A stretch of DNA of 64,000 nt, from the NCBI RefSeq assembly GCF_019443325.1, contig NZ_CP080383.1, positions 3,844,001-3,908,000 of the forward strand, read 5' to 3'. This document shows, in pieces, positions 1 to 64,000 of this stretch. The notes under the pieces are model-generated. The model worked only from the letters and a program-made list of their open reading frames with translations, was not told where the DNA came from and did not search any database. Source of the stretch: Cryobacterium sp. PAMC25264. GTDB lineage: Bacteria > Actinomycetota > Actinomycetes > Actinomycetales > Microbacteriaceae. The position numbers were made by a program, and so were the translations under genes. Position 1 is the first letter of the stretch; each line of letters begins with the position of its first letter.

Positions 1-1
1 C

Positions 2-178
2 CGGGACGTGCAACTCACCGAGGTGGAGGTGGCCCGCCGGCCTGCCATCATCAAGAACTATCTCCAGCGTGCTCCCGGCGCCCGCCCGCACATCCCGGTC
101 GACAAGGATGCGCCGCTGGCGGACTTCGCGGCGATCGCGGCCGACTACCCGGTCTTCGAGATCGGCCGGGTGCGCTGA
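2..178 (+). CDS. C-terminal end of a nitroreductase/deazaflavin-dependent oxidoreductase family protein (partial)
   Basis: The reading frame is open from the window edge to TGA at 176-178 and gives about 58 residues with no start. The segment includes RPAIIKNYLQ, APGARPHIPVDKDAP and a final YPVFEIG. This is the usual ending of the small F420 (deazaflavin)-dependent nitroreductase/quinone reductase family (DUF385), in which PGARPHxPVD is well conserved near the C-terminus. Cofactor-binding residues lie upstream of the window, so activity cannot be judged. It is separated from the next gene by about 340 bp and is probably not in its operon. Confidence 0.6.
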   Translation, partial: RDVQLTEVEVARRPAIIKNYLQRAPGARPHIPVDKDAPLADFAAIAADYPVFEIGRVR

Positions 179-519
179 CCGAGCCGCGAGTCGGACGGGC
201 GGCCGGGCGGCCGGACGGGCGGATGGGCGGCCGGTCAGAAGGAAGAGGCGGGCCACCCCGATGACGACCCACCCCAAGCGGGGATGCTTCTGGTGTGACC
301 TCGGCCAGGCCCTATCAACGGTGCCTCAGGGCCACACTTCGGGGAACACCCCCGTTCGGGGGCAGTGTATCCCCGAATTCACCGGTTCGTAAGGCCTGGA
401 GGGCGACGGATCTGGCCGGGTCGCCGGTTGTTTTGGCAAGATATTCTGACAGGTGTCGCAGCGTTCGGGGAGCCGGCGCCGCGGAGTGGATGGCGCGGTT
501 GGCGCACCGGAGGAGAACA
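179..519. other. Intergenic region with GC-rich decamer repeats and a nested hairpin
   Basis: No convincing gene lies here. Positions 194-235 are a run of imperfect GGGCGGCCGG-type repeats. Positions 340-375 form a nested hairpin: outer CGGGG/CCCCG and inner CCCCCG-TT-CGGGGG, possibly a terminator-like or regulatory structure. A good ribosome binding site, AGGAG, sits at 511-515 before the next gene. I could not place a convincing promoter. Confidence 0.4.
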
Positions 520-1731
520 ATGGCAACGCAGTCAGGCGCGGCAACGCAGGGTGCACCCGGGGCGCCGGTGGCCGCAGCTCCGGCGGCGGATGCTGCGGTG
601 TCGGCACCGGTCTGGGTGCGGGGCGTCCGACGCCGACCCGAATCCGCGGTCGGAGCGGCCGGCGTGATGGCCGCGGAGCTGCACGAGCCGGGCAGCCCTG
701 CCGCCGTGGCCGCTGCCGCGTGGGCGGTGGACGGCGACGCGGGCCGCGCCATCCGGTTCGCCGTGGACACGGCGCGCCTGTTGCCGCCGCCCGGTGCGGG
801 GCAGACCCTGCTCCTCTTCGATGCTCTGGCCAGCGCGGCGGCGGCCGACCTCACCGCGGCACGAGTGCTGGAGGCGCACACCGATGCGTTGACCATCCTT
901 CGCCAGGCTCACGGGGACACGGCGGCGCCCGGCTCGACCGGCGCCGGCACGCAGAGCTGGGGGGTCTTCGCCGCCGAGGGACCCGGAGTGCGGCTGTCCG
1001 CCACCCGCAGCGATGGCGCGCCCGGCGATTCCGGCTGGCAGCTCGACGGCACCAAGCCGTGGTGCTCGCTGGCGGGCTCGCTCAGTCACGCCCTGGTGAC
1101 CGCCCACACCACCCCCGCTGGCGCCGAACCCCGGCACCGCCGACTGTTCGCGGTCGACCTCGGCGACCCCGGGGTGCGGGTGCACGAGGGCAGCTGGGTC
1201 GCTACCGGGCTGACCCAGGTGCCCAGCGGCCCCGTGGACTTCAGCGCGGTTCCCGCCGTGCCGGTAGGCGACGACGACTGGTATCTGAGCCGGCCCGGGT
1301 TCAGTTGGGGCGGCATCCAGGTGGCGGCCTGCTGGTGGGGCGGTGCCGTGGGTGTGGCCCGGCAGCTGCGCCGGGCCGCAGAGGGCCGTGCGCCCGACCA
1401 GATCATGCGGGCCCATCTCGGCGCGGTCGACCTGGCGCTGCTCGGCGCCGGGGCTGCCCTCTGTGATGCCGCGACCGCGATCGACGCGGGCGAGGCCGTG
1501 GGGTCCGATGGTGTGCTGCTCGCCGCGCGGGTGCGCGGGCTGGTGGCCCGCACGGTCGACGAGGTGCTGACCCGGGTGGGACACGCGCTCGGCCCGGCGC
1601 CGCTCGCGCTCGACGCCCGACACGCCCGACGGGTCGCCGACCTGACCCTGTACGTGCGGCAGCACCATGCCGAGCGTGACGACGCGGCGCTCGGCGACCG
1701 CGTGCTCGGCAAGGAGCTCCCGGCATGGTGA
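520..1731 (+). CDS. Acyl-CoA dehydrogenase-like flavoprotein of an amino-sugar modification cluster
   Basis: This is a 403-residue protein in the acyl-CoA dehydrogenase fold. Recognisable features are WGVFAAEGPGVRL followed by LDGTKPWCSLAGSLSHALVTA in the middle beta domain, and an all-alpha C-terminus ending RVLGKELPAW. The frame stays open upstream to 295, but ATG at 520 follows an AGGAG site and begins the conserved protein, so I chose it. The stop overlaps the start of the next gene by 7 bases, which indicates translational coupling. Some family members are N-oxygenases acting on nucleotide amino sugars rather than on acyl-CoA. The neighbours (deacetylase, methyltransferase, glycosyltransferase) make a sugar or lipid-sugar substrate plausible, but this is inference. 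Confidence 0.75.
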   Translation: MATQSGAATQGAPGAPVAAAPAADAAVSAPVWVRGVRRRPESAVGAAGVMAAELHEPGSPAAVAAAAWAVDGDAGRAIRFAVDTARLLPPPGAGQTLLLFDALASAAAADLTAARVLEAHTDALTILRQAHGDTAAPGSTGAGTQSWGVFAAEGPGVRLSATRSDGAPGDSGWQLDGTKPWCSLAGSLSHALVTAHTTPAGAEPRHRRLFAVDLGDPGVRVHEGSWVATGLTQVPSGPVDFSAVPAVPVGDDDWYLSRPGFSWGGIQVAACWWGGAVGVARQLRRAAEGRAPDQIMRAHLGAVDLALLGAGAALCDAATAIDAGEAVGSDGVLLAARVRGLVARTVDEVLTRVGHALGPAPLALDARHARRVADLTLYVRQHHAERDDAALGDRVLGKELPAW

Positions 1732-3218
1732 CCTTCACTCACAACGGCGGCGGAACCAGCGAAGAGGTCTGGCAGGGTGCCGACTGGGCGGTGCGCGCCC
1801 GGCCGCTTACCCTGTCCGGTTGTGACCGGCTCGTGGTCGTCGCGGCGCACCCCGACGACGAGTCCCTCGGTGCCGGCGGCCTGATCGTCGCGGCCGCGGC
1901 CCAGGGGATCCCGGTCACCGTGATCGTGGCCAGCAACGGAGAGGCCTCGCATCCACACTCGCCCACCACCACACCCGCCGGCCTCGCGGTGGTGCGCCGT
2001 GCCGAGGTGGTGGCCGCCGTGCGCGCGCTGACGCCGGCGGCGCGCATCCGACTGCTCGACCTGCCCGACGGCAGGCTCGCGGCGCACCGTGCCGAGCTGG
2101 CCGACGCGCTCGTGGCCGAGGCTGGGGCGGATGCGCCTGTGGATGCACCCGCGGATGCCCGTGGGGTGTGGCTGGTCGCCCCGTGGCGGAAGGATGGTCA
2201 CCCCGACCACACCGCGGCCGGCGAGGCAGCGGCGCTCGTGGCCGCCCGCATCGGCGCCCGGCTGTTGGAGTACCCCATCTGGGCCTGGCACTGGTCGACC
2301 CCGGCGGATGATGTCTGGCCGGCCGGCGACGGCGCCGAGGTGCTGTATTCGATCGCCCTGGGCGCGGCGGGTCATGCTCGCAAGGGCACCGCGATGGCCG
2401 CGCACGTCAGCCAGGTACGTCCGCTCTCGGCCTGTCCCGGCGATGAGGCCATCGTGCAGCCGGGCTTCGCCGCACACTTCGAACGACCCTGGGAGATGTT
2501 CCTGGAGGCGACGCCCCCGCTCGGGCGTGCATCCGACGCCGCGGAGGCGCCCGGCAGGCCGGTGCCCGACGCGCCCACAGCCGACCGCTCCGTGCCCGAT
2601 ACGCCGGCGCCCGGCAGCCTGACCGCCGAGTTCTTCGACGACTTCTACGCCGGCTCGGATGACCCGTGGGGCTTCGAGACCCGGTGGTACGAGTCGCGCA
2701 AGCGCGCCGCCACCCTGGCCGCGCTGCCACTCAAACGATACGGTGCGGCGCTCGAGCTGGGCTGCTCCATCGGGGTGCTCAGCCGCGACCTCGCGGACCG
2801 CTGCGACACCCTCCTCGCCACCGACCTCGCCGAGCGGGCGCTCGACGTGGCCCGCCGCCGGCTGGCTGGGCTCCCCGGGGTCACCGTTGAACAACGCATC
2901 CTGCCCGCCGAGTGGCCGGAAGGCAGCTTCGATCTGGTCGTGCTGTCAGAGATCGGCTACTACTGCTCTTCGGCCGACCTGGACGTGCTCCTCACCCGCT
3001 GCCGGGACAGCCTCGCGCCCGGCGGATCGCTCGTGGCCTGCCACTGGCGGCACCCGGTGGGCGAATACCCGCTCGGCGGCGACGACGTGCACGCCGCACT
3101 GGCCGCACTGCCGGGCCTGGAGCGCACCGTGCTGCATCTGGAGCGCGACTTCGTGCTCGAGGTCTACGAACCGGCGCCGGCCCGCTCTGTCGCCCAGCGT
3201 GAGGGCTTGGCGCCGTGA
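1725..3218 (+). CDS. Bifunctional PIG-L family deacetylase / NodS-like SAM methyltransferase
   Basis: A 497-residue two-domain protein. The N-terminal PIG-L/LmbE deacetylase domain carries the zinc-binding AHPDDESLGAGG at about residues 40-51 and the downstream DGHPDHTAAGEAA. These enzymes remove acetyl groups from N-acetylated sugars. A Pro/Ala-rich linker follows (about 265-292). The C-terminal class I methyltransferase has the SAM-binding motif LELGCSIGVLS near residue 342 and resembles NodS, which N-methylates deacetylated chitooligosaccharides. The two activities in one chain fit deacetylation followed by N-methylation of an amino sugar. The gene overlaps both neighbours (7 bases upstream, GTGA downstream). 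The real substrate is unknown. Confidence 0.85.
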   Translation: MVTFTHNGGGTSEEVWQGADWAVRARPLTLSGCDRLVVVAAHPDDESLGAGGLIVAAAAQGIPVTVIVASNGEASHPHSPTTTPAGLAVVRRAEVVAAVRALTPAARIRLLDLPDGRLAAHRAELADALVAEAGADAPVDAPADARGVWLVAPWRKDGHPDHTAAGEAAALVAARIGARLLEYPIWAWHWSTPADDVWPAGDGAEVLYSIALGAAGHARKGTAMAAHVSQVRPLSACPGDEAIVQPGFAAHFERPWEMFLEATPPLGRASDAAEAPGRPVPDAPTADRSVPDTPAPGSLTAEFFDDFYAGSDDPWGFETRWYESRKRAATLAALPLKRYGAALELGCSIGVLSRDLADRCDTLLATDLAERALDVARRRLAGLPGVTVEQRILPAEWPEGSFDLVVLSEIGYYCSSADLDVLLTRCRDSLAPGGSLVACHWRHPVGEYPLGGDDVHAALAALPGLERTVLHLERDFVLEVYEPAPARSVAQREGLAP

Positions 3219-3949
3219 CCAGGCCACCCGACACCCCGCACCGTGAGACCGCACGGATCGATGCCGTGCTCGTGGTGGTGCCCGCCCGCAACGAGGAGAG
3301 CCGGCTGCCGCGCTGCCTGGCCGCCCTGGCCGAGGCCGTGGCTGTGGTGCGGGAGGAGTTCGGTGCCGACGCCCCGGCCATCTCGGTGCTTGTCGTGCTC
3401 GACCGGTGCACCGACGGCTCAGCCGATGTCGTAGCCGAGCGGCCCCGATTCCTCACAATGGAGAGCGACGCCGGCTCGGTCGGCACGGCCCGGCGCCTCG
3501 GGGTCGACCGGCTGCTGGCCGGCGCCGTCCCGGAGCACACCTGGGTGGCCACGACGGATGCCGACTCCGCCGTCCCCAGCCGCTGGCTGGCCGTGCAGCT
3601 GGCGCTCGCCGAGGCCGGCACCGAGCTGATGCTGGGCACGGTGCTGCCCGACGCCGACCTCCCCACCGCGGAGCGCGCCCGCTGGCACGACGAGCACAGC
3701 CTGGTGGACGGGCATCCACACGTGCACGGCGCCAACCTGGGCGTGCGGGCGGACCGGTACCTCGCCGCCGGGGGCTTCAGCGACGTCGACTCCGACGAGG
3801 ACGTGCTGCTGGTGGGGGAGCTGCGCCGTCTGGGCGTGCACGAGTGCCGCACGGCCCTCATCCCGGTGCTCACCTCGGGCCGCCTGAACGGCCGGGCGCC
3901 TGGTGGATTCGGCGGCTACCTGACCGATCAGGTGGCCGCCAACCGCTAG
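3215..3949 (+). CDS. Family 2 glycosyltransferase
   Basis: A 244-residue GT-A fold enzyme starting at GTG 3215, overlapping the previous stop by 4 bases. It has VVVPARNEESRLP at the N-terminus, then VVLDRCTDGS, the metal-binding region ATTDADS near residue 113, and HVHGANLGVR followed by SDVDSDEDVLL. There is no transmembrane segment, so it is probably cytoplasmic. It likely transfers a sugar in the same pathway as the two preceding genes. The next gene runs on the opposite strand, so this is the end of the three-gene operon. Confidence 0.8.
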   Translation: MTRPPDTPHRETARIDAVLVVVPARNEESRLPRCLAALAEAVAVVREEFGADAPAISVLVVLDRCTDGSADVVAERPRFLTMESDAGSVGTARRLGVDRLLAGAVPEHTWVATTDADSAVPSRWLAVQLALAEAGTELMLGTVLPDADLPTAERARWHDEHSLVDGHPHVHGANLGVRADRYLAAGGFSDVDSDEDVLLVGELRRLGVHECRTALIPVLTSGRLNGRAPGGFGGYLTDQVAANR

Positions 3950-3952
3950 GGC

Positions 3953-4705
3953 CTAAGCGGACGGGACGACAACCTCGGTGAGCTCAGGGCGCTTGGGCGG
4001 GCGACCGTCGCCGGAGGACCGGCCGGTGAGCCGGCGCCCGATCCAGGGCAACACGTAGGCGGCGTAGTACGCGGCGGTGTCCTGGATGAGCTCGCGTGGC
4101 GGGGCCTCGCCGGCCTCACCCTGCGCCCAACCGGCCGGCACCGGGACGCCGAGAGCGGTGAGAACGTGGGTGGCCACCCGGGTGTGCCCGCAGGCATTGA
4201 GGTGCAGCTTGTCGGCCGACCAGAACCGGCTCTGCATGAGTTCGGTGTCGATCCAGTTGTCGACCAGGGTGACGCCGGGCTTGCCGAAGGTGTCCCTGGC
4301 GGCCTCGGCGAGCCTGTCGCCGCGCTTCTGCATGAGCGAGCCGAGCGGCAGATGCCGGGACGGGTTGCCGCCGCTGAGCACCACCACATGGATGCCGTCG
4401 GCCACCGCCTTGTCGACGACCCGGTCGAGCAGGTCCACAACGTAGGAGATCTCCACCCGGGGCCGCATCATGTCGTTGCCGCCGCCGCACACCGTGAGCA
4501 GGTCGGGCTTCAACGCGAGGGCCGGCTCCAACTGGTCGTTCACGATGGGGCCGAGCAGCTTGCCACGGACGGCGAGATTGGCATACGAGACCGGCTCGGG
4601 GCTCGCCGCCGCCAGTCCAAGCGCAACCAAGTCGGCCCATCCGCGCACCTGGCCGTCGGGCAGGTCGTCGCCGACGCCTTCGGTGAAGCTGTCGCCGATG
4701 GCCAC
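3953..4705 (-). CDS. SGNH/GDSL-family hydrolase
   Basis: The protein shows block I AIGDSFTEG (nucleophile Ser), block III GGGNDMM and the Asp/His block DKLHLNACGHTRV, so the SGNH esterase/lipase catalytic set is complete. There is no signal peptide, so it is likely cytoplasmic. The start is uncertain. The frame continues upstream through a sensible N-terminus (EPHSSPSTLQPYRRYVAIGDS) to about 4756, but GTG 4705 is the only standard start codon after the preceding gene ends. It directly precedes AIGDS and probably trims the first strand. The true start may be a rare codon near 4756-4771 or may be hidden by a base error. The gene follows the HEAT gene closely on the same strand. Confidence 0.75.
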   Translation of the reverse strand: MAIGDSFTEGVGDDLPDGQVRGWADLVALGLAAASPEPVSYANLAVRGKLLGPIVNDQLEPALALKPDLLTVCGGGNDMMRPRVEISYVVDLLDRVVDKAVADGIHVVVLSGGNPSRHLPLGSLMQKRGDRLAEAARDTFGKPGVTLVDNWIDTELMQSRFWSADKLHLNACGHTRVATHVLTALGVPVPAGWAQGEAGEAPPRELIQDTAAYYAAYVLPWIGRRLTGRSSGDGRPPKRPELTEVVVPSA

Positions 4706-4767
4706 GTACCGCCGGTACGGCTGCAGGGTCGACGGCGACGAGTGGGGCTCCTGGATGGCGTTCGTGG

Positions 4768-5309
4768 TTACTCCTTGGGCAGGTTCAGACGGCTGACGAT
4801 GGCGTCGCGGGCCTGCTGGGCGGCGCGGCGAACGTCCTTGTCGGGGTCGCGCAGTCGCACGGTGATGGTGGGGATGTCCTGCTCGCGACCCTGCAGGGCG
4901 AGGGCGTTGAGGGCGGCGACGCGAACGCGGGGGACCTCGTCGGTGGTCGCCTTCACGAGCTTGGGCGCGACATCCAATTTGCGGAGCATGACGACCTTCG
5001 CGCACATTTCGCGGATGCGCCACGCCTCGTTGTTGAGGCCGACGACGACATACGGTGCCGCGGAGTCGTTCCACACGTGCAGCAGCGCGCGGGCGCCCCA
5101 CAGCTCGGGCCAGTACAGCGCCGGGGCACCCTCGAGGATGCCGAGCGCGTGCCGGCCACCCACGTAGAGGAGGAAGTCCTTGCCGGCGTTCTTGCCGCGC
5201 ATGAGGGCGACGGAGTGGTCGACGACGGTGGACTCGCCATAGTGTTCGACGGCCTTGGCGAGGCGCTCGGCCGTGGGCAGGTCGATCGGAAGATCGGGGT
5301 GGGGGTCAA
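4768..5309 (-). CDS. HEAT-repeat protein (start obscured by a probable one-base deletion)
   Basis: The clear part (ATG 5202 to TAA 4768) encodes 144 residues with repeated helical units (VPRVRVAALNALAL, PDKDVRRAAQQARDAIV) typical of HEAT/PBS-lyase-like scaffolds. Upstream codons in the same frame read sensibly back to 5308 (DLPTAERLAKAVEHYGES) but contain no ATG, GTG or TTG before an in-frame stop. Adding one C to the CCCC run at about 5297-5300 joins this to a TTG start at 5309 and gives a protein of about 180 residues. I therefore treat the native gene as 4768-5309 with a missing base. An ATT start at 5310 is the alternative. The partner is unknown. Confidence 0.6.
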
Positions 5310-5312
5310 TTT

Positions 5313-5337
5313 GTTATGCATAACGTGTCCACGTTAT
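5313..5337. promoter_or_regulatory. Two overlapping palindromes (operator candidate)
   Basis: Positions 5313-5324 are the perfect 12-bp palindrome GTTATGCATAAC. Positions 5320-5337 are an 18-bp palindrome with a 2-nt centre: ATAACGTG-TC-CACGTTAT. They share ATAAC and lie immediately upstream of the HEAT gene and about 160 bp upstream of metN. The A/T-rich centre in a GC-rich genome and the double dyad suggest a repressor site rather than a terminator. The binding protein is unknown. Confidence 0.45.
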
Positions 5338-5415
5338 CCCTCTACGGGGGTCGACGCGGCAAGGAAAGGCCACCCGACACATTCCTTCACACTGATTTGG
5401 CCCGCGGCGTTGCGG

Positions 5416-5445
5416 TTGACAGACTCGGAAGGACTGGGGTAGAAG
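5416..5445 (+). promoter_or_regulatory. Predicted promoter of the metNIQ operon
   Basis: TTGACA at 5416-5421 is followed after 18 bp by TAGAAG at 5440-5445. This is a good housekeeping-type promoter oriented toward metN, leaving an untranslated leader of about 42 nt. I saw no recognisable SAM riboswitch in the leader. Confidence 0.5.
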
Positions 5446-5493
5446 CCGCCAGAACGCACCACCCGACCGTGCAGCCCTAACCTCAGGACCACC

Positions 5494-6479
5494 GTGATCT
5501 CCGTTCAGCACGTCTCCAAGACCTTCCGCTCCGGCGGCACGGTCACCGCCGCCCTGCAGGACGTCTCTCTCGAGGTGGCGGAGGGCGAGATCTTCGGCGT
5601 GATCGGCCAGAGCGGTGCCGGCAAGAGCACCCTGATCCGGGCGGTCAATCTGCTCGAACGTCCCGATTCCGGCACCGTCACGGTGGACGGTGACGAGCTC
5701 ACCGCCCTCGCGCCCGCCGAGCTTCGCCGGGCACGCCGCAAGATCGGCATGGTCTTCCAGCACTTCAACCTTCTCGCCGGGCGCACCGTGCGCGGCAACG
5801 TCGAACTGGGCCTGGAGATCAGTGGAGTGGACGGTGACGAGCGCCGCCGCCGGGCCCTGGAGATCCTCGACCTCGTCGGACTCGACGACAAGGCCGGCGC
5901 CTACCCCGCCGAACTCTCCGGCGGGCAGAAGCAGCGCGTGGGCATCGCCCGGGCGCTGGCCGGCAACCCCAAGGTGCTGCTCTCCGACGAGGCCACCAGC
6001 GCGCTCGACCCGGAGACCACCCGGTCGATCCTCGACCTGGTCAAGAAGATCAACACCGACCTGGGCCTCACTGTGCTGCTGATCACCCACGAGATGGATG
6101 TCGTCAAGCGCATCTGCGACTCCGCCGCGCTCATCGAGGGTGGCCGCATCGTCGAACAGGGCCGCATCGTCTCGCTCATCTCCACCGCCGGCTCCCGGCT
6201 GGCGCACGAACTCTTCCCGCTCGGCGACGCCCCGTCGCTGCCGGGGACACGGTGATCGACATCACCTTCAGCGGCGGATCGGCCGACCGGCCGGTGATCG
6301 CCCAGCTGGCGCGCACCTACGGGCTGGATGTGTCCATCCTCGGCGCGGCCATCGAGACCATCGGCGGCAACCAGGCCGGGCGCACCCGCCTGGCCCTGCC
6401 GGGGAGTCCGGCGGGCAACGCCGGGCCCATCGAGGACCTGCGCAGCCAGGGCATGCTCGTCGAAATCGTGGGGGAGTAA
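5494..6479 (+). CDS. metN: Methionine ABC importer ATP-binding subunit MetN (apparent frameshift before the NIL domain)
   Basis: From GTG 5494 the frame encodes an ATPase with Walker [11 protein letters not shown], a Q-loop ([14 protein letters not shown]), signature [15 protein letters not shown], Walker [13 protein letters not shown] and H-loop [10 protein letters not shown]. It stops at 6253-6255 after 253 residues. The family's C-terminal NIL domain (methionine-sensing, trans-inhibition) is intact in another frame from 6252 to 6479 ([19 protein letters not shown] ...). One extra G in the GGGG run near 6242-6245 gives continuous [13 protein letters not shown] and a normal length of about 328 residues. 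I read it as one gene with a missing base. The alternative is a real split with GTGA-coupled translation. It heads the metN-metI-metQ operon. Confidence 0.85.
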
Positions 6480-6481
6480 CC

Positions 6482-7249
6482 GTGCTTCTGGATCCATCAC
6501 TGCCGCAGTTCTGGTCGGACCTGTTCCAGGTTCTGCTCATCGGCACCGGTCAGACCCTCTATATGGTGGGCGTCTCGCTGCTCATCACGGTCATCGTGGG
6601 GCTGCCGTTGGGCATCCTGCTCGTCGGCACCGAACCCGGTGGCCTGTTCGAGAGTCCGTTCGGCTCGCGCCGGGCCGGCCGGGTGATCAACCGGGTGCTC
6701 GATTTCATCGTGAACCTCGGCCGCAGCGTGCCGTTCATCATCCTCATGGTCGCGCTGATCCCGTTCACCCGTCTTGTGGTGGGCACCTTCATCGGCCCCA
6801 CCGCCGCCATCGTTCCGCTGGCGGTGGTGGCGATCCCGTTCTTCGCCCGCATGGTGGAGATCGCGATCAAGGAGGTGGACACGGGCCTGATCGAGGCGGC
6901 CGAGTCGTTGGGCGCCACCCGCTGGCAGATCGTGTCGAAGGTGCTCGTGCCCGAGGCGCTCGCCCCGATGATCCTGGGGCTCTCCACCACGGTGACGTCC
7001 ATCATCAACTTCTCCGCCATGGTCGGCACCGTCGCCGGCGGTGGCCTGGGCGATGTCGCCGTGCGGTACGGCTACCAGCGTTACAGCACCATCCACATGG
7101 TCGCCGTGATCATCGTGATCTTCGTGATCGTGATGCTGTTGCAGGGGCTGGCGACGATGCTGGCCAAGCGTTTCGCGCACCGCTCCCGGCCGAGCCGCGC
7201 GGAGAAGGCCGTGCCGGCCCTCCGCGCCGGCGTCGTCACCGGCGTCTGA
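6482..7249 (+). CDS. metI: Methionine ABC importer permease MetI
   Basis: A 255-residue membrane protein with about five to six hydrophobic helices and the EAA loop EAAESLGATRWQIVSKVLVPEA that contacts the ATPase. NFSAMVGTVAGGGLGDVAVRYGY is characteristic of MetI. GTG 6482 is chosen because it follows the NIL-domain stop by 2 bases and begins just before the first membrane helix. The longer open frame upstream lies inside metN. It forms the MetNIQ D-methionine/L-methionine importer with its neighbours. Confidence 0.9.
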   Translation: MLLDPSLPQFWSDLFQVLLIGTGQTLYMVGVSLLITVIVGLPLGILLVGTEPGGLFESPFGSRRAGRVINRVLDFIVNLGRSVPFIILMVALIPFTRLVVGTFIGPTAAIVPLAVVAIPFFARMVEIAIKEVDTGLIEAAESLGATRWQIVSKVLVPEALAPMILGLSTTVTSIINFSAMVGTVAGGGLGDVAVRYGYQRYSTIHMVAVIIVIFVIVMLLQGLATMLAKRFAHRSRPSRAEKAVPALRAGVVTGV

Positions 7250-7345
7250 GCTGCCCCCTTCCCACCCCCTGTCTCACCCGGTCGCGTCGAAGTCAGCATG
7301 ACGGCGCGGCTCTCACCACCCGCCACCCACGAGAAGAGTCCTCCC

Positions 7346-8179
7346 ATGCAGTTCACCTCACGCAGCACGCGCCTTGCTGGTGCCGCCGTTGCCATCTCCG
7401 CCCTGTTCGCCCTCACGGCCTGCGCCGGCTCCTCCGACGCGCCGGCCGCCAGCGGCGGAGCCGATGACCTCGGCACCGTCACCGTGGGCGCCCTGGCCAC
7501 CCCGGCCGGCGACATCCTCAAGTTCGTGCAGGACAACCTCGCCGCCGACGCGGGCCTGGAAATCACCTTCCAGGACTTCACCGACTACAACACCCCCAAC
7601 GTGGCCCTGTCCGACGGCTCGATCGACGCGAACCTGTTCCAGAACGCCACGTTCCTCAAGACCTACAACGAGCAGGCCGGCGGCAGCCTGGTCAGCGTCG
7701 GCGAGATCTACCTGCCCAGCGCCGCGTTCTACAGCAACACCGTGAAGTCGCTCGACGACCTCAAGGACGGCGCTACCATCGCCATTCCGAACGACCCGAC
7801 CAACGAGGGCCGCGCCCTCAAGATCCTGGCCGGCGAAGGCCTGATCGAGACGACGGATGAGCCCACCTCGCTCGCCGACATCACCGAGAACCCGAACAAG
7901 TACGAGTTCCGCGAGATCGAGAACGCCACCCTGCCGCAGGCCGTGCAGGACGTCGACGCGGCGTTCGTGACAATCTCGTTCGCCCTGCCGGCCGGCCTCA
8001 CCGCCGACCAGGCGATCCTGATCGAGGGCTCCGACAGCCCCTACGCCAACGTGCTGGCCACCACGCCCGAGCTCGAGAACGATCCGCGCATCGTCAAGCT
8101 CAAGGAACTGCTGCTCTCCCCGGAGACCCAGAAGTACATGCTCGACACCTGGGGCGGCTTGGTCATCCCGTCCGTCTAG
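7346..8179 (+). CDS. metQ: Methionine-binding lipoprotein MetQ
   Basis: A 277-residue NlpA-family solute-binding lipoprotein. The signal peptide ends with lipobox LTAC (residues about 19-22), giving a diacylglyceryl-Cys anchor. The mature part has TVGALATPAGDILKFV, DFTDYNTPN and NLFQN, as expected for methionine-binding proteins. ATG 7346 is used rather than the in-frame ATG at 7298 because it gives a standard signal peptide. It is the last gene of metNIQ. The stop at 8177-8179 is followed within 4 bases by a palindromic repeat likely to act as terminator. Confidence 0.9.
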   Translation: MQFTSRSTRLAGAAVAISALFALTACAGSSDAPAASGGADDLGTVTVGALATPAGDILKFVQDNLAADAGLEITFQDFTDYNTPNVALSDGSIDANLFQNATFLKTYNEQAGGSLVSVGEIYLPSAAFYSNTVKSLDDLKDGATIAIPNDPTNEGRALKILAGEGLIETTDEPTSLADITENPNKYEFREIENATLPQAVQDVDAAFVTISFALPAGLTADQAILIEGSDSPYANVLATTPELENDPRIVKLKELLLSPETQKYMLDTWGGLVIPSV

Positions 8180-8181
8180 GT

Positions 8182-8244
8182 TCGCGAACTGTGAGTTAAG
8201 CACCTAAAACTTGCGAATTCTGGTGCTTTTCTCACAGTTCGCGG
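8182..8244. repeat. CCGCGAACTGTGAG palindrome, copy A (between metQ and a GNAT gene)
   Basis: Left arm TCGCGAACTGTGAGTTAAG (8182-8200) pairs with a right arm ending CTCACAGTTCGCGG (8231-8244), with GCACC/GGTGC continuing the stem. It lies between convergent genes. The TGA stop of the GNAT gene (8232-8234, minus strand) is part of the right arm. It is one of five copies in the window and probably works as a two-way terminator. Confidence 0.8.
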
Positions 8245-8729
8245 GCTCGCGCCGAGTGGCGGGGCGTCGTCGTGACGGCGTCGACACCGAACTCGAACGC
8301 GGCGGCGTGCTCGTAGGGGCCGTAGCTGTCGATCTCGGTGAAGCCGAGGCCGCGGTACAGGGCGAGAGCCTCGGGCTGGGCGTGCCCGGTCTCCAGACGC
8401 ACGGTCGTGTAGCCGAGCTGCCCGGCCAGGCCGGCCAGCTCGCGCAGCAGCCGCAGGGCATGGCCCTGGCGGCGGTAGTCCGGGTTGGTCCACATCCGCT
8501 TGATCTCAACGGTCTCATCGTCGATCCGGCGGAGGCCGCCGCCTGCGACGGTGCGGTCCCCATCCATCAGCACCACGAAGGCGCCGGTGGGGGCCTCGAA
8601 CTCCTGCGGCTCGACATCCAGCACCGAGTCGCCGGCGCCGGCGCCATAGCGTGCTTCATACTCCTGACGGAGGCCGGTGAGCAGGGGTTCGACCTCGGGG
8701 GCGGTCAGGGCCACTTGTTGGTAATCCAC
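8232..8729 (-). CDS. GNAT family N-acetyltransferase
   Basis: A 165-residue GNAT protein with motif A MWTNPDYRRQGHALRLLRELAG (acetyl-CoA pyrophosphate loop R-RQGHA) and the C-terminal ALALYRGLGFTEIDSYGPY. It starts at GTG 8729. The last residues AREL and the stop codon come from the palindromic repeat. Substrate cannot be assigned. The gene runs convergent to metQ and shares the intergenic palindrome with it. Confidence 0.85.
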   Translation of the reverse strand: MDYQQVALTAPEVEPLLTGLRQEYEARYGAGAGDSVLDVEPQEFEAPTGAFVVLMDGDRTVAGGGLRRIDDETVEIKRMWTNPDYRRQGHALRLLRELAGLAGQLGYTTVRLETGHAQPEALALYRGLGFTEIDSYGPYEHAAAFEFGVDAVTTTPRHSARAREL

Positions 8730-8812
8730 TGGGCCAATCCTGCCCTAACGCCCAGCTTCCGACAATTCCTCAGCGGGGGCCGGCGCGCGGGCCTCCCGGC
8801 GCCCGGCGCAAG

Positions 8813-8825
8813 TACACTCGGTACG
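8813..8825 (+). promoter_or_regulatory. Predicted leaderless promoter of hadA
   Basis: A -10 box TACACT at 8813-8818 places transcription start about 7 nt downstream, at the GTG start codon (8825). There is no Shine-Dalgarno site. This is the usual arrangement of leaderless actinobacterial genes. Confidence 0.5.
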
Positions 8826-9271
8826 TGTCTGTGAATCCAGCAATCCAGGGCCGGGTCTTTCCCGCTGTGCCGCCGTATCTCGTGGGTCGAGAGAAGGTGC
8901 GCGAGTTTTCGCGGGCCGTTTTCGCGACCAACCCGATCAACTTCGACCCCGAGGCCGCGCAGGCCGCCGGCTATGCCGACGTCGTGGCGCCGCCCACGTT
9001 CGCCGTGGTCGTGCAGGAGGCCACCCTGGCCCAGCTGCTCGCCGAACCCGACGCGGGCATCGACTTCACCCGGGTGGTGCACGGCGACCAGCGCTTCAGC
9101 TTCAGCCGGCCGATCGTGGCCGGTGACGAGCTCACCGCCACGCTCACCGTCGCCAGCGTGAAGAGCCTCGGCGGCCACTCGATGGTCACCGCGGAGTCGA
9201 CGATCCTCGACGCATCCGGCGCCCACGTGGTCACCGCCACCTCCACCCTCGTCGTCAGGGGAGACGAATGA
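8825..9271 (+). CDS. hadA: (3R)-hydroxyacyl-ACP dehydratase subunit HadA-like (MaoC N-terminal domain, FAS1-like)
   Basis: A 148-residue hot-dog fold protein with GREKVREFSRAVFATNPIN and the FAS1-like dehydratase segment VVHGDQRFSFSRPIVAGDELTA. In HadAB-type dehydratases this subunit lacks the catalytic dyad and helps bind the acyl chain, while the partner is catalytic. The TGA overlaps the ATG of the next gene (4 bases). The order hadA-hadB-murB upstream of tRNA-Trp-secE-nusG matches other actinobacteria, which supports the name. In an organism without mycolic acids its exact fatty acid role is unclear. Confidence 0.8.
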   Translation: MSVNPAIQGRVFPAVPPYLVGREKVREFSRAVFATNPINFDPEAAQAAGYADVVAPPTFAVVVQEATLAQLLAEPDAGIDFTRVVHGDQRFSFSRPIVAGDELTATLTVASVKSLGGHSMVTAESTILDASGAHVVTATSTLVVRGDE

Positions 9272-9711
9272 CCGACAAGACAGTGCCCGCCACGCCCAGC
9301 CTCGACTCCCTCTCGGTCGGCGACATCGTCGCCGAGAGCCGCTTCCCGCTCACCAGGGATTCCCTGGTGCGTTACGCGGGTGCCTCGGGCGACTTCAACC
9401 CGATCCACTACCGTGACGACGTCGCGGAGTCGGTTGGGCTGCCCGGTGTGCTCGCCCACGGCATGCTGACCATGGGTCTGGGCATCCAGCCCGTCGTCGA
9501 CTGGGCCGGCGACCCGGCGCGCGTCGTGGACTACCAGGTGCGGTTCACCCGCCCGGTGCCCGTCGACCCCGACCTCGGCGCGGTCGTGACCGTTCTGGCC
9601 AAGGTCGGCGCCCTCGACGCCGAGGCCGGCGTCGCCCGCATCGACCTCACGGTCACCTTCAACAACACCACCGTCCTGGGTAAGGCGCAGGCGCGCGTCA
9701 GCCTCGTCTGA
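9268..9711 (+). CDS. hadB: (3R)-hydroxyacyl-ACP dehydratase subunit HadB-like (MaoC hydratase)
   Basis: A 147-residue MaoC domain protein. The hydratase motif is complete: YAGASGDFNPIHYRDDVAES with the catalytic Asp and His, then GVLAHGMLTMGLG. It pairs with the preceding non-catalytic subunit (4-base overlap). It is expected to dehydrate 3-hydroxyacyl-ACP in fatty acid elongation. murB follows 6 bases later. Confidence 0.85.
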   Translation: MTDKTVPATPSLDSLSVGDIVAESRFPLTRDSLVRYAGASGDFNPIHYRDDVAESVGLPGVLAHGMLTMGLGIQPVVDWAGDPARVVDYQVRFTRPVPVDPDLGAVVTVLAKVGALDAEAGVARIDLTVTFNNTTVLGKAQARVSLV

Positions 9712-9717
9712 TCCGCC

Positions 9718-10893
9718 ATGACCGAGCCTGTGCCCGTGAACCTGTCTGAGCTGACCACGCTGCGCGTCGGCGGCGCCCCCACGCAGCTGGTGGCCCCGAC
9801 CGACGAGGCCGGTCTGATCGCGGCGGCCCGGGACGCTTGGGCGGGTGACGAACCATGGGTTCTCGTCGGCGGCGGCTCCAACACCGTGGCGGCGGATGCG
9901 GGCTTCGACGGCGTGGTCATCCTGGTGCGCACGCGCGGCATCGAGCGGCTCGACCTGGTGCCGGAGTCGGCAACCGACGACGACCTCGACGGGCGGCCCC
10001 TGCGCATCCGGGTGCAGGCCGGCGAACCGTGGGATGAGCTGGTGGCCCACACCGTCGCGAACGGCTGGGCGGGCATCGAAGCGCTGTCCGGCATCCCGGG
10101 CACCAGTGGTGCGGCGCCCGTGCAGAACATCGGTGCGTATGGTCAGGAGCTCTCCAGCAGCCTGGCGGCCATCGACTTCCTGGACTACGAGTCCGGCGAG
10201 GTGGAACGGCTCAGCGCCGCCGATCTCCGGCTGGACTACCGCACCTCGGTGCTCAAGCAGGGCCGCCGCGGCGTGGTGCTCGCCATCGAACTCGAGCTGC
10301 GCGACATGACCCCGCAGGCCGAGGTGCTCGGCACGCCGCTGAGCCGGCCGGTGGGGTACCCGCAGCTGGCCCAGGCCCTCGGCGTGCAGGTGGGTGACAG
10401 GGTGCCGCTGATCGATCTGCGCCAGAGCGTGCTGGGCCTGCGCGCCGGCAAGGGCATGGTGCTCGACGACGCCGACCCCGACACCTACAGCGCCGGGTCT
10501 TTCTTCACCAACCCGATCGTGACCGAGAGTTTTGCCCGTACCCTGCCCACGGATGCGCCGCGCTGGAAACAGGCCGAGATCGAGCTGCCCGACCGTGTGA
10601 TCCCGCTCGATGAGTACGCCGGCGTCGGGCCCATGCCCGGCAGCCAGGTGTTGCGCACTGTGAAGCTCAGCGCGGCCTGGCTGATCGAGAACTCCGGCAT
10701 CCACCGCGGGTTCCGGCTACCCGGGTCGCGGGCCGCGATCTCGAGCAAGCACACCCTGGCGATCACCAACACCGGCGGGGCTACCGCCGACGAGATCGGG
10801 CAGCTCGCCCGCTTCGTACAGCAGCGCGTGCAGAGCGACTTCGGTGTGATCCTGCAGCCCGAACCGGTGTTCGTCGGTTTCTCGCTGCTCTAG
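9718..10893 (+). CDS. murB: UDP-N-acetylmuramate dehydrogenase MurB
   Basis: A 391-residue FAD-dependent reductase that makes UDP-N-acetylmuramic acid from the enolpyruvyl intermediate, a committed peptidoglycan step. Visible are the FAD-binding TTLRVGGAPTQLV and VLVGGGSNTV, the GIEALSGIPGTSGAAPVQNIGAYGQE region, YRTSVLK, the catalytic Ser region AGSFFTNPIV, and a C-terminus with SSKHTLAITN and EPVFVGF. The length (391) is typical of the longer actinobacterial form. It follows hadB by 6 bases, so it is probably co-transcribed. Confidence 0.95.
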   Translation: MTEPVPVNLSELTTLRVGGAPTQLVAPTDEAGLIAAARDAWAGDEPWVLVGGGSNTVAADAGFDGVVILVRTRGIERLDLVPESATDDDLDGRPLRIRVQAGEPWDELVAHTVANGWAGIEALSGIPGTSGAAPVQNIGAYGQELSSSLAAIDFLDYESGEVERLSAADLRLDYRTSVLKQGRRGVVLAIELELRDMTPQAEVLGTPLSRPVGYPQLAQALGVQVGDRVPLIDLRQSVLGLRAGKGMVLDDADPDTYSAGSFFTNPIVTESFARTLPTDAPRWKQAEIELPDRVIPLDEYAGVGPMPGSQVLRTVKLSAAWLIENSGIHRGFRLPGSRAAISSKHTLAITNTGGATADEIGQLARFVQQRVQSDFGVILQPEPVFVGFSLL

Positions 10894-10904
10894 CCCGCCC
10901 GCCC

Positions 10905-10986
10905 GCCGCAAGCGCGATTCGGAGCGGTGCGCCCGCCCCTTGCGGCAAAAATCCCTCTGGGGGCACCGAATCGGCAGCGTGCGGCG
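10905..10986. repeat. Long imperfect palindrome downstream of murB
   Basis: GCCGCAAGCGCGATTCGG (10905-10922) pairs with CCGAATCGG...GTGCGGC (10967-10986), and an inner CTTGCGGCAA lies at 10939-10948. It is located between convergent genes (murB and the response regulator). TTGCGGCAA plus GGGGGCAC also appears in the convergent intergenic palindrome at 29410-29464, so this may be a small repeat family. Confidence 0.5.
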
Positions 10987-11007
10987 CCTCGGGGGAGGAG
11001 CGTCGAT

Positions 11008-11066
11008 GTGAGTTGCCAGTTGGAGCCCCCTCCGGCGCGCTGAATGGGCCCGAACTGGCAACTCAC
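11008..11066. repeat. GTGAGTTGCCAGTT palindrome, copy 1
   Basis: The left arm GTGAGTTGCCAGTTGGAG is answered by AACTGGCAACTCAC at 11053-11066. The hairpin is near perfect with a loop of about 20 nt. A second copy follows 14 bp later. Confidence 0.7.
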
Positions 11067-11080
11067 GACGGCCGTATCCG

Positions 11081-11139
11081 GTGAGTTGCCAGTTGAGGCC
11101 GCTTCGGGTGCATGGAGCGGGCCTCAACCGGCACGTCAC
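11081..11139. repeat. GTGAGTTGCCAGTT palindrome, copy 2
   Basis: GTGAGTTGCCAGTTGAGGCC at 11081-11100 pairs with GGCCTCAACCGGCACGTCAC at 11120-11139. The right arm is slightly decayed. It lies in the 330-bp gap between murB and the response regulator, which holds no gene that I can see. Confidence 0.65.
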
Positions 11140-11222
11140 GACACCTGCTCCCGCTGGTGGCACGAGTCCCGCGGGCGGGAATGGGGTGACGTGTGGCGAG
11201 TCGATTCCGGCCGCGAAACGGG

Positions 11223-11846
11223 CTAGAGCAGGCGTAGCTCCATGGCGAGGGTGACCGCGCGCGTGCGGTCGCTCACGCCGAGCTTCTCGAACACGTGCAG
11301 CAGATGGGTCTTCACGGTGGCCTCGCCGATGAAGAGCGACCGGGCGATCTGCGGGTTGCTCTCGCCCGTCGCCACGAGGCGGAGCACCTGGAGTTCGCGG
11401 GCCGACAGCCGGGGCGCCGGCGCGGCATCCGCCCGCACCCGCTGCACCAGCCTGGCGGCGATCACGGGCGCGAGCACGGTTTGGCCGCCGGCGACAGAGC
11501 GCACACCCTCGATGATCTCGGCCTGCGGTGCGGCCTTGAGCAGGTAGCCGCTGGCCCCGGCCGCGATGGCGCCGAGGATCTGGTCGTCGGTCTCGTAGGT
11601 GGTGAGCACCAGCACCCGGGTGTCCGGGTTGTGCGCAAGGATCTGGGCGGTGGCCGCCGCGCCGTCCAGCTGGGGCATCCGCAGGTCCATCAGCACCAGG
11701 TCGGGCCGCAGCTCAGCGGCCAGGAGCACGGCTGCGGCACCATCGGACGCTTCGCCGACCACTTCGATGTCGCCGGCGGTGCCGAGCAGGCCGACGATGC
11801 CTCCGCGCACGATCGGATGGTCGTCGGCCACCAGCACCCGGATCAT
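11223..11846 (-). CDS. NarL/FixJ family response regulator
   Basis: A 207-residue regulator. The receiver domain has the acidic pair ADDHP, the phosphorylation Asp in LVLMDLRMPQLDG, and T/K positions (VLTTYE, YLLKAAP). The C-terminal LuxR-type helix-turn-helix reads LSARELQVLRLVATGESNPQIARSLFIGEATVKTHLLHVFEKLGVSDRT. ATG 11846 overlaps the kinase stop (ATGA). It belongs to the operon ABC exporter-kinase-regulator and probably controls that exporter. Its partner kinase is interrupted by an insertion sequence, so its phosphorylation state in this strain is doubtful. Confidence 0.92.
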   Translation of the reverse strand: MIRVLVADDHPIVRGGIVGLLGTAGDIEVVGEASDGAAAVLLAAELRPDLVLMDLRMPQLDGAAATAQILAHNPDTRVLVLTTYETDDQILGAIAAGASGYLLKAAPQAEIIEGVRSVAGGQTVLAPVIAARLVQRVRADAAPAPRLSARELQVLRLVATGESNPQIARSLFIGEATVKTHLLHVFEKLGVSDRTRAVTLAMELRLL

Positions 11847-12370
11847 CCGCGGGCCCCCGCACCGGTGGGCAATGCCGGCACAGCCGGCGCGGAGACGGGC
11901 AGGGTCACCCGAAGGGTCGTGCCGTGCCCGCCGGCGGCGCCCTCGGCCGCACTGTCGGTGACCTCGAGTCTCCCGCCGACCAGGGCGAGCCTGTCGCGCA
12001 TCCCGGCCAGGCCGAAGCCGTGCTCGGTGTCGGGGGTGTAGTCGCCCAGCCCCCTGCCGCTGTCGGACACGGTGAGGACGATGTCGTGGCCGGCCCGCGC
12101 GACACCCACATGGGCGGCTCCCGCGCCGGAGTGCTTGCGTACGTTGGCCAGGCCCTCCTGGGCGCACCGCAGCAAAACCACTTCGAGGGCCCGGTCGAGT
12201 GCGGGCGCAGTGCCGTCGCCGTCGCTGCCGAGCCCGGCGAGGTCGACGCCCACCCGAATCCCGGTCTCACGTTCGAAGCGTTCGGCCAAGCGGGCCAGGG
12301 TGTGGGCGAGGTCGCCGTCACCCACCCGGGCCGGCGCCATGGATGCCACCAGCGCGCGCGCCTCGGCTAG
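11843..12370 (-). pseudogene. Sensor histidine kinase, C-terminal fragment (HATPase domain)
   Basis: This half carries the ATP-binding domain: CAQEGLANVRKHSGAGAAHV (N box), VSDSGRGLGDY (G1) and EHGFGLAGMRDRLALVGG (G2). It reads directly into the other half across the 12371-14177 insertion once one CTAG copy is removed (RDAL-AEARALVAS). Alone it lacks a start, a phosphoacceptor His and a sensor. See the N-terminal fragment at 14167-14952. Confidence 0.9.
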
Positions 12371-14177
12371 GAGACTGCTGATTTATCGGGGCGTTTAAGG
12401 CGCGCCTTTGTTGGTTTCGGCGGAGGTGTTTAAGACTTGATTCATGCAGGGTCGTGATGATGGTCAGCGTCAGTTGTTGGATGTCGGTGTGTTCGCTGGG
12501 CACATGTTGCCGGCGGGGTCGGTGTTCGCTTTTCTCGCTGAGCACCGGCACGAGTTGTTCCCGGATGACGCGTTCGCGGACCTGTTTCCGTCGGGTCGTG
12601 GCCGGCCCTCGACGCCCGCGGACGTGATCGCATCGGTGATGGTGCTGCAGACCCTGCACTCGTTATCGGACCGGGAAACCGCGGAAGCCGTCACGTTTGA
12701 TCTGCGGTGGAAAGCGGCCTGCGGGTTCGGGTTGACGGAAACATCGTTCCACCCGACGGTGTTGACGTATTGGCGACGCCGCCTCGCGGCAAGCACCCGC
12801 CCGCACCGAATTTTCGACGCCGTCGCCGAGGTTATTGCCGGTTCTGGGGCGTTGTCGGGTCGGAAGCGGCGGGCGTTGGACTCCACGATTTTGGATGACG
12901 CGGTCGCCCGCCAGGACACGGTGACGCAGTTGGTCGCGCAGATCCGCCGGGTCGGTCGGGAGATCCCCGGCGCCGACATGATCGTGGCCGGCCTGCCCGG
13001 CCATGACTACGAGAAGCCCGGCAAGCCCGACATCGCCTGGGACGACAAGGCGGCCAGGGACGAACTCGTTTCCCGCCTCGTGACCGACGCCCTGGCGTTG
13101 CTTGCGGCAATCGACACGACGTCATTGACCGACTCGCAGCAGGAGACGGTCGCGTTGCTCGCCCTCGTCGCGGGCCAGGACGTCGAGCCGGCTGAGGGGT
13201 CCGATGGCTCGGATGGGCGGTGGCGGATCGCGCGGAAGGTCGCGCCGGACCGGGTGATCTCGACCGTTGACCCGGACGCCCGCCACGCGCACAAGAGCCG
13301 GGAGAAGAAGCAAGACGGTTTCAAAGCCCACATCGCGATCGAGCCCGATACGGGTCTGGTGACCGCGGCCGTGTTGACGAAAGCGTCCGGGCCCAAGAAC
13401 AGTGACGCGGCCCGCGGCGCGGCCCTGGTGGCCGCTGACACGAGCATCGGCTCGGACACGGTCGAGGTCCTCGGTGATTCTGCCTACGGCAGCGGGGACC
13501 TCCTCGCCGAGGTCACCGCGGCCGGGCATGTTCCGATCATCAAACCGATGCCGTTGAGTCGGGCGGTTCCGGGCGGATTCACAATCGATGACTTCAGCAT
13601 CGACGAAGCTAAGCGCACGGTGACGTGTCCTGCGGGGAACACCCGACCGATCACCGTGAAACGTAATGTCACATTTGGCGCCGTTTGCGCGAGCTGCCCG
13701 CTCCGAGCCCAGTGCACGAGCGCCGTCGACGGTCGCAAAATGGTTTTGCATCCGCAGCAGCAGATCCAACGCGAGCACCGCGCACGCGCGCTGGACCCTG
13801 ACTTTCAAGCCGTCTACCGGCAGCACCGGCCGATGGTTGAACGCTCGATCGCATGGATGACTCGCGGCGCGAGACGAGTCCCTTACCGCGGCGTCGTGAA
13901 GAACCACGCCTGGTGGAACAACCGCGCCGCCGCGATCAACCTGAAACGACTCCTGAGCCTTGGCCTCACCAGCCAGAACGGGGTTTGGGCACTTGGCTGA
14001 AGACCCCAGGCAGGGCAGACACCCCAGCCCTCACACCGACCCCGACGACCACCTTCTACTGGCCAGACTCGCGACACCGAATCGATCCCGCAAGCAGCCC
14101 AAACACGACCACACCCGACTCAAAAAACGGGCCCCCGACTCGCCGGGCCCACCGCAGCCATCTAAATCAGCAGTCTC
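12371..14177 (+). mobile_element. IS1182-family-like insertion sequence disrupting a histidine kinase
   Basis: The element is 1807 bp with perfect 15-bp terminal inverted repeats GAGACTGCTGATTTA (12371-12385 and 14163-14177), flanked by the 4-bp duplication CTAG (12367-12370 and 14178-14181). Joining the flanks across one CTAG restores the kinase reading frame exactly, which fixes the ends. It contains one transposase gene. The noncoding sequence inside each end (about 60 and 160 bp) shows no other gene. Confidence 0.9.
12444..14000 (+). CDS. IS1182-family transposase
   Basis: A 518-residue DDE transposase. The N-terminal part has the family-typical GRPSTPADVIASVMVLQTLHSLSDRETAEAV, then RALDSTILDDAVA around the first Asp. 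The DDE core includes HKSREKKQDGFKAHIAIE, VLGDSAYGSGDLLAEV (second Asp), a Cys cluster CASCPLRAQC, and the C-terminal glutamate region REHRARALDPDFQAVYRQHRPMVERSIAWM. It appears intact, so the element may still be mobile. Confidence 0.88.
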   Translation: MQGRDDGQRQLLDVGVFAGHMLPAGSVFAFLAEHRHELFPDDAFADLFPSGRGRPSTPADVIASVMVLQTLHSLSDRETAEAVTFDLRWKAACGFGLTETSFHPTVLTYWRRRLAASTRPHRIFDAVAEVIAGSGALSGRKRRALDSTILDDAVARQDTVTQLVAQIRRVGREIPGADMIVAGLPGHDYEKPGKPDIAWDDKAARDELVSRLVTDALALLAAIDTTSLTDSQQETVALLALVAGQDVEPAEGSDGSDGRWRIARKVAPDRVISTVDPDARHAHKSREKKQDGFKAHIAIEPDTGLVTAAVLTKASGPKNSDAARGAALVAADTSIGSDTVEVLGDSAYGSGDLLAEVTAAGHVPIIKPMPLSRAVPGGFTIDDFSIDEAKRTVTCPAGNTRPITVKRNVTFGAVCASCPLRAQCTSAVDGRKMVLHPQQQIQREHRARALDPDFQAVYRQHRPMVERSIAWMTRGARRVPYRGVVKNHAWWNNRAAAINLKRLLSLGLTSQNGVWALG

Positions 14178-14952
14178 CTAGGGCGTCGCGGCCGGTGGCC
14201 TCGATGAGGTCGACGCTGTCCGCGGCGACGGATGTGTCGACCGGCAGGGCGTCGAGCTCGCGGCGAGTGCGCTGGGCGAGCATCACCAGGCTGGTGAGGC
14301 TCTGCGCGATGGTGTCGTGGATCTCGCGGGCGAGGCGCTCCCGCTCGCTCGCGCTGCCGGCATCCCGGTGCAGCACGGCAAGCTCGTCCTGGGCCAGGGT
14401 GAGCTTCTCCACCAGCCGGCGCTGCTCGGCACCGGCGGTGGCGATCCGCGTGATCCAGGTGCCCATGGCCAGGGCGAACACGAGTGAGATCGTCTCGATG
14501 GCCAGGGCTTGGGCAGCGGCGTCGGGTGTGCGCCCGCCACTGACCCAGAGGCCAAGGCCGCACATGGCAGTCAGCGCCGTGCTGAGCAGGACGGCGTGGC
14601 GGAACGACTCAGCCAGGGCCCAGATCAGCGGGAACACCAGCGTCTGGAGGGTGGCCATGCTGGGATCGAATGCCGTGGCCGCTCCGCAGCCGACGATGAG
14701 AGTGACGCGCAGCAGCCGGGCGGAACCGGGGTACGTCACATGATCGAAGCCGGAAGACCCGCGGTCGCCGGACACGGGTTGGGGTCGCAGCATGCGCCGG
14801 CCCCAGACGATGTAGGCCAGCCCGACCGCCGCCAGCGACAGCACCGCTCCGGCGGCGCTCACGGCGTGCGTGTCCGAGCCTTCCAACGCGATGGCGGCCA
14901 GGACGATCAGGGATCCGGCGACGATCAGGTCCCACCACCGTCTGGCATTCAT
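14167..14952 (-). pseudogene. Sensor histidine kinase, N-terminal fragment (membrane sensor and DHp domain)
   Basis: ATG 14952 starts a protein with several hydrophobic segments over the first 160 residues, then a coiled linker and the phosphoacceptor helix EREQ-type sequence ERERLAREIHDTIAQSLTSLVMLAQ (His in EIHDT). The frame is cut by the IS at 14177 and stops a few codons inside it. The insertion separates phosphoacceptor and ATPase domains, so kinase activity should be lost. The original kinase would be about 430 residues, of the NarX/DesK-like HisKA_3 class. It follows the ABC permease gene by about 50 bp. Confidence 0.9.
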
Positions 14953-15005
14953 GCGCCAAGCATCCCATGCCGCAGCGGGGACCTGCGGCAGGGACGGGCG
15001 GTGCA

Positions 15006-15866
15006 CTACGCGTCCTTGCGGATCCACCGGAAGGTGAGCCGGCTGCCGACCAGGCCAACGACCAGCCAGATCAGCAGCGCCAGCGCCACCAGACCGAGCT
15101 CCCAGGCGCCGTTCTGCTCCTGCGCCGCGAAGGAGTCGGGCAGGAAGACGGACCGCATGCCCTGCGCCATCCACTTGAGCGGGAACAGGCCGGCGACGTT
15201 CTGCATCCACTCGGGCAGCGCGTTGAACTGCAGGTACACCCCCGAGATGAACTGCAGCACCAGAACGATGGGAATCACGACCGCGGAGGCGCTGCGTCCC
15301 GACCGCGGCAGGGCCGAGAGGGCGATGCCCAGGAAGGCGCAGGTGATGACGCCGAGAACGAAAACCCAGACGAAGGTGAGCCATTTCTCCGGCTCGGTGG
15401 GCAGGGCGATGTCGAAGGCGAACCGGGCCACGAGCAGGAGCAGTGCGGCCTGTAGCGAGCCAGTGACGAACACCTGCCCGATCTTGCCGATGAAATAGCT
15501 CAGCGGTGACAGCGGGGTGCCGCCGAGGCGTTTGAGGGTGCCATCGCCCTTCTCGCCGGCGATGTCGATCGCGAGGTTCTGCAGGCCGGAGAGCAGCATG
15601 CCCGCGGCGAGCATGCCGGGCAGGTAGTACGCGCCCACGCTGATGCCGCCGGAGCCGTCGGGGTTGGTGCCGATGTTGCCCTGGGCGCTGAACGCGGCAG
15701 TGAAGATGCCGAGCATGATGAACGGGAACAGGAACGTGAAGAACACGGTGTCGGTGGAGCGGAAGTACAGGCGGATCTCGAAGCCGATGCGCGCCACACC
15801 GAGTGTGAATAGCCCGTGCCTGGCGGTGCGCGCCGGCGCGGTAGAGGTGGTCAGGGTCGCGCTCAT
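15006..15866 (-). CDS. ABC-2 type exporter permease
   Basis: A 286-residue membrane protein with about six transmembrane segments and ABC-2 features: FTFLFPFIMLGIFTAAF near the first helices, GEKGDGTLKRLGGTPLSPLSYFIGKI in the cytoplasmic loop, and VIPIVLVLQFISGVYLQF toward the end. It overlaps the ATPase gene by 4 bases. The pair resembles NatAB/drug or antibiotic exporters next to a LiaSR/DesKR-like two-component system. The exported substrate is unknown. Confidence 0.88.
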   Translation of the reverse strand: MSATLTTSTAPARTARHGLFTLGVARIGFEIRLYFRSTDTVFFTFLFPFIMLGIFTAAFSAQGNIGTNPDGSGGISVGAYYLPGMLAAGMLLSGLQNLAIDIAGEKGDGTLKRLGGTPLSPLSYFIGKIGQVFVTGSLQAALLLLVARFAFDIALPTEPEKWLTFVWVFVLGVITCAFLGIALSALPRSGRSASAVVIPIVLVLQFISGVYLQFNALPEWMQNVAGLFPLKWMAQGMRSVFLPDSFAAQEQNGAWELGLVALALLIWLVVGLVGSRLTFRWIRKDA

Positions 15867-16789
15867 GCGAGCACCTCCGTGCTGTCGGTCGTGGAGCTCG
15901 CTGTCGTGGGGGACTTGGCCGTGCTGGCGTTGCCGGCCGCGTGAGCGCGCACCAGGCCCAGGTAGATGTCTTCGAGGCTGGGGCGGATGACCTGCAGCTC
16001 AGCTGGTTCACCGCCCGCGGCACCGGCCAGTTCGGCCACTAGTCGTGCCGGGGTGTCGGTGCGCACCTCCTGCAGGGTGCCGGAGGCGTCGCGCCAGCGC
16101 ACCTTCGGGGTGCGGGCGGCCGGACCGCCGAGTTCGCCGATCGCACCGATGTCGATGAGACGGCCGCCCACGATGATGCCGGCCCGGTCGCTGAGCTCCG
16201 CGGCTTCGTCGAGATTGTGGGTGGTGAGCAGGATGGTGGTGCCCTCGGCCTTGAGCTGCCGAATGAGGTCCCAGAACTGGTGCCGGGCCTCGGGGTCGAA
16301 GCCCGTGGTGGGTTCGTCCAGGAACAGTAGTTCCGGCCGTCCGATGATGCCGAGCGCAACATCCACCCGGCGCTGCTGCCCGCCGGAGAGCCGGTGGATG
16401 CGAGTCTTGGCCTTCTCCTCGAGGCCGACCGCGGCCAGCACCTCGTCGACCGACCGGGGATTCGGGTACAGGCGTGCGAAGTGCTTGAGCTGCTCGAGCA
16501 CGGTGGCGTTGCCGCTCTCCCCGCTGGACTGCAGCACGATGCCGATCCGGGCCTTCCAGTCCAGCCCGGCGTGTTGCGGGTCCTCGCCGAGCACCGTGAC
16601 GTCACCCTCGGAGCGGTCCCGGTAGCCCTCGAGGATCTCGATGGTGCTGCTCTTGCCCGCACCGTTGGGGCCGAGCAGGGCGAAGGTTTCGCCCGATCGG
16701 ATGTCGAAGTTGATGTCGGTGACGGCGTCGAACGGCCCGTAGGACTTGCTCAGCCGCGCCACGCGCACGGCAGGAGGGGAAGTTGTCAT
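15863..16789 (-). CDS. ABC exporter ATP-binding protein (NatA/CcmA type)
   Basis: A 308-residue ATPase with Walker A LLGPNGAGKSSTIE, Q-loop IVLQSSGESGN, signature LSGGQQRRVDVALGI, Walker B LLFLDEPTTGFDPEA and H-loop LLTTHNLDEA. The C-terminal extension ends in VIRPSLEDIYLGLV, as in drug-resistance ABC proteins. ATG 16789 follows GGAGG closely. The insertion of the first ISL3 copy at 16907, only about 120 bp upstream, may have removed or replaced part of its promoter region. Confidence 0.9.
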   Translation of the reverse strand: MTTSPPAVRVARLSKSYGPFDAVTDINFDIRSGETFALLGPNGAGKSSTIEILEGYRDRSEGDVTVLGEDPQHAGLDWKARIGIVLQSSGESGNATVLEQLKHFARLYPNPRSVDEVLAAVGLEEKAKTRIHRLSGGQQRRVDVALGIIGRPELLFLDEPTTGFDPEARHQFWDLIRQLKAEGTTILLTTHNLDEAAELSDRAGIIVGGRLIDIGAIGELGGPAARTPKVRWRDASGTLQEVRTDTPARLVAELAGAAGGEPAELQVIRPSLEDIYLGLVRAHAAGNASTAKSPTTASSTTDSTEVLA

Positions 16790-16865
16790 GCCTCCACACT
16801 CGTCCCAGAACCGGCCCCGGGCAACACCCGTCTGGCCGACCTGGGCATCCACCGACCGGTGGACC

Positions 16866-16906
16866 CCGCGAACTGTGAGAAAAGCCCCAGAAATCCCGGA
16901 TTTCTG
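16866..16906. repeat. CCGCGAACTGTGAG palindrome, copy B, left half (split by ISL3 copy 1)
   Basis: CCGCGAACTGTGAGAAAAG followed by CCCCAGAAATCCCGGATTTCTG. The right half, GATTTCTGGGGCTTAAGTC and on to CGCGG, lies beyond the IS at 18343-18372. Removing the IS and one GATTTCTG copy restores a nearly perfect stem-loop. Confidence 0.8.
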
Positions 16907-18342
16907 GGCTCTTCTGACATATCCGTGGGTGGTTTCCGCGTGGCTTAACGAGCGCACGCCGCTTTCTGTCTAGGTTTCTGACTGTCAAAGGTTGGAAACT
17001 GAAGAACGGAAAACGGCGTGCGTACTGCAAGGATATGGCGGACTCTGCTCGGTGTCGAAAAGACCATCGTTGACGACGTCGATTACGACGACGATGCGGG
17101 CGTTTTGGTCGTCGCGGTCCGGCCGATGAAAGCGGCCCGGAACCGGTGTGGGCTGTGCCACCGGCGCAGCCCAGGCTACGACCGTGGTGAGGGTCGACGA
17201 CGCTGGCGGAGCCTGGATGCTGGCATCATCCAGGTCGTTCTCGAGGCAGACGCCCGCCGGGTGGCGTGCCGTGAGCATGGCGTCACGGTCGCGTCGGTGC
17301 CGTGGGCTCGGCACCAGGCCGGACATACCTACCTCTTCGACGACCACGTCGCGTGGCTGGCTACGCAGTCTTCCAAGACCGCGGTTACCGCGTTGATGCG
17401 CATCGCTTGGCGCACCGTCGGCGCGATCGTCACCCGGGTCTGGGACGACGCCGCGACCCTGCACGACCCGTTCGATGGCCTCACCCGCATCGGGATCGAT
17501 GAGATCTCCTACAAGCGTGGCCACAAGTTCCTCACCATCGTCGTGGACCACGACACCGGTCGTCTCGTCTGGGCTGCACCGGGCCAAGACAAAGCCACCC
17601 TCGGCACGTTCTTCGACGCCCTCGGCCCCGAGCGTTCCGCACAGATCACGCATGTTTCCGCGGACGGTGCGGCCTGGATCGCCAACGTTGTCGCGGCCCG
17701 CTGCCCGAACGCGGTGCGCTGCGCGGACCCGTTCCACGTCGTCAAATGGGCCACCGAAGCCCTCGACGAAGTCCGCCGCGCAGCCTGGAACGACGCCCGC
17801 AAAGCCGCCCGCATCAATGACGCCGCGCGGGGCCGCGGCCGACCCCGGAACGGAGCCCCCGAACGCCCCGACAGCGCTCGCGCGGCCGGCATCAGAAACA
17901 GCCGTTATGCGCTCTGGAAAAACCCCGAGAACCTCACCGAGAAACAACAAACCAAGCTGGCCTGGATCGTCCAAACCGACCCCCGACTGGCCCGCGCCTA
18001 CTACCTCAAAGAAGGCCTCAGAGTCATCTTCAAACTCCCGCTCGACCAGGCCAAGGAAGCCCTCGACAAATGGGTCGCCTGGGCTCGCCGCTGCCGCATC
18101 CCCGCGTTCGTGAAGCTGCAACGAAGCATCGTGAAGCACCGCGTCGCGATCCTCGCCTCGATAGAACACAACCTCTCCAACGGCCGCATCGAATCCATGA
18201 ACACCAAAATCAGACTCCTCACCAGAATCGCGTTCGGCTTCGCCTCACCTGACGCCCTCATCAGCCTCGCCATGCTCAGCCTCGGCGGCCACCGACCAGC
18301 CCTCCCGGGCCGGAAATGACCCACGGAAGAGTCAGGAGAGCC
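16907..18342 (+). mobile_element. ISL3-family insertion sequence, copy 1
   Basis: The element is 1436 bp. Its ends match as inverted repeats: GGCTCTTCTGACATATCCG at the left and, on the opposite strand of the right end, GGCTCTCCTGACTCTTCCG, both continuing GTGGGT..TTTCCG. It is flanked by the 8-bp duplication GATTTCTG (16899-16906 and 18343-18350). It sits inside the palindromic repeat. The same element occurs in opposite orientation at 35189-36624 with identical length. Confidence 0.92.
17018..18319 (+). CDS. ISL3-family (IS204/IS1001/IS1096/IS1165) transposase
   Basis: A 433-residue transposase starting at GTG 17018. The N-terminal zinc ribbon CGLCHRRSPGYD is followed by a helix-turn-helix region. 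The DDE catalytic core shows RIGIDEISYKRGHKFLTIV (first Asp), VSADGAAWIANVV and CADPFHVVKW (second Asp region), and NGRIESMNTKIRLL with the glutamate. It is intact and identical in protein sequence to the second copy, consistent with recent transposition. Confidence 0.93.
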   Translation: MRTARIWRTLLGVEKTIVDDVDYDDDAGVLVVAVRPMKAARNRCGLCHRRSPGYDRGEGRRRWRSLDAGIIQVVLEADARRVACREHGVTVASVPWARHQAGHTYLFDDHVAWLATQSSKTAVTALMRIAWRTVGAIVTRVWDDAATLHDPFDGLTRIGIDEISYKRGHKFLTIVVDHDTGRLVWAAPGQDKATLGTFFDALGPERSAQITHVSADGAAWIANVVAARCPNAVRCADPFHVVKWATEALDEVRRAAWNDARKAARINDAARGRGRPRNGAPERPDSARAAGIRNSRYALWKNPENLTEKQQTKLAWIVQTDPRLARAYYLKEGLRVIFKLPLDQAKEALDKWVAWARRCRIPAFVKLQRSIVKHRVAILASIEHNLSNGRIESMNTKIRLLTRIAFGFASPDALISLAMLSLGGHRPALPGRK

Positions 18343-18372
18343 GATTTCTGGGGCTTAAGTCACAGTTCGCGG
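18343..18372. repeat. CCGCGAACTGTGAG palindrome, copy B, right half
   Basis: This is the 8-bp duplication GATTTCTG followed by GGGGCTTAAGTCACAGTTCG and CGG. It lies 2 bases downstream of the aminotransferase stop (18374-18376, minus strand), again directly at a gene end. Confidence 0.8.
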
Positions 18373-18373
18373 A

Positions 18374-19573
18374 CTAGGCGAAGAGGGTTTGCAGGCGGCG
18401 GATGCCCTCGAGGAGCGCGTCGTCGCCCAGCGCGTAGGACAGGCGCAGGAAGCCGCTCGGGCCGAAGGCCTCGCCGGGCACTGCCGCGACCTCTGCCTGG
18501 TCGAGGATGAGGTCGGCCAGCTCGAGCGACGTCGTGGGGGTCACGCCTCCCCAGGTGCGGCCGAGCAGACCCGTCACGTCGGGTAGACGTAGAACGCCCC
18601 CTGCGGGGTGGGCGTGAGAATGCCCGGGATCTTGTTCAGCTCGGCGACGATGAGCTTGCGGCGGCGGTCGAAGGCGACCCGCATGGCCTCGGCGTCATCC
18701 TGCGGGCCGTTCAACGCGGCGATACCGGCGCGCTGAGAGATGTTCGACACGTTCGAGGTGAGGTGCGACTGCAGGTTTGCCGCGGCGGTGATCGCATCCT
18801 GCGGTCCCACCATCCAGCCCAGCCGCCAGCCGGTCATGGCGTAGGTCTTCGCGACGCCGTTGACCAGGATGGTGCGGTCGGCGAGGGCCGGACGGCCTCG
18901 ACGATGGAAACCGCGCGCACACCGTCATAGGTGAGGTTCTGGTAGATCTCATCGCTGATCACCCAGAGGCCGTGTTCCTCGGCCCATTCGCCGATGGCCC
19001 GGGTCTGCTCCTCGGAGTAGACCGCGCCGGTGGGGTTGGACGGGGAGACGAAGAGGAGCACCTTGGTCTTCTCGGTGCGGGCGGCCTCGAGCTGCTCCAC
19101 CGTGACGAGGTACCCCTGGTCGCTGCCGGCGAAGACGTCGACGGGTACGCCGCCGGCCAGGCGGATGGCCTCGGGGTAGGTGGTCCAGTACGGGGTGGGC
19201 AGCAGAACCTCGTCGCCCGGGTCGAGCAGGGTGGCGAAGGCCTGGTAGACGGCCTGCTTGCCGCCGTTGGTGACGAGCACCCGCGAGGGGCCGACCTCGA
19301 GGCCGCTGTCCCGGAGCGTCTTGGCGGCGATGGCCTCGCGGAGGTCCGGGAGGCCGGCCGCCGGCGTATAGCGGTGATTGCGCGGATCCTTCACGGCCGC
19401 CAGGGCCGCCTCCACGATGTGCGCGGGAGTGGGGAAGTCAGCTCACCCGCCGCGAAGCTGATGACCGGCCGGCCGGCCGCTTGCAGCGCCTTGGCCTTGC
19501 CGTCGACCTTGAGGGTCGCGGACTCCGCAATGGAGCCGATTCTGGTGGAGATCCGTTTGATGTCGTGTGCCAC
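18374..19573 (-). pseudogene. PLP-dependent aspartate/aromatic aminotransferase with three apparent one-base deletions
   Basis: Three reading frames must be joined. They are GTG 19573 to about 19440 ([32 protein letters not shown]), about 19440-18890 ([58 protein letters not shown]), and about 18890-18577 ([13 protein letters not shown], then GAFYVYP), followed by a final frame to TAG. The PLP-lysine region ([14 protein letters not shown]) is present in the nucleotide sequence at the second junction. Adding one base at each of three junctions (near 19440, 18890, 18580) gives 400 residues, the normal AspC length. The gene's usual place before tRNA-Trp-secE fits aspC. The breaks may be sequencing undercalls rather than real decay. 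Confidence 0.8.
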
Positions 19574-19585
19574 GCTTCGAGCATA
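19571..19585 (-). promoter_or_regulatory. Predicted leaderless promoter of the aminotransferase
   Basis: On the minus strand TATGCT (19585-19580) is followed by CGAAGC and then the GTG start codon (19573-19571). This -10 to start spacing fits transcription initiating at the start codon. Confidence 0.45.
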
Positions 19586-19742
19586 CGGGGGCGGCCATGC
19601 CCTGGGAACAGGCGCTGGCTTTACAGGGCACCCGACGTGACCTAGACTTGGTCCGGTAGTTGAAATCTGCCAAGCTTTTTTGCGCCTATTTTGGTCGTTT
19701 GACCGAAAGAAGCACACAGGAAGCCGACGGGTTTCGCTTCAT

Positions 19743-19815
19743 AGGGTGGTGGCTCAATTGGTAGAGCAGCGGTCTCCAAAACCGCAGGTTGCAGGTTCGA
19801 GTCCTGTCCGCCCTG
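19743..19815 (+). tRNA. trpT: tRNA-Trp (anticodon CCA)
   Basis: A 73-nt cloverleaf. The acceptor stem AGGGTGG pairs with CCGCCCT (19808-19814). The D arm has GCTCAATTGGTAGAGC, and the anticodon loop CTCCAAA carries CCA. The T arm has GCAGGTTCGAGTCCTGT. CCA is not encoded at the 3' end. Its position just before secE is conserved in actinobacteria. Confidence 0.95.
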
Positions 19816-19857
19816 CAAGTCGGTGGTCTTTCCGCCGGCCCACGAAAGGTGTAACAG

Positions 19858-20130
19858 GTGGCCCGAAAAGTTATCGACGAACCCAGCGAGGAAATCGTCG
19901 CGAACGCCAGAGTGGCCCGCGAAACCAAGCGCGGTCCGTTCGCTCGGGTGTCCCTGTTTATCAAGCAGGTCCTGGCCGAACTCCGTAAGGTCGTCACCCC
20001 GACCCGCAAGGAACTGCTCAGCTACACCGGAGTGGTTCTGATTTTCGTGGTGATCATGATGGCGCTGGTATCGGCACTCGACTGGGTGTTCGCGCTCGTC
20101 GTCACGTACGTATTCGGCACTCCCAGTTGA
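19858..20130 (+). CDS. secE: Preprotein translocase subunit SecE
   Basis: A 90-residue protein from GTG 19858. It has an amphipathic cytoplasmic helix (FIKQVLAELRKVVTPTRKELLSYT) and one transmembrane segment (GVVLIFVVIMMALVSALDWVF), as expected for the short SecE of Gram-positive bacteria. It stabilises SecY in the translocon. It lies between tRNA-Trp and nusG. Confidence 0.95.
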   Translation: MARKVIDEPSEEIVANARVARETKRGPFARVSLFIKQVLAELRKVVTPTRKELLSYTGVVLIFVVIMMALVSALDWVFALVVTYVFGTPS

Positions 20131-20236
20131 GCCGTGCCGCAGAAGCGGCACCCCGACTGATCATGAACGCAGGATCGGTGAGTGAGCACCACGGTGCAGC
20201 CTCACGCCCGCGCAATAGAAGAAGGATTGATATTTA

Positions 20237-21175
20237 GTGACTGAGACCAATCGCGACGACGTCGACTGGGCCACCGCCGCAGAACAGTCCTCCAACGACG
20301 ATGAGGCGCAGGAGGGCAACACCCTCGCCGCCGACGAGACGTCGGTCGAAGCCGCCGAGCAGGTCGCCCTGCACGTAGAAGACGAGAACGCCGACATCGA
20401 AGACGATCTCGACGCCGCACTGGATGCCCTCGCCGAGTCGACCGATCCCGAAGCCGACGCCATCGTCGAAGACGCCCTCGACATCGACTCCGCCGACGAG
20501 GCCGAGGCTGCCGCTGAGGCCGTCGAGGACGAAGAAGAGGTCGAGGCCGAGGCCGAAGACGAGGACCCGTACGAAGCCTTCCGCAAGGAACTGCGCTTCC
20601 AGCCCGGCAAGTGGTTCGTCATCCACTCCTACGCCGGCTTCGAACGTCGTGTGAAGTCCAACATCGAGAACCGCAAGCAGTCGATGGCCATGGAAGATTT
20701 CATCTACCAGGTCGAGGTTCCGATGGAAGACGTCGTCGAGATCAAGAACGGCCAGCGCAAGATGGTCACCCGTGTGCGCATCCCCGGCTACGTCCTGGTG
20801 CGCATGGACCTCAACGAAGACAGCTGGTCTGTTGTGCGTCACACCCCCGGAGTCACCGGCTTCGTGGGCAACGCGCACAACCCGACCCCGCTGCGTTTCG
20901 AAGAAGCTTTCGGCATGCTCAAGGGCCTCGTCGAGATCAAGGATGTTCCGGTCACCAAGTCCGGCGCTCCCGGCAAGGCCGCCCAGCGTGTTCTGCCCGC
21001 CGAGATCGACTACGAAATCGGCGAGACCATCACGATCAAGGAAGGCTCGTTCGCGGGCCTGCCCGGTTCGATCAGCGAGATCAAGCCCGAGAGCGGCAAG
21101 CTCATCGTGCTCGTGTCGCTCTTCGAGCGTGAGACCCCGGTCGAGCTCAGCTTCGACCAGGTCACCAAGCTTTAA
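20237..21175 (+). CDS. nusG: Transcription termination/antitermination factor NusG
   Basis: A 312-residue NusG with an unusually long acidic N-terminal extension (about residues 1-115, rich in Asp, Glu and Ala), as seen in many actinobacteria. The NGN domain begins around [21 protein letters not shown]. The C-terminal KOW domain contains [18 protein letters not shown]. It starts at GTG 20237. It binds RNA polymerase and couples transcription to Rho or the ribosome. Confidence 0.95.
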
Positions 21176-21300
21176 CCTCCCCCAACCACCGCCCCCCGGA
21201 AATGCCGGGGACGCGGGAGAACCTCGATCTCGACAAGCTCGATCAGCGTAGTTTGCTCGAACAGCGAGATCTGGGTTCGATCACTGAAAAGGAATAGAAC

Positions 21301-21732
21301 ATGGCACCGAAGAAGAAGGTTACTGGTCTGATCAAGCTTCAGATCAAGGCCGGCGCCGCCAACCCCGCACCCCCCATCGGGCCGGCGCTGGGTCAGCACG
21401 GCGTGAACATCATGGAATTCTGCAAGGCCTACAACGCCCAGACCGAATCCCAGCGCGGCAACGTCATCCCGGTTGAGATCACCGTGTACGACGACCGTTC
21501 CTTCACGTTCATCTTGAAGACCCCGCCCGCAGCGGAGCTCATCAAGAAGGCCGCAGGAGTTGCCAAGGGCAGCGGAACCCCGCACACCGTCAAGGTTGCC
21601 AAGCTCACCAAGGCGCAGGTTCGCGAAATCGCCGAGGCCAAGATGGTTGACCTCAACGCCAATGACCTCGACGCCGCGTCGAAGATCATCGCCGGAACCG
21701 CTCGCTCCATGGGCATCACGGTCGAGGGCTAA
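21301..21732 (+). CDS. rplK: 50S ribosomal protein L11
   Basis: 143 residues, normal length. It has the N-terminal [37 protein letters not shown] and the C-terminal RNA-binding domain with [11 protein letters not shown] at the end. It precedes rplA in the standard order. The 125-bp gap upstream contains a TCGATCTCGACAAGCTCGAT segment that resembles a dispersed actinobacterial repeat. Confidence 0.97.
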
Positions 21733-21866
21733 CACCCTTTCGTTCGATTCGTCGAACACCCGCCGACTGCGCAGGCCTCTGGGCCCGCCAACAGGCACCA
21801 AGTGGAAGAGCCAGCCAGGCTCACGAAAACCACGCTCTCAGCACATGCATCTACAGGAGATTCAAA

Positions 21867-22556
21867 ATGGCACCCAAGTCAAAGGCCTACCGCGCTGCGG
21901 TCGAGAAGATCGAAGCCGATAAGTTCTACACCCCCACCGAAGCCGTGACCCTCGCTCGCGAGACCGGCTCCGCCAAGTTCAACTCCACCGTCGAGGTCGC
22001 GCTCAAGCTCGGCGTCGACCCGCGCAAGGCTGACCAGATGGTCCGCGGTACCGTGATTCTTCCCCACGGCACCGGTAAGACCGCCCGCGTCATCGTCTTC
22101 GCAACGGGCCCCGCGGCTGAGGCAGCCATCGCTGCCGGCGCCGACGAGGTCGGTGGCGACGAGCTCATCGAGAAGGTAGCCGCCGGCTACACCTCGTTTG
22201 ACTCGGCCGTCTCGACCCCCGAGCTCATGGGCAAGGTCGGTCGTCTCGGTAAGGTCCTCGGCCCGCGCGGTCTCATGCCCAACCCGAAGACCGGAACCGT
22301 GACGCCTGACGTCGCCAAGGCCGTGTCCGACATCAAGGGCGGAAAGATCGAATTCCGCGTCGACAAGCACTCCAACGTGCACTTCGTCGTGGGCAAGGCT
22401 TCGTTCTCGGCCGAGCAGCTCAACGAGAACATCGGAGCCGCGCTCGAGGAGATCGTTCGCCTTAAGCCGAGTTCCTCCAAGGGCCGCTACATCACCAAGG
22501 GCGCCGTCTCGACCACGTTCGGTCCCGGCATCCCGCTCGATGTGAACAGCATCTAA
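21867..22556 (+). CDS. rplA: 50S ribosomal protein L1
   Basis: 229 residues, normal length, with [26 protein letters not shown] and [21 protein letters not shown], the L1 signature. A GGAG site precedes ATG 21867. L1 binds 23S rRNA and, in many bacteria, represses its own operon. A strong terminator follows. Confidence 0.97.
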
Positions 22557-22590
22557 GCATTTGTAGTATCCGCTTCGCGAGAAGCACCTG

Positions 22591-22621
22591 AAAGGGCCCG
22601 TCGAAAGACGGGCCCTTTTTG
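22591..22621 (+). terminator. Rho-independent terminator of rplK-rplA
   Basis: AAAGGGCCCGTC-GAAA-GACGGGCCCTTT followed by a T run. This is a perfect 12-bp stem with a GNRA loop, 35 bp after rplA. Confidence 0.92.
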
Positions 22622-22748
22622 TGCGCCCGGTACCCCCGCTGGTCGGCGCGAACCGGTGCCCGCTTTCCTCGGGAATTCCCATTGACGTGAGGATTGTGTA
22701 AAGCTCGGTGGTACGGGAGGGGTGCGCCCGGAGTGGAGGGAGGGCACT

Positions 22749-23387
22749 GTGGTCTCCACCGGCGGTGAAAAGGTCTACCTGGCGTTGCGTGCGCGGATTC
22801 TCTCGGGCGAGCTGGGCCCGCACTCGACGCTCCGCGAACAGGCACTCGCCCAGGAACTCGGCGTGAGCCGTACGCCCGTGCGGGAGGCGTTGCGGCGGCT
22901 GGATGAGGCCGGCCTGGTGACGTTTGTGCCCAATCGCGGAGCGACGGTCGTGGCCTGGACCATCGAGCAGGTGCGCGAGACGTATTTCGTGCGGGCTTCA
23001 CTGGAAAGCCGGGCCGCGGGCCTGGCAGCAACCCGGATCTCGGTGGCCGAGCTCGACCTCCTCGCCGAGCTGATCGACGCCATGGAGCCCGTGCTCACGG
23101 CGGACGACGACGCGGGTCTGGCCGAACTCGGCCGGTTGAACGCCGAGTTCCACCGCATCGTCGTGGCGGCCTCCCGCAGCCCCCAACTCGCGGCTCTGAC
23201 CTCGTCCGTTTCGCGGGTTCCGCTCATGGCCGCGGCGTTCCGGCGGGGCGGCGGGGAGTACCGCGCTCGCAGTAACCACCAGCACCGGGACATCCTGACC
23301 GCCCTGCGCACCGGCGACACCGTGTGGGCGGAAGTGGCGATGCGCTCGCATGTGCTCGGCGCCCGCAATGCGGTAACCGAGGACTGA
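22749..23387 (+). CDS. GntR family (FadR/FCD) transcriptional regulator
   Basis: A 212-residue regulator. The winged helix reads KVYLALRARILSGELGPHSTLREQALAQELGVSRTPVREALRRLDEAGLV. It is followed by an FCD ligand-binding domain with RLNAEFHRIVVAAS and the metal-type His in NHQHRDILTAL. GTG 22749 is chosen for the GGAGGGAGG site just upstream. It faces the fused ABC protein gene tail to tail with only 40 bp between stops. Its target is not evident. Confidence 0.85.
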   Translation: MVSTGGEKVYLALRARILSGELGPHSTLREQALAQELGVSRTPVREALRRLDEAGLVTFVPNRGATVVAWTIEQVRETYFVRASLESRAAGLAATRISVAELDLLAELIDAMEPVLTADDDAGLAELGRLNAEFHRIVVAASRSPQLAALTSSVSRVPLMAAAFRRGGGEYRARSNHQHRDILTALRTGDTVWAEVAMRSHVLGARNAVTED

Positions 23388-23427
23388 ACACCTGGCCTGA
23401 ACTGCCGCGGGCGCGAACGCACCGCGG

Positions 23428-25110
23428 TCAGCGACCGGTCGGCGCCGGCCCCGAGGTGCTGCCGTCGAACAACCGGCGGGTATGCGGATGCTGCGGCGCG
23501 GTCAGGATCTCACCGGCCGAGGCATGCTCGATAACGGTTCCGGCCTGCAGTACGGCGACGCGGTCGCACCGAGTGACAACGATGGGCCGGGCCGAGGCGA
23601 CTATCAGCGTGAGTTCGCGTTCGCGTTGTAGGTCGTGCAGCAGGTCCAGGAGTCCGGCCTCGTCGTGCGGATCGAACCCGGCGGCCGGGTCGAGTGCGAT
23701 GAGGAGGTGTGGGTTGCGCGCCAGCGCGCAGGCCAACAGCACCCGTTGCAGGGTGACCGCGCTCAGGTCTCGTGGCCGCGCATCCAGGACGGCCTCGGGG
23801 GTCTCGACGCCCACCCGCTGCAGCAGGTCGAGAGTGCTGCGGCGCGTGCGGCGGGTGTCCGCCGGGGCGATCACAGAGCTCAGCTGCCGGGCGATGCGCC
23901 AGTCGTGGGCGAAGCGGTCGGGGGCTGGGCGGTCGAAGAAGCCGATTCTCCGTCCGCGCAGCTTCCGGAAATGCTGTTCGGGCAGTCCGACGAGTTCCGT
24001 GCCCTCGAAGAGAACCGACCCCGACGTGATGACCGTGGCGGGGGGCAGGAGCCCGGCGATGGCCAGGCAGAGGGCCATGGCGCCCGAGCCCTCGTCGCCG
24101 ATCACGGCGAGCGCCTGGCCCCGGGACACGGTGAGGCTGATTCCGGCGCCGGATGCGTGCTCGCTCCCGGCACCGTGCGGCCGAAGTCTCAGGTCGCGGA
24201 TGTCCAGGACGTCCGAGGCCCGGAAGGTTGTCGATGCGCGTGTGGGGCCGGTGGAGGGGGAGCTGGTGTCGGACAGGATCACAGCCAGGCTTCCACTGGC
24301 GCCCGCGCGGTGGCGAGGGGCGGGCGAGTGTGGTTCGAGGGTGGGGGCGCCCGGCGCGACCGTGGCGATCATCACTCCGCCGATGACGATGGCGACCGTG
24401 ACGAAGAGGGCGGCACCGAGCACAGCCGGCAGGCTCTCGGGTGCAAGCAGCGGAGGCAGCTGCGCGCTGAGCGCGGGCCGGGTCAACACCGCCTGCAGGA
24501 GGAGGGCGCAGCCGTAGACCAACACCACTTCGGCGACCAGCACGCTGAGAATCGCGGCGAGGGCACGGCGGAGCGCCGTGCGGACCACCAGGCGCGAGAT
24601 CGGCAGGCCGCGGCTGCGAGCGGTCTGAACGAAGGGCTCACGGGCCACCCGTCGGGTGGCCTCGTGCACGTGCACGGCCACGGCCACGGCGGCGCCGAAG
24701 ACCACCGCGGTACCCGGCAGGACGAGAGTGCTCAACACGCCCAGACCCGCCCGAGCAAGCGGTTCATCCGTGAACACGGGCATCACCTCGGCCTGCACGG
24801 CGAACCAGAAGGCGCCCGCCAGCGCGACCCACGCCGCGCACAGGGCGCTACCGATAACAGCCAGGGCACGTAGGGAGCGAGCGGCCCACGGGCTCCGTTG
24901 GGCGGCGAGGAGGCCGAGCCCCACCCCGAGGGTTGCCGACAGGACCGGCGCCGCCGCTGCGGCCGCCGTGGAGAGCGGCAGGCGAGCGGACAGGATGGAC
25001 AGGAGCGCGTCGGCGGGACCGGCCAGGCGGGCCACCAGGAGCACGGCGCTGATCAGCAACGACGCCGGAATCAGAAAACCCAGCCATCGGGGCCCTGCAA
25101 CTGCTCGCAT
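23428..25110 (-). CDS. Fused ABC permease / degenerate (probably inactive) oligopeptide-type ATPase
   Basis: A 560-residue fusion. The N-terminal half (about 1-265) is hydrophobic and has the DppB/C-type loop EPFVQTARSRGLPISRLVVRTALRRAL. The C-terminal half (about 295-560) aligns with oligopeptide ABC ATPases but has lost its catalytic residues. Walker A reads GDEGSGAMA instead of GxxGxGK(S/T), Walker B reads LLIALDPAAGFD, and the switch His is replaced in LIVASARP. The signature is LSAVTLQR. Both halves are in one continuous frame, so this is not a junction artefact. No substrate-binding protein is adjacent. It may be a regulatory or scaffold relic of a peptide transporter. A role in transport would need a second, active ATPase. 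Confidence 0.75.
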   Translation of the reverse strand: MRAVAGPRWLGFLIPASLLISAVLLVARLAGPADALLSILSARLPLSTAAAAAAPVLSATLGVGLGLLAAQRSPWAARSLRALAVIGSALCAAWVALAGAFWFAVQAEVMPVFTDEPLARAGLGVLSTLVLPGTAVVFGAAVAVAVHVHEATRRVAREPFVQTARSRGLPISRLVVRTALRRALAAILSVLVAEVVLVYGCALLLQAVLTRPALSAQLPPLLAPESLPAVLGAALFVTVAIVIGGVMIATVAPGAPTLEPHSPAPRHRAGASGSLAVILSDTSSPSTGPTRASTTFRASDVLDIRDLRLRPHGAGSEHASGAGISLTVSRGQALAVIGDEGSGAMALCLAIAGLLPPATVITSGSVLFEGTELVGLPEQHFRKLRGRRIGFFDRPAPDRFAHDWRIARQLSSVIAPADTRRTRRSTLDLLQRVGVETPEAVLDARPRDLSAVTLQRVLLACALARNPHLLIALDPAAGFDPHDEAGLLDLLHDLQRERELTLIVASARPIVVTRCDRVAVLQAGTVIEHASAGEILTAPQHPHTRRLFDGSTSGPAPTGR

Positions 25111-25371
25111 GCGTGCTCACATCTGGTCGGTGCGGTCGATGAAGCCTGACGGTGTCGTCAGCGTCGAACTGGACTAACTGTATGCAAAAAACCGAATGCC
25201 TCGCAGCGGTTCGGCAATATTGTCTGGTCACTGGGAAAATGTGCCTGGAGGTTGTATGCATTTTCACGGCTTCGGTCCTTGATTGCCCGCGGGTCGCCGG
25301 GCCGCGCGGCGGCTCCGGCCGATCGGGTCGCCACGCCGGAGCCAGGAAACAATCCGGCAACACCCCTCGAC

Positions 25372-25386
25372 TAACATCCAGTCATG
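25372..25386 (+). promoter_or_regulatory. Predicted leaderless promoter of the ATP-grasp operon
   Basis: The -10 box TAACAT at 25372-25377 is followed by six bases and ATG 25384. There is no Shine-Dalgarno site. The 270-bp gap upstream, back to the fused ABC gene, shows no gene. Confidence 0.45.
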
Positions 25387-27068
25387 GTTGACCTATTCAG
25401 TGGCTACGGCGCTACCTCCGCACCACCGCGCGAACGAGGACAGGCCTCGGCCTGGGACGAGATGTTCCCCGATCCGTCGTCGTTGTCGCCCTCCGAGGCC
25501 CGTGCGGCCTACAAGGATGTCTATGGCGCGCTCGCCCGGATGACCCAGGAGGAGCTGCGCGGTCGGACCGACGCTCTGGCGAGCTCGTACCTGGCGCAGG
25601 GCGTGACGTTCGACTTCGCCGGCGAGGAGCGCCCGTTCCCCCTCGACGCGGTGCCCGGGTGATCGAACAGCCCGAGTGGGTGACCGTGGAGGCCGGGATC
25701 AAGCAGCGGGTGCTGGCGCTCGAGGCGTTCCTGGCCGACATCTACGGCCCGCAGGCGGCCGTGCGGGATGGAGTCATCCCGGCCGGCCTGATCACCTCCT
25801 CCAAGCACTTCCACCGCCAGGCGGCCGGAATCGTGTCGGCGAACAACGTGCGCATCCAGGTGTCCGGGATCGACCTCATCCGCGACGAAGTGGGCGCCTG
25901 GCGGGTGCTCGAAGACAATGTGCGGGTGCCCAGCGGCGTCAGCTACGTCATCTCGAACCGGCGCGTGATGGCGCAGACCCTGCCGGAGCTCTTCGTCTCG
26001 ATGCGGGTGCGCCCGGTGGGCGACTACCCCAACAAGTTGTTGCAGGCCCTGCGGGCGTCCGCGCCGGCCGGGGTCGACGACCCGAACATCGTGGTGCTCA
26101 CGCCGGGCGTGTTCAACTCGGCCTACTTCGAGCACACCCTGCTGGCCCGGCTGATGGGCGTCGAGCTCGTCGAGGGTCGCGACCTGTTCTGCTCCGGCGG
26201 CCGAGTGTGGATGCGCACCACGGCGGGCCCGACCCGGGTCGACGTGATCTACCGCCGGGTCGACGACGAGTTCCTGGACCCGCTGCAGTTCCGCGCCGAT
26301 TCCCAGCTGGGCTCACCGGGCATCCTGATGGCGGCACGCCTGGGCAACGTCACGATCGCCAACGCCGTGGGCAACGGCGTCGCGGACGACAAGCTCGTCT
26401 ACACCTACCTGCCCGAGCTGATCAAGTACTACCTGGGCGAGGAGGCGATCATCCCGAACGTCGACACCTGGCGTCTGGAGGACCCGCTCGCGCTCGAGGA
26501 GGTGCTCGACCGGCTCGACCAGCTCGTGGTCAAGCCCGTGGATGGTTCCGGCGGCAAGGGCCTCGTGGTGGGCCCGGCCGCGTCGAAGGCCGAGCTGGAG
26601 ACCCTGCGGCAGCAGCTGCTCAAGGACCCGCGTGGCTGGATCGCGCAGCCCGTGGTGCAGTTGTCCACCATCCCGACCCTCGTCGACGACGGCATGCGGC
26701 CGCGGCACGCGGATCTCCGCCCGTTCGCCGTGAATGACGGCACGGATGTCTGGGTGCTGCCCGGCGGCCTCACCCGGGTGGCGCTGCCCGAGGGCGAGCT
26801 CGTGGTCAACTCCAGCCAGGGCGGCGGGTCCAAAGACACCTGGGTGATCGGGTTGGAGCCTGACTTCCACACCCGAACCTCGGCCCACGACATCCAGGGA
26901 CTCGTCGCCGACCAGGCCGCGAACACCCAGTCGATCTCGATCATCCCCACCCGGAGCGTCGACCACAACCCGCAGGACACCCCGCCGGGCGGCGACCAGG
27001 ACCAGGAACAGCAGCAACAACAGCAACGCACCACGCCCACTACCACCGAGGGGACCCTCGAATGCTGA
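25384..27068 (+). CDS. Circularly permuted ATP-grasp type 2 protein (one apparent missing base)
   Basis: ATG 25384 starts a normal N-terminus (YKDVYGALARMTQEELRGR, GVTFDFAGEERPFPLDAVP) that stops at 25660-25662. The rest continues in another frame from GTG 25659 (VIEQPEWVTVEAGIKQRVLALEAFLADIYG). One extra C in the CCC run at about 25648 gives VPRVIEQPEW and about 561 residues. The main part has the COG2308 features EDNVRVPSGVSYVISNR, LVEGRDLFC, KPVDGSGGKGLVVGP and QPVVQLSTIPT. A Gln-rich tail follows (DQEQQQQQQ). It is a predicted amidoligase acting with the next two genes. Confidence 0.88.
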
Positions 27069-27991
27069 GCCGCATCGCCGAGAGCCTGTTCTGGATCGGC
27101 CGCTACATCGAACGCAGTGACGGCACCGCGCGCATCCTGGATGTGCACCTGCAGTTGCTGCTCGAGGACCCGTGGATCGAGGAGAACCTCGCCTGCCGGT
27201 CACTGCTACACCTGATGGGCAGTCCGGTGCCGCCGGACAAGGACCTCACCCGCAAGGACGTGCTGGCGATCCTGGCGGCCGACCGCACGCATCCGGCCTC
27301 GATCGCCTACTCGCTCGGCGCCGCCCGGGAGAATGCCCGGCGGGCCAGGGAGATCGTCTCGACCGAGCTGTGGGAGTGCCTGAACACCACCTACACGAAG
27401 ATGCCCAAGAATATCGCCAGCGCTAAGACGCACGATTTCTTCGGCTGGGTGCGCGAGCGTGCCGCGCTGGCCGTGGGCATCGTCGAGTCCAGCGCCAGCC
27501 GGGACGACGCCTGGCATTTCTTCACCCTCGGCCGCAGCCTCGAGCAGGCCGATATGACCGCCCGGCTGCTCGCGACCCGCTCGCTGACCGAGAACAGCGG
27601 GCCGTCGTGGACCACGATCCTGCGCTCGTGCGGGGCCTACGAGTCGTACCTGCGCACCTACCGTGGGGTGCCGTCGGCTCGGAACGCCGCCGAATTCCTG
27701 TTGCTGGACCGGCTGTTCCCCCGGTCGATCGTCTTCTCGATCTCCCGGGCCGAGCAGTGCCTGCAGGAGCTCGAGCCGCGCACCGACCGGGTGGGCGTGT
27801 CCGACTCGTCCCAGCGCATCCTCGGCCAGATCCGCAGCCAGCTGGAGTACCGGCCGATCATGGAAATCCTGGGGGACCTGCCGAAACACATGGACATGGT
27901 CCTGGACGCCACCAGCACCGCCAGCGAATCGATCGGGCAACGCTACTTCCCGACCAGCGCGGTGCCGACCTGGACAGGAGAGGCCTCATGA
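27062..27991 (+). CDS. Alpha-E domain protein (COG2307)
   Basis: A 309-residue all-alpha protein beginning MLSRIAESLFWIGRYIERSDGTARILDVHLQ, which is diagnostic for the alpha-E family. SARNAAEFLLLDRLFPRSIVFS and the C-terminal FPTSAVP are also typical. It overlaps the ATP-grasp gene (7 bases) and the transglutaminase gene (ATGA). The family has no proven activity. It always travels with the permuted ATP-grasp protein and is thought to take part in making or modifying a peptide. Confidence 0.9.
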   Translation: MLSRIAESLFWIGRYIERSDGTARILDVHLQLLLEDPWIEENLACRSLLHLMGSPVPPDKDLTRKDVLAILAADRTHPASIAYSLGAARENARRAREIVSTELWECLNTTYTKMPKNIASAKTHDFFGWVRERAALAVGIVESSASRDDAWHFFTLGRSLEQADMTARLLATRSLTENSGPSWTTILRSCGAYESYLRTYRGVPSARNAAEFLLLDRLFPRSIVFSISRAEQCLQELEPRTDRVGVSDSSQRILGQIRSQLEYRPIMEILGDLPKHMDMVLDATSTASESIGQRYFPTSAVPTWTGEAS

Positions 27992-28830
27992 AGCGCCTGC
28001 GCATTCGCCACACCACCGGCTACCGCTACAACGGCGAGGTGGCCACCTCCTACAACGAGGCCCGGATGCTGCCGGTCACCTCTCCGGACCAGTTCGTGCT
28101 CTACTCCAACCTCGACATCAGCCCGGTGTCGAGCAACCACAACTACCTGGACTACTGGGGCACCCGGGTGTCGTCGTTCGAGGTGCTCACCCCGCACGCC
28201 GAACTCACCCTCACCGCCAACAGTCTCGTGGAGGTGTCGCCGCGGGAGCACCCGGCGCATCCGGTGAGCTGGGACGACCTGGCCACCGCGGTCGCCCGGT
28301 CGACCTCGTCGGTCGAGCACTCCTGGCAGACGCCGCTGACCGAGCCGCCGGCGGATGTGGTCGCGAGCGCCCAGGAGATCGCCGGGCGCCTGGATCCGTG
28401 CGAGGCCGCCCTGGCGATCTGCCGGTTCGTGGGCGAGAACATGGCGTACGTGCAGGGTGTCACCGGGGTGAAGACCAATGCCAGGGAGGCCTGGGCCGAC
28501 AGGCGTGGGGTCTGCCAGGACATCACCCATGTGGCGCTCGGGGCGCTGCGCGCGGTGGGCATCCCCGCCCGGTACGTCTCGGGCTACCTGCATCCCAAGC
28601 CGTTGGCCGAGATCGGCGAGACCGTGACGGGCGAATCGCACGCCTGGGTGGAGTGGTTCTGCGGCGACTGGCGCGGCTACGACCCCACCAACCTCATCGA
28701 CATCGGCGACCGGCACGTGGGTGTCGGGCGCGGCCGCGACTACAACGACATCGCGCCGCTGCGCGGGGTGTACGCCGGCACCGGCGGGTCGCAGCTGTTC
28801 GTGAAGGTGGAGATCACCCGGGAGTCCTGA
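27988..28830 (+). CDS. Transglutaminase-like cysteine protease family protein
   Basis: A 280-residue protein with an N-terminal bacterial transglutaminase-associated domain (RIRHTTGYRYNGEVATSYNEARMLP). The catalytic triad lies in RRGVCQDITH (Cys), GESHAWVEW (His) and YDPTN (Asp). ATG 27988 overlaps the alpha-E stop. There is no signal peptide, so it is probably cytoplasmic. The operon ATP-grasp/alpha-E/transglutaminase is a recognised conserved group predicted to make and process an unusual peptide conjugate. The product is unknown. Confidence 0.92.
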   Translation: MKRLRIRHTTGYRYNGEVATSYNEARMLPVTSPDQFVLYSNLDISPVSSNHNYLDYWGTRVSSFEVLTPHAELTLTANSLVEVSPREHPAHPVSWDDLATAVARSTSSVEHSWQTPLTEPPADVVASAQEIAGRLDPCEAALAICRFVGENMAYVQGVTGVKTNAREAWADRRGVCQDITHVALGALRAVGIPARYVSGYLHPKPLAEIGETVTGESHAWVEWFCGDWRGYDPTNLIDIGDRHVGVGRGRDYNDIAPLRGVYAGTGGSQLFVKVEITRES

Positions 28831-28929
28831 CACTGCGCAGCACCGGGCCGACGCGCTGCCTAGACTGGTAGTTGCAAGCGCGTTGTACGTGCATCTTTCA
28901 CGAGTGACCAGGGCAGGGGAGCTGTACAG

Positions 28930-29391
28930 ATGAGCATCGAAGACGACGCCGTCGAGATTCGCGCCCAGGGCTGGCGCACGCTGGCGGCTCTGCACGGCCG
29001 CATCGAGACCGTTCTGGAGCGCGCCCTACAGGGTGGGTTCGACCTCTCGGTGGTCGAGTTCACGGTGCTCGACGCGCTCAGCCGCCAGCACGGGTGGCAC
29101 ATGCGGATGCAGCAGCTCGCCCGTGCCGCCGCACTCTCCAGCAGCGCCACGACCCGCCTGGTGAACCGGCTGGAGGACCGGGCGCTACTCACCCGCATCC
29201 TCTGCGCCGACGACCGCCGCGGCATCTACACCGAACTCACCGAGGCCGGCAAGGCCCTGCTCGCCCGCGCTCGCCCGGTCTATGACGAGGCCCTGGCGGA
29301 TGCGCTGGCCGACGCCGAGGAAGAGCCGGAACTCGGCCCGCTTGTCGACGCCCTGCACCGCCTGCCCGACCTGGCACGCGCGACCGCCTGA
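28930..29391 (+). CDS. MarR family transcriptional regulator
   Basis: A 153-residue winged-helix protein: FDLSVVEFTVLDALSRQHGWHMRMQQLARAAALSSSATTRLVNRLEDRALLTRILCADDRRGIYTELTEAGKALL. The DxR wing (ADDRRG) is intact. It stands alone between the transglutaminase gene and ramB. No obvious target or operator was seen. Confidence 0.88.
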   Translation: MSIEDDAVEIRAQGWRTLAALHGRIETVLERALQGGFDLSVVEFTVLDALSRQHGWHMRMQQLARAAALSSSATTRLVNRLEDRALLTRILCADDRRGIYTELTEAGKALLARARPVYDEALADALADAEEEPELGPLVDALHRLPDLARATA

Positions 29392-29409
29392 CCCCGCGCG
29401 GTCGTTCGC

Positions 29410-29464
29410 GACTTGCCGCAAGAAACCTTTTCGGATGCGCTGAGGGGGCACTTTGCGGCACGTC
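29410..29464. repeat. Convergent intergenic palindrome (GACTTGCCGCAAG)
   Basis: GACTTGCCGCAAG (29410-29422) pairs with CTTTGCGGCACGTC (29451-29464). It lies between the convergent MarR gene and ramB. The GGGGGCAC and TTGCGGCA elements also occur in the palindrome at 10905-10986. Confidence 0.5.
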
Positions 29465-29509
29465 GGCGACGAGGCAGGGGCATACGGGCGGCTCGGAATC
29501 GTGGGTGCG

Positions 29510-31023
29510 TCAGTCGGGGGCGTGCGCCTCGAGGAATTGGTAGACCTCGGTGGGGTCCACTCCGGGGAAGGTGCCAGTGGGCAGCGCCGCGAGCAGGCTC
29601 GTGGGGTACGGGCCACGGGCCAGGACTGGCCTTCCCAGCGGCCGGACAACTCGTCCGGCGCGCGCCGGCAGCAGGACTCGTCGGGGCAGCGGGACACGGC
29701 GCGGTTGGTGGTCTCCCGGCCGCGGAACCAGTTGACGTGGGTGAACGGCACCCCGACGCTTACGGAATAGTCGCCCTCCTTGGCCTTCTCGATGCGGGAG
29801 GTGCACCAGAAGGTGCCGGCCGGCGTATCCGTGTACTGGTACCAGGGGCTGAACCGGTCGGGTACATCGAAGACCGTGCGCGCGGTCCAGCTGCGGCAGA
29901 CCGTGCTGCCCTCAACCGCGCCCAGGGCATCGCTGGGGAATTGCACGTCGTCGTTCTCGTAGGCCTTGATGATGGTGCCCGACTCGTGCACCTTCATGAA
30001 ATGCACCGGGATGCCCAGGCGTGCGGTGGCCAGGTTGGTGAAGCGGTGCGCCGCCGTCTCGTAGGAGACCGAGAAGGCATCCCGCAGGTCTTCGAGCGAG
30101 ATGCGGCGGGCGGCCTTGGCGTCGCTGAGCATCCGCAGGGTGTCGGTTTCGGGCAACAGGATGGCCGCGGTGAGGTAATTGGTTTCCACCCGCTGTCGCA
30201 GAAAATCGGCGTAATTTCCGGGTTCGGAGTGGCCGCAGAGGTGGCTGGCGAAGGCTTGCAGGATCGGCGAGCGGCTGTCGCGGGAGGCGGCCTGCTCGGT
30301 AGGCAGATAAATTCGGCCGTTGCGCTTGTCGGTGACCGACCGGGTGGAGTGCGGCAGGTCGCCCACGTAGTGCAGGGTGAAGCCGAGGTGGGCGGCCATA
30401 TCGGCCACCACCTGGTGCGACACCGGGCCGCCGGAATGCCCCACCGCGGTGAGCAGCTCGAGAGCCTGGGCCTCGAGCTCGGGGAAGTAGTTGTCGCGCG
30501 CCCGCATCTCGGCGCGTAGCTGGGCGTTGGCCCGCCTGGCTTCCTCGGGCGTGGCGGCGCGCTCGCGGTGCAGCCGCTCGATCTCGTTGTGCAGGGTGAG
30601 GATGGTCTGCAGCGTCTCGTCGGGCTGGCCGGGGCCGACCCGGAAGCGGGGCAGGCCCAACGCCGTGAACACCGGCCCGCGCTGGGCGCGCTCCACGGCG
30701 ATCTCCAGGGCTGCCCGCGGGCTGGGCGCGTCGGCGCGCAACAGTTCGTCGACAGTGGTGTCGAGCGCGGCGGCGATCAGCCGCAGCATCGACAGCCGGG
30801 GCTCGCGCTTGCCGTTCTCGATCATGGAGATCTGCGACGGCGCCCGGTCGACGGCCGCGGCCAGGGTGTCCAGGGTGAGGCCGAGCCGGTGCCGGCGGTC
30901 CCGCACCCTGCGGCCCAGGGTGAGCGCGTCGATCCCGGCGTCAGCGTCTGTGCTGCCGGCCGGCCCCGCGGGCAGGTCGGCTGAGGGAACGGTTGGGTGA
31001 GCGGCGCGATCGACGGTGACCAT
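29510..31023 (-). CDS. ramB: RamB-like regulator of acetate/glyoxylate metabolism (one apparent missing base)
   Basis: ATG 31023 starts an XRE helix-turn-helix (RRHRLGLTLDTLAAAVDRAPSQISMIENGKREPRLSMLRLIAAAL). A central domain with HLCGHSEPGNYADFLRQRVETNYLTAAILLPE (IrrE-like) and a C-terminal short-chain fatty acyl domain with CPDESCCRRAPDELSGRW follow. The frame then drifts. Adding one C to the CCCC run near 29605 yields PTSLLAALPTGTFPGVDPTEVY and a stop at 29510, giving about 504 residues. RamB represses glyoxylate genes in corynebacteria, and here it is divergent from aceA, the expected target. Confidence 0.88.
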
Positions 31024-31168
31024 GTGCTCATGCTCACACGCGGTGATTGTTCACACAACCGGAAGAACTCAGTTTCTTCTTTCGTGTGGGCAGTCGATGA
31101 GCCTCCGATCGGGACTCAGAGTGGGTGCAGGCAGCAACCGGGAAGGACTTTCCCGGGGGGAGCCACCG

Positions 31169-31213
31169 ATCCGCAATCCGTGAATCCGCAATCCGTAAAT
31201 CCGCAATGTCGCA
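31169..31213 (+). repeat. 15-bp tandem repeat upstream of aceA
   Basis: Three units: ATCCGCAATCCGTGA, ATCCGCAATCCGTAA and ATCCGCAATGTCGCA. The array lies in the 206-bp region between divergent ramB and aceA, ending 17 bp before the aceA start. It keeps reading frame with aceA. It could be a regulator-binding array. Confidence 0.75.
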
Positions 31214-31229
31214 GACCGAGGAGAACACC

Positions 31230-32603
31230 ATGACGAACCCCACCACAACCGGGCCCACATCCGGCCGCCCCGCATCCCGCCCCGGCGACCAGACTCAGAC
31301 GGCCGCCGAGCTCGCACTGGAATGGGCCGCCGACCCCCGCTGGGAGGGCGTGCGCCGGGACTACACCGCCGACGACGTGATCACCCTGCGCGGTGCCGTA
31401 CGGGAGGAGCGCACCCTGGCCCGCCGCGGCGCCGAGAAGCTCTGGGACCTCATCCACGAGAACGGCACCCCGGAGAACCCCGAGTGGGTGGCCGCGCTCG
31501 GCGCCCTCACTGGCAACCAGGCCGTGCAGCAGGTGCGGGCCGGGCTCAAGGCCATCTACCTGTCCGGCTGGCAGGTCGCCGCCGACGCCAACCTCTCCGG
31601 CCAGACCTACCCCGACCAGTCGCTCTACCCGGCGAACTCGGTGCCGGCTGTGGTGCGGCGGATCAACAACGCGCTGCTGCGGGCCGGCCAGATCGAGGGT
31701 GCGGAGGCCTGCGCATCCGGTACCGACGCCACGAACAACGGCACCGGCATCGACTGGATGGCGCCGATCGTCGCCGATGCAGAGGCCGGCTTCGGCGGCC
31801 CGCTGAACGCCTACGAGCTGATGGCCTCGATGATCGAGGCCGGCGCCGCGGGCGTGCACTGGGAAGACCAGCTGGCCAGCGAGAAGAAGTGCGGCCACAT
31901 GGGCGGCAAGGTGCTTGTGCCCACCGGCCAGCACATCCGCACCCTGAACGCGGCCCGGCTGGCGGCGGATGTCGCCGGTGTGCCGACCGTCATCATCGCG
32001 CGCACCGACTCGCTCGCGGCCACCCTCATCACGAGCGACATCGACGAGCGTGACCAGAGGTTCCTCACCGGTTCCCGCACTGCCGAGGGGTTCTACGACA
32101 CCGCCAACGGTGCCGACGTGGTGATCATGCGCGGCCTGGCCTACGCGCCGTACGCCGACCTGCTCTGGGTGGAAAGCAGCGAGCCCGACCTCGAACTCGC
32201 CCAGCGCTTCGCCAGAGAGATCCACGCGCAATTCCCCGGCAAGAAGCTCGCCTACAACTGCTCGCCGTCGTTCAACTGGAAATCCCACCTCGACGACGAC
32301 CAGATCGCCGCGTTCCAGCGCGAACTGGCGGCATGCGGTTACGCCTTCCAGTTCATCACCCTGGCCGGTTTCCACGCCCTCAACCACTCCATGTTCACCC
32401 TGGCCAAGGACTACTCCGAGCGTCAGATGAGCGCCTACGTCGATCTGCAGGAGGCCGAATTCGCCTCCGAAGCCGACGGATACACCGCCACCCGCCACCA
32501 GCGGGAGGTGGGCACCGGCTACTTCGACCGGATCGCCACAGCGCTCAACCCCACCAGCGCCACCCTCGCGCTGGCCGGATCCACCGAGGCCGAGCAGTTC
32601 TAG
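31230..32603 (+). CDS. aceA: Isocitrate lyase
   Basis: A 457-residue glyoxylate shunt enzyme that splits isocitrate to glyoxylate and succinate. Visible are [28 protein letters not shown], the catalytic loop region [18 protein letters not shown] (active-site Cys in KKCGHMGGK), [18 protein letters not shown] and [15 protein letters not shown] 31230 is chosen for GAGGAG at 31218-31223. In-frame ATGs at 31125 and 31206 are possible but lie in the repeat region. It is followed after 45 bp by aceB, so the shunt is encoded as one operon next to its regulator. Confidence 0.95.
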
Positions 32604-32648
32604 CCGGCCCCGCCCGACATTCGCATCGTTTCGAAGGAGAAACCGATC

Positions 32649-34451
32649 ATGACCACACCACCGCTATCCACCGCTCCCGGGACTGTGCACCGGGTCTCGA
32701 CAGGCTCGACCACCGCGACTGGCTCGACCACCGCGACTGGCTCGACCACCGGGCCCCGCACACCGAGCGCACCCCGGCCCGCCCGGGCGTTCGGGGAGAC
32801 CAGCACCGGGAGTTTCGCCACCATCCGCCCGCACTTGGAGATCACCGGGGAGCTGGGCGACCGCTATGACGAGATCCTCACGCCGGCCGCCCTGGAGTTC
32901 CTCGCCGAACTGCACGACAGGTTCGCCGGCACCCGGCACGACCTGCTGGCCGCCCGGCTGCAGACCCGGGTGGATGCCGCGAACGGCCGGGACCCCCGAT
33001 TCCTGCCGGAGACGGCGCACATCCGGGACGACCCGTCCTGGCGGGTGGCCGGCCCCGGCCCCGGCCTGCAGAATCGGCGGGTGGAGATCACCGGCCCGAC
33101 CGATCGCAAGATGGCCATCAACGCACTCAACTCGGGTGCCAATGTGTGGCTGGCCGACCAGGAGGATGCGACCAGCCCCACCTGGGCGAACGTCATCGAG
33201 GGGCAGCTCACGCTGGTCGACGCCATCCGCGGCACCCTCACCTACGACGGCCCCGACGGCAAGGCGTACCGGGTGACCGGCGCACCGTCCGACCGGGTGG
33301 ACGGCGCCCGGCCGGGGACGACACCGACCATCGTCATGCGGCCACGCGGGTGGCACCTGGTGGAGAAGAACCTCACCTTCGTCGACCGGGCCAACCGACG
33401 GATGCCGGCTTCCGGCAGCCTGGTGGACTTCGGCCTGTACGCGTTCCACAACGCGCACCGGCTGATCGAACAGGGCAGCGGGCCGTACTTCTACCTGCCC
33501 AAGCTGGAGAGCCACCTCGAGGCGCGGCTGTGGAACGACATCTTCAGCCACACCGAGGACCACCTGGACCTCGGCCACGGCAGCATCCGGGCCACGGTGC
33601 TGATCGAGACCATCCAGGCCGCGTTCGAGATGGAGGAGATCCTCTACGAGCTGCGCGACCATTGCGCGGGCCTGAACGCCGGGCGTTGGGACTACATTTT
33701 CAGCATCATCAAGACGTTCCGCGCCCGGGGCCGCCGGTTCGTGCTGCCCGACCGCCGGGAGATCACCATGACGGTGCCGTTCATGCGCTCGTACACCGAG
33801 CTGCTCGTGGCCACCTGTCACCGGCGCGGCGCCTACGCGATCGGCGGGATGAGCGCGTTCATCCCCAATCGGCGGGACCCGGCCGTGACCCAGCGGGCGC
33901 TGGAACAGGTTGCCGCCGACAAACGCCGGGAGGCCGGCGACGGCTTTGACGGCACCTGGGTGGCGCATCCGGACCTCATCCCCACCGCCAGGGCCGAGTT
34001 CGATGCCGTGCTCGGCGACCGGCCCAACCAGCTGGACCGCACGCGGGACGACGTGCAGGTCACCGCGGCCGACCTGCTGGACGTGGCGTCGGCCGGCGGC
34101 CAGATCACCGAGGCCGGGGTGCGCGACAACGTGCGCATTGCCCTTCGCTACATCGAATCCTGGCTGCGAGGGGTGGGCGCGGCGGCCATCGACAACCTGA
34201 TGGAGGACGCCGCCACGGCGGAGATCTCCCGGTCCCAGGTCTGGCAGTGGATCCACGAGAACTCCGCGCTCGCCGACGGCCGCCGGATCGACGCCGAGTG
34301 GGTCGCCGGGCTGGTCACGGAGGAGATGGCGGCGCTGCCGCGCACGCCGGGAGACCGCTTCGACGACGCGCTCGAGGTCTTCCGGGCTTCGGCGCTCGAG
34401 CCGGAGTTCCCGACCTTCCTCACCGTCGCCGCGTACGCCCGCTACCTGTAG
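32649..34451 (+). CDS. aceB: Malate synthase A
   Basis: A 600-residue enzyme condensing glyoxylate and acetyl-CoA to malate. Key segments are [74 protein letters not shown], the signature [14 protein letters not shown], and [10 protein letters not shown]. The N-terminus (residues about 18-34) carries an STTATG repeat from an 18-bp DNA tandem that starts inside a GGTCTCGACAGGCTCGACC element. The typical length without it is about 530-540. A GAAGGAG site precedes ATG 32649. Confidence 0.95.
32693..32757 (+). repeat. Dispersed-repeat element and 18-bp tandem inside aceB
   Basis: GGTCTCGACAGGCTCGACC at 32693-32711 matches a type of dispersed intergenic repeat I associate with Microbacteriaceae and relatives. 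It is followed by tandem units GCTCGACCACCGCGACTG. The array stays in frame and is translated as STTATG repeats. Confidence 0.7.
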
Positions 34452-34481
34452 GCGTCCGGCACCCGCACCCGCACCCGCACC

Positions 34482-34513
34482 CGGCCCCGTCGGCACCCGC
34501 GACGGGGCCGTTT
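34482..34513 (+). terminator. Terminator after aceB
   Basis: CGGCCCCGTCG (34482-34492), loop GCACCCG, CGACGGGGCCG (34500-34510), then TTT. A run of CACCCG hexamers (34460-34482) precedes it. It separates aceAB from the GNAT gene. Confidence 0.8.
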
Positions 34514-34546
34514 GCGCGCCGGGAAACCTGCTGCGAAGCTGGGATC

Positions 34547-35146
34547 GTGACCGACACCACCCCAACAGAAGCCGCCCAGCCCGCCGCGCAGCCCACTGCC
34601 ACCCCGGCCGCTGCCGGGGTGCGCATTCGCTCCGCCCGGCCGGATGAGGCCGCCGCGCTCGCCGAGCTGGCCGCCGCGACGTTCGCGTTGGCCTGCCCGC
34701 CGCACACCAGCGCCGACGCGATCGCCGCGTTCCTGGGCGACGTCCTCGCCCCGGCTAACTTCGAGGCCTTCCTCGCCGACCCCGACCGGCTCCTGCTCGT
34801 CGCCGAAACCGGCGCGGGCACGTTGGTGGGGTACACGATGCTCGTCTTCGGCGAACCACACGACGCGGATGCGGCCGGTGCGATCCGCATCCGCCCCACC
34901 GCCGAACTGAGCAAGTGTTACGTGCGCGCCGAGGCGCACGGCAGCGGCACGGCAGCCGCCCTGATGGCGGCCACGCTCGACGCCGCCCGCCAGCGTGGGG
35001 CGGCCGGCTCCTGGCTCGGCGTGAACCAGGAGAACGTGCGGGCCCTGCGCTTTTACGGCAAGCACGGCTTCGAACGGGTGGGCGTCAAACGGTTCCTCGT
35101 GGGTGAGCGCTACGAGGACGACTACGTCCTCGAGCGCCCCCTCTAG
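34547..35146 (+). CDS. GNAT family N-acetyltransferase
   Basis: A 199-residue protein from GTG 34547, which follows the aceB terminator. After an Ala/Pro/Thr-rich N-terminus of about 25 residues it has VRIRSARPDEAAALAELAA. The acetyl-CoA-binding motif is ELSKCYVRAEAHGSGTAAALMAATLDAARQRGA, and the end is ALRFYGKHGFERVGVKRFLVGERYEDDYVLERPL, typical of GNATs related to ribosomal or spermidine acetyltransferases. Substrate unknown. Confidence 0.85.
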   Translation: MTDTTPTEAAQPAAQPTATPAAAGVRIRSARPDEAAALAELAAATFALACPPHTSADAIAAFLGDVLAPANFEAFLADPDRLLLVAETGAGTLVGYTMLVFGEPHDADAAGAIRIRPTAELSKCYVRAEAHGSGTAAALMAATLDAARQRGAAGSWLGVNQENVRALRFYGKHGFERVGVKRFLVGERYEDDYVLERPL

Positions 35147-35160
35147 CCCCGTTCTCCTCC

Positions 35161-35188
35161 CGCGAACTGTGAGTTAAGCCCCAAATCC
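35161..35188. repeat. CCGCGAACTGTGAG palindrome, copy C, left half (split by ISL3 copy 2)
   Basis: CGCGAACTGTGAGTTAAGC followed by CCCAAATCC. The last eight bases (35181-35188) are one copy of the CCAAATCC duplication. It begins 14 bases after the GNAT stop. Confidence 0.8.
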
Positions 35189-36624
35189 GGCTCTCCTGAC
35201 TCTTCCGTGGGTCATTTCCGGCCCGGGAGGGCTGGTCGGTGGCCGCCGAGGCTGAGCATGGCGAGGCTGATGAGGGCGTCAGGTGAGGCGAAGCCGAACG
35301 CGATTCTGGTGAGGAGTCTGATTTTGGTGTTCATGGATTCGATGCGGCCGTTGGAGAGGTTGTGTTCTATCGAGGCGAGGATCGCGACGCGGTGCTTCAC
35401 GATGCTTCGTTGCAGCTTCACGAACGCGGGGATGCGGCAGCGGCGAGCCCAGGCGACCCATTTGTCGAGGGCTTCCTTGGCCTGGTCGAGCGGGAGTTTG
35501 AAGATGACTCTGAGGCCTTCTTTGAGGTAGTAGGCGCGGGCCAGTCGGGGGTCGGTTTGGACGATCCAGGCCAGCTTGGTTTGTTGTTTCTCGGTGAGGT
35601 TCTCGGGGTTTTTCCAGAGCGCATAACGGCTGTTTCTGATGCCGGCCGCGCGAGCGCTGTCGGGGCGTTCGGGGGCTCCGTTCCGGGGTCGGCCGCGGCC
35701 CCGCGCGGCGTCATTGATGCGGGCGGCTTTGCGGGCGTCGTTCCAGGCTGCGCGGCGGACTTCGTCGAGGGCTTCGGTGGCCCATTTGACGACGTGGAAC
35801 GGGTCCGCGCAGCGCACCGCGTTCGGGCAGCGGGCCGCGACAACGTTGGCGATCCAGGCCGCACCGTCCGCGGAAACATGCGTGATCTGTGCGGAACGCT
35901 CGGGGCCGAGGGCGTCGAAGAACGTGCCGAGGGTGGCTTTGTCTTGGCCCGGTGCAGCCCAGACGAGACGACCGGTGTCGTGGTCCACGACGATGGTGAG
36001 GAACTTGTGGCCACGCTTGTAGGAGATCTCATCGATCCCGATGCGGGTGAGGCCATCGAACGGGTCGTGCAGGGTCGCGGCGTCGTCCCAGACCCGGGTG
36101 ACGATCGCGCCGACGGTGCGCCAAGCGATGCGCATCAACGCGGTAACCGCGGTCTTGGAAGACTGCGTAGCCAGCCACGCGACGTGGTCGTCGAAGAGGT
36201 AGGTATGTCCGGCCTGGTGCCGAGCCCACGGCACCGACGCGACCGTGACGCCATGCTCACGGCACGCCACCCGGCGGGCGTCTGCCTCGAGAACGACCTG
36301 GATGATGCCAGCATCCAGGCTCCGCCAGCGTCGTCGACCCTCACCACGGTCGTAGCCTGGGCTGCGCCGGTGGCACAGCCCACACCGGTTCCGGGCCGCT
36401 TTCATCGGCCGGACCGCGACGACCAAAACGCCCGCATCGTCGTCGTAATCGACGTCGTCAACGATGGTCTTTTCGACACCGAGCAGAGTCCGCCATATCC
36501 TTGCAGTACGCACGCCGTTTTCCGTTCTTCAGTTTCCAACCTTTGACAGTCAGAAACCTAGACAGAAAGCGGCGTGCGCTCGTTAAGCCACGCGGAAACC
36601 ACCCACGGATATGTCAGAAGAGCC
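35189..36624 (-). mobile_element. ISL3-family insertion sequence, copy 2
   Basis: 1436 bp, the same element as 16907-18342 in opposite orientation, with the same imperfect inverted repeats. It is flanked by its own 8-bp duplication CCAAATCC (35181-35188 and 36625-36632). Like copy 1 it is inserted inside the palindromic repeat. Because each copy has matching duplications at its two ends, the 18-kb segment between them has not inverted by recombination between the copies. Confidence 0.92.
35212..36513 (-). CDS. ISL3-family transposase, copy 2
   Basis: 433 residues, identical in protein sequence to the transposase at 17018-18319 (zinc ribbon CGLCHRR, DDE motifs IGIDEISYKRG, CADPFHVVKW, NGRIESMNTK). 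It starts at GTG 36513. Intact and presumably functional. Confidence 0.93.
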   Translation of the reverse strand: MRTARIWRTLLGVEKTIVDDVDYDDDAGVLVVAVRPMKAARNRCGLCHRRSPGYDRGEGRRRWRSLDAGIIQVVLEADARRVACREHGVTVASVPWARHQAGHTYLFDDHVAWLATQSSKTAVTALMRIAWRTVGAIVTRVWDDAATLHDPFDGLTRIGIDEISYKRGHKFLTIVVDHDTGRLVWAAPGQDKATLGTFFDALGPERSAQITHVSADGAAWIANVVAARCPNAVRCADPFHVVKWATEALDEVRRAAWNDARKAARINDAARGRGRPRNGAPERPDSARAAGIRNSRYALWKNPENLTEKQQTKLAWIVQTDPRLARAYYLKEGLRVIFKLPLDQAKEALDKWVAWARRCRIPAFVKLQRSIVKHRVAILASIEHNLSNGRIESMNTKIRLLTRIAFGFASPDALISLAMLSLGGHRPALPGRK

Positions 36625-36664
36625 CCAAATCCGGGGATTTTGGGTGCTTAAGTCACAGTTCGCG
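36625..36664. repeat. CCGCGAACTGTGAG palindrome, copy C, right half
   Basis: CCAAATCCGGGGATTTTGGG, then TGCTTAAGTCACAGTTCGCG and G. The TGA stop of the photolyase (36653-36655, minus strand) lies in this arm. Confidence 0.8.
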
Positions 36665-38094
36665 GGATTGGGGGCGGGCGGACTTGACCTGCTCGTAGGC
36701 GGCCAGGGCGGCGCGGCGGGTCTCGCCGAGGTCCACGATCGGGTCGGGGTAGGCATCCGTGCCCCACTCGGGCACGTTCTGGCGCACGTACTCGTTGTGC
36801 GGGTCGAACTTGGTCGCCTGCAGCTCGGGGTTGAACACCCTGAAGTACGGCGCCGCATCCGCGCCCGAACCGGCCACCCACTGCCAGTTGAACGGGTTGC
36901 TGGCCTGGTCGGCATCGACCAGGGTGTCCCAGAACCATTGTTCGCCGAGCCGCCAGTCGATGAGCAGGTTCTTGATCAGGAACGACGCCGTGACCATGCG
37001 CACCCGGTTGTGCATGGTGCCGGTGCGCCACAGCTCACGCATACCGGCGTCGACCAGACGGATGCCGGTGCGCCCCTGCTGCCAGGCGGCCAGGGCCTGC
37101 TCGTCCAGCGGCGGCCAGGGGAACGCGTCGAAGCCGGGGCGCAGGTTGGCCGTGGCCAGATCCGGCGCGTGGAAGAGCACGTGGTGTGCGAACTCCCGCC
37201 AGCCCACCTCGGTGAGGAACCGGGTGGCGCTGGTGGCGGCCGCGCCGGTGAGCCCGCGGCGGGCAACGTCGGTGGTGTGCCAGATCTGGTGCGGGCTGAT
37301 TTCGCCCCAGCGCAGGTGCGGCGACAGCCGCGAGGTGACCTGCTGGGCGGGGATGTCGCGATCGGTGCCGTACGCCGGAAGGGACTCGTCGAGGAAGTCC
37401 GCCAGCAGCTCCTGCGCCGCGCTCTCGCCGGGCGTCCACGCCTCGCGCAGCCCGCCCGCCCAGTCGGGACGGCTGGGCTCCAGTCCCCAGGATGCGAGAT
37501 CGTCGCTGGGGACGTCGGCACCGGCACCGGCATCGTCGAGGCCGTCCGGCGCGGGGTAAGGCGCCCGGGGCGGCGGAGAGTTAGTGCACGCCCGCCAGAA
37601 CGGGGTGAACACCGTGTAGGGAGTGCCACCCCGGTTTTGATGGTCCACGGTTCGAAGAGCAACGAACCCGCGAAGCTGTGCGCCACGATGCCGGCATCGG
37701 TGAGCCGGGTCTTGACCGCGGTGTCGACGTCGCGTTCCGCCTGGCCGTATCGCCGGTTCCAGAACACCGCACCGGCCCCGAGCTCGTCGACCAGGCCGTC
37801 GATCACATCGCCGCCCGGGCCCCGGCGCAGCACGAGCCGCCCGCCGAGCGCGGCAGTGTCGGCCGCCAGCGAGGTGAGGCTCTGGTGCAGCCACCACTTC
37901 GAGGCTCCGCCGAGAGGGCGGATGCCGGGCGACACCTCGTCGAGCACGTAGACCAGAACCAGGGGACGACCGCGTTTCACCGCGGCGGTGAGGGCCGGGT
38001 TGTCGCCGAGGCGGAGGTCGTCGCGCAGCCAGACCAGCGAGGGCCCGTCGGGCCGGGCCGGGCCGGGCGCTGCGGCGGCGTCCGTGCCGCTCAC
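36653..38094 (-). CDS. phrB: Deoxyribodipyrimidine photolyase (one apparent missing base)
   Basis: GTG 38094 overlaps the stop of the upstream oxidoreductase. The N-terminal antenna-binding domain reads SLVWLRDDLRLGDNPAL, VLDEVSPGIRPLGGASKWWLHQSL and VFWNRRYGQAERDVD. The frame then breaks at about 37630 in GGGG. One extra G gives TGGTPYTVFTPFWRAC and continues into the FAD domain: SPHLRWGEISPHQIW, VGWREFAHHVLFH, GMRELWRTGTMHNRVRMVTASFLIKNLLIDWRLGEQWF and DADQASNPFNWQWVAGSGADAAPYFRVFNP. The total is about 480 residues, normal for a class I CPD photolyase that repairs UV damage with blue light. The last residues SREL and the stop come from the palindromic repeat. Confidence 0.88.
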
Positions 38095-39089
38095 GCGGCG
38101 CTCTCGTCGGCGTCGGACACCCGGAGCACGATCTTGCCGCGGGTGTGCCCACCCTCGAGGGCCCGGTGCGCGGCGGCGCCGTCGGCCAGGTCGAAGACCT
38201 GATCGATGTTGACCCGCACTGTGCCGTTGTCGATCAGGGTGGTGATGTTCTCGAGCGCCCGGGCGTCGGCGGCGACCTTGTAGCCGGTGACACGCACGCC
38301 GACGGCAGCGGCTTCGGCCTGCATGGTCGGCCAGCTGCCGGTGGGCGCGTTCACGAGCAGCCCGTCCGGCCGGAGTACCGTCAACGATCGCGTACCGGTC
38401 TGATCGTGCACGTTGCCGATCAGGTCGATCACGCTGTCGATGTCCCGCAGTTCGTCGTCGAACCGGGTGGTGCTGTAGTCGATCACGGCGTGGGCGCCCA
38501 GGCGGTGCAGAAACTCGACCGACGCCGTGGACCCCGTGGCGGTGACGTGGGCGCCCAGGTGCCGGGCGAATTGCACCGCGAAGTGGCCCACGCCGCCGCT
38601 GCCGGCGTGCACGAGCATCCGCTGACCGGGAGCCGCGCCGGCGAGGGTCACCATGCCCCACGCGGTCAGGGCGGCGAGGGGGATGCCCGCGGCCTCCACA
38701 TGGCTCACCGCGGCGGGTTTGCGGGCCACCGACATACTCGACACGACCACGTACTCGGCGTAGGTTCCGTCGATGCGCGGCGGCCGGGCCATGCCGTAGA
38801 CCGCGTCACCGGGCTGTAAAGGGAAGGTGTCATAGGGGGAGCGCACGACGATGCCGCTGAAGTCGTTGCCGAGCACCACGGGGAAACCCGGGATCGCGGC
38901 GGCGGCGCCCGACCCGGCCCGGGTCTTGGCGTCGATGGGGTTGATGCCGGCGGCGAGCACCCGGATGAGCAGCTCGTCGCTGACCGGGACGGGCACGGGC
39001 AGCTCGGTGAGGTGCAGTTCCTCCGCACCACCGGTGCGGTCGATCACGAGGGCGCGCATGTGCGGGGGCAAGGCCGGGGAATAAGGCAT
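38091..39089 (-). CDS. Zinc-type alcohol dehydrogenase-like NADP-dependent quinone oxidoreductase
   Basis: An MDR-family protein of about 332 residues lacking the structural zinc Cys cluster. It has RVLAAGINPIDAKTRAG, FPVVLGNDFSGIVV, GDAVYGMA, AALTAWGMVTLAGAAPGQRMLVHAGSGGVGHFAVQFARHLGAHV (nucleotide-binding), and HRALEGGHTRGKIVLRV. ATG 39089 has AGGA just upstream. GTG 39107 and ATG 39059 are alternatives. It overlaps the photolyase start (GTGA), so the two are probably co-expressed. Confidence 0.85.
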   Translation of the reverse strand: MPYSPALPPHMRALVIDRTGGAEELHLTELPVPVPVSDELLIRVLAAGINPIDAKTRAGSGAAAAIPGFPVVLGNDFSGIVVRSPYDTFPLQPGDAVYGMARPPRIDGTYAEYVVVSSMSVARKPAAVSHVEAAGIPLAALTAWGMVTLAGAAPGQRMLVHAGSGGVGHFAVQFARHLGAHVTATGSTASVEFLHRLGAHAVIDYSTTRFDDELRDIDSVIDLIGNVHDQTGTRSLTVLRPDGLLVNAPTGSWPTMQAEAAAVGVRVTGYKVAADARALENITTLIDNGTVRVNIDQVFDLADGAAAHRALEGGHTRGKIVLRVSDADESAA

Positions 39090-39187
39090 GGTCCTATTCT
39101 GCGTCACGGACGGGTCGGTGCGCAGGGGCCGCCGCTCGCTCAGGCGGCCAAACGGGGGGTGGCTGCGGGCGCAACGATCGGCCGGTC

Positions 39188-39364
39188 TTGATCGGCCTAG
39201 TCAACACCGTGCTGACCGGCCCGGTGAAGGCCTGGGCCGTGCCGCTCGCCGCGCTCGGACTCTTCGGCTATGCGGGAGTGATGGTCGTCGGTGGCCTCAT
39301 CGAGGCGCGTGCCCGGCGCGCAGCGCGGCCGGGCGGGTCGGACCGGGCCGCTCAGCGACCGTAG
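39188..39364 (+). CDS. Possible small membrane protein
   Basis: The frame from TTG 39188 to TAG 39362-39364 encodes about 58 residues with one hydrophobic stretch (AWAVPLAALGLFGYAGVMVVGG) followed by a basic tail (EARARRAARP). Codon use looks like the neighbouring genes. The upstream part (QAAKRGVAAGATIG) reads well in another frame, so the real gene may be longer with one missing base near 39185. It overlaps the end of the nuclease gene on the other strand by 13 bases. No homolog is recognised. Confidence 0.3.
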   Translation: MIGLVNTVLTGPVKAWAVPLAALGLFGYAGVMVVGGLIEARARRAARPGGSDRAAQRP

Positions 39365-40101
39365 TCGTAGGGCGGCGGGGCGTCGGCGCGCTCACGCTCA
39401 CGCTGGTGGTTGAGCAGGTCGATCAGCTGGTCGGCGAACCGCACCAGGATGCTGATCTGGTCGTCGTCCCGGTCGATCCACCGGCACTCGGGTACGGCGG
39501 AACGCGGCACGAAGTTGTCGTGTTCCTCCCAGACCAGCAGGGTGCGGTCGGCGCCCAGGACGTACTGCTGCCACCAGATCTGACGCAGGTACGAGCGCGG
39601 GATGCTGCGCCACGGCTTGCTCGTGGTCTTGATCTCGGCGAGCTCGAAAACCCCGTTTCCGCCCAGTCCCAGACCGTCGGGCGTGGCCAGGTGGCGCGGC
39701 TGTCCCGCCGCGTGGAAGAGGTTGGTACTCGGTTCGATGCCATAGTTCGCCAGCACCCAGGCCGCGATCTCGGGCTCCCGGGCTCGCCCGTGGTCGGTGT
39801 ACGGGTTGCCGCCGAAGCCGCTGCCGTTGATCTTCTCCCTGGCCGCGGCGTGCACCGATTTCTCGGTGGCGAGCTTGGCGACATCCGTTGCGGTGATGCC
39901 CTGGCTGCGCGCCCGGAGCCACGCGACCCGGTTGGTGGAGTCGGCGACGATGCGGGTGAGATGGGTCAGGCCCGGTGCGGTGACCGCCGGTGCGGGGGCC
40001 GTGACGGATGCGCCGGCCGGGACGCCCGTGCGATGCAGCGAGAGGGGGATCTGCTCGTCCAGCTCGAAGAGGGACAGCAGGGCATCGGACACGTCTTCCA
40101 T
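39352..40101 (-). CDS. YqaJ-like viral recombinase/exonuclease family protein
   Basis: 249 residues from ATG 40101. It has the lambda-exonuclease/YqaJ pattern: RSQGITATDVAKLAT, then NPYTDHGRAREPEIAAWV, ATPDGLGLGG (Asp) and VFELAEIKTTSKPW (Glu-x-Lys), followed by SYLRQIWWQQYVLGADRTLLVWEEH. Such nucleases are common in phages but also occur as chromosomal singletons in Microbacteriaceae. No other phage gene is nearby. Role unknown, possibly recombination or repair. Confidence 0.8.
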   Translation of the reverse strand: MEDVSDALLSLFELDEQIPLSLHRTGVPAGASVTAPAPAVTAPGLTHLTRIVADSTNRVAWLRARSQGITATDVAKLATEKSVHAAAREKINGSGFGGNPYTDHGRAREPEIAAWVLANYGIEPSTNLFHAAGQPRHLATPDGLGLGGNGVFELAEIKTTSKPWRSIPRSYLRQIWWQQYVLGADRTLLVWEEHDNFVPRSAVPECRWIDRDDDQISILVRFADQLIDLLNHQRERERADAPPPYDYGR

Positions 40102-40228
40102 TCTGCTCCGTGCGGGAGGCGACGGCGGACACCCCGCCGCGCTTGGACGCCACAACTGGGCAAACCCGCCGGATCCACGGGGGATCCGGCGGGTTCGCGC
40201 GCGACTCGACCGGGATGCGCCGGTCGGG

Positions 40229-40900
40229 TCAGCCGATCTCCGTGACCACGCCCTGCTTGATCAGGAGGCGGCGCTCGGCCCGCTTCGCCACCGCGGTGTC
40301 GTGGGTGACCACGATCAGGGTGAGGCCACGGTCGCGCCAGAGCCCCACGAGCAACTCCATGATCTCGTCGCGCGTCTGCTCGTCGAGGTTGCCGGTGGGC
40401 TCGTCGGCCAGCAGCACGGCCGGTTCCTTCACCAGGGCGCGCGCGATGGCGACGCGCTGCTGCTGGCCTCCGGAGAGCTCGGCCGGCAGGTGGCTGCCGC
40501 GCTCGCCGAGTCCCACCGACGCGAGCGCCGCGCTGGCCCGGGACGTGCGTTCGGCCGCGGGGACGCCCAACGGGGCGAGGGCGGTTTCCACGTTCTCCTG
40601 CGCCGTGAGGGTGGGGATCAGGTTGAAGCCCTGGAACACGAAGCCGATCTCCTGCGCCCGAATCTTGCCGAGGGGGCCGTCACCGAGCTTGGAGAGGTTC
40701 GAGGTGCCGAGCTCCACGGTTCCGTCGGTGGGCCGGTCGAGTGCCCCGAGCATTTGCAGGAGTGTGGACTTACCGCCGCCGGTGGGGCCCTGGATGGCGA
40801 CCATCTGAGCGTCGGGAATGGACAGGGTGACATTGTTGAGGGCTGTCACGGAGCGTTTGCCCTGGTCGTACTTCTTGGTGACGTTGGTCAGTTGATACAT
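40229..40900 (-). CDS. MacB/LolD-type ABC transporter ATP-binding protein
   Basis: 223 residues. Walker A is IQGPTGGGKSTLLQ, the Q-loop lies in GFVFQGFNLIPTLT, the signature is LSGGQQQRVAIARAL, Walker B is VLLADEPTGNLD and the H-loop is IVVTHDTAVAK. VTALNNVTL and the ..LLQMLGALDRPT region are typical of the exporter/antimicrobial peptide class. It lies 46 bp after the FtsX-like permease gene, its obvious partner. Confidence 0.92.
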   Translation of the reverse strand: MYQLTNVTKKYDQGKRSVTALNNVTLSIPDAQMVAIQGPTGGGKSTLLQMLGALDRPTDGTVELGTSNLSKLGDGPLGKIRAQEIGFVFQGFNLIPTLTAQENVETALAPLGVPAAERTSRASAALASVGLGERGSHLPAELSGGQQQRVAIARALVKEPAVLLADEPTGNLDEQTRDEIMELLVGLWRDRGLTLIVVTHDTAVAKRAERRLLIKQGVVTEIG

Positions 40901-40946
40901 GGCTACGAGGTTCCTTCTCTGGGTTCAGAAAACGTGGGCAGGCGCA

Positions 40947-42422
40947 TCAGGCGATGCTGCGGAGGGCTTCGGCCGGTCGCAGCCGTGAGGCGCGCCAGCC
41001 GCCGATGGCGCCGGCCAACAGGCCGCCGCCCACGGCCAGCCCCACGGCGAGGAGGATGACCGAGAGGGTCACCGGAACCTGCAGGACGATATCGCTGGTC
41101 ACGGTTTCCGCGGCCTGCTGGCCGAAGCCGCCGCCGCCCGGCATCCCCCTGGTGCCGGCCTCGGTGGCCGCCGCCCCGGCGGTCAGTGTGGGAGCGACCA
41201 AATTGATAACGAAGATGCCGATCAGGCCGATAACGATGCCGACGACGCCGCCGATCAGACCTTGCACGAGGGACTCGCCGGCCACCTGCCGCACGATCCT
41301 GCCGTTCGACCAGCCGATGGCCTTGAGGGTGCCGAACTCACGGGTGCGCCGGGTGACGCCGGAGATGGTGAAGAGGATGGCAATCAGGAATGCGGCGGCC
41401 AACACGATGAGCGACAGCCACAGGCCGAGGTTCTTCACCAGGTCTGAAGCGCTGGAGAGCGAACCGGACACGCTCGACGCGAGATCGGACTGGGTCTGCA
41501 CGGTGGCGTCCGGGAGGGCGGTCTCGATGTCGGTCTGGATCTGGTCGATGTCGGTGGACGATGCGGCCTGCACGTAGACGTCGGTCACCTGGCCGTCGAG
41601 TCCAGAGAGCGACTGGGCCACGTCGAGGGGAATGTAGACGTTGGAGGCCGTGGCGGCATCCGCGCTGGACGCGCTGACCAGGCCGACGACGGTGAAGTCG
41701 GTGCCCGCAATGGCGACGGTATCGCCCACGACGAGCTCGGCCGTGGTGGCGTAGCTGGCGTCGAGCACGGCGACATTGGTACCCGCATCGGTGCTTTCGA
41801 GGCTACGGCCGTCGGTGAGGCTCACGGCGGACAGCGGGCCGACGGCCTCATCGGCCGGGTCGAGGCCGAGAACGGTGAACGAGTCGACGCTGAACGAGCT
41901 GCCGCCGGCGCCGTCCGGGCCGCCGCTGGGCGGGGTGCCGCCGGCCGCCACGTCGCCGCCGGTGGACATGCCGCCGCTTTCGGAGAATTCGGGCAGGGCG
42001 CCGTCGAAGGTCGTGTTGCTCAGGGACAGAGTGGCCGCCGCTGCGGTGACGTTGTCGATGCCGCTCACGGTGTCGAGGGCTGTGGAGTCGAAGGAGGTGG
42101 TGCCGCGGTCGACCGAGAGTCGGGCCTGGCTGACGGTGGTGGTGCCGTCGGTGGTGGCACCGTCCTCCGCGCCGAAGTCGAAGTTCTGCGGTCCGCCCGT
42201 GCCGGCCTCACCCTCGGTGGGCGCCGTGGGGGTCTGGCTCACAGTGATGTCGGTGCCCACACCGTAGACCGAGGCGAGCACGGTGGACTGGGCCAGTTGC
42301 ACGCCGCTCGAGACGGCGTTGACGATAATGACCAGGGCGATGGCGAGCGCCATGCCGATGGCGACGATGGCGGTCTGCTTGCGGCGACCCGCCAGTTCTC
42401 GGCGCAAATAGGTGACAAACAT
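40947..42422 (-). CDS. FtsX/MacB-family ABC transporter permease
   Basis: A 491-residue protein. One N-terminal transmembrane helix (TAIVAIGMALAIALVIIVNAV) is followed by a large extracellular MacB-PCD-like domain (about 40-320, Gly/Ser/Thr-rich with GGDVAAGGTPPSGGPDGAGG). Three C-terminal transmembrane helices include RRTREFGTLKAIGWSNGRIVRQVAGESLVQGLIGG. It starts at ATG 42422, divergent from the two-component system, which probably controls it. The pair likely exports or senses an envelope-active compound. Confidence 0.9.
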   Translation of the reverse strand: MFVTYLRRELAGRRKQTAIVAIGMALAIALVIIVNAVSSGVQLAQSTVLASVYGVGTDITVSQTPTAPTEGEAGTGGPQNFDFGAEDGATTDGTTTVSQARLSVDRGTTSFDSTALDTVSGIDNVTAAAATLSLSNTTFDGALPEFSESGGMSTGGDVAAGGTPPSGGPDGAGGSSFSVDSFTVLGLDPADEAVGPLSAVSLTDGRSLESTDAGTNVAVLDASYATTAELVVGDTVAIAGTDFTVVGLVSASSADAATASNVYIPLDVAQSLSGLDGQVTDVYVQAASSTDIDQIQTDIETALPDATVQTQSDLASSVSGSLSSASDLVKNLGLWLSLIVLAAAFLIAILFTISGVTRRTREFGTLKAIGWSNGRIVRQVAGESLVQGLIGGVVGIVIGLIGIFVINLVAPTLTAGAAATEAGTRGMPGGGGFGQQAAETVTSDIVLQVPVTLSVILLAVGLAVGGGLLAGAIGGWRASRLRPAEALRSIA

Positions 42423-42484
42423 CGATTCTCCAGTCCGGGCGGGGAGGGTCCCGCCGTCATGGGTTCGAAGTTAGGCAACGTCGT

Positions 42485-42603
42485 TATGGCCGGACTATGG
42501 CGCGACTATGAATCAGCCCAGGGAATCGCCCGGCTCGGGGGGGCGCGCGCATCCGTTCGGCGCGTGCACAGAGTCACCGTATGCATCCCATAGCCGGTTC
42601 ATA
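42485..42603. promoter_or_regulatory. Two sets of 11-bp-phased TATGRN boxes (response-regulator binding region)
   Basis: Plus strand units at 42485, 42496 and 42507 read TATGGCCGGAC, TATGGCGCGAC and TATGAATCAGC. On the minus strand contiguous 11-bp units read TATGAACCGGC (42603-42593), TATGGGATGCA (42592-42582) and TACGGTGACTC (42581-42571). OmpR-family regulators bind direct repeats spaced 11 bp. The region lies between the ABC permease and the regulator gene, so it probably controls both. Confidence 0.55.
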
Positions 42604-42627
42604 GGAAAGCCAGGGATACTTCTTCCC

Positions 42628-43376
42628 ATGACACCACGAGCGAACGAACAGTCGGCCCACGGACCGCGCCTACGCAAGGCCGACGGCTCACCCATCCGCG
42701 TGCTCGTCGTCGACGACGAGCCCACGCTCACCGATCTGCTCTCGATGGCGCTGCGCTACGAGGGCTGGGAGGTGCGCACCGCGGGTGAGGGCCGGGCGGC
42801 GATCACCCTCGCTCGCGAGTTCAGGCCCGACGCCATAGTTCTCGACATCATGCTGCCCGACATCGACGGTCTGCAGGTGCTGCAGCGGGTGCGGGCGGAT
42901 GGCTACGAGACGCCGGTGCTCTTCCTCACCGCCAAGGACTCCCTCGACGACCGCATCGCGGGCCTCACCGCAGGCGGCGACGACTACGTCACCAAGCCGT
43001 TCAGCCTGGAAGAGGTCGTGGCCAGGTTGCGCGGACTCATCCGCCGGTCGACCCTCGCGGTCTCCGACTCCACAGACCCCGGATTACCGTGGGCGACCTC
43101 ACCCTCGACGAGGACAGCTACGAGGTGTTCAGGGCCGGCGAGCAGATCGAGCTGACGGCCACGGAGTTCGAACTGCTGAGGTTTCTGATGCGCAACCCTC
43201 GCCGGGTGCTCAGCAAGGCCCAGATCCTCGACAGGGTCTGGAGCTACGACTTCGGCGGCAGGTCGTCGGTGGTCGAGATCTACATCTCCTATCTGCGCAA
43301 GAAGGTGGATGCCGGGCGGGAACCGATGATCCATACCGTGCGCGGCGCCGGATACATGCTGAAGATCGCCGGATGA
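42628..43376 (+). CDS. OmpR/MprA-type response regulator (one apparent missing base)
   Basis: ATG 42628 begins a receiver domain (RVLVVDDEPTLTDLL, phosphorylated Asp in VLDIMLPDIDG, FLTAKDS, VTKPFSLEE) that continues to about 43078, where CCCC breaks the frame. One extra C gives STDPRITVGDLTLDEDSYEVFRAGEQIELTATEFELLRFLM and a complete winged-helix domain (RSSVVEIYISYLRKKVD, HTVRGAGYMLK) ending at 43376, 249 residues in all. The stop overlaps the kinase start (ATGA). Confidence 0.9.
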
Positions 43377-44872
43377 GTCCGCGGTCCGCCCGGCCGCCGG
43401 CCCCGGTCATCGCCACCCGCAGCGGCCGGGCACCCTGGACCCTGCGCCGCCGCCTGGTCGTGGCCGTGGTGGGACTGCTCGCCCTGGTCAGCCTGGTGAT
43501 CGGTGTCGTGAGCGTCGCCATCCTGAGCGCGAACCTGATGGACGGGCTGGACAGCCAACTCGAGAACACCGCGGAGCGCTCGAGCGCCCTGTTCGTCCGC
43601 GGCCCGGGCGGTTCTGCCAGCGACGTTCTGAACGGACCCTCGCAGCAGTCGGGCACGCTCGCGCTGGTCTACGACGGCAGCACCGTCACGGCCGGGTACA
43701 CCGACCAGAGCGGCACCGTCGTAGGGCTCACCAACGACCAGGTCACTCAGCTGGTGACCGAGCTGGACACGGCCGTGCGGAACGGGCAGACCTCGGAGCC
43801 GTTCACCGTGGACCTCGGCGGCGATGTGGGGGAGTACCGGGTGATGGCCGAAACCGCCCGCACCGGACCGCTCTTCCTGGTGGGTCTGCCGGTGTCCTCG
43901 GTCACGGGAACGGCCACCCAACTGGCCGTCATCATCGCCCTGGTCTCCCTGGCCGGCATCGTGCTGGTGGCTTTCCTGGCCACCGCCATCGTGCGGCTGG
44001 CCCTGCGCCCGCTGCAGCGGGTGACCGAGACCGCGACACGGGTCTCGGAACTGCCGCTGGACCGCGGCGAGGTGCTCCTGGTGGAGCGCGTGCCCGCCGC
44101 CGACACCGATCCGCGCACCGAGGTGGGCCGGGTGGGCTCGGCGCTGAACCGCATGCTCGACCATGTCGACATCGCCCTGGAGACCCGGCAGGCCAGCGAG
44201 AACAAGGTGCGCCAGTTCGTTGCGGATGCCAGCCACGAGCTGCGCACCCCGCTCGCGTCGATCCGCGGCTACTCGGAGCTCACCCGGCGTAGCGGCCAGG
44301 ATCTGCCGGACGACACCAAGCACGCCATCGGCCGCATCGAGAGCGAGTCCATCCGGATGACCGGCCTCGTAGAAGACCTGCTGCTGCTCGCCCGGCTCGA
44401 CGAGGGCCGAGAGCTGGAGCGCGAACCCGTCGACCTCACGAGCCTGCTCGTGGACGTGGTGAGCGACGCCCACGCGGCCGGCCGCGACCATGTCTGGGAC
44501 CTGGACCTGCCCGAAGAGCCCGTGCTGGCGGCCGGCGACGGCCCGCGCCTGCACCAGGTCTTCGCGAACCTGCTCGCCAACGCCCGCGTGCATAACGAGC
44601 CCGGCACCCGGGTGGAGGTTGCGCTCGCCACCGAGGGCGACCGGGCCGTGGTGACGGTGACGGATAACGGCCCCGGCATCCCCGAGAACCTGCGGGCCAC
44701 CCTGTTCGAGCGGTTCGCCCGCGGTGACAGCTCCCGGTTCCGGGGCACCGGCGGCAGCACGGGCCTCGGCCTCGCGATCGTGCAGGCCGTCGTTCAGGCC
44801 CACCACGGTGACGTCACGGTGGACAGCCGGCCGGGCCGCACAAATTTCCGGGTGGAGCTGCCGCTGGCCTGA
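43373..44872 (+). CDS. Sensor histidine kinase (HAMP-HisKA-HATPase)
   Basis: 499 residues from ATG 43373. The first transmembrane helix (RRLVVAVVGLLALVSLVIGVVSVAIL), an extracytoplasmic sensor of about 120 residues and a second helix (AVIIALVSLAGIVLVAFLATAIV) come first. HAMP follows, then the H box FVADASHELRTPLASIRGYSEL, N box HQVFANLLANARVHN, G1 VTDNGPGIPENL, F box FERFARGDSS and G2 STGLGLAIVQAVV. All kinase motifs are intact. It pairs with the preceding regulator and probably responds to an envelope signal linked to the divergent ABC exporter. Confidence 0.93.
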   Translation: MSPRSARPPAPVIATRSGRAPWTLRRRLVVAVVGLLALVSLVIGVVSVAILSANLMDGLDSQLENTAERSSALFVRGPGGSASDVLNGPSQQSGTLALVYDGSTVTAGYTDQSGTVVGLTNDQVTQLVTELDTAVRNGQTSEPFTVDLGGDVGEYRVMAETARTGPLFLVGLPVSSVTGTATQLAVIIALVSLAGIVLVAFLATAIVRLALRPLQRVTETATRVSELPLDRGEVLLVERVPAADTDPRTEVGRVGSALNRMLDHVDIALETRQASENKVRQFVADASHELRTPLASIRGYSELTRRSGQDLPDDTKHAIGRIESESIRMTGLVEDLLLLARLDEGRELEREPVDLTSLLVDVVSDAHAAGRDHVWDLDLPEEPVLAAGDGPRLHQVFANLLANARVHNEPGTRVEVALATEGDRAVVTVTDNGPGIPENLRATLFERFARGDSSRFRGTGGSTGLGLAIVQAVVQAHHGDVTVDSRPGRTNFRVELPLA

Positions 44873-44935
44873 GCCGGTCTGGCCGGTCCGGGCGCTGGCC
44901 GGGTCCGGCCGCACACCGCTCAGAACCGTGGCGGC

Positions 44936-46891
44936 TCACTCCGGCGGCGGTTCAATGGTGTGCCCGGCGTGCTCCCGGTCGATGATCGCGCGGAGCCGCG
45001 CCAGCGGCGCCTTGGGCGTGCGGGACTCGTCGACCAGTCCGTTGGTCTCCTGCAGCGTGTCGGTCAGTTGCGTGTAACAGAAGCCCGCCAGAACCGTGCT
45101 CGCCTCCACGGCGGCGAACAGGTTGTCGAGCCGTGCGAGGAAATCATCCGTCGTCGTGGCGGTGGAGTAGCCCCAGCCGGCCGCGTCGGCGTGCTCGTCG
45201 GTGCCGTCGGCGGTGCGGTGCCCGGCACAGGAGATGCCGCCGAACTCGGTGAGCATCACGGGCGGGCCCGACGCCTCCGTGCCCGACACCTCGGTTGTCG
45301 GGTCGGCGCCCGGCCCCGCCTGGCCCGGCAGCACGAGGCGTCGCCCGGCCGGCCCGGGCCCGGCGACCAGGCGAGCTACGGCCGCGGCGTCGTGATAGCG
45401 GGCGTGCAGGGTGGCGCCGTCGTCGGCGTAGTCGTGCACCGTGAGGATGTCGGAGCCCACGTGCTCCCAGCCATCGTTGGACACGACCGGACGGGACGGA
45501 TCGAGCGCCCGGGTGAGCTCCGCCAGGGACCGGGCGAAGGCGGCCTGGGCCGGATCCCGGGCGATCTGTGGCACACCCCAGCTCTCGTTCACCGGCACCC
45601 AGGTGACGATCGACGGATGCGAGTGGTCCCGCTCCAGCGCCGCCGTCCACTCCGAGAGCGTGCGCCGCATGGCCGTTCTGCTGAACTCGAATGCGCCGGG
45701 CGCCTCGCCCCAGATGAGGAGGCCCAGCCGGTCGGCCCAGTACAGGAACCGAGGATCCTCGATCTTCTGATGCACCCGGGCGGCCGTGAAACCGAGCTGT
45801 TTGATCAGCTCCACCTCGTGCCGGAGGGCCGCCGGCGCCGGACTGGCCAGGTGCGACTCGGGCCAGTAGCCCTGCTGCAGTACCGAGCGCACGAAATAGG
45901 GGTGCCCGTTCAATAGGAAACGGCCCTGGCCGACCCCGGCGGAACGGAGGCCCAGGTAGGAGTGCACCTCGTCCAGGGTCTGGTCATCTGCGCTGAGCGT
46001 CACGGTGGCGTCCAGCAGCCGAGGCTCCTCCGGGCTCCAGTACAACTCGTGAGCGGCCTGGCCATTCCCTTGGGCGGGCAGGGTGAGGATGCTGGTGCAG
46101 GAGCTGTCCGAAACAGTGTGGCTGGCCTCCATCACCGGTTCGCCCTCGAAGCTCAGGGCATAACTGAGCCTGCTGCCGGCCGGCGGGCGGCGGCTGAGGT
46201 CGACCCGCACCGTGACGGTGCCGGCCACCAGGTCCGGTGTCCAGTGCAGCACAATCACGCTGGTGCGGCCGGTCACCTCCAGCCAGACGGGCTGCCAGAT
46301 GCCGCTGGTGCGGTGGTACCAGATGGAGTGCGGGTCGAGCCGCCAGTCCTGCTTGCCGCGCGGTTGGGCGGCGTCGAGTGGATCGTCGGCCGCGCGCACG
46401 ACCACGGTGTGTTCTGGTGCAGTGTGGTCGGCAGCGGCGAGGTGGAGCACATCCGTGATGTCGAACGAGAACGGGGTCTGCCCGCCCTGGTGTTCACCGA
46501 CGAACCGGCCGTCGATCCACACCCTGGCCCGGTAGTCCACGGCGCCGAAATGCAGGTGCACCCGCTGCCCGGCACCCGTCGACGCGTCGAGGCCGGCCGC
46601 ACGCAGCGCCGCACCCCCGAACCGGCGCGAGTACCAGACCACGGGGTGGAACCCGGTGTCGTGGATGCCCGAGGCCGCCGATTCGAACGGGAAGGGGACC
46701 TGGATGGTGTGCGCGAAACCCGACTCGGCGTACCATCGGGCGGCCTCGCCAGAATCACTGTCGTCGAAGGCGAAGTCCCATGCGCCGGCCAGCTCGTGCC
46801 AGTGTGGGCGCACGAGCTGGGGCCGGGGGTAGTCACCGTTCTGACGGCTGGCCCGGAAACCCGGCGTGTCACCCTCTCGGCCGCTGGTCAT
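44936..46891 (-). CDS. Glycoside hydrolase family 2 protein (beta-galactosidase/beta-glucuronidase type)
   Basis: 651 residues with the three GH2 domains: sugar-binding jelly roll (WYAESGFAHTIQVPFPFESAASGI ... VWIDGRFVGEHQGGQTPFSFDIT), immunoglobulin-like domain (VRVDLSRRPPAGSRLSYALSF), and a TIM barrel. The acid/base Glu lies in WVPVNESWGVPQ and the nucleophile Glu in VMLTEFGGISC. There is no signal peptide, so it acts in the cytoplasm on imported glycosides. ATG 46891 has GGAGG upstream. No sugar transporter is adjacent. The exact substrate is not clear. Confidence 0.9.
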   Translation of the reverse strand: MTSGREGDTPGFRASRQNGDYPRPQLVRPHWHELAGAWDFAFDDSDSGEAARWYAESGFAHTIQVPFPFESAASGIHDTGFHPVVWYSRRFGGAALRAAGLDASTGAGQRVHLHFGAVDYRARVWIDGRFVGEHQGGQTPFSFDITDVLHLAAADHTAPEHTVVVRAADDPLDAAQPRGKQDWRLDPHSIWYHRTSGIWQPVWLEVTGRTSVIVLHWTPDLVAGTVTVRVDLSRRPPAGSRLSYALSFEGEPVMEASHTVSDSSCTSILTLPAQGNGQAAHELYWSPEEPRLLDATVTLSADDQTLDEVHSYLGLRSAGVGQGRFLLNGHPYFVRSVLQQGYWPESHLASPAPAALRHEVELIKQLGFTAARVHQKIEDPRFLYWADRLGLLIWGEAPGAFEFSRTAMRRTLSEWTAALERDHSHPSIVTWVPVNESWGVPQIARDPAQAAFARSLAELTRALDPSRPVVSNDGWEHVGSDILTVHDYADDGATLHARYHDAAAVARLVAGPGPAGRRLVLPGQAGPGADPTTEVSGTEASGPPVMLTEFGGISCAGHRTADGTDEHADAAGWGYSTATTTDDFLARLDNLFAAVEASTVLAGFCYTQLTDTLQETNGLVDESRTPKAPLARLRAIIDREHAGHTIEPPPE

Positions 46892-46924
46892 TCCTCCATC
46901 ATGCCGGAAGGTCCTGGACCGAGG

Positions 46925-47442
46925 CTAGGCTCCGACGGGGAGCTCTCCGTCGGAGGAATTCAGCTTCTCGAGGAGCCGGGCGAACTCGTGAAGCTCGTCC
47001 TGCGGCCAGGCTGCCAGCCTGGCGTGCAGAAAGCTCTTGTCGCCGTCGGGCACCTCGTTCATGCGCTGCATGGCGAGCGGGGTGGCCGCGAGGAACCTGG
47101 CGCGCCCGTCGGCCGGGTCGGCCGTGAGCTCGAGCAGACCGAGATCCTGCAGCAGGCGGGCCTGCCGGCTGATCACGCTGCGGTCCACATCGAGTGACTC
47201 GGCCAGAGCGCTGGCGTGCGTGGGGCCGCAGCGCCGCAGCAGCCGCAGGATCTTGAGGCCGAAGGGTTGCAGAGCCGGGTCGAGGCGAGTGGCCGCCTCG
47301 CGAATGGCGCCGCGCACGTAGGCCGCCAGCTCCATCATCTGCTCCTCCACCGCGGCCAGCGCCTCGGCGACGTCGGCCGCGGGGCCGCGTCGCCGGGGGC
47401 ACCGGTGACCGAGGGGAGTTCGCGGTGGTCGATCATGACCAT
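46925..47442 (-). CDS. MarR family repressor of the adjacent MFS exporter (one apparent missing base)
   Basis: From ATG 47350 the frame gives 141 residues with the winged helix LKILRLLRRCGPTHASALAESLDVDRSVISRQARLLQDLGLLELTADPADGRARFLAAT. Upstream the natural N-terminus appears in another frame from ATG 47442 (MIDHRELPSVTGAPGDAAPR). One extra base near 47378 joins it to DVAEALAAVEEQMMELA and gives about 172 residues. The start lies 4 bases after the exporter stop, so the two form one operon. TTGACA-GA-TGTCAA at the exporter promoter is a likely binding site. Confidence 0.8.
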
Positions 47443-47446
47443 CACA

Positions 47447-49285
47447 CTAGCGACCTGTGCCGTGCTGTCCGAGCGTCTCGTCTGCGCCTGGCTGCACGCG
47501 AATCGAGCCCGTCGGGTGGGCCAGGCCCACCGGGGTCAGGCCGGCGGATGCCGCGCCCACCTCGATGAGGATGTCTTCGGCGTCTTCCAGCTCGCGCAGG
47601 TCGGCGTCTTCGAGGCTCTCGACAGCGGCGCTGTCCGTTTCGGTGCGGTCCGTTCCGGTGCCGGTCGCTCCGGCGGCGGTCGGTGCTGACGAGTCGATCT
47701 CGGCCTTGGCCTTGGCCAGCGAGATCGCATTCTGGGTGCCGAGCGAGGCGTTGGGCATCAGGCTCACCATCAGGAGGGTGATGAGGGCCAGCGGAACACC
47801 GAGCAGGAACACGGTGCCGACGCCCGAGCCGTAGGCGGACTCGACCACGACGCGGATCGCACCGGGCAGGTCGCTGATGTGGGGGATGGCGCCGGAGCCC
47901 AGCGTCTGCACGGCGACGGCCTGGTCGGCCGGGGCGAGGTCCGCGATGCCGTCCTTGATGTGCTGAGACACGAGAGTGCCCAGCACCGATCCGAGCACGG
48001 AGACGCCCACGGTGCCGCCGAGGCTGCGGAAGAACGTGACGGCGCTCGTGGCCACGCCGAGGTTCTGCACCTCGATCGAGTTCTGCACCACGAGAACGAG
48101 GTTCTGCATGAGCATGCCCAGGCCCGCGCCGAGGATGGCCATGAAGATGCCCACCAGTACCAGGTTGGTGTCGTACTGCAGGGTGCCGAGGAGCAGCAGG
48201 CCGGCGACCACGAGCACGGCGCCGGAGACCATGATGGCCTTCCACTTACCGGTGCGGCTGATCACGGTGCCGAACAGGGTCGAGGCGATGAGCAGGCCAC
48301 CCATCATCGGGATGGTCAGCAGGCCGGACTGGGTGGGCGTGGCGCCACGGGCCAGCTGCATGTACTGGCTGAGGAACACCGAGGTGCCGAACATCGACAC
48401 ACCCACCGAGATGCTGGCGATCGTGGCCAGGGTGAAGGTGCGGTTCTTGAACAGGGTGAGCGGGATGATGGGCTCGGGTACCTTGAACTCCACGATCACG
48501 GCCGCGATGAGCAGCAGGGCGGCGGCGGCGACCATGATGAACGAGGTGACGGATGCCCACTCGAAGTCGTTGCCGGCCAGGGTGACCCAGATCATCAGCA
48601 GCGACACGCCGCCGGCGATGAGTGCAGCGCCCAGGTAGTCGATCTTCACCACGCGCTTGACGCGGGCGGGGAGGTGCAGTGTGCGCTGCAGCAGCACGAT
48701 CGCCACGATGGCGATGGGCAGGGCGATGAAGAAGTTCCAGCGCCAGCCGAACGCATCCGTCACGACGCCGCCGAGCAGCGGACCGCCGACGGTGCCGAGG
48801 GCCATGACGCCGCCGAAGAGGCCGGCGTACTTGCCACGGTCACGCGGGCTGATGATATCGGCCATGATGATCTGGCTGAGTGCGGCGAGTCCACCGGCGC
48901 CGAGGCCCTGCAGCACGCGGAAGCCGATGAGCGTGCCGGTGTCCTGCGAGAAGCCGGCCAGGGCCGAGCCGATCACGAACGTGGCCAGGGCCAGCTGGAT
49001 GAGCAGCTTGCGGTTGAAGAGGTCGGCGAACTTGCCCCAGATGGGCGTGGAAACCGTGGTGGCCAGCAGGGTGGCGGTAATGACCCAGGTGTAGGCGGAC
49101 TGGTCGCCCTTGAGGTCGGAGATGATGATCGGCAGCGAGGTGCTGACCACGGTTCCGGCCAGGATCGAGACGAACATGCCCAGGAGCAGACCGGAAAGTG
49201 CTTCCAGCACCTGGCGCTTGGACATCGAACCGTCGGCCGAGATGGCACGTTTCGGTGTGGGGGTGGGGCGTGAACGGCGAGGCAT
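47447..49285 (-). CDS. DHA2 family (14-TM) MFS multidrug exporter
   Basis: 612 residues from ATG 49285, preceded by GGAG. It has the EmrB/QacA pattern: SILAGTVVSTSLPIIISDL (helix 1), the motif A region GKFADLFNRKLLI, and motif C-like GGVMALGTVGGPLLGGVVTDAFGWRWNFFIALPIA. About 14 transmembrane helices end near residue 530. A hydrophilic C-terminal tail of about 80 residues rich in Asp/Glu/Thr follows. It is co-transcribed with the MarR gene. Confidence 0.9.
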   Translation of the reverse strand: MPRRSRPTPTPKRAISADGSMSKRQVLEALSGLLLGMFVSILAGTVVSTSLPIIISDLKGDQSAYTWVITATLLATTVSTPIWGKFADLFNRKLLIQLALATFVIGSALAGFSQDTGTLIGFRVLQGLGAGGLAALSQIIMADIISPRDRGKYAGLFGGVMALGTVGGPLLGGVVTDAFGWRWNFFIALPIAIVAIVLLQRTLHLPARVKRVVKIDYLGAALIAGGVSLLMIWVTLAGNDFEWASVTSFIMVAAAALLLIAAVIVEFKVPEPIIPLTLFKNRTFTLATIASISVGVSMFGTSVFLSQYMQLARGATPTQSGLLTIPMMGGLLIASTLFGTVISRTGKWKAIMVSGAVLVVAGLLLLGTLQYDTNLVLVGIFMAILGAGLGMLMQNLVLVVQNSIEVQNLGVATSAVTFFRSLGGTVGVSVLGSVLGTLVSQHIKDGIADLAPADQAVAVQTLGSGAIPHISDLPGAIRVVVESAYGSGVGTVFLLGVPLALITLLMVSLMPNASLGTQNAISLAKAKAEIDSSAPTAAGATGTGTDRTETDSAAVESLEDADLRELEDAEDILIEVGAASAGLTPVGLAHPTGSIRVQPGADETLGQHGTGR

Positions 49286-49303
49286 GAATCTCCATAGATC
49301 TAA

Positions 49304-49345
49304 TTGACAGATGTCAACTATAAATACATAGTGGACTTCTGTCAA
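49304..49345 (-). promoter_or_regulatory. Promoter and MarR operators of the MFS-marR operon
   Basis: On the minus strand, -35 TTGACA (49345-49340) and -10 TATAGT (49322-49317) are separated by 17 bp, a near-consensus promoter. The perfect dyad TTGACA-GA-TGTCAA (49304-49317) abuts the -10 box. A related TTGACAGAAGTCCA overlaps the -35 box. Binding at both would block RNA polymerase. Confidence 0.7.
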
Positions 49346-49469
49346 CTAGTTTGAACAATTTGTCGGACCGACGCCTCGATTTGCGCCGGGCGCCGCGCAT
49401 CCCGTAGGGTGGGGAACAGCCAAAGACCGCCGGTTGTCGCTGCCCAGAAATGGAAAAGCGATCGAAGGT

Positions 49470-49555
49470 TCATTCACGTGAACGGCCCGCGCAGGTGTTC
49501 GAAGTTAGCCAGTCCAACTGGCCTCAGCTCCGGCGCTTGCGCTGGGGCTTTTTTC
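49470..49555 (+). ncRNA. Ribosomal protein L10 leader with attenuator hairpin
   Basis: The untranslated region before rplJ ends in the hairpin GCCTCAGC ... GCTGGGGC (49521-49548) followed by TTTTTT (49549-49554), about 50 bp before the gene. This is the position and form of the autoregulatory L10 leader: L10(L12)4 binds the upstream part and controls termination. The 5' boundary is approximate, and the protein-binding fold was not modelled. Confidence 0.6.
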
Positions 49556-49602
49556 ATGTCTGCGCCCCGGGCTACCGGCACATGAATATTTAGAGGAGCG
49601 CC

Positions 49603-50118
49603 ATGGCGAACAAGGAAGCAACGGTCGCCGAGCTGCAGGACAAGTTCCAGAGCTCGACCGCCGTTCTGCTCACCGAGTACCGCGGTCTCACTGTTGCGAA
49701 GCTCAAGGAGCTGCGCACGTCCATCAGTGAGGACGCCACGTACGCCGTGGTAAAGAACACGCTGACCAAGATTGCGGCCAACAACGCCGGCATCACGTCT
49801 TTTGACGAGGAGCTCGTTGGCCCGTCCGCAATCGCTTTCGTGCACGGTGACCCTGTCGCCGTCGCAAAGAAGCTGCGTGCCTTTACCAAGGCAAACCCTC
49901 TCCTGGTTGTCAAGGGTGGTTACTTCGACGGTAACCCCCTGACCGCCGCAGAGGTAGGCAAGCTCGCCGACCTCGAGTCCCGTGAAGTTCTGCTCGGCAA
50001 GCTTGCCGGCGCCTTCAAGGCCTCGCTGTTCGGAGCCGCATATCTGTTCAACGCACCGCTGTCGAAGGCTGTTCGCACCATCGACGCGCTGCGTGAAAAG
50101 CAGGAGTCCGCGAACTAG
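49603..50118 (+). CDS. rplJ: 50S ribosomal protein L10
   Basis: 171 residues, normal length. [31 protein letters not shown] is the conserved N-terminal rRNA-binding part. The C-terminal helix anchors L7/L12 dimers. A GAGG site precedes ATG 49603. In this genome rplJ is separated from rplA by 27 kb of other genes. Confidence 0.97.
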
Positions 50119-50170
50119 GCATCTGCCTGTACCGCGGTGAGTAACTTTAGAAACTAATAGGAGAAAAATC

Positions 50171-50554
50171 ATGGCAAAGCTTTCCACTGAAGAGCTGCTC
50201 GAGCAGTTCAAGGGCCTCACCCTCATCGAGCTCTCCGAGTTCGTCAAGGCATTCGAGGAGACCTTCGAGGTCACCGCCGCTGCCCCCGTCGCCGTCGCCG
50301 GAGCCGCTGGCCCCGCCGCCGCTGCCGAAGAGGTCGAAGAGCAGAGCGCGTTCGACGTCATCCTCGACGCCGTTGGCGACAAGAAGATCCAGGTCATCAA
50401 GGTTGTGCGCGAGCTCACCAGCCTGGGCCTCGGCGAGGCCAAGGCCGTTGTCGATGGCGCGCCGAAGGCCGTCCTCGAGGGCGTTGCGAAGGAAGCTGCC
50501 GAGAAGGCAAAGGCTTCCCTCGAGGCCGCTGGCGCTACCGTCACCCTCAAGTAA
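50171..50554 (+). CDS. rplL: 50S ribosomal protein L7/L12
   Basis: 127 residues. An N-terminal dimerisation helix ([30 protein letters not shown]) is followed by an Ala/Pro/Gly hinge (about 40-58) and the C-terminal factor-binding domain ([45 protein letters not shown]). It follows rplJ by 52 bp with AGGAG before the start. Confidence 0.97.
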
Positions 50555-50609
50555 TCACGCCCCGCAAGGGGGTGTTACAACGGGCGTAACGGCATAGCCG
50601 CACACTCGC

Positions 50610-50650
50610 GAAACGGGCGTCGCATCCACACGGATGCGGCGCCCGTTTCC
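50610..50650 (+). terminator. Terminator after rplL
   Basis: GAAACGGGCGTCGCATCC (50610-50627), loop ACAC, and GGATGCGGCGCCCGTTTC (50632-50649) form a long, nearly perfect stem. The T-rich tail is weak (CGTTCCCC). Confidence 0.75.
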
Positions 50651-50665
50651 GTTCCCCTCCCCCTT

Positions 50666-50727
50666 CCGCGAACTGTGAGAAAAGCCCCAAAAATCGCGAG
50701 TTTTCGGGGCTTTACTCACGGTTCGCG
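50666..50727. repeat. CCGCGAACTGTGAG palindrome, copy D
   Basis: CCGCGAACTGTGAGAAAAGC and CCC at 50666-50688 pair with GGGGCTTTACTCACGGTTCG and CGG at 50705-50727, with AAAA/TTTT extending the stem. It follows the rplL terminator and is the only copy not beside a convergent gene (the next gene runs in the same direction). Confidence 0.85.
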
Positions 50728-50740
50728 GGGGAGGCGGGCT

Positions 50741-50766
50741 AGATATATAGCTTGGCTATGTATATA
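50741..50766. promoter_or_regulatory. Operator-like dyad before the marR-MFS operon
   Basis: TATATAGC (50744-50751) - TTG - GCTATGTATATA is an AT-rich inverted repeat in a GC-rich genome, ending just before the MarR start at 50775. It is probably the autorepressor site and contains -10-like sequence. Confidence 0.5.
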
Positions 50767-50774
50767 GTTGGCGG

Positions 50775-51254
50775 ATGCCTGCTGATCTACATGCCATCCT
50801 CGGGGACCTGGTCTCCGTCAACCACCGTCTCACCCGGGTCGCAGCCCGCGCCGCCCGCGGCACCGAGTCACCCGCCCTCTGGCGCACGCTCAGCGTGTTG
50901 CTCACGAGCGGCCCCATCCGCCTCGGCGAACTGGCCGAGTTGAGCCGCGTCTCGCAGCCCACCGTCACCAAGCTCGTGGGAGGCCTGCTGGCCCGTGGCT
51001 GGATCGCGCGGACCAGCGACGCCGCCGACGCGCGCGTCAGCCTCATCGCGATCACCCCGGACGGCGAGGCTGCTCTGCTCAACTGGCGCACCGAGCTGGC
51101 CGCAGCCCTGCTGCCCTACTTCGCCGACCTTCCCGCAGCCGATGTCGACACGCTCGAGCGGGCCGTCGCCATTCTCCGCGATCGGGTCGAGGCAACCGAG
51201 CGCCAGGCGGCGCCTGGGCGCCTCGCTGCGACGGTGTCGGAGGTCGCCCGATGA
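50775..51254 (+). CDS. MarR family transcriptional regulator
   Basis: 159 residues: LWRTLSVLLTSGPIRLGELAELSRVSQPTVTKLVGGLLARGWIARTSDAADARVSLIAITPDGEAAL is a complete winged helix with the DxR wing. It starts at ATG 50775. The stop overlaps the next gene's ATG (4 bases), so it is co-translated with an MFS exporter that it probably represses. Confidence 0.9.
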   Translation: MPADLHAILGDLVSVNHRLTRVAARAARGTESPALWRTLSVLLTSGPIRLGELAELSRVSQPTVTKLVGGLLARGWIARTSDAADARVSLIAITPDGEAALLNWRTELAAALLPYFADLPAADVDTLERAVAILRDRVEATERQAAPGRLAATVSEVAR

Positions 51255-52618
51255 GCCGCCGTTCGTCAGTCTCCACCCCGGCCTCGACTGCATCCGGTGC
51301 GTCGGCTTCAGCCGCGGGCGCTTTCCCCTCGACTGCCTTCACCGGAGCCGCTTCGGCCATCGGCTCGGGCGGCCACGGTTCCAGCGGCGGCGCCGCTGGT
51401 GCGAGCATCCTGCACCAGCCCAAGGCGGTCTGGGCTGTCGCCTTCGCCTGCGTGATCGCGTTCATGGGTATCGGCCTGGTCGACCCGATCCTGCCGGCCA
51501 TCGCCGCCGACCTTGCCGCGACGCCGACCGAGACCGAGATGCTCTTCACGAGCTACTTGCTCATCACGGGTGTGGCCATGTTCTTCACCAGCTGGATCTC
51601 CAGCCGCATCGGCGCCAAGCGCACCCTGTTGATCGGCCTGGCCCTGATCGTGGTCTTCGCCGTCGCTGCCGGCCTCTCCCAGGACGTCGAGTCGATCATC
51701 GGCTTCCGCGCCGGCTGGGGGCTGGGCAATGCCCTGTTCATCTCCACCGCGTTGGCCACCATTGTGGGCGCCGCGGCCGGCGGCACCTCCTCCGCGATCA
51801 TCCTCTATGAGGCCGCGCTGGGCCTGGGCATCGCCATCGGCCCGCTGCTGGGCGGACTGCTGGGCAGCATCAGCTGGCGCGGACCGTTCTTCGGCAGTGC
51901 CACCCTCATGGCCGTCGGCTTCATCGCCATCGTCGTGCTGCTCAAGACCGAAGGCCCGCGGCCCGTGCCCACTCGCCTGTCCGCCTCGTTCCGGGCGCTC
52001 GCCCGGCCTGGCCTGGGCATCCTCGCCGGCGCCGCCCTGTTCTACAACATCGGCTTCTTCGTGCTGTTGGCCTACACGCCGTTCGCCCTGGTTCCGCTGG
52101 GCCTGGGCAGCGCCGTCAGCCTCGGCCTGGTCTTCTTCGGCTGGGGACTCTCGCTCGCCATCACCTCGGTGTGGGTCGCCCCGCTGCTCACTCGCCGGAT
52201 GCGCCGCAGCCGGGTGCTCTGGCTCGTGCTGCCCCTGCTCGCCCTCGACCTGGTCGCGGCCGGACTGCTGATCGGCTCGGCCGTGGGCCTGGTGCTCTGC
52301 GTGATCGTGGGTGGTCTGCTGCTCGGTGTGCTCAACACCGTGCTGACCGAGAGCGTGATGGAGGCCACCGACCTGCCCCGCAGCGTGGCGTCCTCGGCGT
52401 ACTCCGGGGTCCGGTTCCTCGGCGGCGCGATCGCACCCCCTGCGGCCACCCTGCTGGCCGACGGGTTCACCTCGGCTACACCGTTCTTCGCCGCGGGCGC
52501 ATCCGTTCTGCTGGCCCTGCTCGTGATCGTGCTGGGCCGGCACCACCTGGCCCGCGCCGACGGCGGCGTCGAGAATGCCCTCGAAGAGGCCGAGGCCATC
52601 GGCGCCGGCGACAGCTGA
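51251..52618 (+). CDS. MFS exporter (12-TM, DHA1-like)
   Basis: 455 residues. A Ser/Ala/Gly-rich N-terminus (about 50 residues) precedes the first helix (AVAFACVIAFMGIGLVDPILPAIAADL). Motif A-like SRIGAKRTLLIG and motif C-like LYEAALGLGIAIGPLLGGLLGSISWRGPFFG mark it as a drug/H+ antiporter. The C-terminal tail is acidic. It is in an operon with the preceding marR. Substrate unknown. Confidence 0.88.
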   Translation: MSRRSSVSTPASTASGASASAAGAFPSTAFTGAASAIGSGGHGSSGGAAGASILHQPKAVWAVAFACVIAFMGIGLVDPILPAIAADLAATPTETEMLFTSYLLITGVAMFFTSWISSRIGAKRTLLIGLALIVVFAVAAGLSQDVESIIGFRAGWGLGNALFISTALATIVGAAAGGTSSAIILYEAALGLGIAIGPLLGGLLGSISWRGPFFGSATLMAVGFIAIVVLLKTEGPRPVPTRLSASFRALARPGLGILAGAALFYNIGFFVLLAYTPFALVPLGLGSAVSLGLVFFGWGLSLAITSVWVAPLLTRRMRRSRVLWLVLPLLALDLVAAGLLIGSAVGLVLCVIVGGLLLGVLNTVLTESVMEATDLPRSVASSAYSGVRFLGGAIAPPAATLLADGFTSATPFFAAGASVLLALLVIVLGRHHLARADGGVENALEEAEAIGAGDS

Positions 52619-52655
52619 CCGCCGCCGGCGACAGCCGGTGTGCTGGTGGCCAAGA

Positions 52656-52785
52656 TGTGCATTCGTGGCGCAGGTGTGACCTCGTGGCGCAGGTTACGCG
52701 GCCGCTTCACCTGCGCCGCGACACTTTTCCTGCGCCGCGAGCTCTTCCCTGCGCCGCGAGCCACTTCCTCGCCACGAAGCAGCCG
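52656..52785. repeat. Array 1 of 19-bp repeats with an inversion centre
   Basis: Two inverted units (52656-52674, 52675-52693; ending CGTGGCGCAGG) are followed by a 16-nt centre containing GCGGCCGC (52694-52709). Three direct units follow (52710-52728, 52729-52747, 52748-52766; CCTGCGCCGCGA core), then one decayed unit. Every unit is exactly 19 bp. Confidence 0.8.
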
Positions 52786-52811
52786 TGGCGTGGCGGGGGC
52801 GAAACGCGCGT

Positions 52812-53015
52812 AGTGGTCGGAGCGTGCGTTAGTGCTCGCGGCGTGCGGTAGTGCTCGCAGCGTGCGCTATTCGCCCGAATAACCCACGCCGCGAGCATTT
52901 TCCCACGCTGCGAGCACGTTCCCACGCTGCGAGCACGTTCCCGCGCCGCGAGCACTGTCCCGCGCCGCGAGCACTGTCCCGCGCTGCGAGCACGTTCCCA
53001 CGCCGCGACCGTCAG
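52812..53015. repeat. Array 2 of 19-bp repeats with an inversion centre
   Basis: Three inverted units (52812-52830, 52831-52849, 52850-52868; AGTGCTCGCGGCGTGCGGT type) are followed by a 14-nt centre with the dyad TATTCG-CC-CGAATA (52868-52881). Seven direct units follow (52883-53015; CCCACGCTGCGAGCACGTT type), all in exact 19-bp phase. The last unit overlaps the stop of the glycosylase gene. It shares the CGCCGCGAG core with array 1. No gene lies in the 52619-53011 gap. Confidence 0.85.
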
Positions 53016-53971
53016 TGCCGGCGGTGGTCCTGGATGGTCATCTTGGGGCCGTGGCGGGGTTTCCTGTAGCCGCTGCCGAGAATGAGCCGCACCACCCGTT
53101 GCCGGTGGCCGAGGAAGGGCTCGAGCAGTTCGAGCATGCCATCGTCGTCAACGGGGGAGCCGGTGAGCGCCCAGCCCACCTGGGCGGCGAGGTGGTAGTC
53201 GCCCACGCTCACGGCATCCGGGTCGCCGTGCGAGCGCTGGGTGACTTCAGCGGCGGTCCACCGACCGACGCCCGGCAGGGACTGCAGCCGGCGCCCGGCG
53301 GTGACGGCGTCGACCGGGCGGTCGAGGGATGCCGCGACGGCGGCGACCGTGACGGCCGTGCGCGAGCGCCTCGGGTCGACGCCGGCGCGGTGCCAGTCCC
53401 ACGACGGCACGAGCCGCCAGCGCTCGGGTCCAGGCGAGACCATCATGCCCGTTGGGGCCGGTCCCGGAGCAGGTTCGCCGTGCTGCCGGATGAGCCGGTA
53501 CCAGGCTCGATGCGCCTCCAGTACCGTGACCTTCTGCTCGATGATCGCCGGGATGAGGGACTCGAACACGAGCCCAGAGCTGCCCAGCCACACGCCGGGC
53601 GCCCGGCGGCGCACCTCCGCGATGGCCGGATGCGCGCCGAGGTCGAGGCCGCTCCAGTCGTCCTTTGCGCCGAGTAGGGCCGGCACCTGGTCGATGCACC
53701 ACTCCGCGCCCGGCCCCCACGCCCTGGCATCGATGACGCCACCGCCACCCTGCCGGAGCAGCAGGGTCGCCGGGCCCGACGGGGTGCGCTGGGTGCGCCA
53801 GATGCCGGCGTCATCGGTGCGGCAGGTGGGGTCACCGCGTCCACGGTAGTGCGGGGCCATCGTGGCGGCCAGGTCCACGGGGCGCGCGGGCGCGTACAGC
53901 GTGGCCGCGGCTTCCGCGGGGCGGTCGCGCTCTGGCGCATCCGCGTGCTCGATGGTGTGGTCGGGAATCAT
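53012..53971 (-). CDS. DNA-3-methyladenine glycosylase II-like (AlkA/HhH-GPD family)
   Basis: 319 residues from ATG 53971. The helix-hairpin-helix reads LQSLPGVGRWTAAEVTQRSHGDPDAVSVGDYHLA, with the catalytic Asp in SVGDYH. LIPAIIEQKVTVLEAHRAWYRLI is the typical preceding region. It removes alkylated bases in base-excision repair. An upstream in-frame start at 54001 is possible. It lies alone, convergent with the MFS gene and divided from it by the repeat arrays. Confidence 0.85.
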   Translation of the reverse strand: MIPDHTIEHADAPERDRPAEAAATLYAPARPVDLAATMAPHYRGRGDPTCRTDDAGIWRTQRTPSGPATLLLRQGGGGVIDARAWGPGAEWCIDQVPALLGAKDDWSGLDLGAHPAIAEVRRRAPGVWLGSSGLVFESLIPAIIEQKVTVLEAHRAWYRLIRQHGEPAPGPAPTGMMVSPGPERWRLVPSWDWHRAGVDPRRSRTAVTVAAVAASLDRPVDAVTAGRRLQSLPGVGRWTAAEVTQRSHGDPDAVSVGDYHLAAQVGWALTGSPVDDDGMLELLEPFLGHRQRVVRLILGSGYRKPRHGPKMTIQDHRRH

Positions 53972-54024
53972 CCCCCCGAGGCTAACCCGAGGCGGCGACA
54001 CTGCGCACGCGGTCGTGCATCCGG

Positions 54025-55035
54025 TCAGCGCGGCGCGCTCGTGCTGGAGCGCATCACCAGGTTCGTCGGCACCCGGGTCAGCTGCGCCGTGCCAACGGTC
54101 GACGGCTGTTCGAGTGCGCTGAGCAGCCAGTCGACGGCCATCCGGGCCTGGTTGCGCGGATGCTGTTCGATAGTGGTGAGCCGGAACATCTCGGCATACG
54201 GGTGCCCGTCGATGCCGATCACCGAGAGCTCGGTGGGGATCTGGATTCCCAGTTCCCTGGCGGCGATGATGAGCCCGACGGCGATCTCGTCGCTCGCGGC
54301 GAACACGGCCGTCGGCCGGCGGCGCGGGTCGCCGAACAGGGCGAGTCCCGCCTCGTATCCGCCCGGAACCGTGAAAGCGCAGGCGGAGAATCCGTCGTCG
54401 GTCGAGTGGCCGGCGGCCCGCATGGCCGCATTGAAGCCGGTCAGCCGCTTGGTGTGCACGGCGAAGTCCATCTGGTCGATCTGGTCGCCGCCGACGTGGC
54501 GGATGTCGGTATGCCCGAGGCTGAGCAGGTGTTCCGTAGCCAGGCGTGCGGTGGCGACATCGTCGATGGCGATGGTGTGCACGCCCGGGATCTCGCCGCC
54601 GATACCCACCAGCGGGCGGCCGAGGCGGTGCAGCTGAGTCACCTCGTCGTCACTGAGCTCGACGCCCACCGAGATGACGCCGTCGAACCGCTTGCGGGCG
54701 AGGAAGAAATCGAAGACCCGTTCCCGCTCGACGGAGTGCGTGGGCAGGTTGTAGAGCGTCATGTCGTAGCCCTGGGCGAGCAGCGACTGCTCGAGGCTCT
54801 CCAGGATCTCGGAGAAGAACCAGCGGCTGATGAACGGGATGATCACCCCCACGCTCTGCGTACGACCGGTGACGAGGCTCGCGGCGTTGGGGGAGGCGAC
54901 GTAGCCGATGAGGGCCGCGGCGGCGACGACCTTCTGCCGGGTTTCGTCCGAGACGTAGCCCCGGCCGCTGAGGGCGCGGGACGCCGTGGCCTTGGCAACT
55001 CCCGCGAGGCGCGCGACATCGGCTATTGCGCTCAT
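54025..55035 (-). CDS. LacI family transcriptional regulator of the sugar importer
   Basis: 336 residues. The N-terminal helix-turn-helix and hinge read IADVARLAGVAKATASRALSGRGYVSDETRQKVVAAAALIGYVASPNAASL. The periplasmic-binding-like domain has VGVIIPFISRWFFSEILESLEQSL, AVFAASDEIAVGLI and ELSVIGIDGHPYAEM. It is divergent from a CUT1 sugar importer. GGAACCGGTTCC sites in between are typical LacI-family operators, so it probably regulates both directions. Confidence 0.93.
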   Translation of the reverse strand: MSAIADVARLAGVAKATASRALSGRGYVSDETRQKVVAAAALIGYVASPNAASLVTGRTQSVGVIIPFISRWFFSEILESLEQSLLAQGYDMTLYNLPTHSVERERVFDFFLARKRFDGVISVGVELSDDEVTQLHRLGRPLVGIGGEIPGVHTIAIDDVATARLATEHLLSLGHTDIRHVGGDQIDQMDFAVHTKRLTGFNAAMRAAGHSTDDGFSACAFTVPGGYEAGLALFGDPRRRPTAVFAASDEIAVGLIIAARELGIQIPTELSVIGIDGHPYAEMFRLTTIEQHPRNQARMAVDWLLSALEQPSTVGTAQLTRVPTNLVMRSSTSAPR

Positions 55036-55091
55036 CTCAGCCTCCGTCCTTGGAAACGCTAGTGCACACCCTAGCGGTTCCCTCCTGCCAG

Positions 55092-55105
55092 TGGAACCGG
55101 TTCCA
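55092..55105. promoter_or_regulatory. LacI-type operator 1
   Basis: A perfect 14-bp palindrome TGGAACCGGTTCCA, 57 bp upstream of the LacI gene, with the central CG typical of this family. Probably autoregulatory. Confidence 0.75.
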
Positions 55106-55188
55106 TAAAGTCGGGACCGGAGCGTGATGCTCGTCTGCGCGATTTACCGTGAGAGCGCGATCTTTGCCAATCCGTAATCATTTTGGGC

Positions 55189-55253
55189 TTGTGGCGAAGC
55201 AGTCAGTGCCGTACTTTGTGGTGTGGAACCGGTTCCTTATGCAACCGTTTCCA
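55189..55253 (+). promoter_or_regulatory. Promoter of the sugar importer with LacI-type operators 2 and 3
   Basis: -35 TTGTGG (55189-55194) and -10 TACTTT (55212-55217) are spaced 17 bp apart. Operator 2, GGAACCGGTTCC (55225-55236), covers the start site. The weaker GCAACCGTTTCC (55241-55252) follows 4 bp later. Confidence 0.65.
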
Positions 55254-55343
55254 GATGTGTCACCCAGAGCACCTGCAGTACACATTCGGTCGGTTCGGAG
55301 AAGCCGGAGCGACCACAAGCAACACTCAACGAGGAGGATTTGC

Positions 55344-56705
55344 ATGAGCGTGAAACAGCATCGCCGGCTTTTCGTCCCGGTCGCTGCAGCTGCAGTGATG
55401 GGACTGGCCCTGACCGGCTGTACCGGCGACATCGCCGCACAGGACGCGGCCGACACCGACTGCTCCGCCTACACCGACTACGGAACCTTCGAGGGCAACC
55501 CCGAGGTCAGCATCGGTGGAACCATTCAGGACGTCGAGGCCGACCGCCTCGTGCAGTCCTGGGCCGACTTCCAGGCCTGCACCGGTATCACCGTGAACTA
55601 CACCGGCACCAAGGAGTTCGAGGCGCAGATCGCCGTTCTCGCCGAGGGTGGCAGCGCGCCGGACATCGGGATCATCCCGCAGCCGGGCCTGTTCAACAAG
55701 CTCGCCGACGCCGGCTTCCTCAAGCCCGCACCCGAGGCCGTCGAGGCCAACGTTGACAAATGGTGGTCGACGGACTGGAAGGGCTACGGCACCGCGTCCG
55801 ACGGCACCTTCTACGCCGCACCGCTGATGGCCAGCGTCAAGGGCTACGTCTGGTACTCGCCGTCGATGTTCAAGGAGAAGGGATACGAAATCCCCACCTC
55901 GCTCGACGAGATGATGACCCTCACCGCCAAGATCGCCGCAGACGGCACAGTGCCGTGGTGTGCCGGTGTCGGATCGGGTGACGCTACGGGTTGGCCGGGA
56001 ACGGACTGGGTTGAGGACTACGTCCTCCGCCAGGCCGGAGCGGACACCTACGACAAGTGGGTCAAGCACGAGATCCCGTTCAACGACCCAGCCATCGTCA
56101 CCGCGTTCAACTCGGTCGGCGACATCCTGAAGAACCCGGAGTACGTCAACGGCGGACTCGGCGACGTGTCCTCGATCATCTCCACGGAGTTCGGCGACGC
56201 CGGCCTTCCGATCCTTGACGGCACCTGCGCCCTGCACCACCAGGCCTCGTTCTACGAGGGCTTCTGGAAGAAGGCCGACGGTTCCGCCGTCACGGTCGCG
56301 CCCGACGGCGACGTCTACGCGTTCCTGCTGCCGCCCGCCGAGGCCGGCGGAGAGCAGGCCGTCACCGGTGGTGGCGAGCTGGTCAGCGCGTTCAACGAGA
56401 GCGACGAGATCACCGCAGTGCTCAGCTACCTCTCCAGTGACACCTGGGCGAACAACCGCGTCGAGCTGGGCGGCGTCATCAGCGCCAACACCGGCCTGGA
56501 CGCCTCGCTCGCATCCAGCGACATCCTGAAGCAGAGCGTCGAGATCCTGCAGAACCCGAACACGGTCTTCCGTTTCGACGGCTCTGACCTGATGCCGGGT
56601 GCCGTGGGCACCGACTCCTTCTGGAAGGGCATCGTGAACTGGCTCAGTGGCGACGACACCCAGAAGGTTGTCGACACCATCGAGTCCAGCTGGCCGAAGA
56701 GCTAG
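55344..56705 (+). CDS. Sugar ABC importer substrate-binding lipoprotein (CUT1, alpha-glucoside-like)
   Basis: 453 residues from ATG 55344, with GAGGAGG at 55331-55337. The signal peptide ends in lipobox LTGC (about residue 27). The mature protein has family 1 solute-binding features: GGTIQDVEADRLVQSWADFQACTGI, KEFEAQIAVLAEGGSAPDIGIIPQPG, and W-rich segments (VDKWWSTDW, TGWPGTDWVEDYVL) as in AglE-type alpha-glucoside binders. It heads an operon with two permeases. No ATPase is included, so a shared MsmK-like ATPase elsewhere is expected. Confidence 0.88.
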   Translation: MSVKQHRRLFVPVAAAAVMGLALTGCTGDIAAQDAADTDCSAYTDYGTFEGNPEVSIGGTIQDVEADRLVQSWADFQACTGITVNYTGTKEFEAQIAVLAEGGSAPDIGIIPQPGLFNKLADAGFLKPAPEAVEANVDKWWSTDWKGYGTASDGTFYAAPLMASVKGYVWYSPSMFKEKGYEIPTSLDEMMTLTAKIAADGTVPWCAGVGSGDATGWPGTDWVEDYVLRQAGADTYDKWVKHEIPFNDPAIVTAFNSVGDILKNPEYVNGGLGDVSSIISTEFGDAGLPILDGTCALHHQASFYEGFWKKADGSAVTVAPDGDVYAFLLPPAEAGGEQAVTGGGELVSAFNESDEITAVLSYLSSDTWANNRVELGGVISANTGLDASLASSDILKQSVEILQNPNTVFRFDGSDLMPGAVGTDSFWKGIVNWLSGDDTQKVVDTIESSWPKS

Positions 56706-56803
56706 CACCAGCGTGACCGGGTGGGTCCGCCGTGAGGCGGACCCACCCGCATACCTCCCACTCTTCGCAGCTTCTTCCTCGACACCATAGAAGGGTCCGG
56801 CCA

Positions 56804-57775
56804 ATGACGACCGCGGATCTACTCGGCAAGATAATTCAGGTGGTGGCAGCTCTCGCCGCCTTCTCGCTCGTCATCGGGCTCATCCTCTTTCTGATCGACA
56901 AAGCGCCCAAACGTGGGCGCGACTACTGGCAACTCGCCTTCTTTCTGCTTCCGGCCCTGATCCTGCTGGCGGTGGGGCTGATTTACCCGGCCTTCCGCAC
57001 GTCGCTGCTGGCCTTCAGCAATAGCAAGGGAGACTGGGTCGGCGGCGAGAACTTCGTCTGGATGTTCACCCAGCCGGCCGCTCTGGTCACCCTGGGCAAC
57101 ACCGTGATCTGGGTCGTCGTGGTTCCGATCCTCTCCACCGCGATCGGCCTGGCGTACGCCATGTTCATCGACAAGTCCCGCGGTGAAAAGTACTTCAAGG
57201 CCCTGGTGTTCATGCCCATGGCCATCTCCTTCGTGGGCGCCGGCATCATCTGGCGGTTCGTCTACGACTACAAGTCGGGCGGCAACGCCCAGATCGGGCT
57301 GCTCAACCAGATCCTGGTCTGGTTCGGCGCCGAACCCGTGCAGTGGTTGCAGACCTCGCCCATCAACACCTTCCTGTTGATCGTCGTGATGATCTGGATC
57401 CAGACCGGTTTCGCCATGGTCATCTGCTCCGCCGCGATCAAGGGCGTGCCCACCGAGCAGATCGAGGCCGCTCAGCTCGACGGCACCAACCCCTGGCAGC
57501 GGTTCACCAACGTGACGCTGCCGGGCATCCGTGGCTCGCTGGTCGTGGTCATCACCACGATCTCGATCGCCACCCTCAAGGTGTTCGACATCGTGCGCAC
57601 CATGACCGCCGGTAACTTCAACACCAGCGTCATTGCCAACGAGATGTACACCCAGGCCTTCCGGGCCGGCGAGCAGGGCCGTGGCGCCGCGCTCGCGATC
57701 GTGTTGTTCCTCCTGGTGCTGCCGATCGTCATCTACAACGTACGAATCCTGCGTCAGCAGAGGGAGATCCGATGA
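56804..57775 (+). CDS. Sugar ABC importer permease (AglF/MalF-like)
   Basis: 323 residues from ATG 56804. It has an extra N-terminal helix (VVAALAAFSLVIGLILFLI) before the core of six helices. The EAA loop reads EQIEAAQLDGTNPWQRFTNVTLPGIRGSLVVV. FFLLPALILLAVGLIYPAFRTSLLAF is typical of MalF-type subunits. It overlaps the next permease (ATGA). Confidence 0.9.
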   Translation: MTTADLLGKIIQVVAALAAFSLVIGLILFLIDKAPKRGRDYWQLAFFLLPALILLAVGLIYPAFRTSLLAFSNSKGDWVGGENFVWMFTQPAALVTLGNTVIWVVVVPILSTAIGLAYAMFIDKSRGEKYFKALVFMPMAISFVGAGIIWRFVYDYKSGGNAQIGLLNQILVWFGAEPVQWLQTSPINTFLLIVVMIWIQTGFAMVICSAAIKGVPTEQIEAAQLDGTNPWQRFTNVTLPGIRGSLVVVITTISIATLKVFDIVRTMTAGNFNTSVIANEMYTQAFRAGEQGRGAALAIVLFLLVLPIVIYNVRILRQQREIR

Positions 57776-58755
57776 GCGACAACGTAGTCGACCTGCCCAT
57801 CCCGGGTGCCACCACGTCGAAGGCGAACACGACCGCCGAGGTTGTCGGCAAGTCCGAGCGGGTCAAGCGCCGGCTCACCTCGCGCACCGCAACGGTGGTG
57901 GCCCTCGTCATCGCCGTGCTGTGGACCCTGCCCACCTTCGGCCTGTTCATCTCGTCGTTCCGTCCGGCCGGGCTGATCAGCACCACCGGTTGGTGGACGA
58001 TCTTCCAAAACCCCGGCTTCACCCTGGACAACTACAAGGAGGTGCTGTTCAGCACCTCGCAGTCGTCGCCGCAGCTGGGTGCCTACTTCGTCAACTCGCT
58101 GGCTATCGCGATCCCGGCCACCCTGTTCCCGCTCGTGATCGCCGCGATGGCCGCGTACGCCTTCGCTTGGATCAAGTTCAAGTGGAGCGGCGCCCTCTTC
58201 GTGTTGATCTTCGCCCTGCAGATCGTGCCGCTGCAGCTGGCCCTGATCCCGCTGCTGCAGATGTTCACCCAGTTCCTGCGCCCCGGCCAAGCCTGGGTGC
58301 ACGACCTGATCCCGATGATCCCCGAGCAGGGCTACCTGCCGGTCTGGATCGCGCACACGATCTTCGCGCTGCCACTGGCGATCTTCCTGCTGCACAACTT
58401 CATCTCCGAGATCCCCGGCGAGGTCATCGAGGCGGCGCGAGTGGATGGCGCCACCCACGGCCAGGTCTTCTTCCGCATCGTGCTGCCGCTGGCCGTTCCG
58501 GCGCTGGCGTCCTTCGCGATCTTCCAGTTCCTCTGGGTCTGGAACGACCTGCTCGTAGCGCTGATCTTCTCCGGCGGCACACAAGACGTGGCGCCGCTCA
58601 CCCAGAGGCTGGCGGAGCTCACCGGTACCAGAGGACAGGACTGGCAGAGGCTGACGGCAGCGGCGTTCGTGTCGCTCGTGGTGCCGCTGATCGTGTTCTT
58701 CAGCCTGCAGCGCTACTTCGTGCGCGGCCTGCTGGCGGGCTCGACCAAGGGATAG
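57772..58755 (+). CDS. Sugar ABC importer permease (AglG/MalG-like)
   Basis: 327 residues from ATG 57772. Six core helices include TATVVALVIAVLWTLPTFGLFISSFRP. The EAA loop is EVIEAARVDGATHGQVFFRIVLPLAVPALAS, and FQFLWVWNDLLVALIF is a MalG hallmark. It is the last gene of the importer operon. No glycosidase is linked. Confidence 0.9.
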   Translation: MSDNVVDLPIPGATTSKANTTAEVVGKSERVKRRLTSRTATVVALVIAVLWTLPTFGLFISSFRPAGLISTTGWWTIFQNPGFTLDNYKEVLFSTSQSSPQLGAYFVNSLAIAIPATLFPLVIAAMAAYAFAWIKFKWSGALFVLIFALQIVPLQLALIPLLQMFTQFLRPGQAWVHDLIPMIPEQGYLPVWIAHTIFALPLAIFLLHNFISEIPGEVIEAARVDGATHGQVFFRIVLPLAVPALASFAIFQFLWVWNDLLVALIFSGGTQDVAPLTQRLAELTGTRGQDWQRLTAAAFVSLVVPLIVFFSLQRYFVRGLLAGSTKG

Positions 58756-58832
58756 ACCCCTGGCCAGGCCAGAGGTTATGCTCTGAGTCACCTTCCAGAC
58801 GTGGCTGATGCCGGCACTGGCATCACCGCGAC

Positions 58833-58862
58833 GGACCGACCCCGAGTCTTCGGGGTCGGTCC
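58833..58862 (+). terminator. Hairpin after the sugar importer operon
   Basis: GGACCGACCCCGA (58833-58845), loop GTCT, TCGGGGTCGGTCC. This is a perfect 13-bp stem without a clear T tail. It ends about 20 bp before the ABC exporter gene, just upstream of that gene's -10 box. Confidence 0.6.
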
Positions 58863-58869
58863 GCTGACT

Positions 58870-58884
58870 TAGAGTGAAGCAATG
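58870..58884 (+). promoter_or_regulatory. Predicted leaderless promoter of the ABC exporter
   Basis: TAGAGT at 58870-58875 is followed by GAAGCA and ATG 58882, placing the transcription start at the start codon. Confidence 0.5.
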
Positions 58885-60774
58885 AGCGGAATGCACGGCG
58901 GGGGAGCACGCCCCGCAGAACAATTCCGGGGGCGCCGCACTCGCGTCAGCGGCGACGACCCGCAGGCACAGAAGGCTGAGAACGCCGAAGCGCCCGTGAT
59001 CCCGAACCTGTTTGGACGCATCCGGGCCCTGTTCGCGCCGCACGGCCGCAAGCTCACCGTCACGGTGATCCTGGTGTTGCTCTCCGCCGGCCTGTCGGTG
59101 CTGCCGCCGTTGCTAATCCAGCGGGCGTTCGACCAGGGCCTCTTCCCCGAATCCGGCGGACCCGACCTGCAGCGGTTGACCGTGCTCGTGGTCCTCATGA
59201 TCGCCGCGTACGTGACCACGGCCCTGCTGGGGGTCTGGCAGACCTGGCTCACCGCCACGGTGGGTAACTCGGTGATGGGCGAGCTGCGGGTGCGGCTGTT
59301 CAGCCACCTGCAGGCGATGGAGCTCAGCTTCTTCACCCGCACCAAGACCGGCGTGATCCAGTCCAGGCTGCAGAACGACGTCGGCGGGGTGGCCGGCGTG
59401 CTCACCAACACGGTTTCCAGCGTGCTCGGCAACGCCGTCACCGTGATCGCGGCGTTCGTGGCCATGCTCCTGCTCAACTGGCAGCTGGCGATCGTCGCGG
59501 TGATCCTGATGCCGATCCTGGTGTTCGCTCAGCGCCGGGTCGGCCAGGTGCGCGCCCGCATCGCGTCGAAGACGCAGGAGTCGCTCTCCGACATGACCGC
59601 GATCACGCAGGAGACCCTGAGCGTGTCGGGCATCCTGTTGTCCAAGAGCTTCACCCGGCAGAATGCCGAGATCGCGCGGTACTCGCACGAGAACGACAAT
59701 CAGGTGCGGCTGCAGGTCAGCCAGCAGATGAGCGGCCAGTGGTTCTTCGCCATGGTCAGCATCTTCCTGTCCAGCATCCCGGCCATCGTCTACCTGGTGG
59801 CCGGGTTACTGCTCACCAACGGCGCCACCGACATCACCGCGGGCACCGTCGTGGCATTCACCACCGTGCAGGCGCGGCTGCTCTTTCCCCTGCTCGGCCT
59901 CATGCGCGTGGCCCTGGACCTGCAGACCTCCAGCGCGCTCTTCGCGCGCATCTTCCAGTACCTCGACCTCACCCCGGCCATCAGTGACGCCCCGGACGCC
60001 AAGCCGGTGCCCGCGGTGACCGGGCGGGTGCAGTTCGACGCCGTGACCTTCGCGTACCCGGATGCGTCCGCCGAATCGAGACCGACCCTTGATGCGGTCT
60101 CCTTCACGATCGAGCCCGGCGCGTTCGCCGCCTTCGTGGGGCCCAGCGGGGCGGGCAAGACCACGGTCTCGTACCTGATCCCACGGTTCTACGAGGCCAC
60201 CGGGGGCCGGGTGTTGTTCTCCGGCGTGGACGTGCGCGACCTGGAGCAGGAATCCCTCGTCTCCCACATCGGCATCGTCAGCCAGGAGACCTACCTCTTC
60301 CACGCCACCATCGCCGAGAACCTGCGGTATGCCAAACCCGACGCGACGGATGCCGAACTCGAGACGGCGGCGCGGGCCGCGAATATCCACGACACCATCG
60401 CGTCGTTCCCGGACGGGTACGACACTGTCGTCGGCGAACGCGGCTACCGGCTCTCCGGCGGCGAGAAGCAGCGGGTCGCGATCGCCCGGGTGCTGCTCAA
60501 GGACCCGGAAGTGCTGATCCTTGACGAGGCCACGAGCGCCCTCGACGCGATCTCGGAGCGCGTCGTGCAGGCCGCCCTGGACACCGCGTCCCGCGGACGC
60601 ACCACCATCGCCATCGCGCACCGCCTGTCGACCATCGTGACAGCCGACGTGATCTTCGTGGTTGACGCGGGCCGGGTGGTCGAGTCGGGCACCCATCAGG
60701 AGTTGCTCGCCGCCGGCGGCACCTACGCCGAGCTCTACGCCGAGCAGGCCCCCGAACGGCTTTCCGAACTGTGA
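58882..60774 (+). CDS. Fused permease-ATPase ABC exporter (MsbA/LmrA type half transporter)
   Basis: 630 residues. The membrane domain (about 35-350) has six helices (LTVTVILVLLSAGLSVLPPLLIQRAFD ... LTVLVVLMIAAYVTTALLGVW). The C-terminal ATPase has Walker A VGPSGAGKTTVS, Q-loop GIVSQETYLFHATIAENLRYA, signature LSGGEKQRVAIARVL, Walker [13 protein letters not shown] and H-loop IAHRLSTI, all intact. It works as a homodimer or heterodimer and exports lipids or drugs. The final SEL residues and stop are encoded by the palindromic repeat. Confidence 0.9.
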   Translation: MSGMHGGGARPAEQFRGRRTRVSGDDPQAQKAENAEAPVIPNLFGRIRALFAPHGRKLTVTVILVLLSAGLSVLPPLLIQRAFDQGLFPESGGPDLQRLTVLVVLMIAAYVTTALLGVWQTWLTATVGNSVMGELRVRLFSHLQAMELSFFTRTKTGVIQSRLQNDVGGVAGVLTNTVSSVLGNAVTVIAAFVAMLLLNWQLAIVAVILMPILVFAQRRVGQVRARIASKTQESLSDMTAITQETLSVSGILLSKSFTRQNAEIARYSHENDNQVRLQVSQQMSGQWFFAMVSIFLSSIPAIVYLVAGLLLTNGATDITAGTVVAFTTVQARLLFPLLGLMRVALDLQTSSALFARIFQYLDLTPAISDAPDAKPVPAVTGRVQFDAVTFAYPDASAESRPTLDAVSFTIEPGAFAAFVGPSGAGKTTVSYLIPRFYEATGGRVLFSGVDVRDLEQESLVSHIGIVSQETYLFHATIAENLRYAKPDATDAELETAARAANIHDTIASFPDGYDTVVGERGYRLSGGEKQRVAIARVLLKDPEVLILDEATSALDAISERVVQAALDTASRGRTTIAIAHRLSTIVTADVIFVVDAGRVVESGTHQELLAAGGTYAELYAEQAPERLSEL

Positions 60775-60823
60775 GCTAAGCCCCGAAAAACCCGGGTTTG
60801 TGGGGCTTAAGTCACAGTTCGCG
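60764..60823. repeat. CCGCGAACTGTGAG palindrome, copy E
   Basis: CCGAACTGTGAGCTAAGCCC and C at 60764-60784, then GGGGCTTAAGTCACAGTTCG and CGG at 60801-60823. Both flanking convergent genes end inside it: the exporter stop is TGA 60772-60774 and the DUF305 stop is TGA on the minus strand at 60814-60812. Confidence 0.85.
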
Positions 60824-61474
60824 GGCGGCGAGCATGGACTCCATGAGGTTGATCTCGGACTCCTGGGAGACGATGACCGAGTTGGAGAAGCCGAGGATCG
60901 ACGGGTTGTTGGCGCGGTCCTGCACGGCCTCGGCCATGTCGACGGCGCCCCTGTGGTGCGCGATCATCAGGGTGAGGAACATCCGCTCGGCGTTCGCACC
61001 TGTGGACGCGGTGAGGGCGGCGATCTGGTCGTCGGTGGCCAGTCCGGGCATCCGCTGCCCAGGGGTGTGCGCCCCGCCGGTGTGGCCGTGGCCTGAGTCG
61101 GAGCGGCCGGGTCGGGTCATCCAGGTCATCGACGGCTCGGGGCCGGCCTGGGTGAGGTTCCACTCGGTGAGCCAGCCGTAGAGCTGGCCGGCCTGCTGGG
61201 ACTGGGTGAGGGCGATGTCGTAGGCGAGCCGGCGCACCTCCTCGTCGGCGGTGCGGTCACGGATGATCATGGCCAGCTCGGCCCCCTGCAGGTGGTGCAC
61301 CTGCATATCGCGGGCGAATCCGGCCTCGGCACTCGTCGCGGTGGGAGCGGGGCTGTCGATCGCGCTCAAACGGCCCACGGAGTAGCCGACCAGCGCGACC
61401 ATCGCGACCGCGATCGCGGCGGCGATGATCAGGGTGACGCGCCTGGCGCCGACGCTACGCCTTGCCGGGGCCAT
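60812..61474 (-). CDS. DUF305 domain protein (membrane-anchored)
   Basis: 220 residues with one N-terminal transmembrane helix (VTLIIAAAIAVAMVALVGYSVG). The extracellular DUF305 domain has the two His-rich motifs FARDMQVHHLQGAELAM and LTLMIAHHRGAVDMAEAV. The family resembles ferritin-like four-helix proteins and is often linked to copper or other metals; activity is unproven. The start overlaps the end of the DUF3105 gene by 20 bases, so they are one operon. The last residues AREL and the stop lie in the palindromic repeat. Confidence 0.88.
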   Translation of the reverse strand: MAPARRSVGARRVTLIIAAAIAVAMVALVGYSVGRLSAIDSPAPTATSAEAGFARDMQVHHLQGAELAMIIRDRTADEEVRRLAYDIALTQSQQAGQLYGWLTEWNLTQAGPEPSMTWMTRPGRSDSGHGHTGGAHTPGQRMPGLATDDQIAALTASTGANAERMFLTLMIAHHRGAVDMAEAVQDRANNPSILGFSNSVIVSQESEINLMESMLAAREL

Positions 61475-62177
61475 CGATACCGCCGGTGCACGGGGAACCG
61501 GGCTCCGGAACCGAGGTGCTCTGCCAGTACTCCTGGATGAAGGTCGGGATGCGCTCGTCGTCGACCGAGTCGACCGCCAGCTGTGTGTTCCAGCCGCTGA
61601 GCACGATGGGGGAGTCGAGTCCCTCGAACGGCGACAGGATCACATAGGTGGAGGGCAGCAGGCCGCGCAGCGTGGCCAGGTCGTCGTCGCTGAGCGAGGA
61701 GTCGTAGGTGATCCACAGAGCCCCGTGCTCCTGGGAGTGCACGGCGTTCTCCGACGGAACCTGCTCGGTGTACACGCCGCAGTTCAGCCAGGCCGGGTTG
61801 TGTTCGCCGCCGGCGGGCGGGGTCTGCGGGTAGGTCACGGCGGTCTGCACGTGGGCGGCCGTGTTCTGGAACGTCTGCACGCCCTCGATCTCGGCGCCCG
61901 TGCCACCGCCGGCGGTGTAGCTGGCGCTCTTGGGGGTGAGGACCACGGACGTGATGACCAGGCCCACCACGGCGACCACGGCCGTGATGCCCGCGATCAG
62001 GCCGATGCGCCGGTTGCGAGCAGTGCGCTTCTGCTCGCGGTGGTACTGCTCGAGCTTGGCGGACCGTTGCGCCGCGCGCTGAGCCTTGACGCCGGGCTTG
62101 GGGGTGGATGATCCGGCTGAGGAGCCGTTGGGCGGGGCAGGGGTCACGAGGGCCTCTTTCGGTTGCTGTTCTCTCAT
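61455..62177 (-). CDS. DUF3105 domain protein (membrane-anchored)
   Basis: 240 residues from ATG 62177. A basic cytoplasmic segment (KAQRAAQRSAKLEQYHREQKRTARNRR) and one transmembrane helix (IGLIAGITAVVAVVGLVITSVVL) come first. The extracellular DUF3105 domain includes HVQTAVTYPQTPPAGGEHNPAWLNCGVYTEQVPSENAVHSQEHGALWITYD, with conserved His and Cys residues. DUF3105 and DUF305 genes commonly pair in actinobacteria. Function unknown, perhaps metal handling at the surface. Confidence 0.85.
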   Translation of the reverse strand: MREQQPKEALVTPAPPNGSSAGSSTPKPGVKAQRAAQRSAKLEQYHREQKRTARNRRIGLIAGITAVVAVVGLVITSVVLTPKSASYTAGGGTGAEIEGVQTFQNTAAHVQTAVTYPQTPPAGGEHNPAWLNCGVYTEQVPSENAVHSQEHGALWITYDSSLSDDDLATLRGLLPSTYVILSPFEGLDSPIVLSGWNTQLAVDSVDDERIPTFIQEYWQSTSVPEPGSPCTGGIDGPGKA

Positions 62178-62263
62178 TCGAACGTATGGACCGCCGCCCG
62201 CGCTTCCCGAGTAGGGCATCTCACAGTTGGTTCACAGTCTGGTCGGGACTCCCGGGCGGCGAC

Positions 62264-62278
62264 TAGAGTGAAACCGTG
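62264..62278 (+). promoter_or_regulatory. Predicted leaderless promoter of the cysteine leader peptide
   Basis: The -10 box TAGAGT at 62264-62269 is followed by GAAACC and the GTG start codon of the leader ORF at 62276. Transcription would begin at the start codon. No clear -35 box. Confidence 0.6.
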
Positions 62279-62317
62279 ATCATCCTGACGTCGTGTCCCT
62301 GTTGCTGCTTTCGCTAG
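62276..62317 (+). CDS. Poly-cysteine leader peptide (putative cysteine attenuator)
   Basis: GTG ATC ATC CTG ACG TCG then TGT CCC TGT TGC TGC TTT CGC TAG encodes the 13-residue peptide MIILTSCPCCCFR. Four of 13 codons are Cys, three consecutive. It is positioned to be leaderless and lies 102 bp upstream of cystathionine beta-synthase. Leaderless poly-Cys ORFs that act as cysteine-responsive attenuators upstream of sulfur genes are known in mycobacteria. By analogy, ribosomes would stall on the Cys codons when Cys-tRNA is scarce and so raise expression of the transsulfuration genes. The role here is inferred from position and sequence. Confidence 0.75.
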   Translation: MIILTSCPCCCFR

Positions 62318-62419
62318 CCGACTCGCACACCCGTATTCACCGGTTTCAGACCGCCACCAGGCCAGCGGCCACGCCGGCATCGCTCCGCGCCACGTCACTC
62401 ACGTTCGAAGGATCCCTTC

Positions 62420-63784
62420 ATGAAAATCGCTGACACCATCCTCGACCTCATCGGCAACACGCCCCTGGTCAAGCTGCACAAGGTCACGACGGGCATCTCC
62501 GCCACCGTGCTCGTCAAACTCGAATACCTGAACCCCGGCGGGTCTGCGAAGGACCGCATCGCCACCCGCATCATCGACGCCGCCGAGCGTGACGGGCACC
62601 TGTTGCCCGGTGGCACCATCGTGGAGCCCACCTCCGGTAACACCGGGGTCGGCCTGGCCCTGGTGGCTCAGCAGCGCGGGTACAAGTGCATCTTCGTGCT
62701 GCCCGACAAGGTGGGCGAGGACAAGCGCAATGTGCTCACCGCGTACGGCGCCGAGATCGTCGTGACCCCGACATCCGTGGCGCCGGACGACCCGGAGTCC
62801 TACTACAGCGTCTCCGACCGGCTCGCCCGCGAGACCCCGGGCGCCTTCAAGCCCAACCAGTACTCCAACCCGAACGGTCCGCTCAGCCACTACGAGTCCA
62901 CCGGACCCGAGATCTGGCGCGACACCGACGGTACCGTCACCCACTTCGTTGCCGGCGTGGGCACCGGTGGCACCATCACCGGCACCGGACGGTACCTTCG
63001 TGAGGTGTCGGACGACACCGTGCGCATCATCGGCGCCGACCCGGAGGGCTCGGTGTACTCCGGCGGCAGCGGCCGGCCCTACCTGGTCGAAGGTGTTGGC
63101 GAGGACTTCTGGCCGGGCGCATACGACCCGGCCGTTCCGCACGAGATCATCGCGGTCTCGGATGCCGACTCCTTCGCGATGACCCGCCGGCTCGCCCTCG
63201 AAGAGGGCATCCTGGTCGGTGGCTCCAGCGGCATGGCCGTCGTCGCGGCGCTCCGCGCGGCGAAGGACCTCCCCGCCGATGCCGTTGTGGTCGTGCTGCT
63301 GCCCGACGGCGGCCGCGGCTACCTGGGCAAGATCTTCAACGACGGCTGGATGCGCAGCTACGGCTTCTCCAACGCTCCCGCCGGTCACACCGTGGCCGAC
63401 CTGCTGCGCTCGAAGACCGGCACCCTGCCGGCGTTCGTGTACGTGCACCCGAACGACACCGTGCGCGACGCGATCGAGACCATGACCTCCTCGAGTGTGT
63501 CCCAGGTGCTTGTCCTCGCGGCCAAGCCGCCTGTCGTGATGGGCGAGGTCGTCGGCTCCGTCGACGAACGCAGCCTGATGGCCCGGGTCTTCTCCGGGGA
63601 GTCGCAGCTCACCGACAAGGTGGGCTCGATCGTGGGTGACGCCTTGCCGTTGATCGGTGTGAACGAACCGGTGGGGTCGGCCCGGGCCGCGTTCGCCGAA
63701 CACGACGCCCTCCTCGTCACCGACGGCGGCAAGCCGCTCGGTGTCATCACCCGGCACGACCTCCTGACCTACCTCAGCGTCTAG
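62420..63784 (+). CDS. cbs: Cystathionine beta-synthase
   Basis: 454 residues. The N-terminal PLP domain has IGNTPLVKL, the PLP-binding Lys in LNPGGSAKDRIA, the PLP phosphate loop PTSGNTGVGLAL and GVGTGGTITGTGRYL. The C-terminal tandem CBS domains (about 335-454) include VHPNDTVRDAIETMTSSSVSQVLVLA and LVTDGGKPLGVITRHDLLTYL. It joins serine (or an activated serine) with homocysteine to make cystathionine. The CBS pair separates it from plain cysteine synthase. A GAAGGATC site precedes ATG 62420. It is probably co-transcribed with the following gamma-synthase gene. Confidence 0.92.
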   Translation: MKIADTILDLIGNTPLVKLHKVTTGISATVLVKLEYLNPGGSAKDRIATRIIDAAERDGHLLPGGTIVEPTSGNTGVGLALVAQQRGYKCIFVLPDKVGEDKRNVLTAYGAEIVVTPTSVAPDDPESYYSVSDRLARETPGAFKPNQYSNPNGPLSHYESTGPEIWRDTDGTVTHFVAGVGTGGTITGTGRYLREVSDDTVRIIGADPEGSVYSGGSGRPYLVEGVGEDFWPGAYDPAVPHEIIAVSDADSFAMTRRLALEEGILVGGSSGMAVVAALRAAKDLPADAVVVVLLPDGGRGYLGKIFNDGWMRSYGFSNAPAGHTVADLLRSKTGTLPAFVYVHPNDTVRDAIETMTSSSVSQVLVLAAKPPVVMGEVVGSVDERSLMARVFSGESQLTDKVGSIVGDALPLIGVNEPVGSARAAFAEHDALLVTDGGKPLGVITRHDLLTYLSV

Positions 63785-63849
63785 CTTCGTGCGGGTCCGT
63801 CCCGCCAGCCGAGCGTAGACATCCGACTTTCTTCGAAAAGAGACCCACC

Positions 63850-64000
63850 ATGAGCCACTCCGTGAACCAGAAGTTCAGCACCATCGCCATCCACGCCGGC
63901 CAGGAATTCGACCCCACCACCGGAGCCGTCATCCCGCCGATCTACCAGACCTCCACCTACGTGCAGGACGGCATCGGGGGCCTCCGCGGCGGCTACGAGT
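63850..64000 (+). CDS. metB: Cystathionine gamma-synthase/lyase, N-terminal part (partial)
   Basis: The first 50 residues only, running off the window. FSTIAIHAGQEFDPTTGAVIPPIYQTSTYVQDGIGGLRGGYE is the characteristic start of Cys/Met metabolism PLP enzymes of the MetB type. The pairing with cbs is typical of actinobacteria. Synthase and lyase cannot be told apart from this segment. An AAAGAGACC site precedes ATG 63850. Confidence 0.85.
   Translation, partial: MSHSVNQKFSTIAIHAGQEFDPTTGAVIPPIYQTSTYVQDGIGGLRGGYE

Follow-up and report, generated by a model that had tools for sequence, protein, structure and literature searches.

A putatively leaderless, cysteine-codon-rich short ORF as a probable cysteine-responsive attenuator upstream of cystathionine beta-synthase in Cryobacterium

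The window, that is the whole stretch of 64,000 nucleotides of Cryobacterium sp. PAMC25264 that was analysed (contig NZ_CP080383.1, positions 3,844,001 to 3,908,000; the source genome is labelled G000 in the comparisons), closes with a gene for cystathionine beta-synthase (cbs) and the first part of metB. Directly upstream of cbs lies a very short upstream ORF (uORF) with clustered cysteine codons. The features of the locus, in positions of the window, are the following.

62240-62245, + strand: weak candidate -35 element TGGTCG, 18 nt 5' of the -10 box
62264-62269, + strand: -10 box TAGAGT, read from the sequence; a TANNNT box is found before the uORFs of relatives too
62276-62317, + strand: putatively leaderless Cys-rich uORF of 13 codons, MIILTSCPCCCFR, with GTG start at 62276-62278 and stop TAG at 62315-62317, supported by relatives with a drifting N-terminus
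62294-62308, + strand: candidate sensor codons TGT-CCC-TGT-TGC-TGC (Cys7, Cys9, Cys10 and Cys11)
62316-62322, + strand: AGCCGAC, spanning the stop and bases 3' of it, kept in many Cryobacterium leaders, as judged by eye from alignments
62318-62419, + strand: leader between uORF and cbs, 102 nt, C-rich and G-poor (45 C and 23 G by base count)
62407-62412, + strand: Shine-Dalgarno-like (SD-like) GAAGGA of cbs, read from the sequence
62420-63784, + strand: cbs, the gene for cystathionine beta-synthase and presumed target of the regulation, ATG at 62420, identified by profile match
63850-64000, continuing past the window end, + strand: metB, cystathionine gamma-synthase family, presumably the second gene of an operon with cbs, ATG at 63850, identified by profile match, the whole gene being read in locus L001

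A preliminary description of this DNA had proposed the 13-codon ORF, its GTG seven nucleotides after TAGAGT, and cbs followed by metB 102 nt downstream. The ORF is as described to the base, with Cys codons at 62294, 62300, 62303 and 62306; the GTG begins at the seventh base after the box, with six bases between the two; and both genes score above their NCBIfam cut-offs, the cbs product against TIGR01137 (cystathionine beta-synthase, 589.8 bits for a cut-off of 510.25) and the metB product against NF005871 (cystathionine gamma-synthase, 645.6 for a cut-off of 513). Enzymes of the cystathionine beta-synthase and gamma-synthase type catalyse steps between homocysteine and cysteine. Among the best 80 of 563 named relatives the nearest cbs genes, at 93-94% identity, are from Cryobacterium (L041 and L004). 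Upstream of the uORF a DUF3105 gene (61458-62174) runs divergently on the - strand, and between this gene and the uORF promoter TCACAG/TTCACAG blocks at 62213-62240 are kept in 12 aligned near genomes. The Rfam 15 covariance models gave no matches up to E 1 within 62000-62600.

On both strands of the window, the uORF is the sole ORF of up to 40 codons starting with RTG that holds CC or CxC and has a TANNNT box 5-8 nt before its start. Regardless of a box, seven ORFs of up to 20 codons hold CC, the uORF included. The comparison was extended to a set of cbs loci made up of the best 80 of 563 named records and, out of 111 Microbacteriaceae genomes matching cbs strongly, of the 90 with the best matches, which after merging of 11 duplicates gave 159 unique loci. 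Under a strict rule (TANNNT, 5-8 nt, ATG or GTG, up to 40 codons, two adjacent Cys, at most 350 nt upstream of cbs) a uORF is present at 38 of the 159, counting a match in G141 that uses another ATG and a doubtful one at L034 (gap 247 nt). The reverse strand gave one hit in 159 and dinucleotide shuffles two in 4,770. Allowing CxC raises the count to 41 of 159 loci and 24 of the 90 genomes, spread over 14 genera, and there are also occurrences outside the Microbacteriaceae in Promicromonospora and Occultella records. Across both strands of the 80 named cbs loci (568,538 bases), all 17 boxed CC ORFs of up to 20 codons directly precede cbs on the same strand. Between uORF and cbs lie 60-166 nt in all but one of 69 leaders, the exception having 247 nt. 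These controls rule out a chance origin of the boxed Cys uORF upstream of cbs.

Within single genera the uORF is common and has also been lost. In the window's genus cbs was found at the cut-off in 56 of 57 genomes; 39 of these 56 carry a uORF under the rule with CxC included (G141 among them on another ATG) and 17 do not. In a second genus, centred on G142 and taken as Agromyces-like because, of the named loci, those of Agromyces come closest to G142, cbs is present in 59 of 60 genomes and the uORF in 55 of the 59, the losses being two genomes without a leader and two with single-Cys copies. In the alignments the uORF start codon, or the leader as a whole, is seen to have been lost from several Cryobacterium genomes, and in G178 the leader is present with more widely spaced Cys. 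On a FastTree tree of 106 cbs rows the uORF trait requires 12 changes, six of them forced by well supported branches. Shuffled labels require 27.6 changes, and none of 500 shuffles was as low as 12. The distribution of the trait is thus clustered on the cbs tree, with several gains or losses. On the same tree a record named Sporosarcina beigongshangi groups with Arthrobacter and Cryobacterium sp. BB307 stands far from other Cryobacterium (L053 and L076), placings that may reflect wrong names or contigs, or a moved gene.

The position of the uORF relative to its box is conserved too. Of 109 distinct CC uORFs scored with the most 5' start, 86 have a TANNNT box at a distance of 6 or 7 nt (67 at 6 nt and 19 at 7 nt), and 16 of the 22 printed exceptions have an extra in-frame start upstream of a boxed one. 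This conserved spacing, which bears out across relatives the leaderless geometry first proposed for the window, is that of leaderless mRNAs and would place the start of transcription at the uORF start codon. No classical TTGACA/TATAAT promoter was called at the uORF promoter site. By eye, CTGGTC or TCTGGTG occurs at about -35 distance in alignments of several Cryobacterium groups, and column information in the -35 region of 86 promoters is at most 0.30 bits. That the uORF might be a chance ORF next to an ordinary leadered cbs promoter is extremely improbable: such a reading would fit the relatives that lack the uORF or carry decayed copies, but it is opposed by the reverse-strand and shuffle controls, by the uniform placement before cbs, by the box spacing and by the small number of changes on the tree.

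The promoter comparison also separates two architectures of cbs itself. A -10 box placed for leaderless cbs, TANNNT 5-9 nt before the start codon, is found for 83 of 118 uORF-less cbs genes (for example L048 and L022) and for none of the 41 that carry a uORF. It follows that cbs is mostly either leaderless itself or SD-led behind a leaderless Cys uORF. In the window's genus an SD motif lies upstream of all 39 uORF-bearing cbs genes, and the 17 uORF-less cbs genes of that genus have the SD and no leaderless-type box.

The peptides encoded by the uORFs vary widely around a constant cysteine cluster. The 90 distinct uORF sequences, which were chosen by CC or CxC, start with GTG in 81 cases and ATG in nine, and encode 80 different peptides of 8-20 residues with two to five Cys, the last of which lies 0-6 residues from the peptide end. 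Among relatives the uORF length and the N-terminus drift, and the Cys cluster and the leaderless geometry remain constant. The preliminary description had looked to conserved Cys codons with variable flanks across the Microbacteriaceae, and this is what the comparison found, both in these peptides and in the occurrence at the 159 cbs loci and in the two genera. Given that 80 differing peptides share a Cys cluster by the stop, selection appears to act on the codons rather than on the peptide. The codons themselves are biased: 69 uORFs use TGT 168 times and TGC 52 times, as against 3 TGT and 48 TGC in the fetched portion of the cbs genes at the same loci. The ratio of TGT to TGC in uORFs is 80:40 in the window's genus, 88:12 outside it and 122:9 in the second genus. 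The preference for TGT may reflect slower reading or a need for base-pairing. Cys-rich peptides can bind metals, and a small peptide that is itself active, for instance in metal or redox binding, would be a reason for such an ORF; this is very improbable, however, given the diversity of the peptides in both sequence and length, the position in cis before cbs of every boxed CC uORF in the 80 named loci, and a TGT bias that works on codons.

A wider uORF regulon was considered and rejected. A sequence model of this leader type (R1; 42 of 68 unique leaders went into it) matches the source genome at cbs alone (E 2.4e-7, the next match having E 0.18), and 18 weaker places in that genome have no boxed Cys uORF. 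In 57 genomes of the genus, 39 places with E < 1e-3 are all directly upstream of cbs by coordinate comparison, and ten weaker places that were cut out have no boxed Cys uORF. A search of 394 genomes of the class gave matches of E 0.003 or better in 15. It led to 13 further loci being extracted, of which four, all Agromyces-like, have a boxed CC uORF and nine have none. In the source genome and, below E 1e-3, in the genus the matches are restricted to cbs, as read with a model insensitive enough for the class search to miss the uORF-bearing G142 and G259, so that leaders of a different build could exist. Six weak R1 matches of equal score in contig C1 of G171 (for example 275171-275211) suggest a repeated, perhaps mobile, element.

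A connection with sulfate assimilation was likewise not borne out. The PAPS reductase family PF01507 (CysH/CysD) has no match in the source genome, in a search whose control gave matches in 14 of 14 genomes, and sulfur is probably taken up there in another form. The family is present in 39 of 57 genomes of the genus and 25 of 150 of the family. A tie between the uORF and the loss of sulfate assimilation was rejected: because the uORF occurs in 29 of 39 genomes with PF01507 and in 10 of the 17 other cbs genomes, it does not follow the loss of PF01507. Nor was a boxed CxC uORF found at any of 20 PF01507 sulfate-assimilation loci (10 kb each, both strands), in a scan that SD-led or otherwise built leaders would escape. 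In the family sample, therefore, the module stands at cbs and not at sulfate assimilation.

Polycysteine leaderless short-ORF attenuators have reportedly been studied experimentally in M. smegmatis by Canestrari in 2020. Cysteine-dependent translation attenuation is described for mycobacterial cysteine genes in the available parts of PMC9031893 and PMC13236596, the design is also cited in the accessible text of PMC9094748, and the available text of PMC4633059 names cysA2, Rv0485 and nirA as neighbours of the mycobacterial poly-Cys ORFs; PMC8079986, as far as its text is available, is a further background source on known systems. As portrayed in these portions, the mycobacterial attenuators have a leaderless start, as the present uORF putatively does, and share with it clustered Cys codons in a short ORF and an adjacent gene of cysteine metabolism; they differ in standing before cysA2, Rv0485 and nirA, whereas here the gene is cbs, the bearers belong to the Micrococcales, and masking of the ribosome-binding site (RBS) finds no support in the window's clade. 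A closer precedent as to the target is the prediction by Seliverstov et al. in 2005 of Cys-run leaders at cys operons of Mycobacterium and Propionibacterium acnes and at cbs of Bifidobacterium longum. According to the available text of that paper (PMC1262725), there were no conserved hairpins or terminator, Rho was suggested for the Cys leaders, and the prediction was called rather weak by its own authors. Those leaders have in common with the present ones a short ORF, a Cys run by the stop, one position upstream of cbs and no conserved terminator. The difference is that they comprise a single cbs case and that leaderless geometry goes unmentioned in the accessible portion of PMC1262725, against 90 uORF sequences, many genera and an alternative leaderless cbs here. 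Leifsonia xyli was within that genome set and is unnamed among the leader bearers in the same portion.

Two further systems bear a partial likeness. In the LEU element of actinobacterial leuA, as set out in the available part of PMC1262725, a run of sensor codons is proposed to pair with the SD box, much like the Cys:RBS stem of Agromyces; it differs in its leucine codons and its pseudoknot, and the same text cites evidence against classical attenuation there. The element uORFC-8-2 before cysS in the Rhodobacterales has two tandem Cys codons and is a candidate ribosome-mediated attenuator, and differs in its terminator stem with a U-run, in its occurrence in alphaproteobacteria and in its cysS target, all as given in the accessible text of PMC8632094. 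The novelty over mycobacteria put forward in the preliminary description, a cbs target in a different family, is smaller than asserted, Bifidobacterium longum having been predicted in 2005 to carry a poly-Cys leader upstream of its cbs (PMC1262725, available text). No paper on such leaders before cbs of Microbacteriaceae was among the matches listed in a literature search whose coverage excludes most subscription papers. New here are the breadth within the Microbacteriaceae, the absence at the 20 sulfate-assimilation loci and the compensatory RBS-masking stem in one genus.

It is suggested that the uORF is, in all likelihood, a cis-acting, ribosome-sensed, cysteine-responsive attenuator of cbs, a reading that draws on sequence comparison and on analogy with the mycobacterial genes; the leader is real and conserved, and its function in cysteine sensing is very probable on the same comparative grounds. 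Directly established are the ORF with its geometry and conservation, the bias of its codons and, in one genus, the compensatory stem. In the proposed mechanism, whose transcription start, uORF translation, cysteine response and output step are deductions, the mRNA would begin at, or one base from, the GTG of the uORF, and a ribosome would therefore read the Cys-rich 13-mer first. When Cys-tRNA is scarce the ribosome would pause on the Cys codons, and the resulting change in the leader would allow cbs, together with metB, to be expressed; when cysteine is abundant it would pass through and the downstream gene would be held low. In the Agromyces-like relatives, the pairing released would be that of the Cys codons and the preceding codon with the cbs RBS.

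The output step was approached by folding, most or all sets omitting G141, G200, where just 2 nt separate the box from the ATG, and L034, whose gap is 247 nt. When the Cys codons are masked as by a stalled ribosome, 37 leaders from outside the genus gain in predicted accessibility of the cbs RBS (0.403 before and 0.573 after), against a change of +0.008 in the shuffled-leader control (p 3e-9). In 31 leaders of the window's genus the same masking has a small effect, from 0.482 to 0.529 (p 0.013), and for the window's own leader the unmasked and masked values are 0.32 and 0.32, or 0.33 and 0.37 in another folding run. Shuffling the uORF alone retains 0.152 of an accessibility gain of 0.204 (Wilcoxon p 0.0024), so that base composition, with a U/G-rich uORF and an A/C-rich RBS, accounts for much of the gain. 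Duplex energies outside the genus (38 leaders) are lower between the Cys core and its own cbs RBS than between the Cys core and the RBSs of uORF-less cbs genes (-12.6 versus -10.4 kcal/mol, p 0.002), and in 19 of 23 cases the energy is also lower with the cbs RBS than with the metB RBS of the same genome (p 0.004). In the window's genus the corresponding energies are -11.04 versus -10.98 (p 0.55). A permutation test on duplex energy gave 69 of 10,000 permutations as low; a uORF swap test on 36 leaders was not significant, with 3,007 of 20,000 permutations as high, and swaps among five clades produced no consistent change.

Compensatory changes are seen in the Agromyces-like genus. Among its leaders with an ending other than LCCR, the codon just ahead of the first Cys covaries with the bases after ACA in the RBS, the combinations being CTG/CGG, TTG/CGG, CCG/CGG, CGG/CCG and GCC/GGC. 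This codon and the RBS are fully paired in 13 of 17 such leaders, as against 6.6 on permutation with none of 5,000 permutations as good; 13 further Agromyces-like rows without ACA in the RBS were unscored, and three of the four misses (G213, G238 and G204) carry ACACAGC, in which the second ACA is the one used by the rule. Applied to 15 LCCR-type leaders and to 18 others, the same rule yields no signal. When hand-made groups were folded as alignments, covarying pairs numbered 7 of 26 in six Agromyces leaders and 3 of 39 in five others; three groups from Cryobacterium had 1 of 31, 0 of 32 and 0 of 49. An RBS-masking stem is therefore supported by these models outside the window's genus, with compensatory changes in one Agromyces-like genus. 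RBS sequestration as a universal output is rejected, being unsupported in the window's clade by duplex energies, swaps, masking folds and alignment folds alike.

A general stop-codon hairpin, GUCGUCGC-UGA-GCGACGAC, was rejected, since z falls below -1 in just 13 of the 37 leaders from outside the genus, whose mean is -0.69, and in 6 of the 31 from inside it, whose mean is -0.28; it is clear in a few, with z of -2.1 in G093, -3.3 in G011 and -2.9 in G026. Pairing of AGCCGAC with GUUGCU of the Cys codons has a segment z near 0 (0.2 in G000, genus mean -0.28) and no support beyond conservation. No intrinsic terminator with a U-run was called within 62318-62419, the sole terminator-like site in 62100-62500 being at 62147-62161, 5' of the uORF. 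The fold that the preliminary description envisaged for 62318-62419 was thus not recovered, and the window's leader has no clear sequestering or terminator hairpin.

This raises the possibility, rather an unlikely one, of Rho-dependent transcription attenuation with the same sensor, a scheme that overlaps with the preferred one: a stalled ribosome would block Rho, and with plentiful cysteine Rho would terminate transcription before cbs. C exceeds G in all 69 leaders and in all 55 of the second genus (sets that overlap in part), and the leaders have an excess of C over G of 15.3 per 100 nt, compared with 1.1 for the 100 nt that precede uORF-less cbs genes. Such C-rich, G-poor leaders would suit Rho, as would the absence of a terminator-like site from the window's leader, the unsupported RBS masking in its clade and the proposal of Rho for cys and cbs leaders in the available text of PMC1262725. 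However, a C-rich leader fits an unstructured spacer equally well, and the evidence here is no stronger than the 2005 prediction. Against Rho stand also the compensatory RBS pairing in the Agromyces-like genus and the unmasking of the SD, which is the translation attenuation described for mycobacterial cysteine genes in the accessible part of PMC13236596.

With the uORF taken as a ribosome-sensed attenuator of cbs, a broader picture can be put forward tentatively, and as a whole it is more doubtful than the attenuator itself: the Microbacteriaceae would carry a cysteine sensor of mycobacterial type at cbs rather than at sulfate assimilation, cbs would have switched repeatedly between a bare leaderless mRNA and a uORF followed by an SD-led cbs, and the output in Cryobacterium would differ, not being RBS masking and perhaps being Rho, so that one sensor module would have several outputs in the family. 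The attenuator would extend ribosome-sensed cysteine control from mycobacteria to the Microbacteriaceae and would mark cbs as a controlled step, in a genome where no gene of the PAPS reductase family was found. The uORF would also exemplify tiny leaderless genes, which are prone to be missed. The tens of natural variants and losses could serve for studying the coupling between a Cys-codon sensor and its output. In L203, L207 and L194 (genomes G186, G182 and G177) the -10 box and Cys-like codons are kept and the uORF start is gone, making these natural loss variants, and L216, L222 and L223 (G174, G181 and G194) retain AGCCGAC despite having lost the stop codon at that point, their uORF continuing beyond it.
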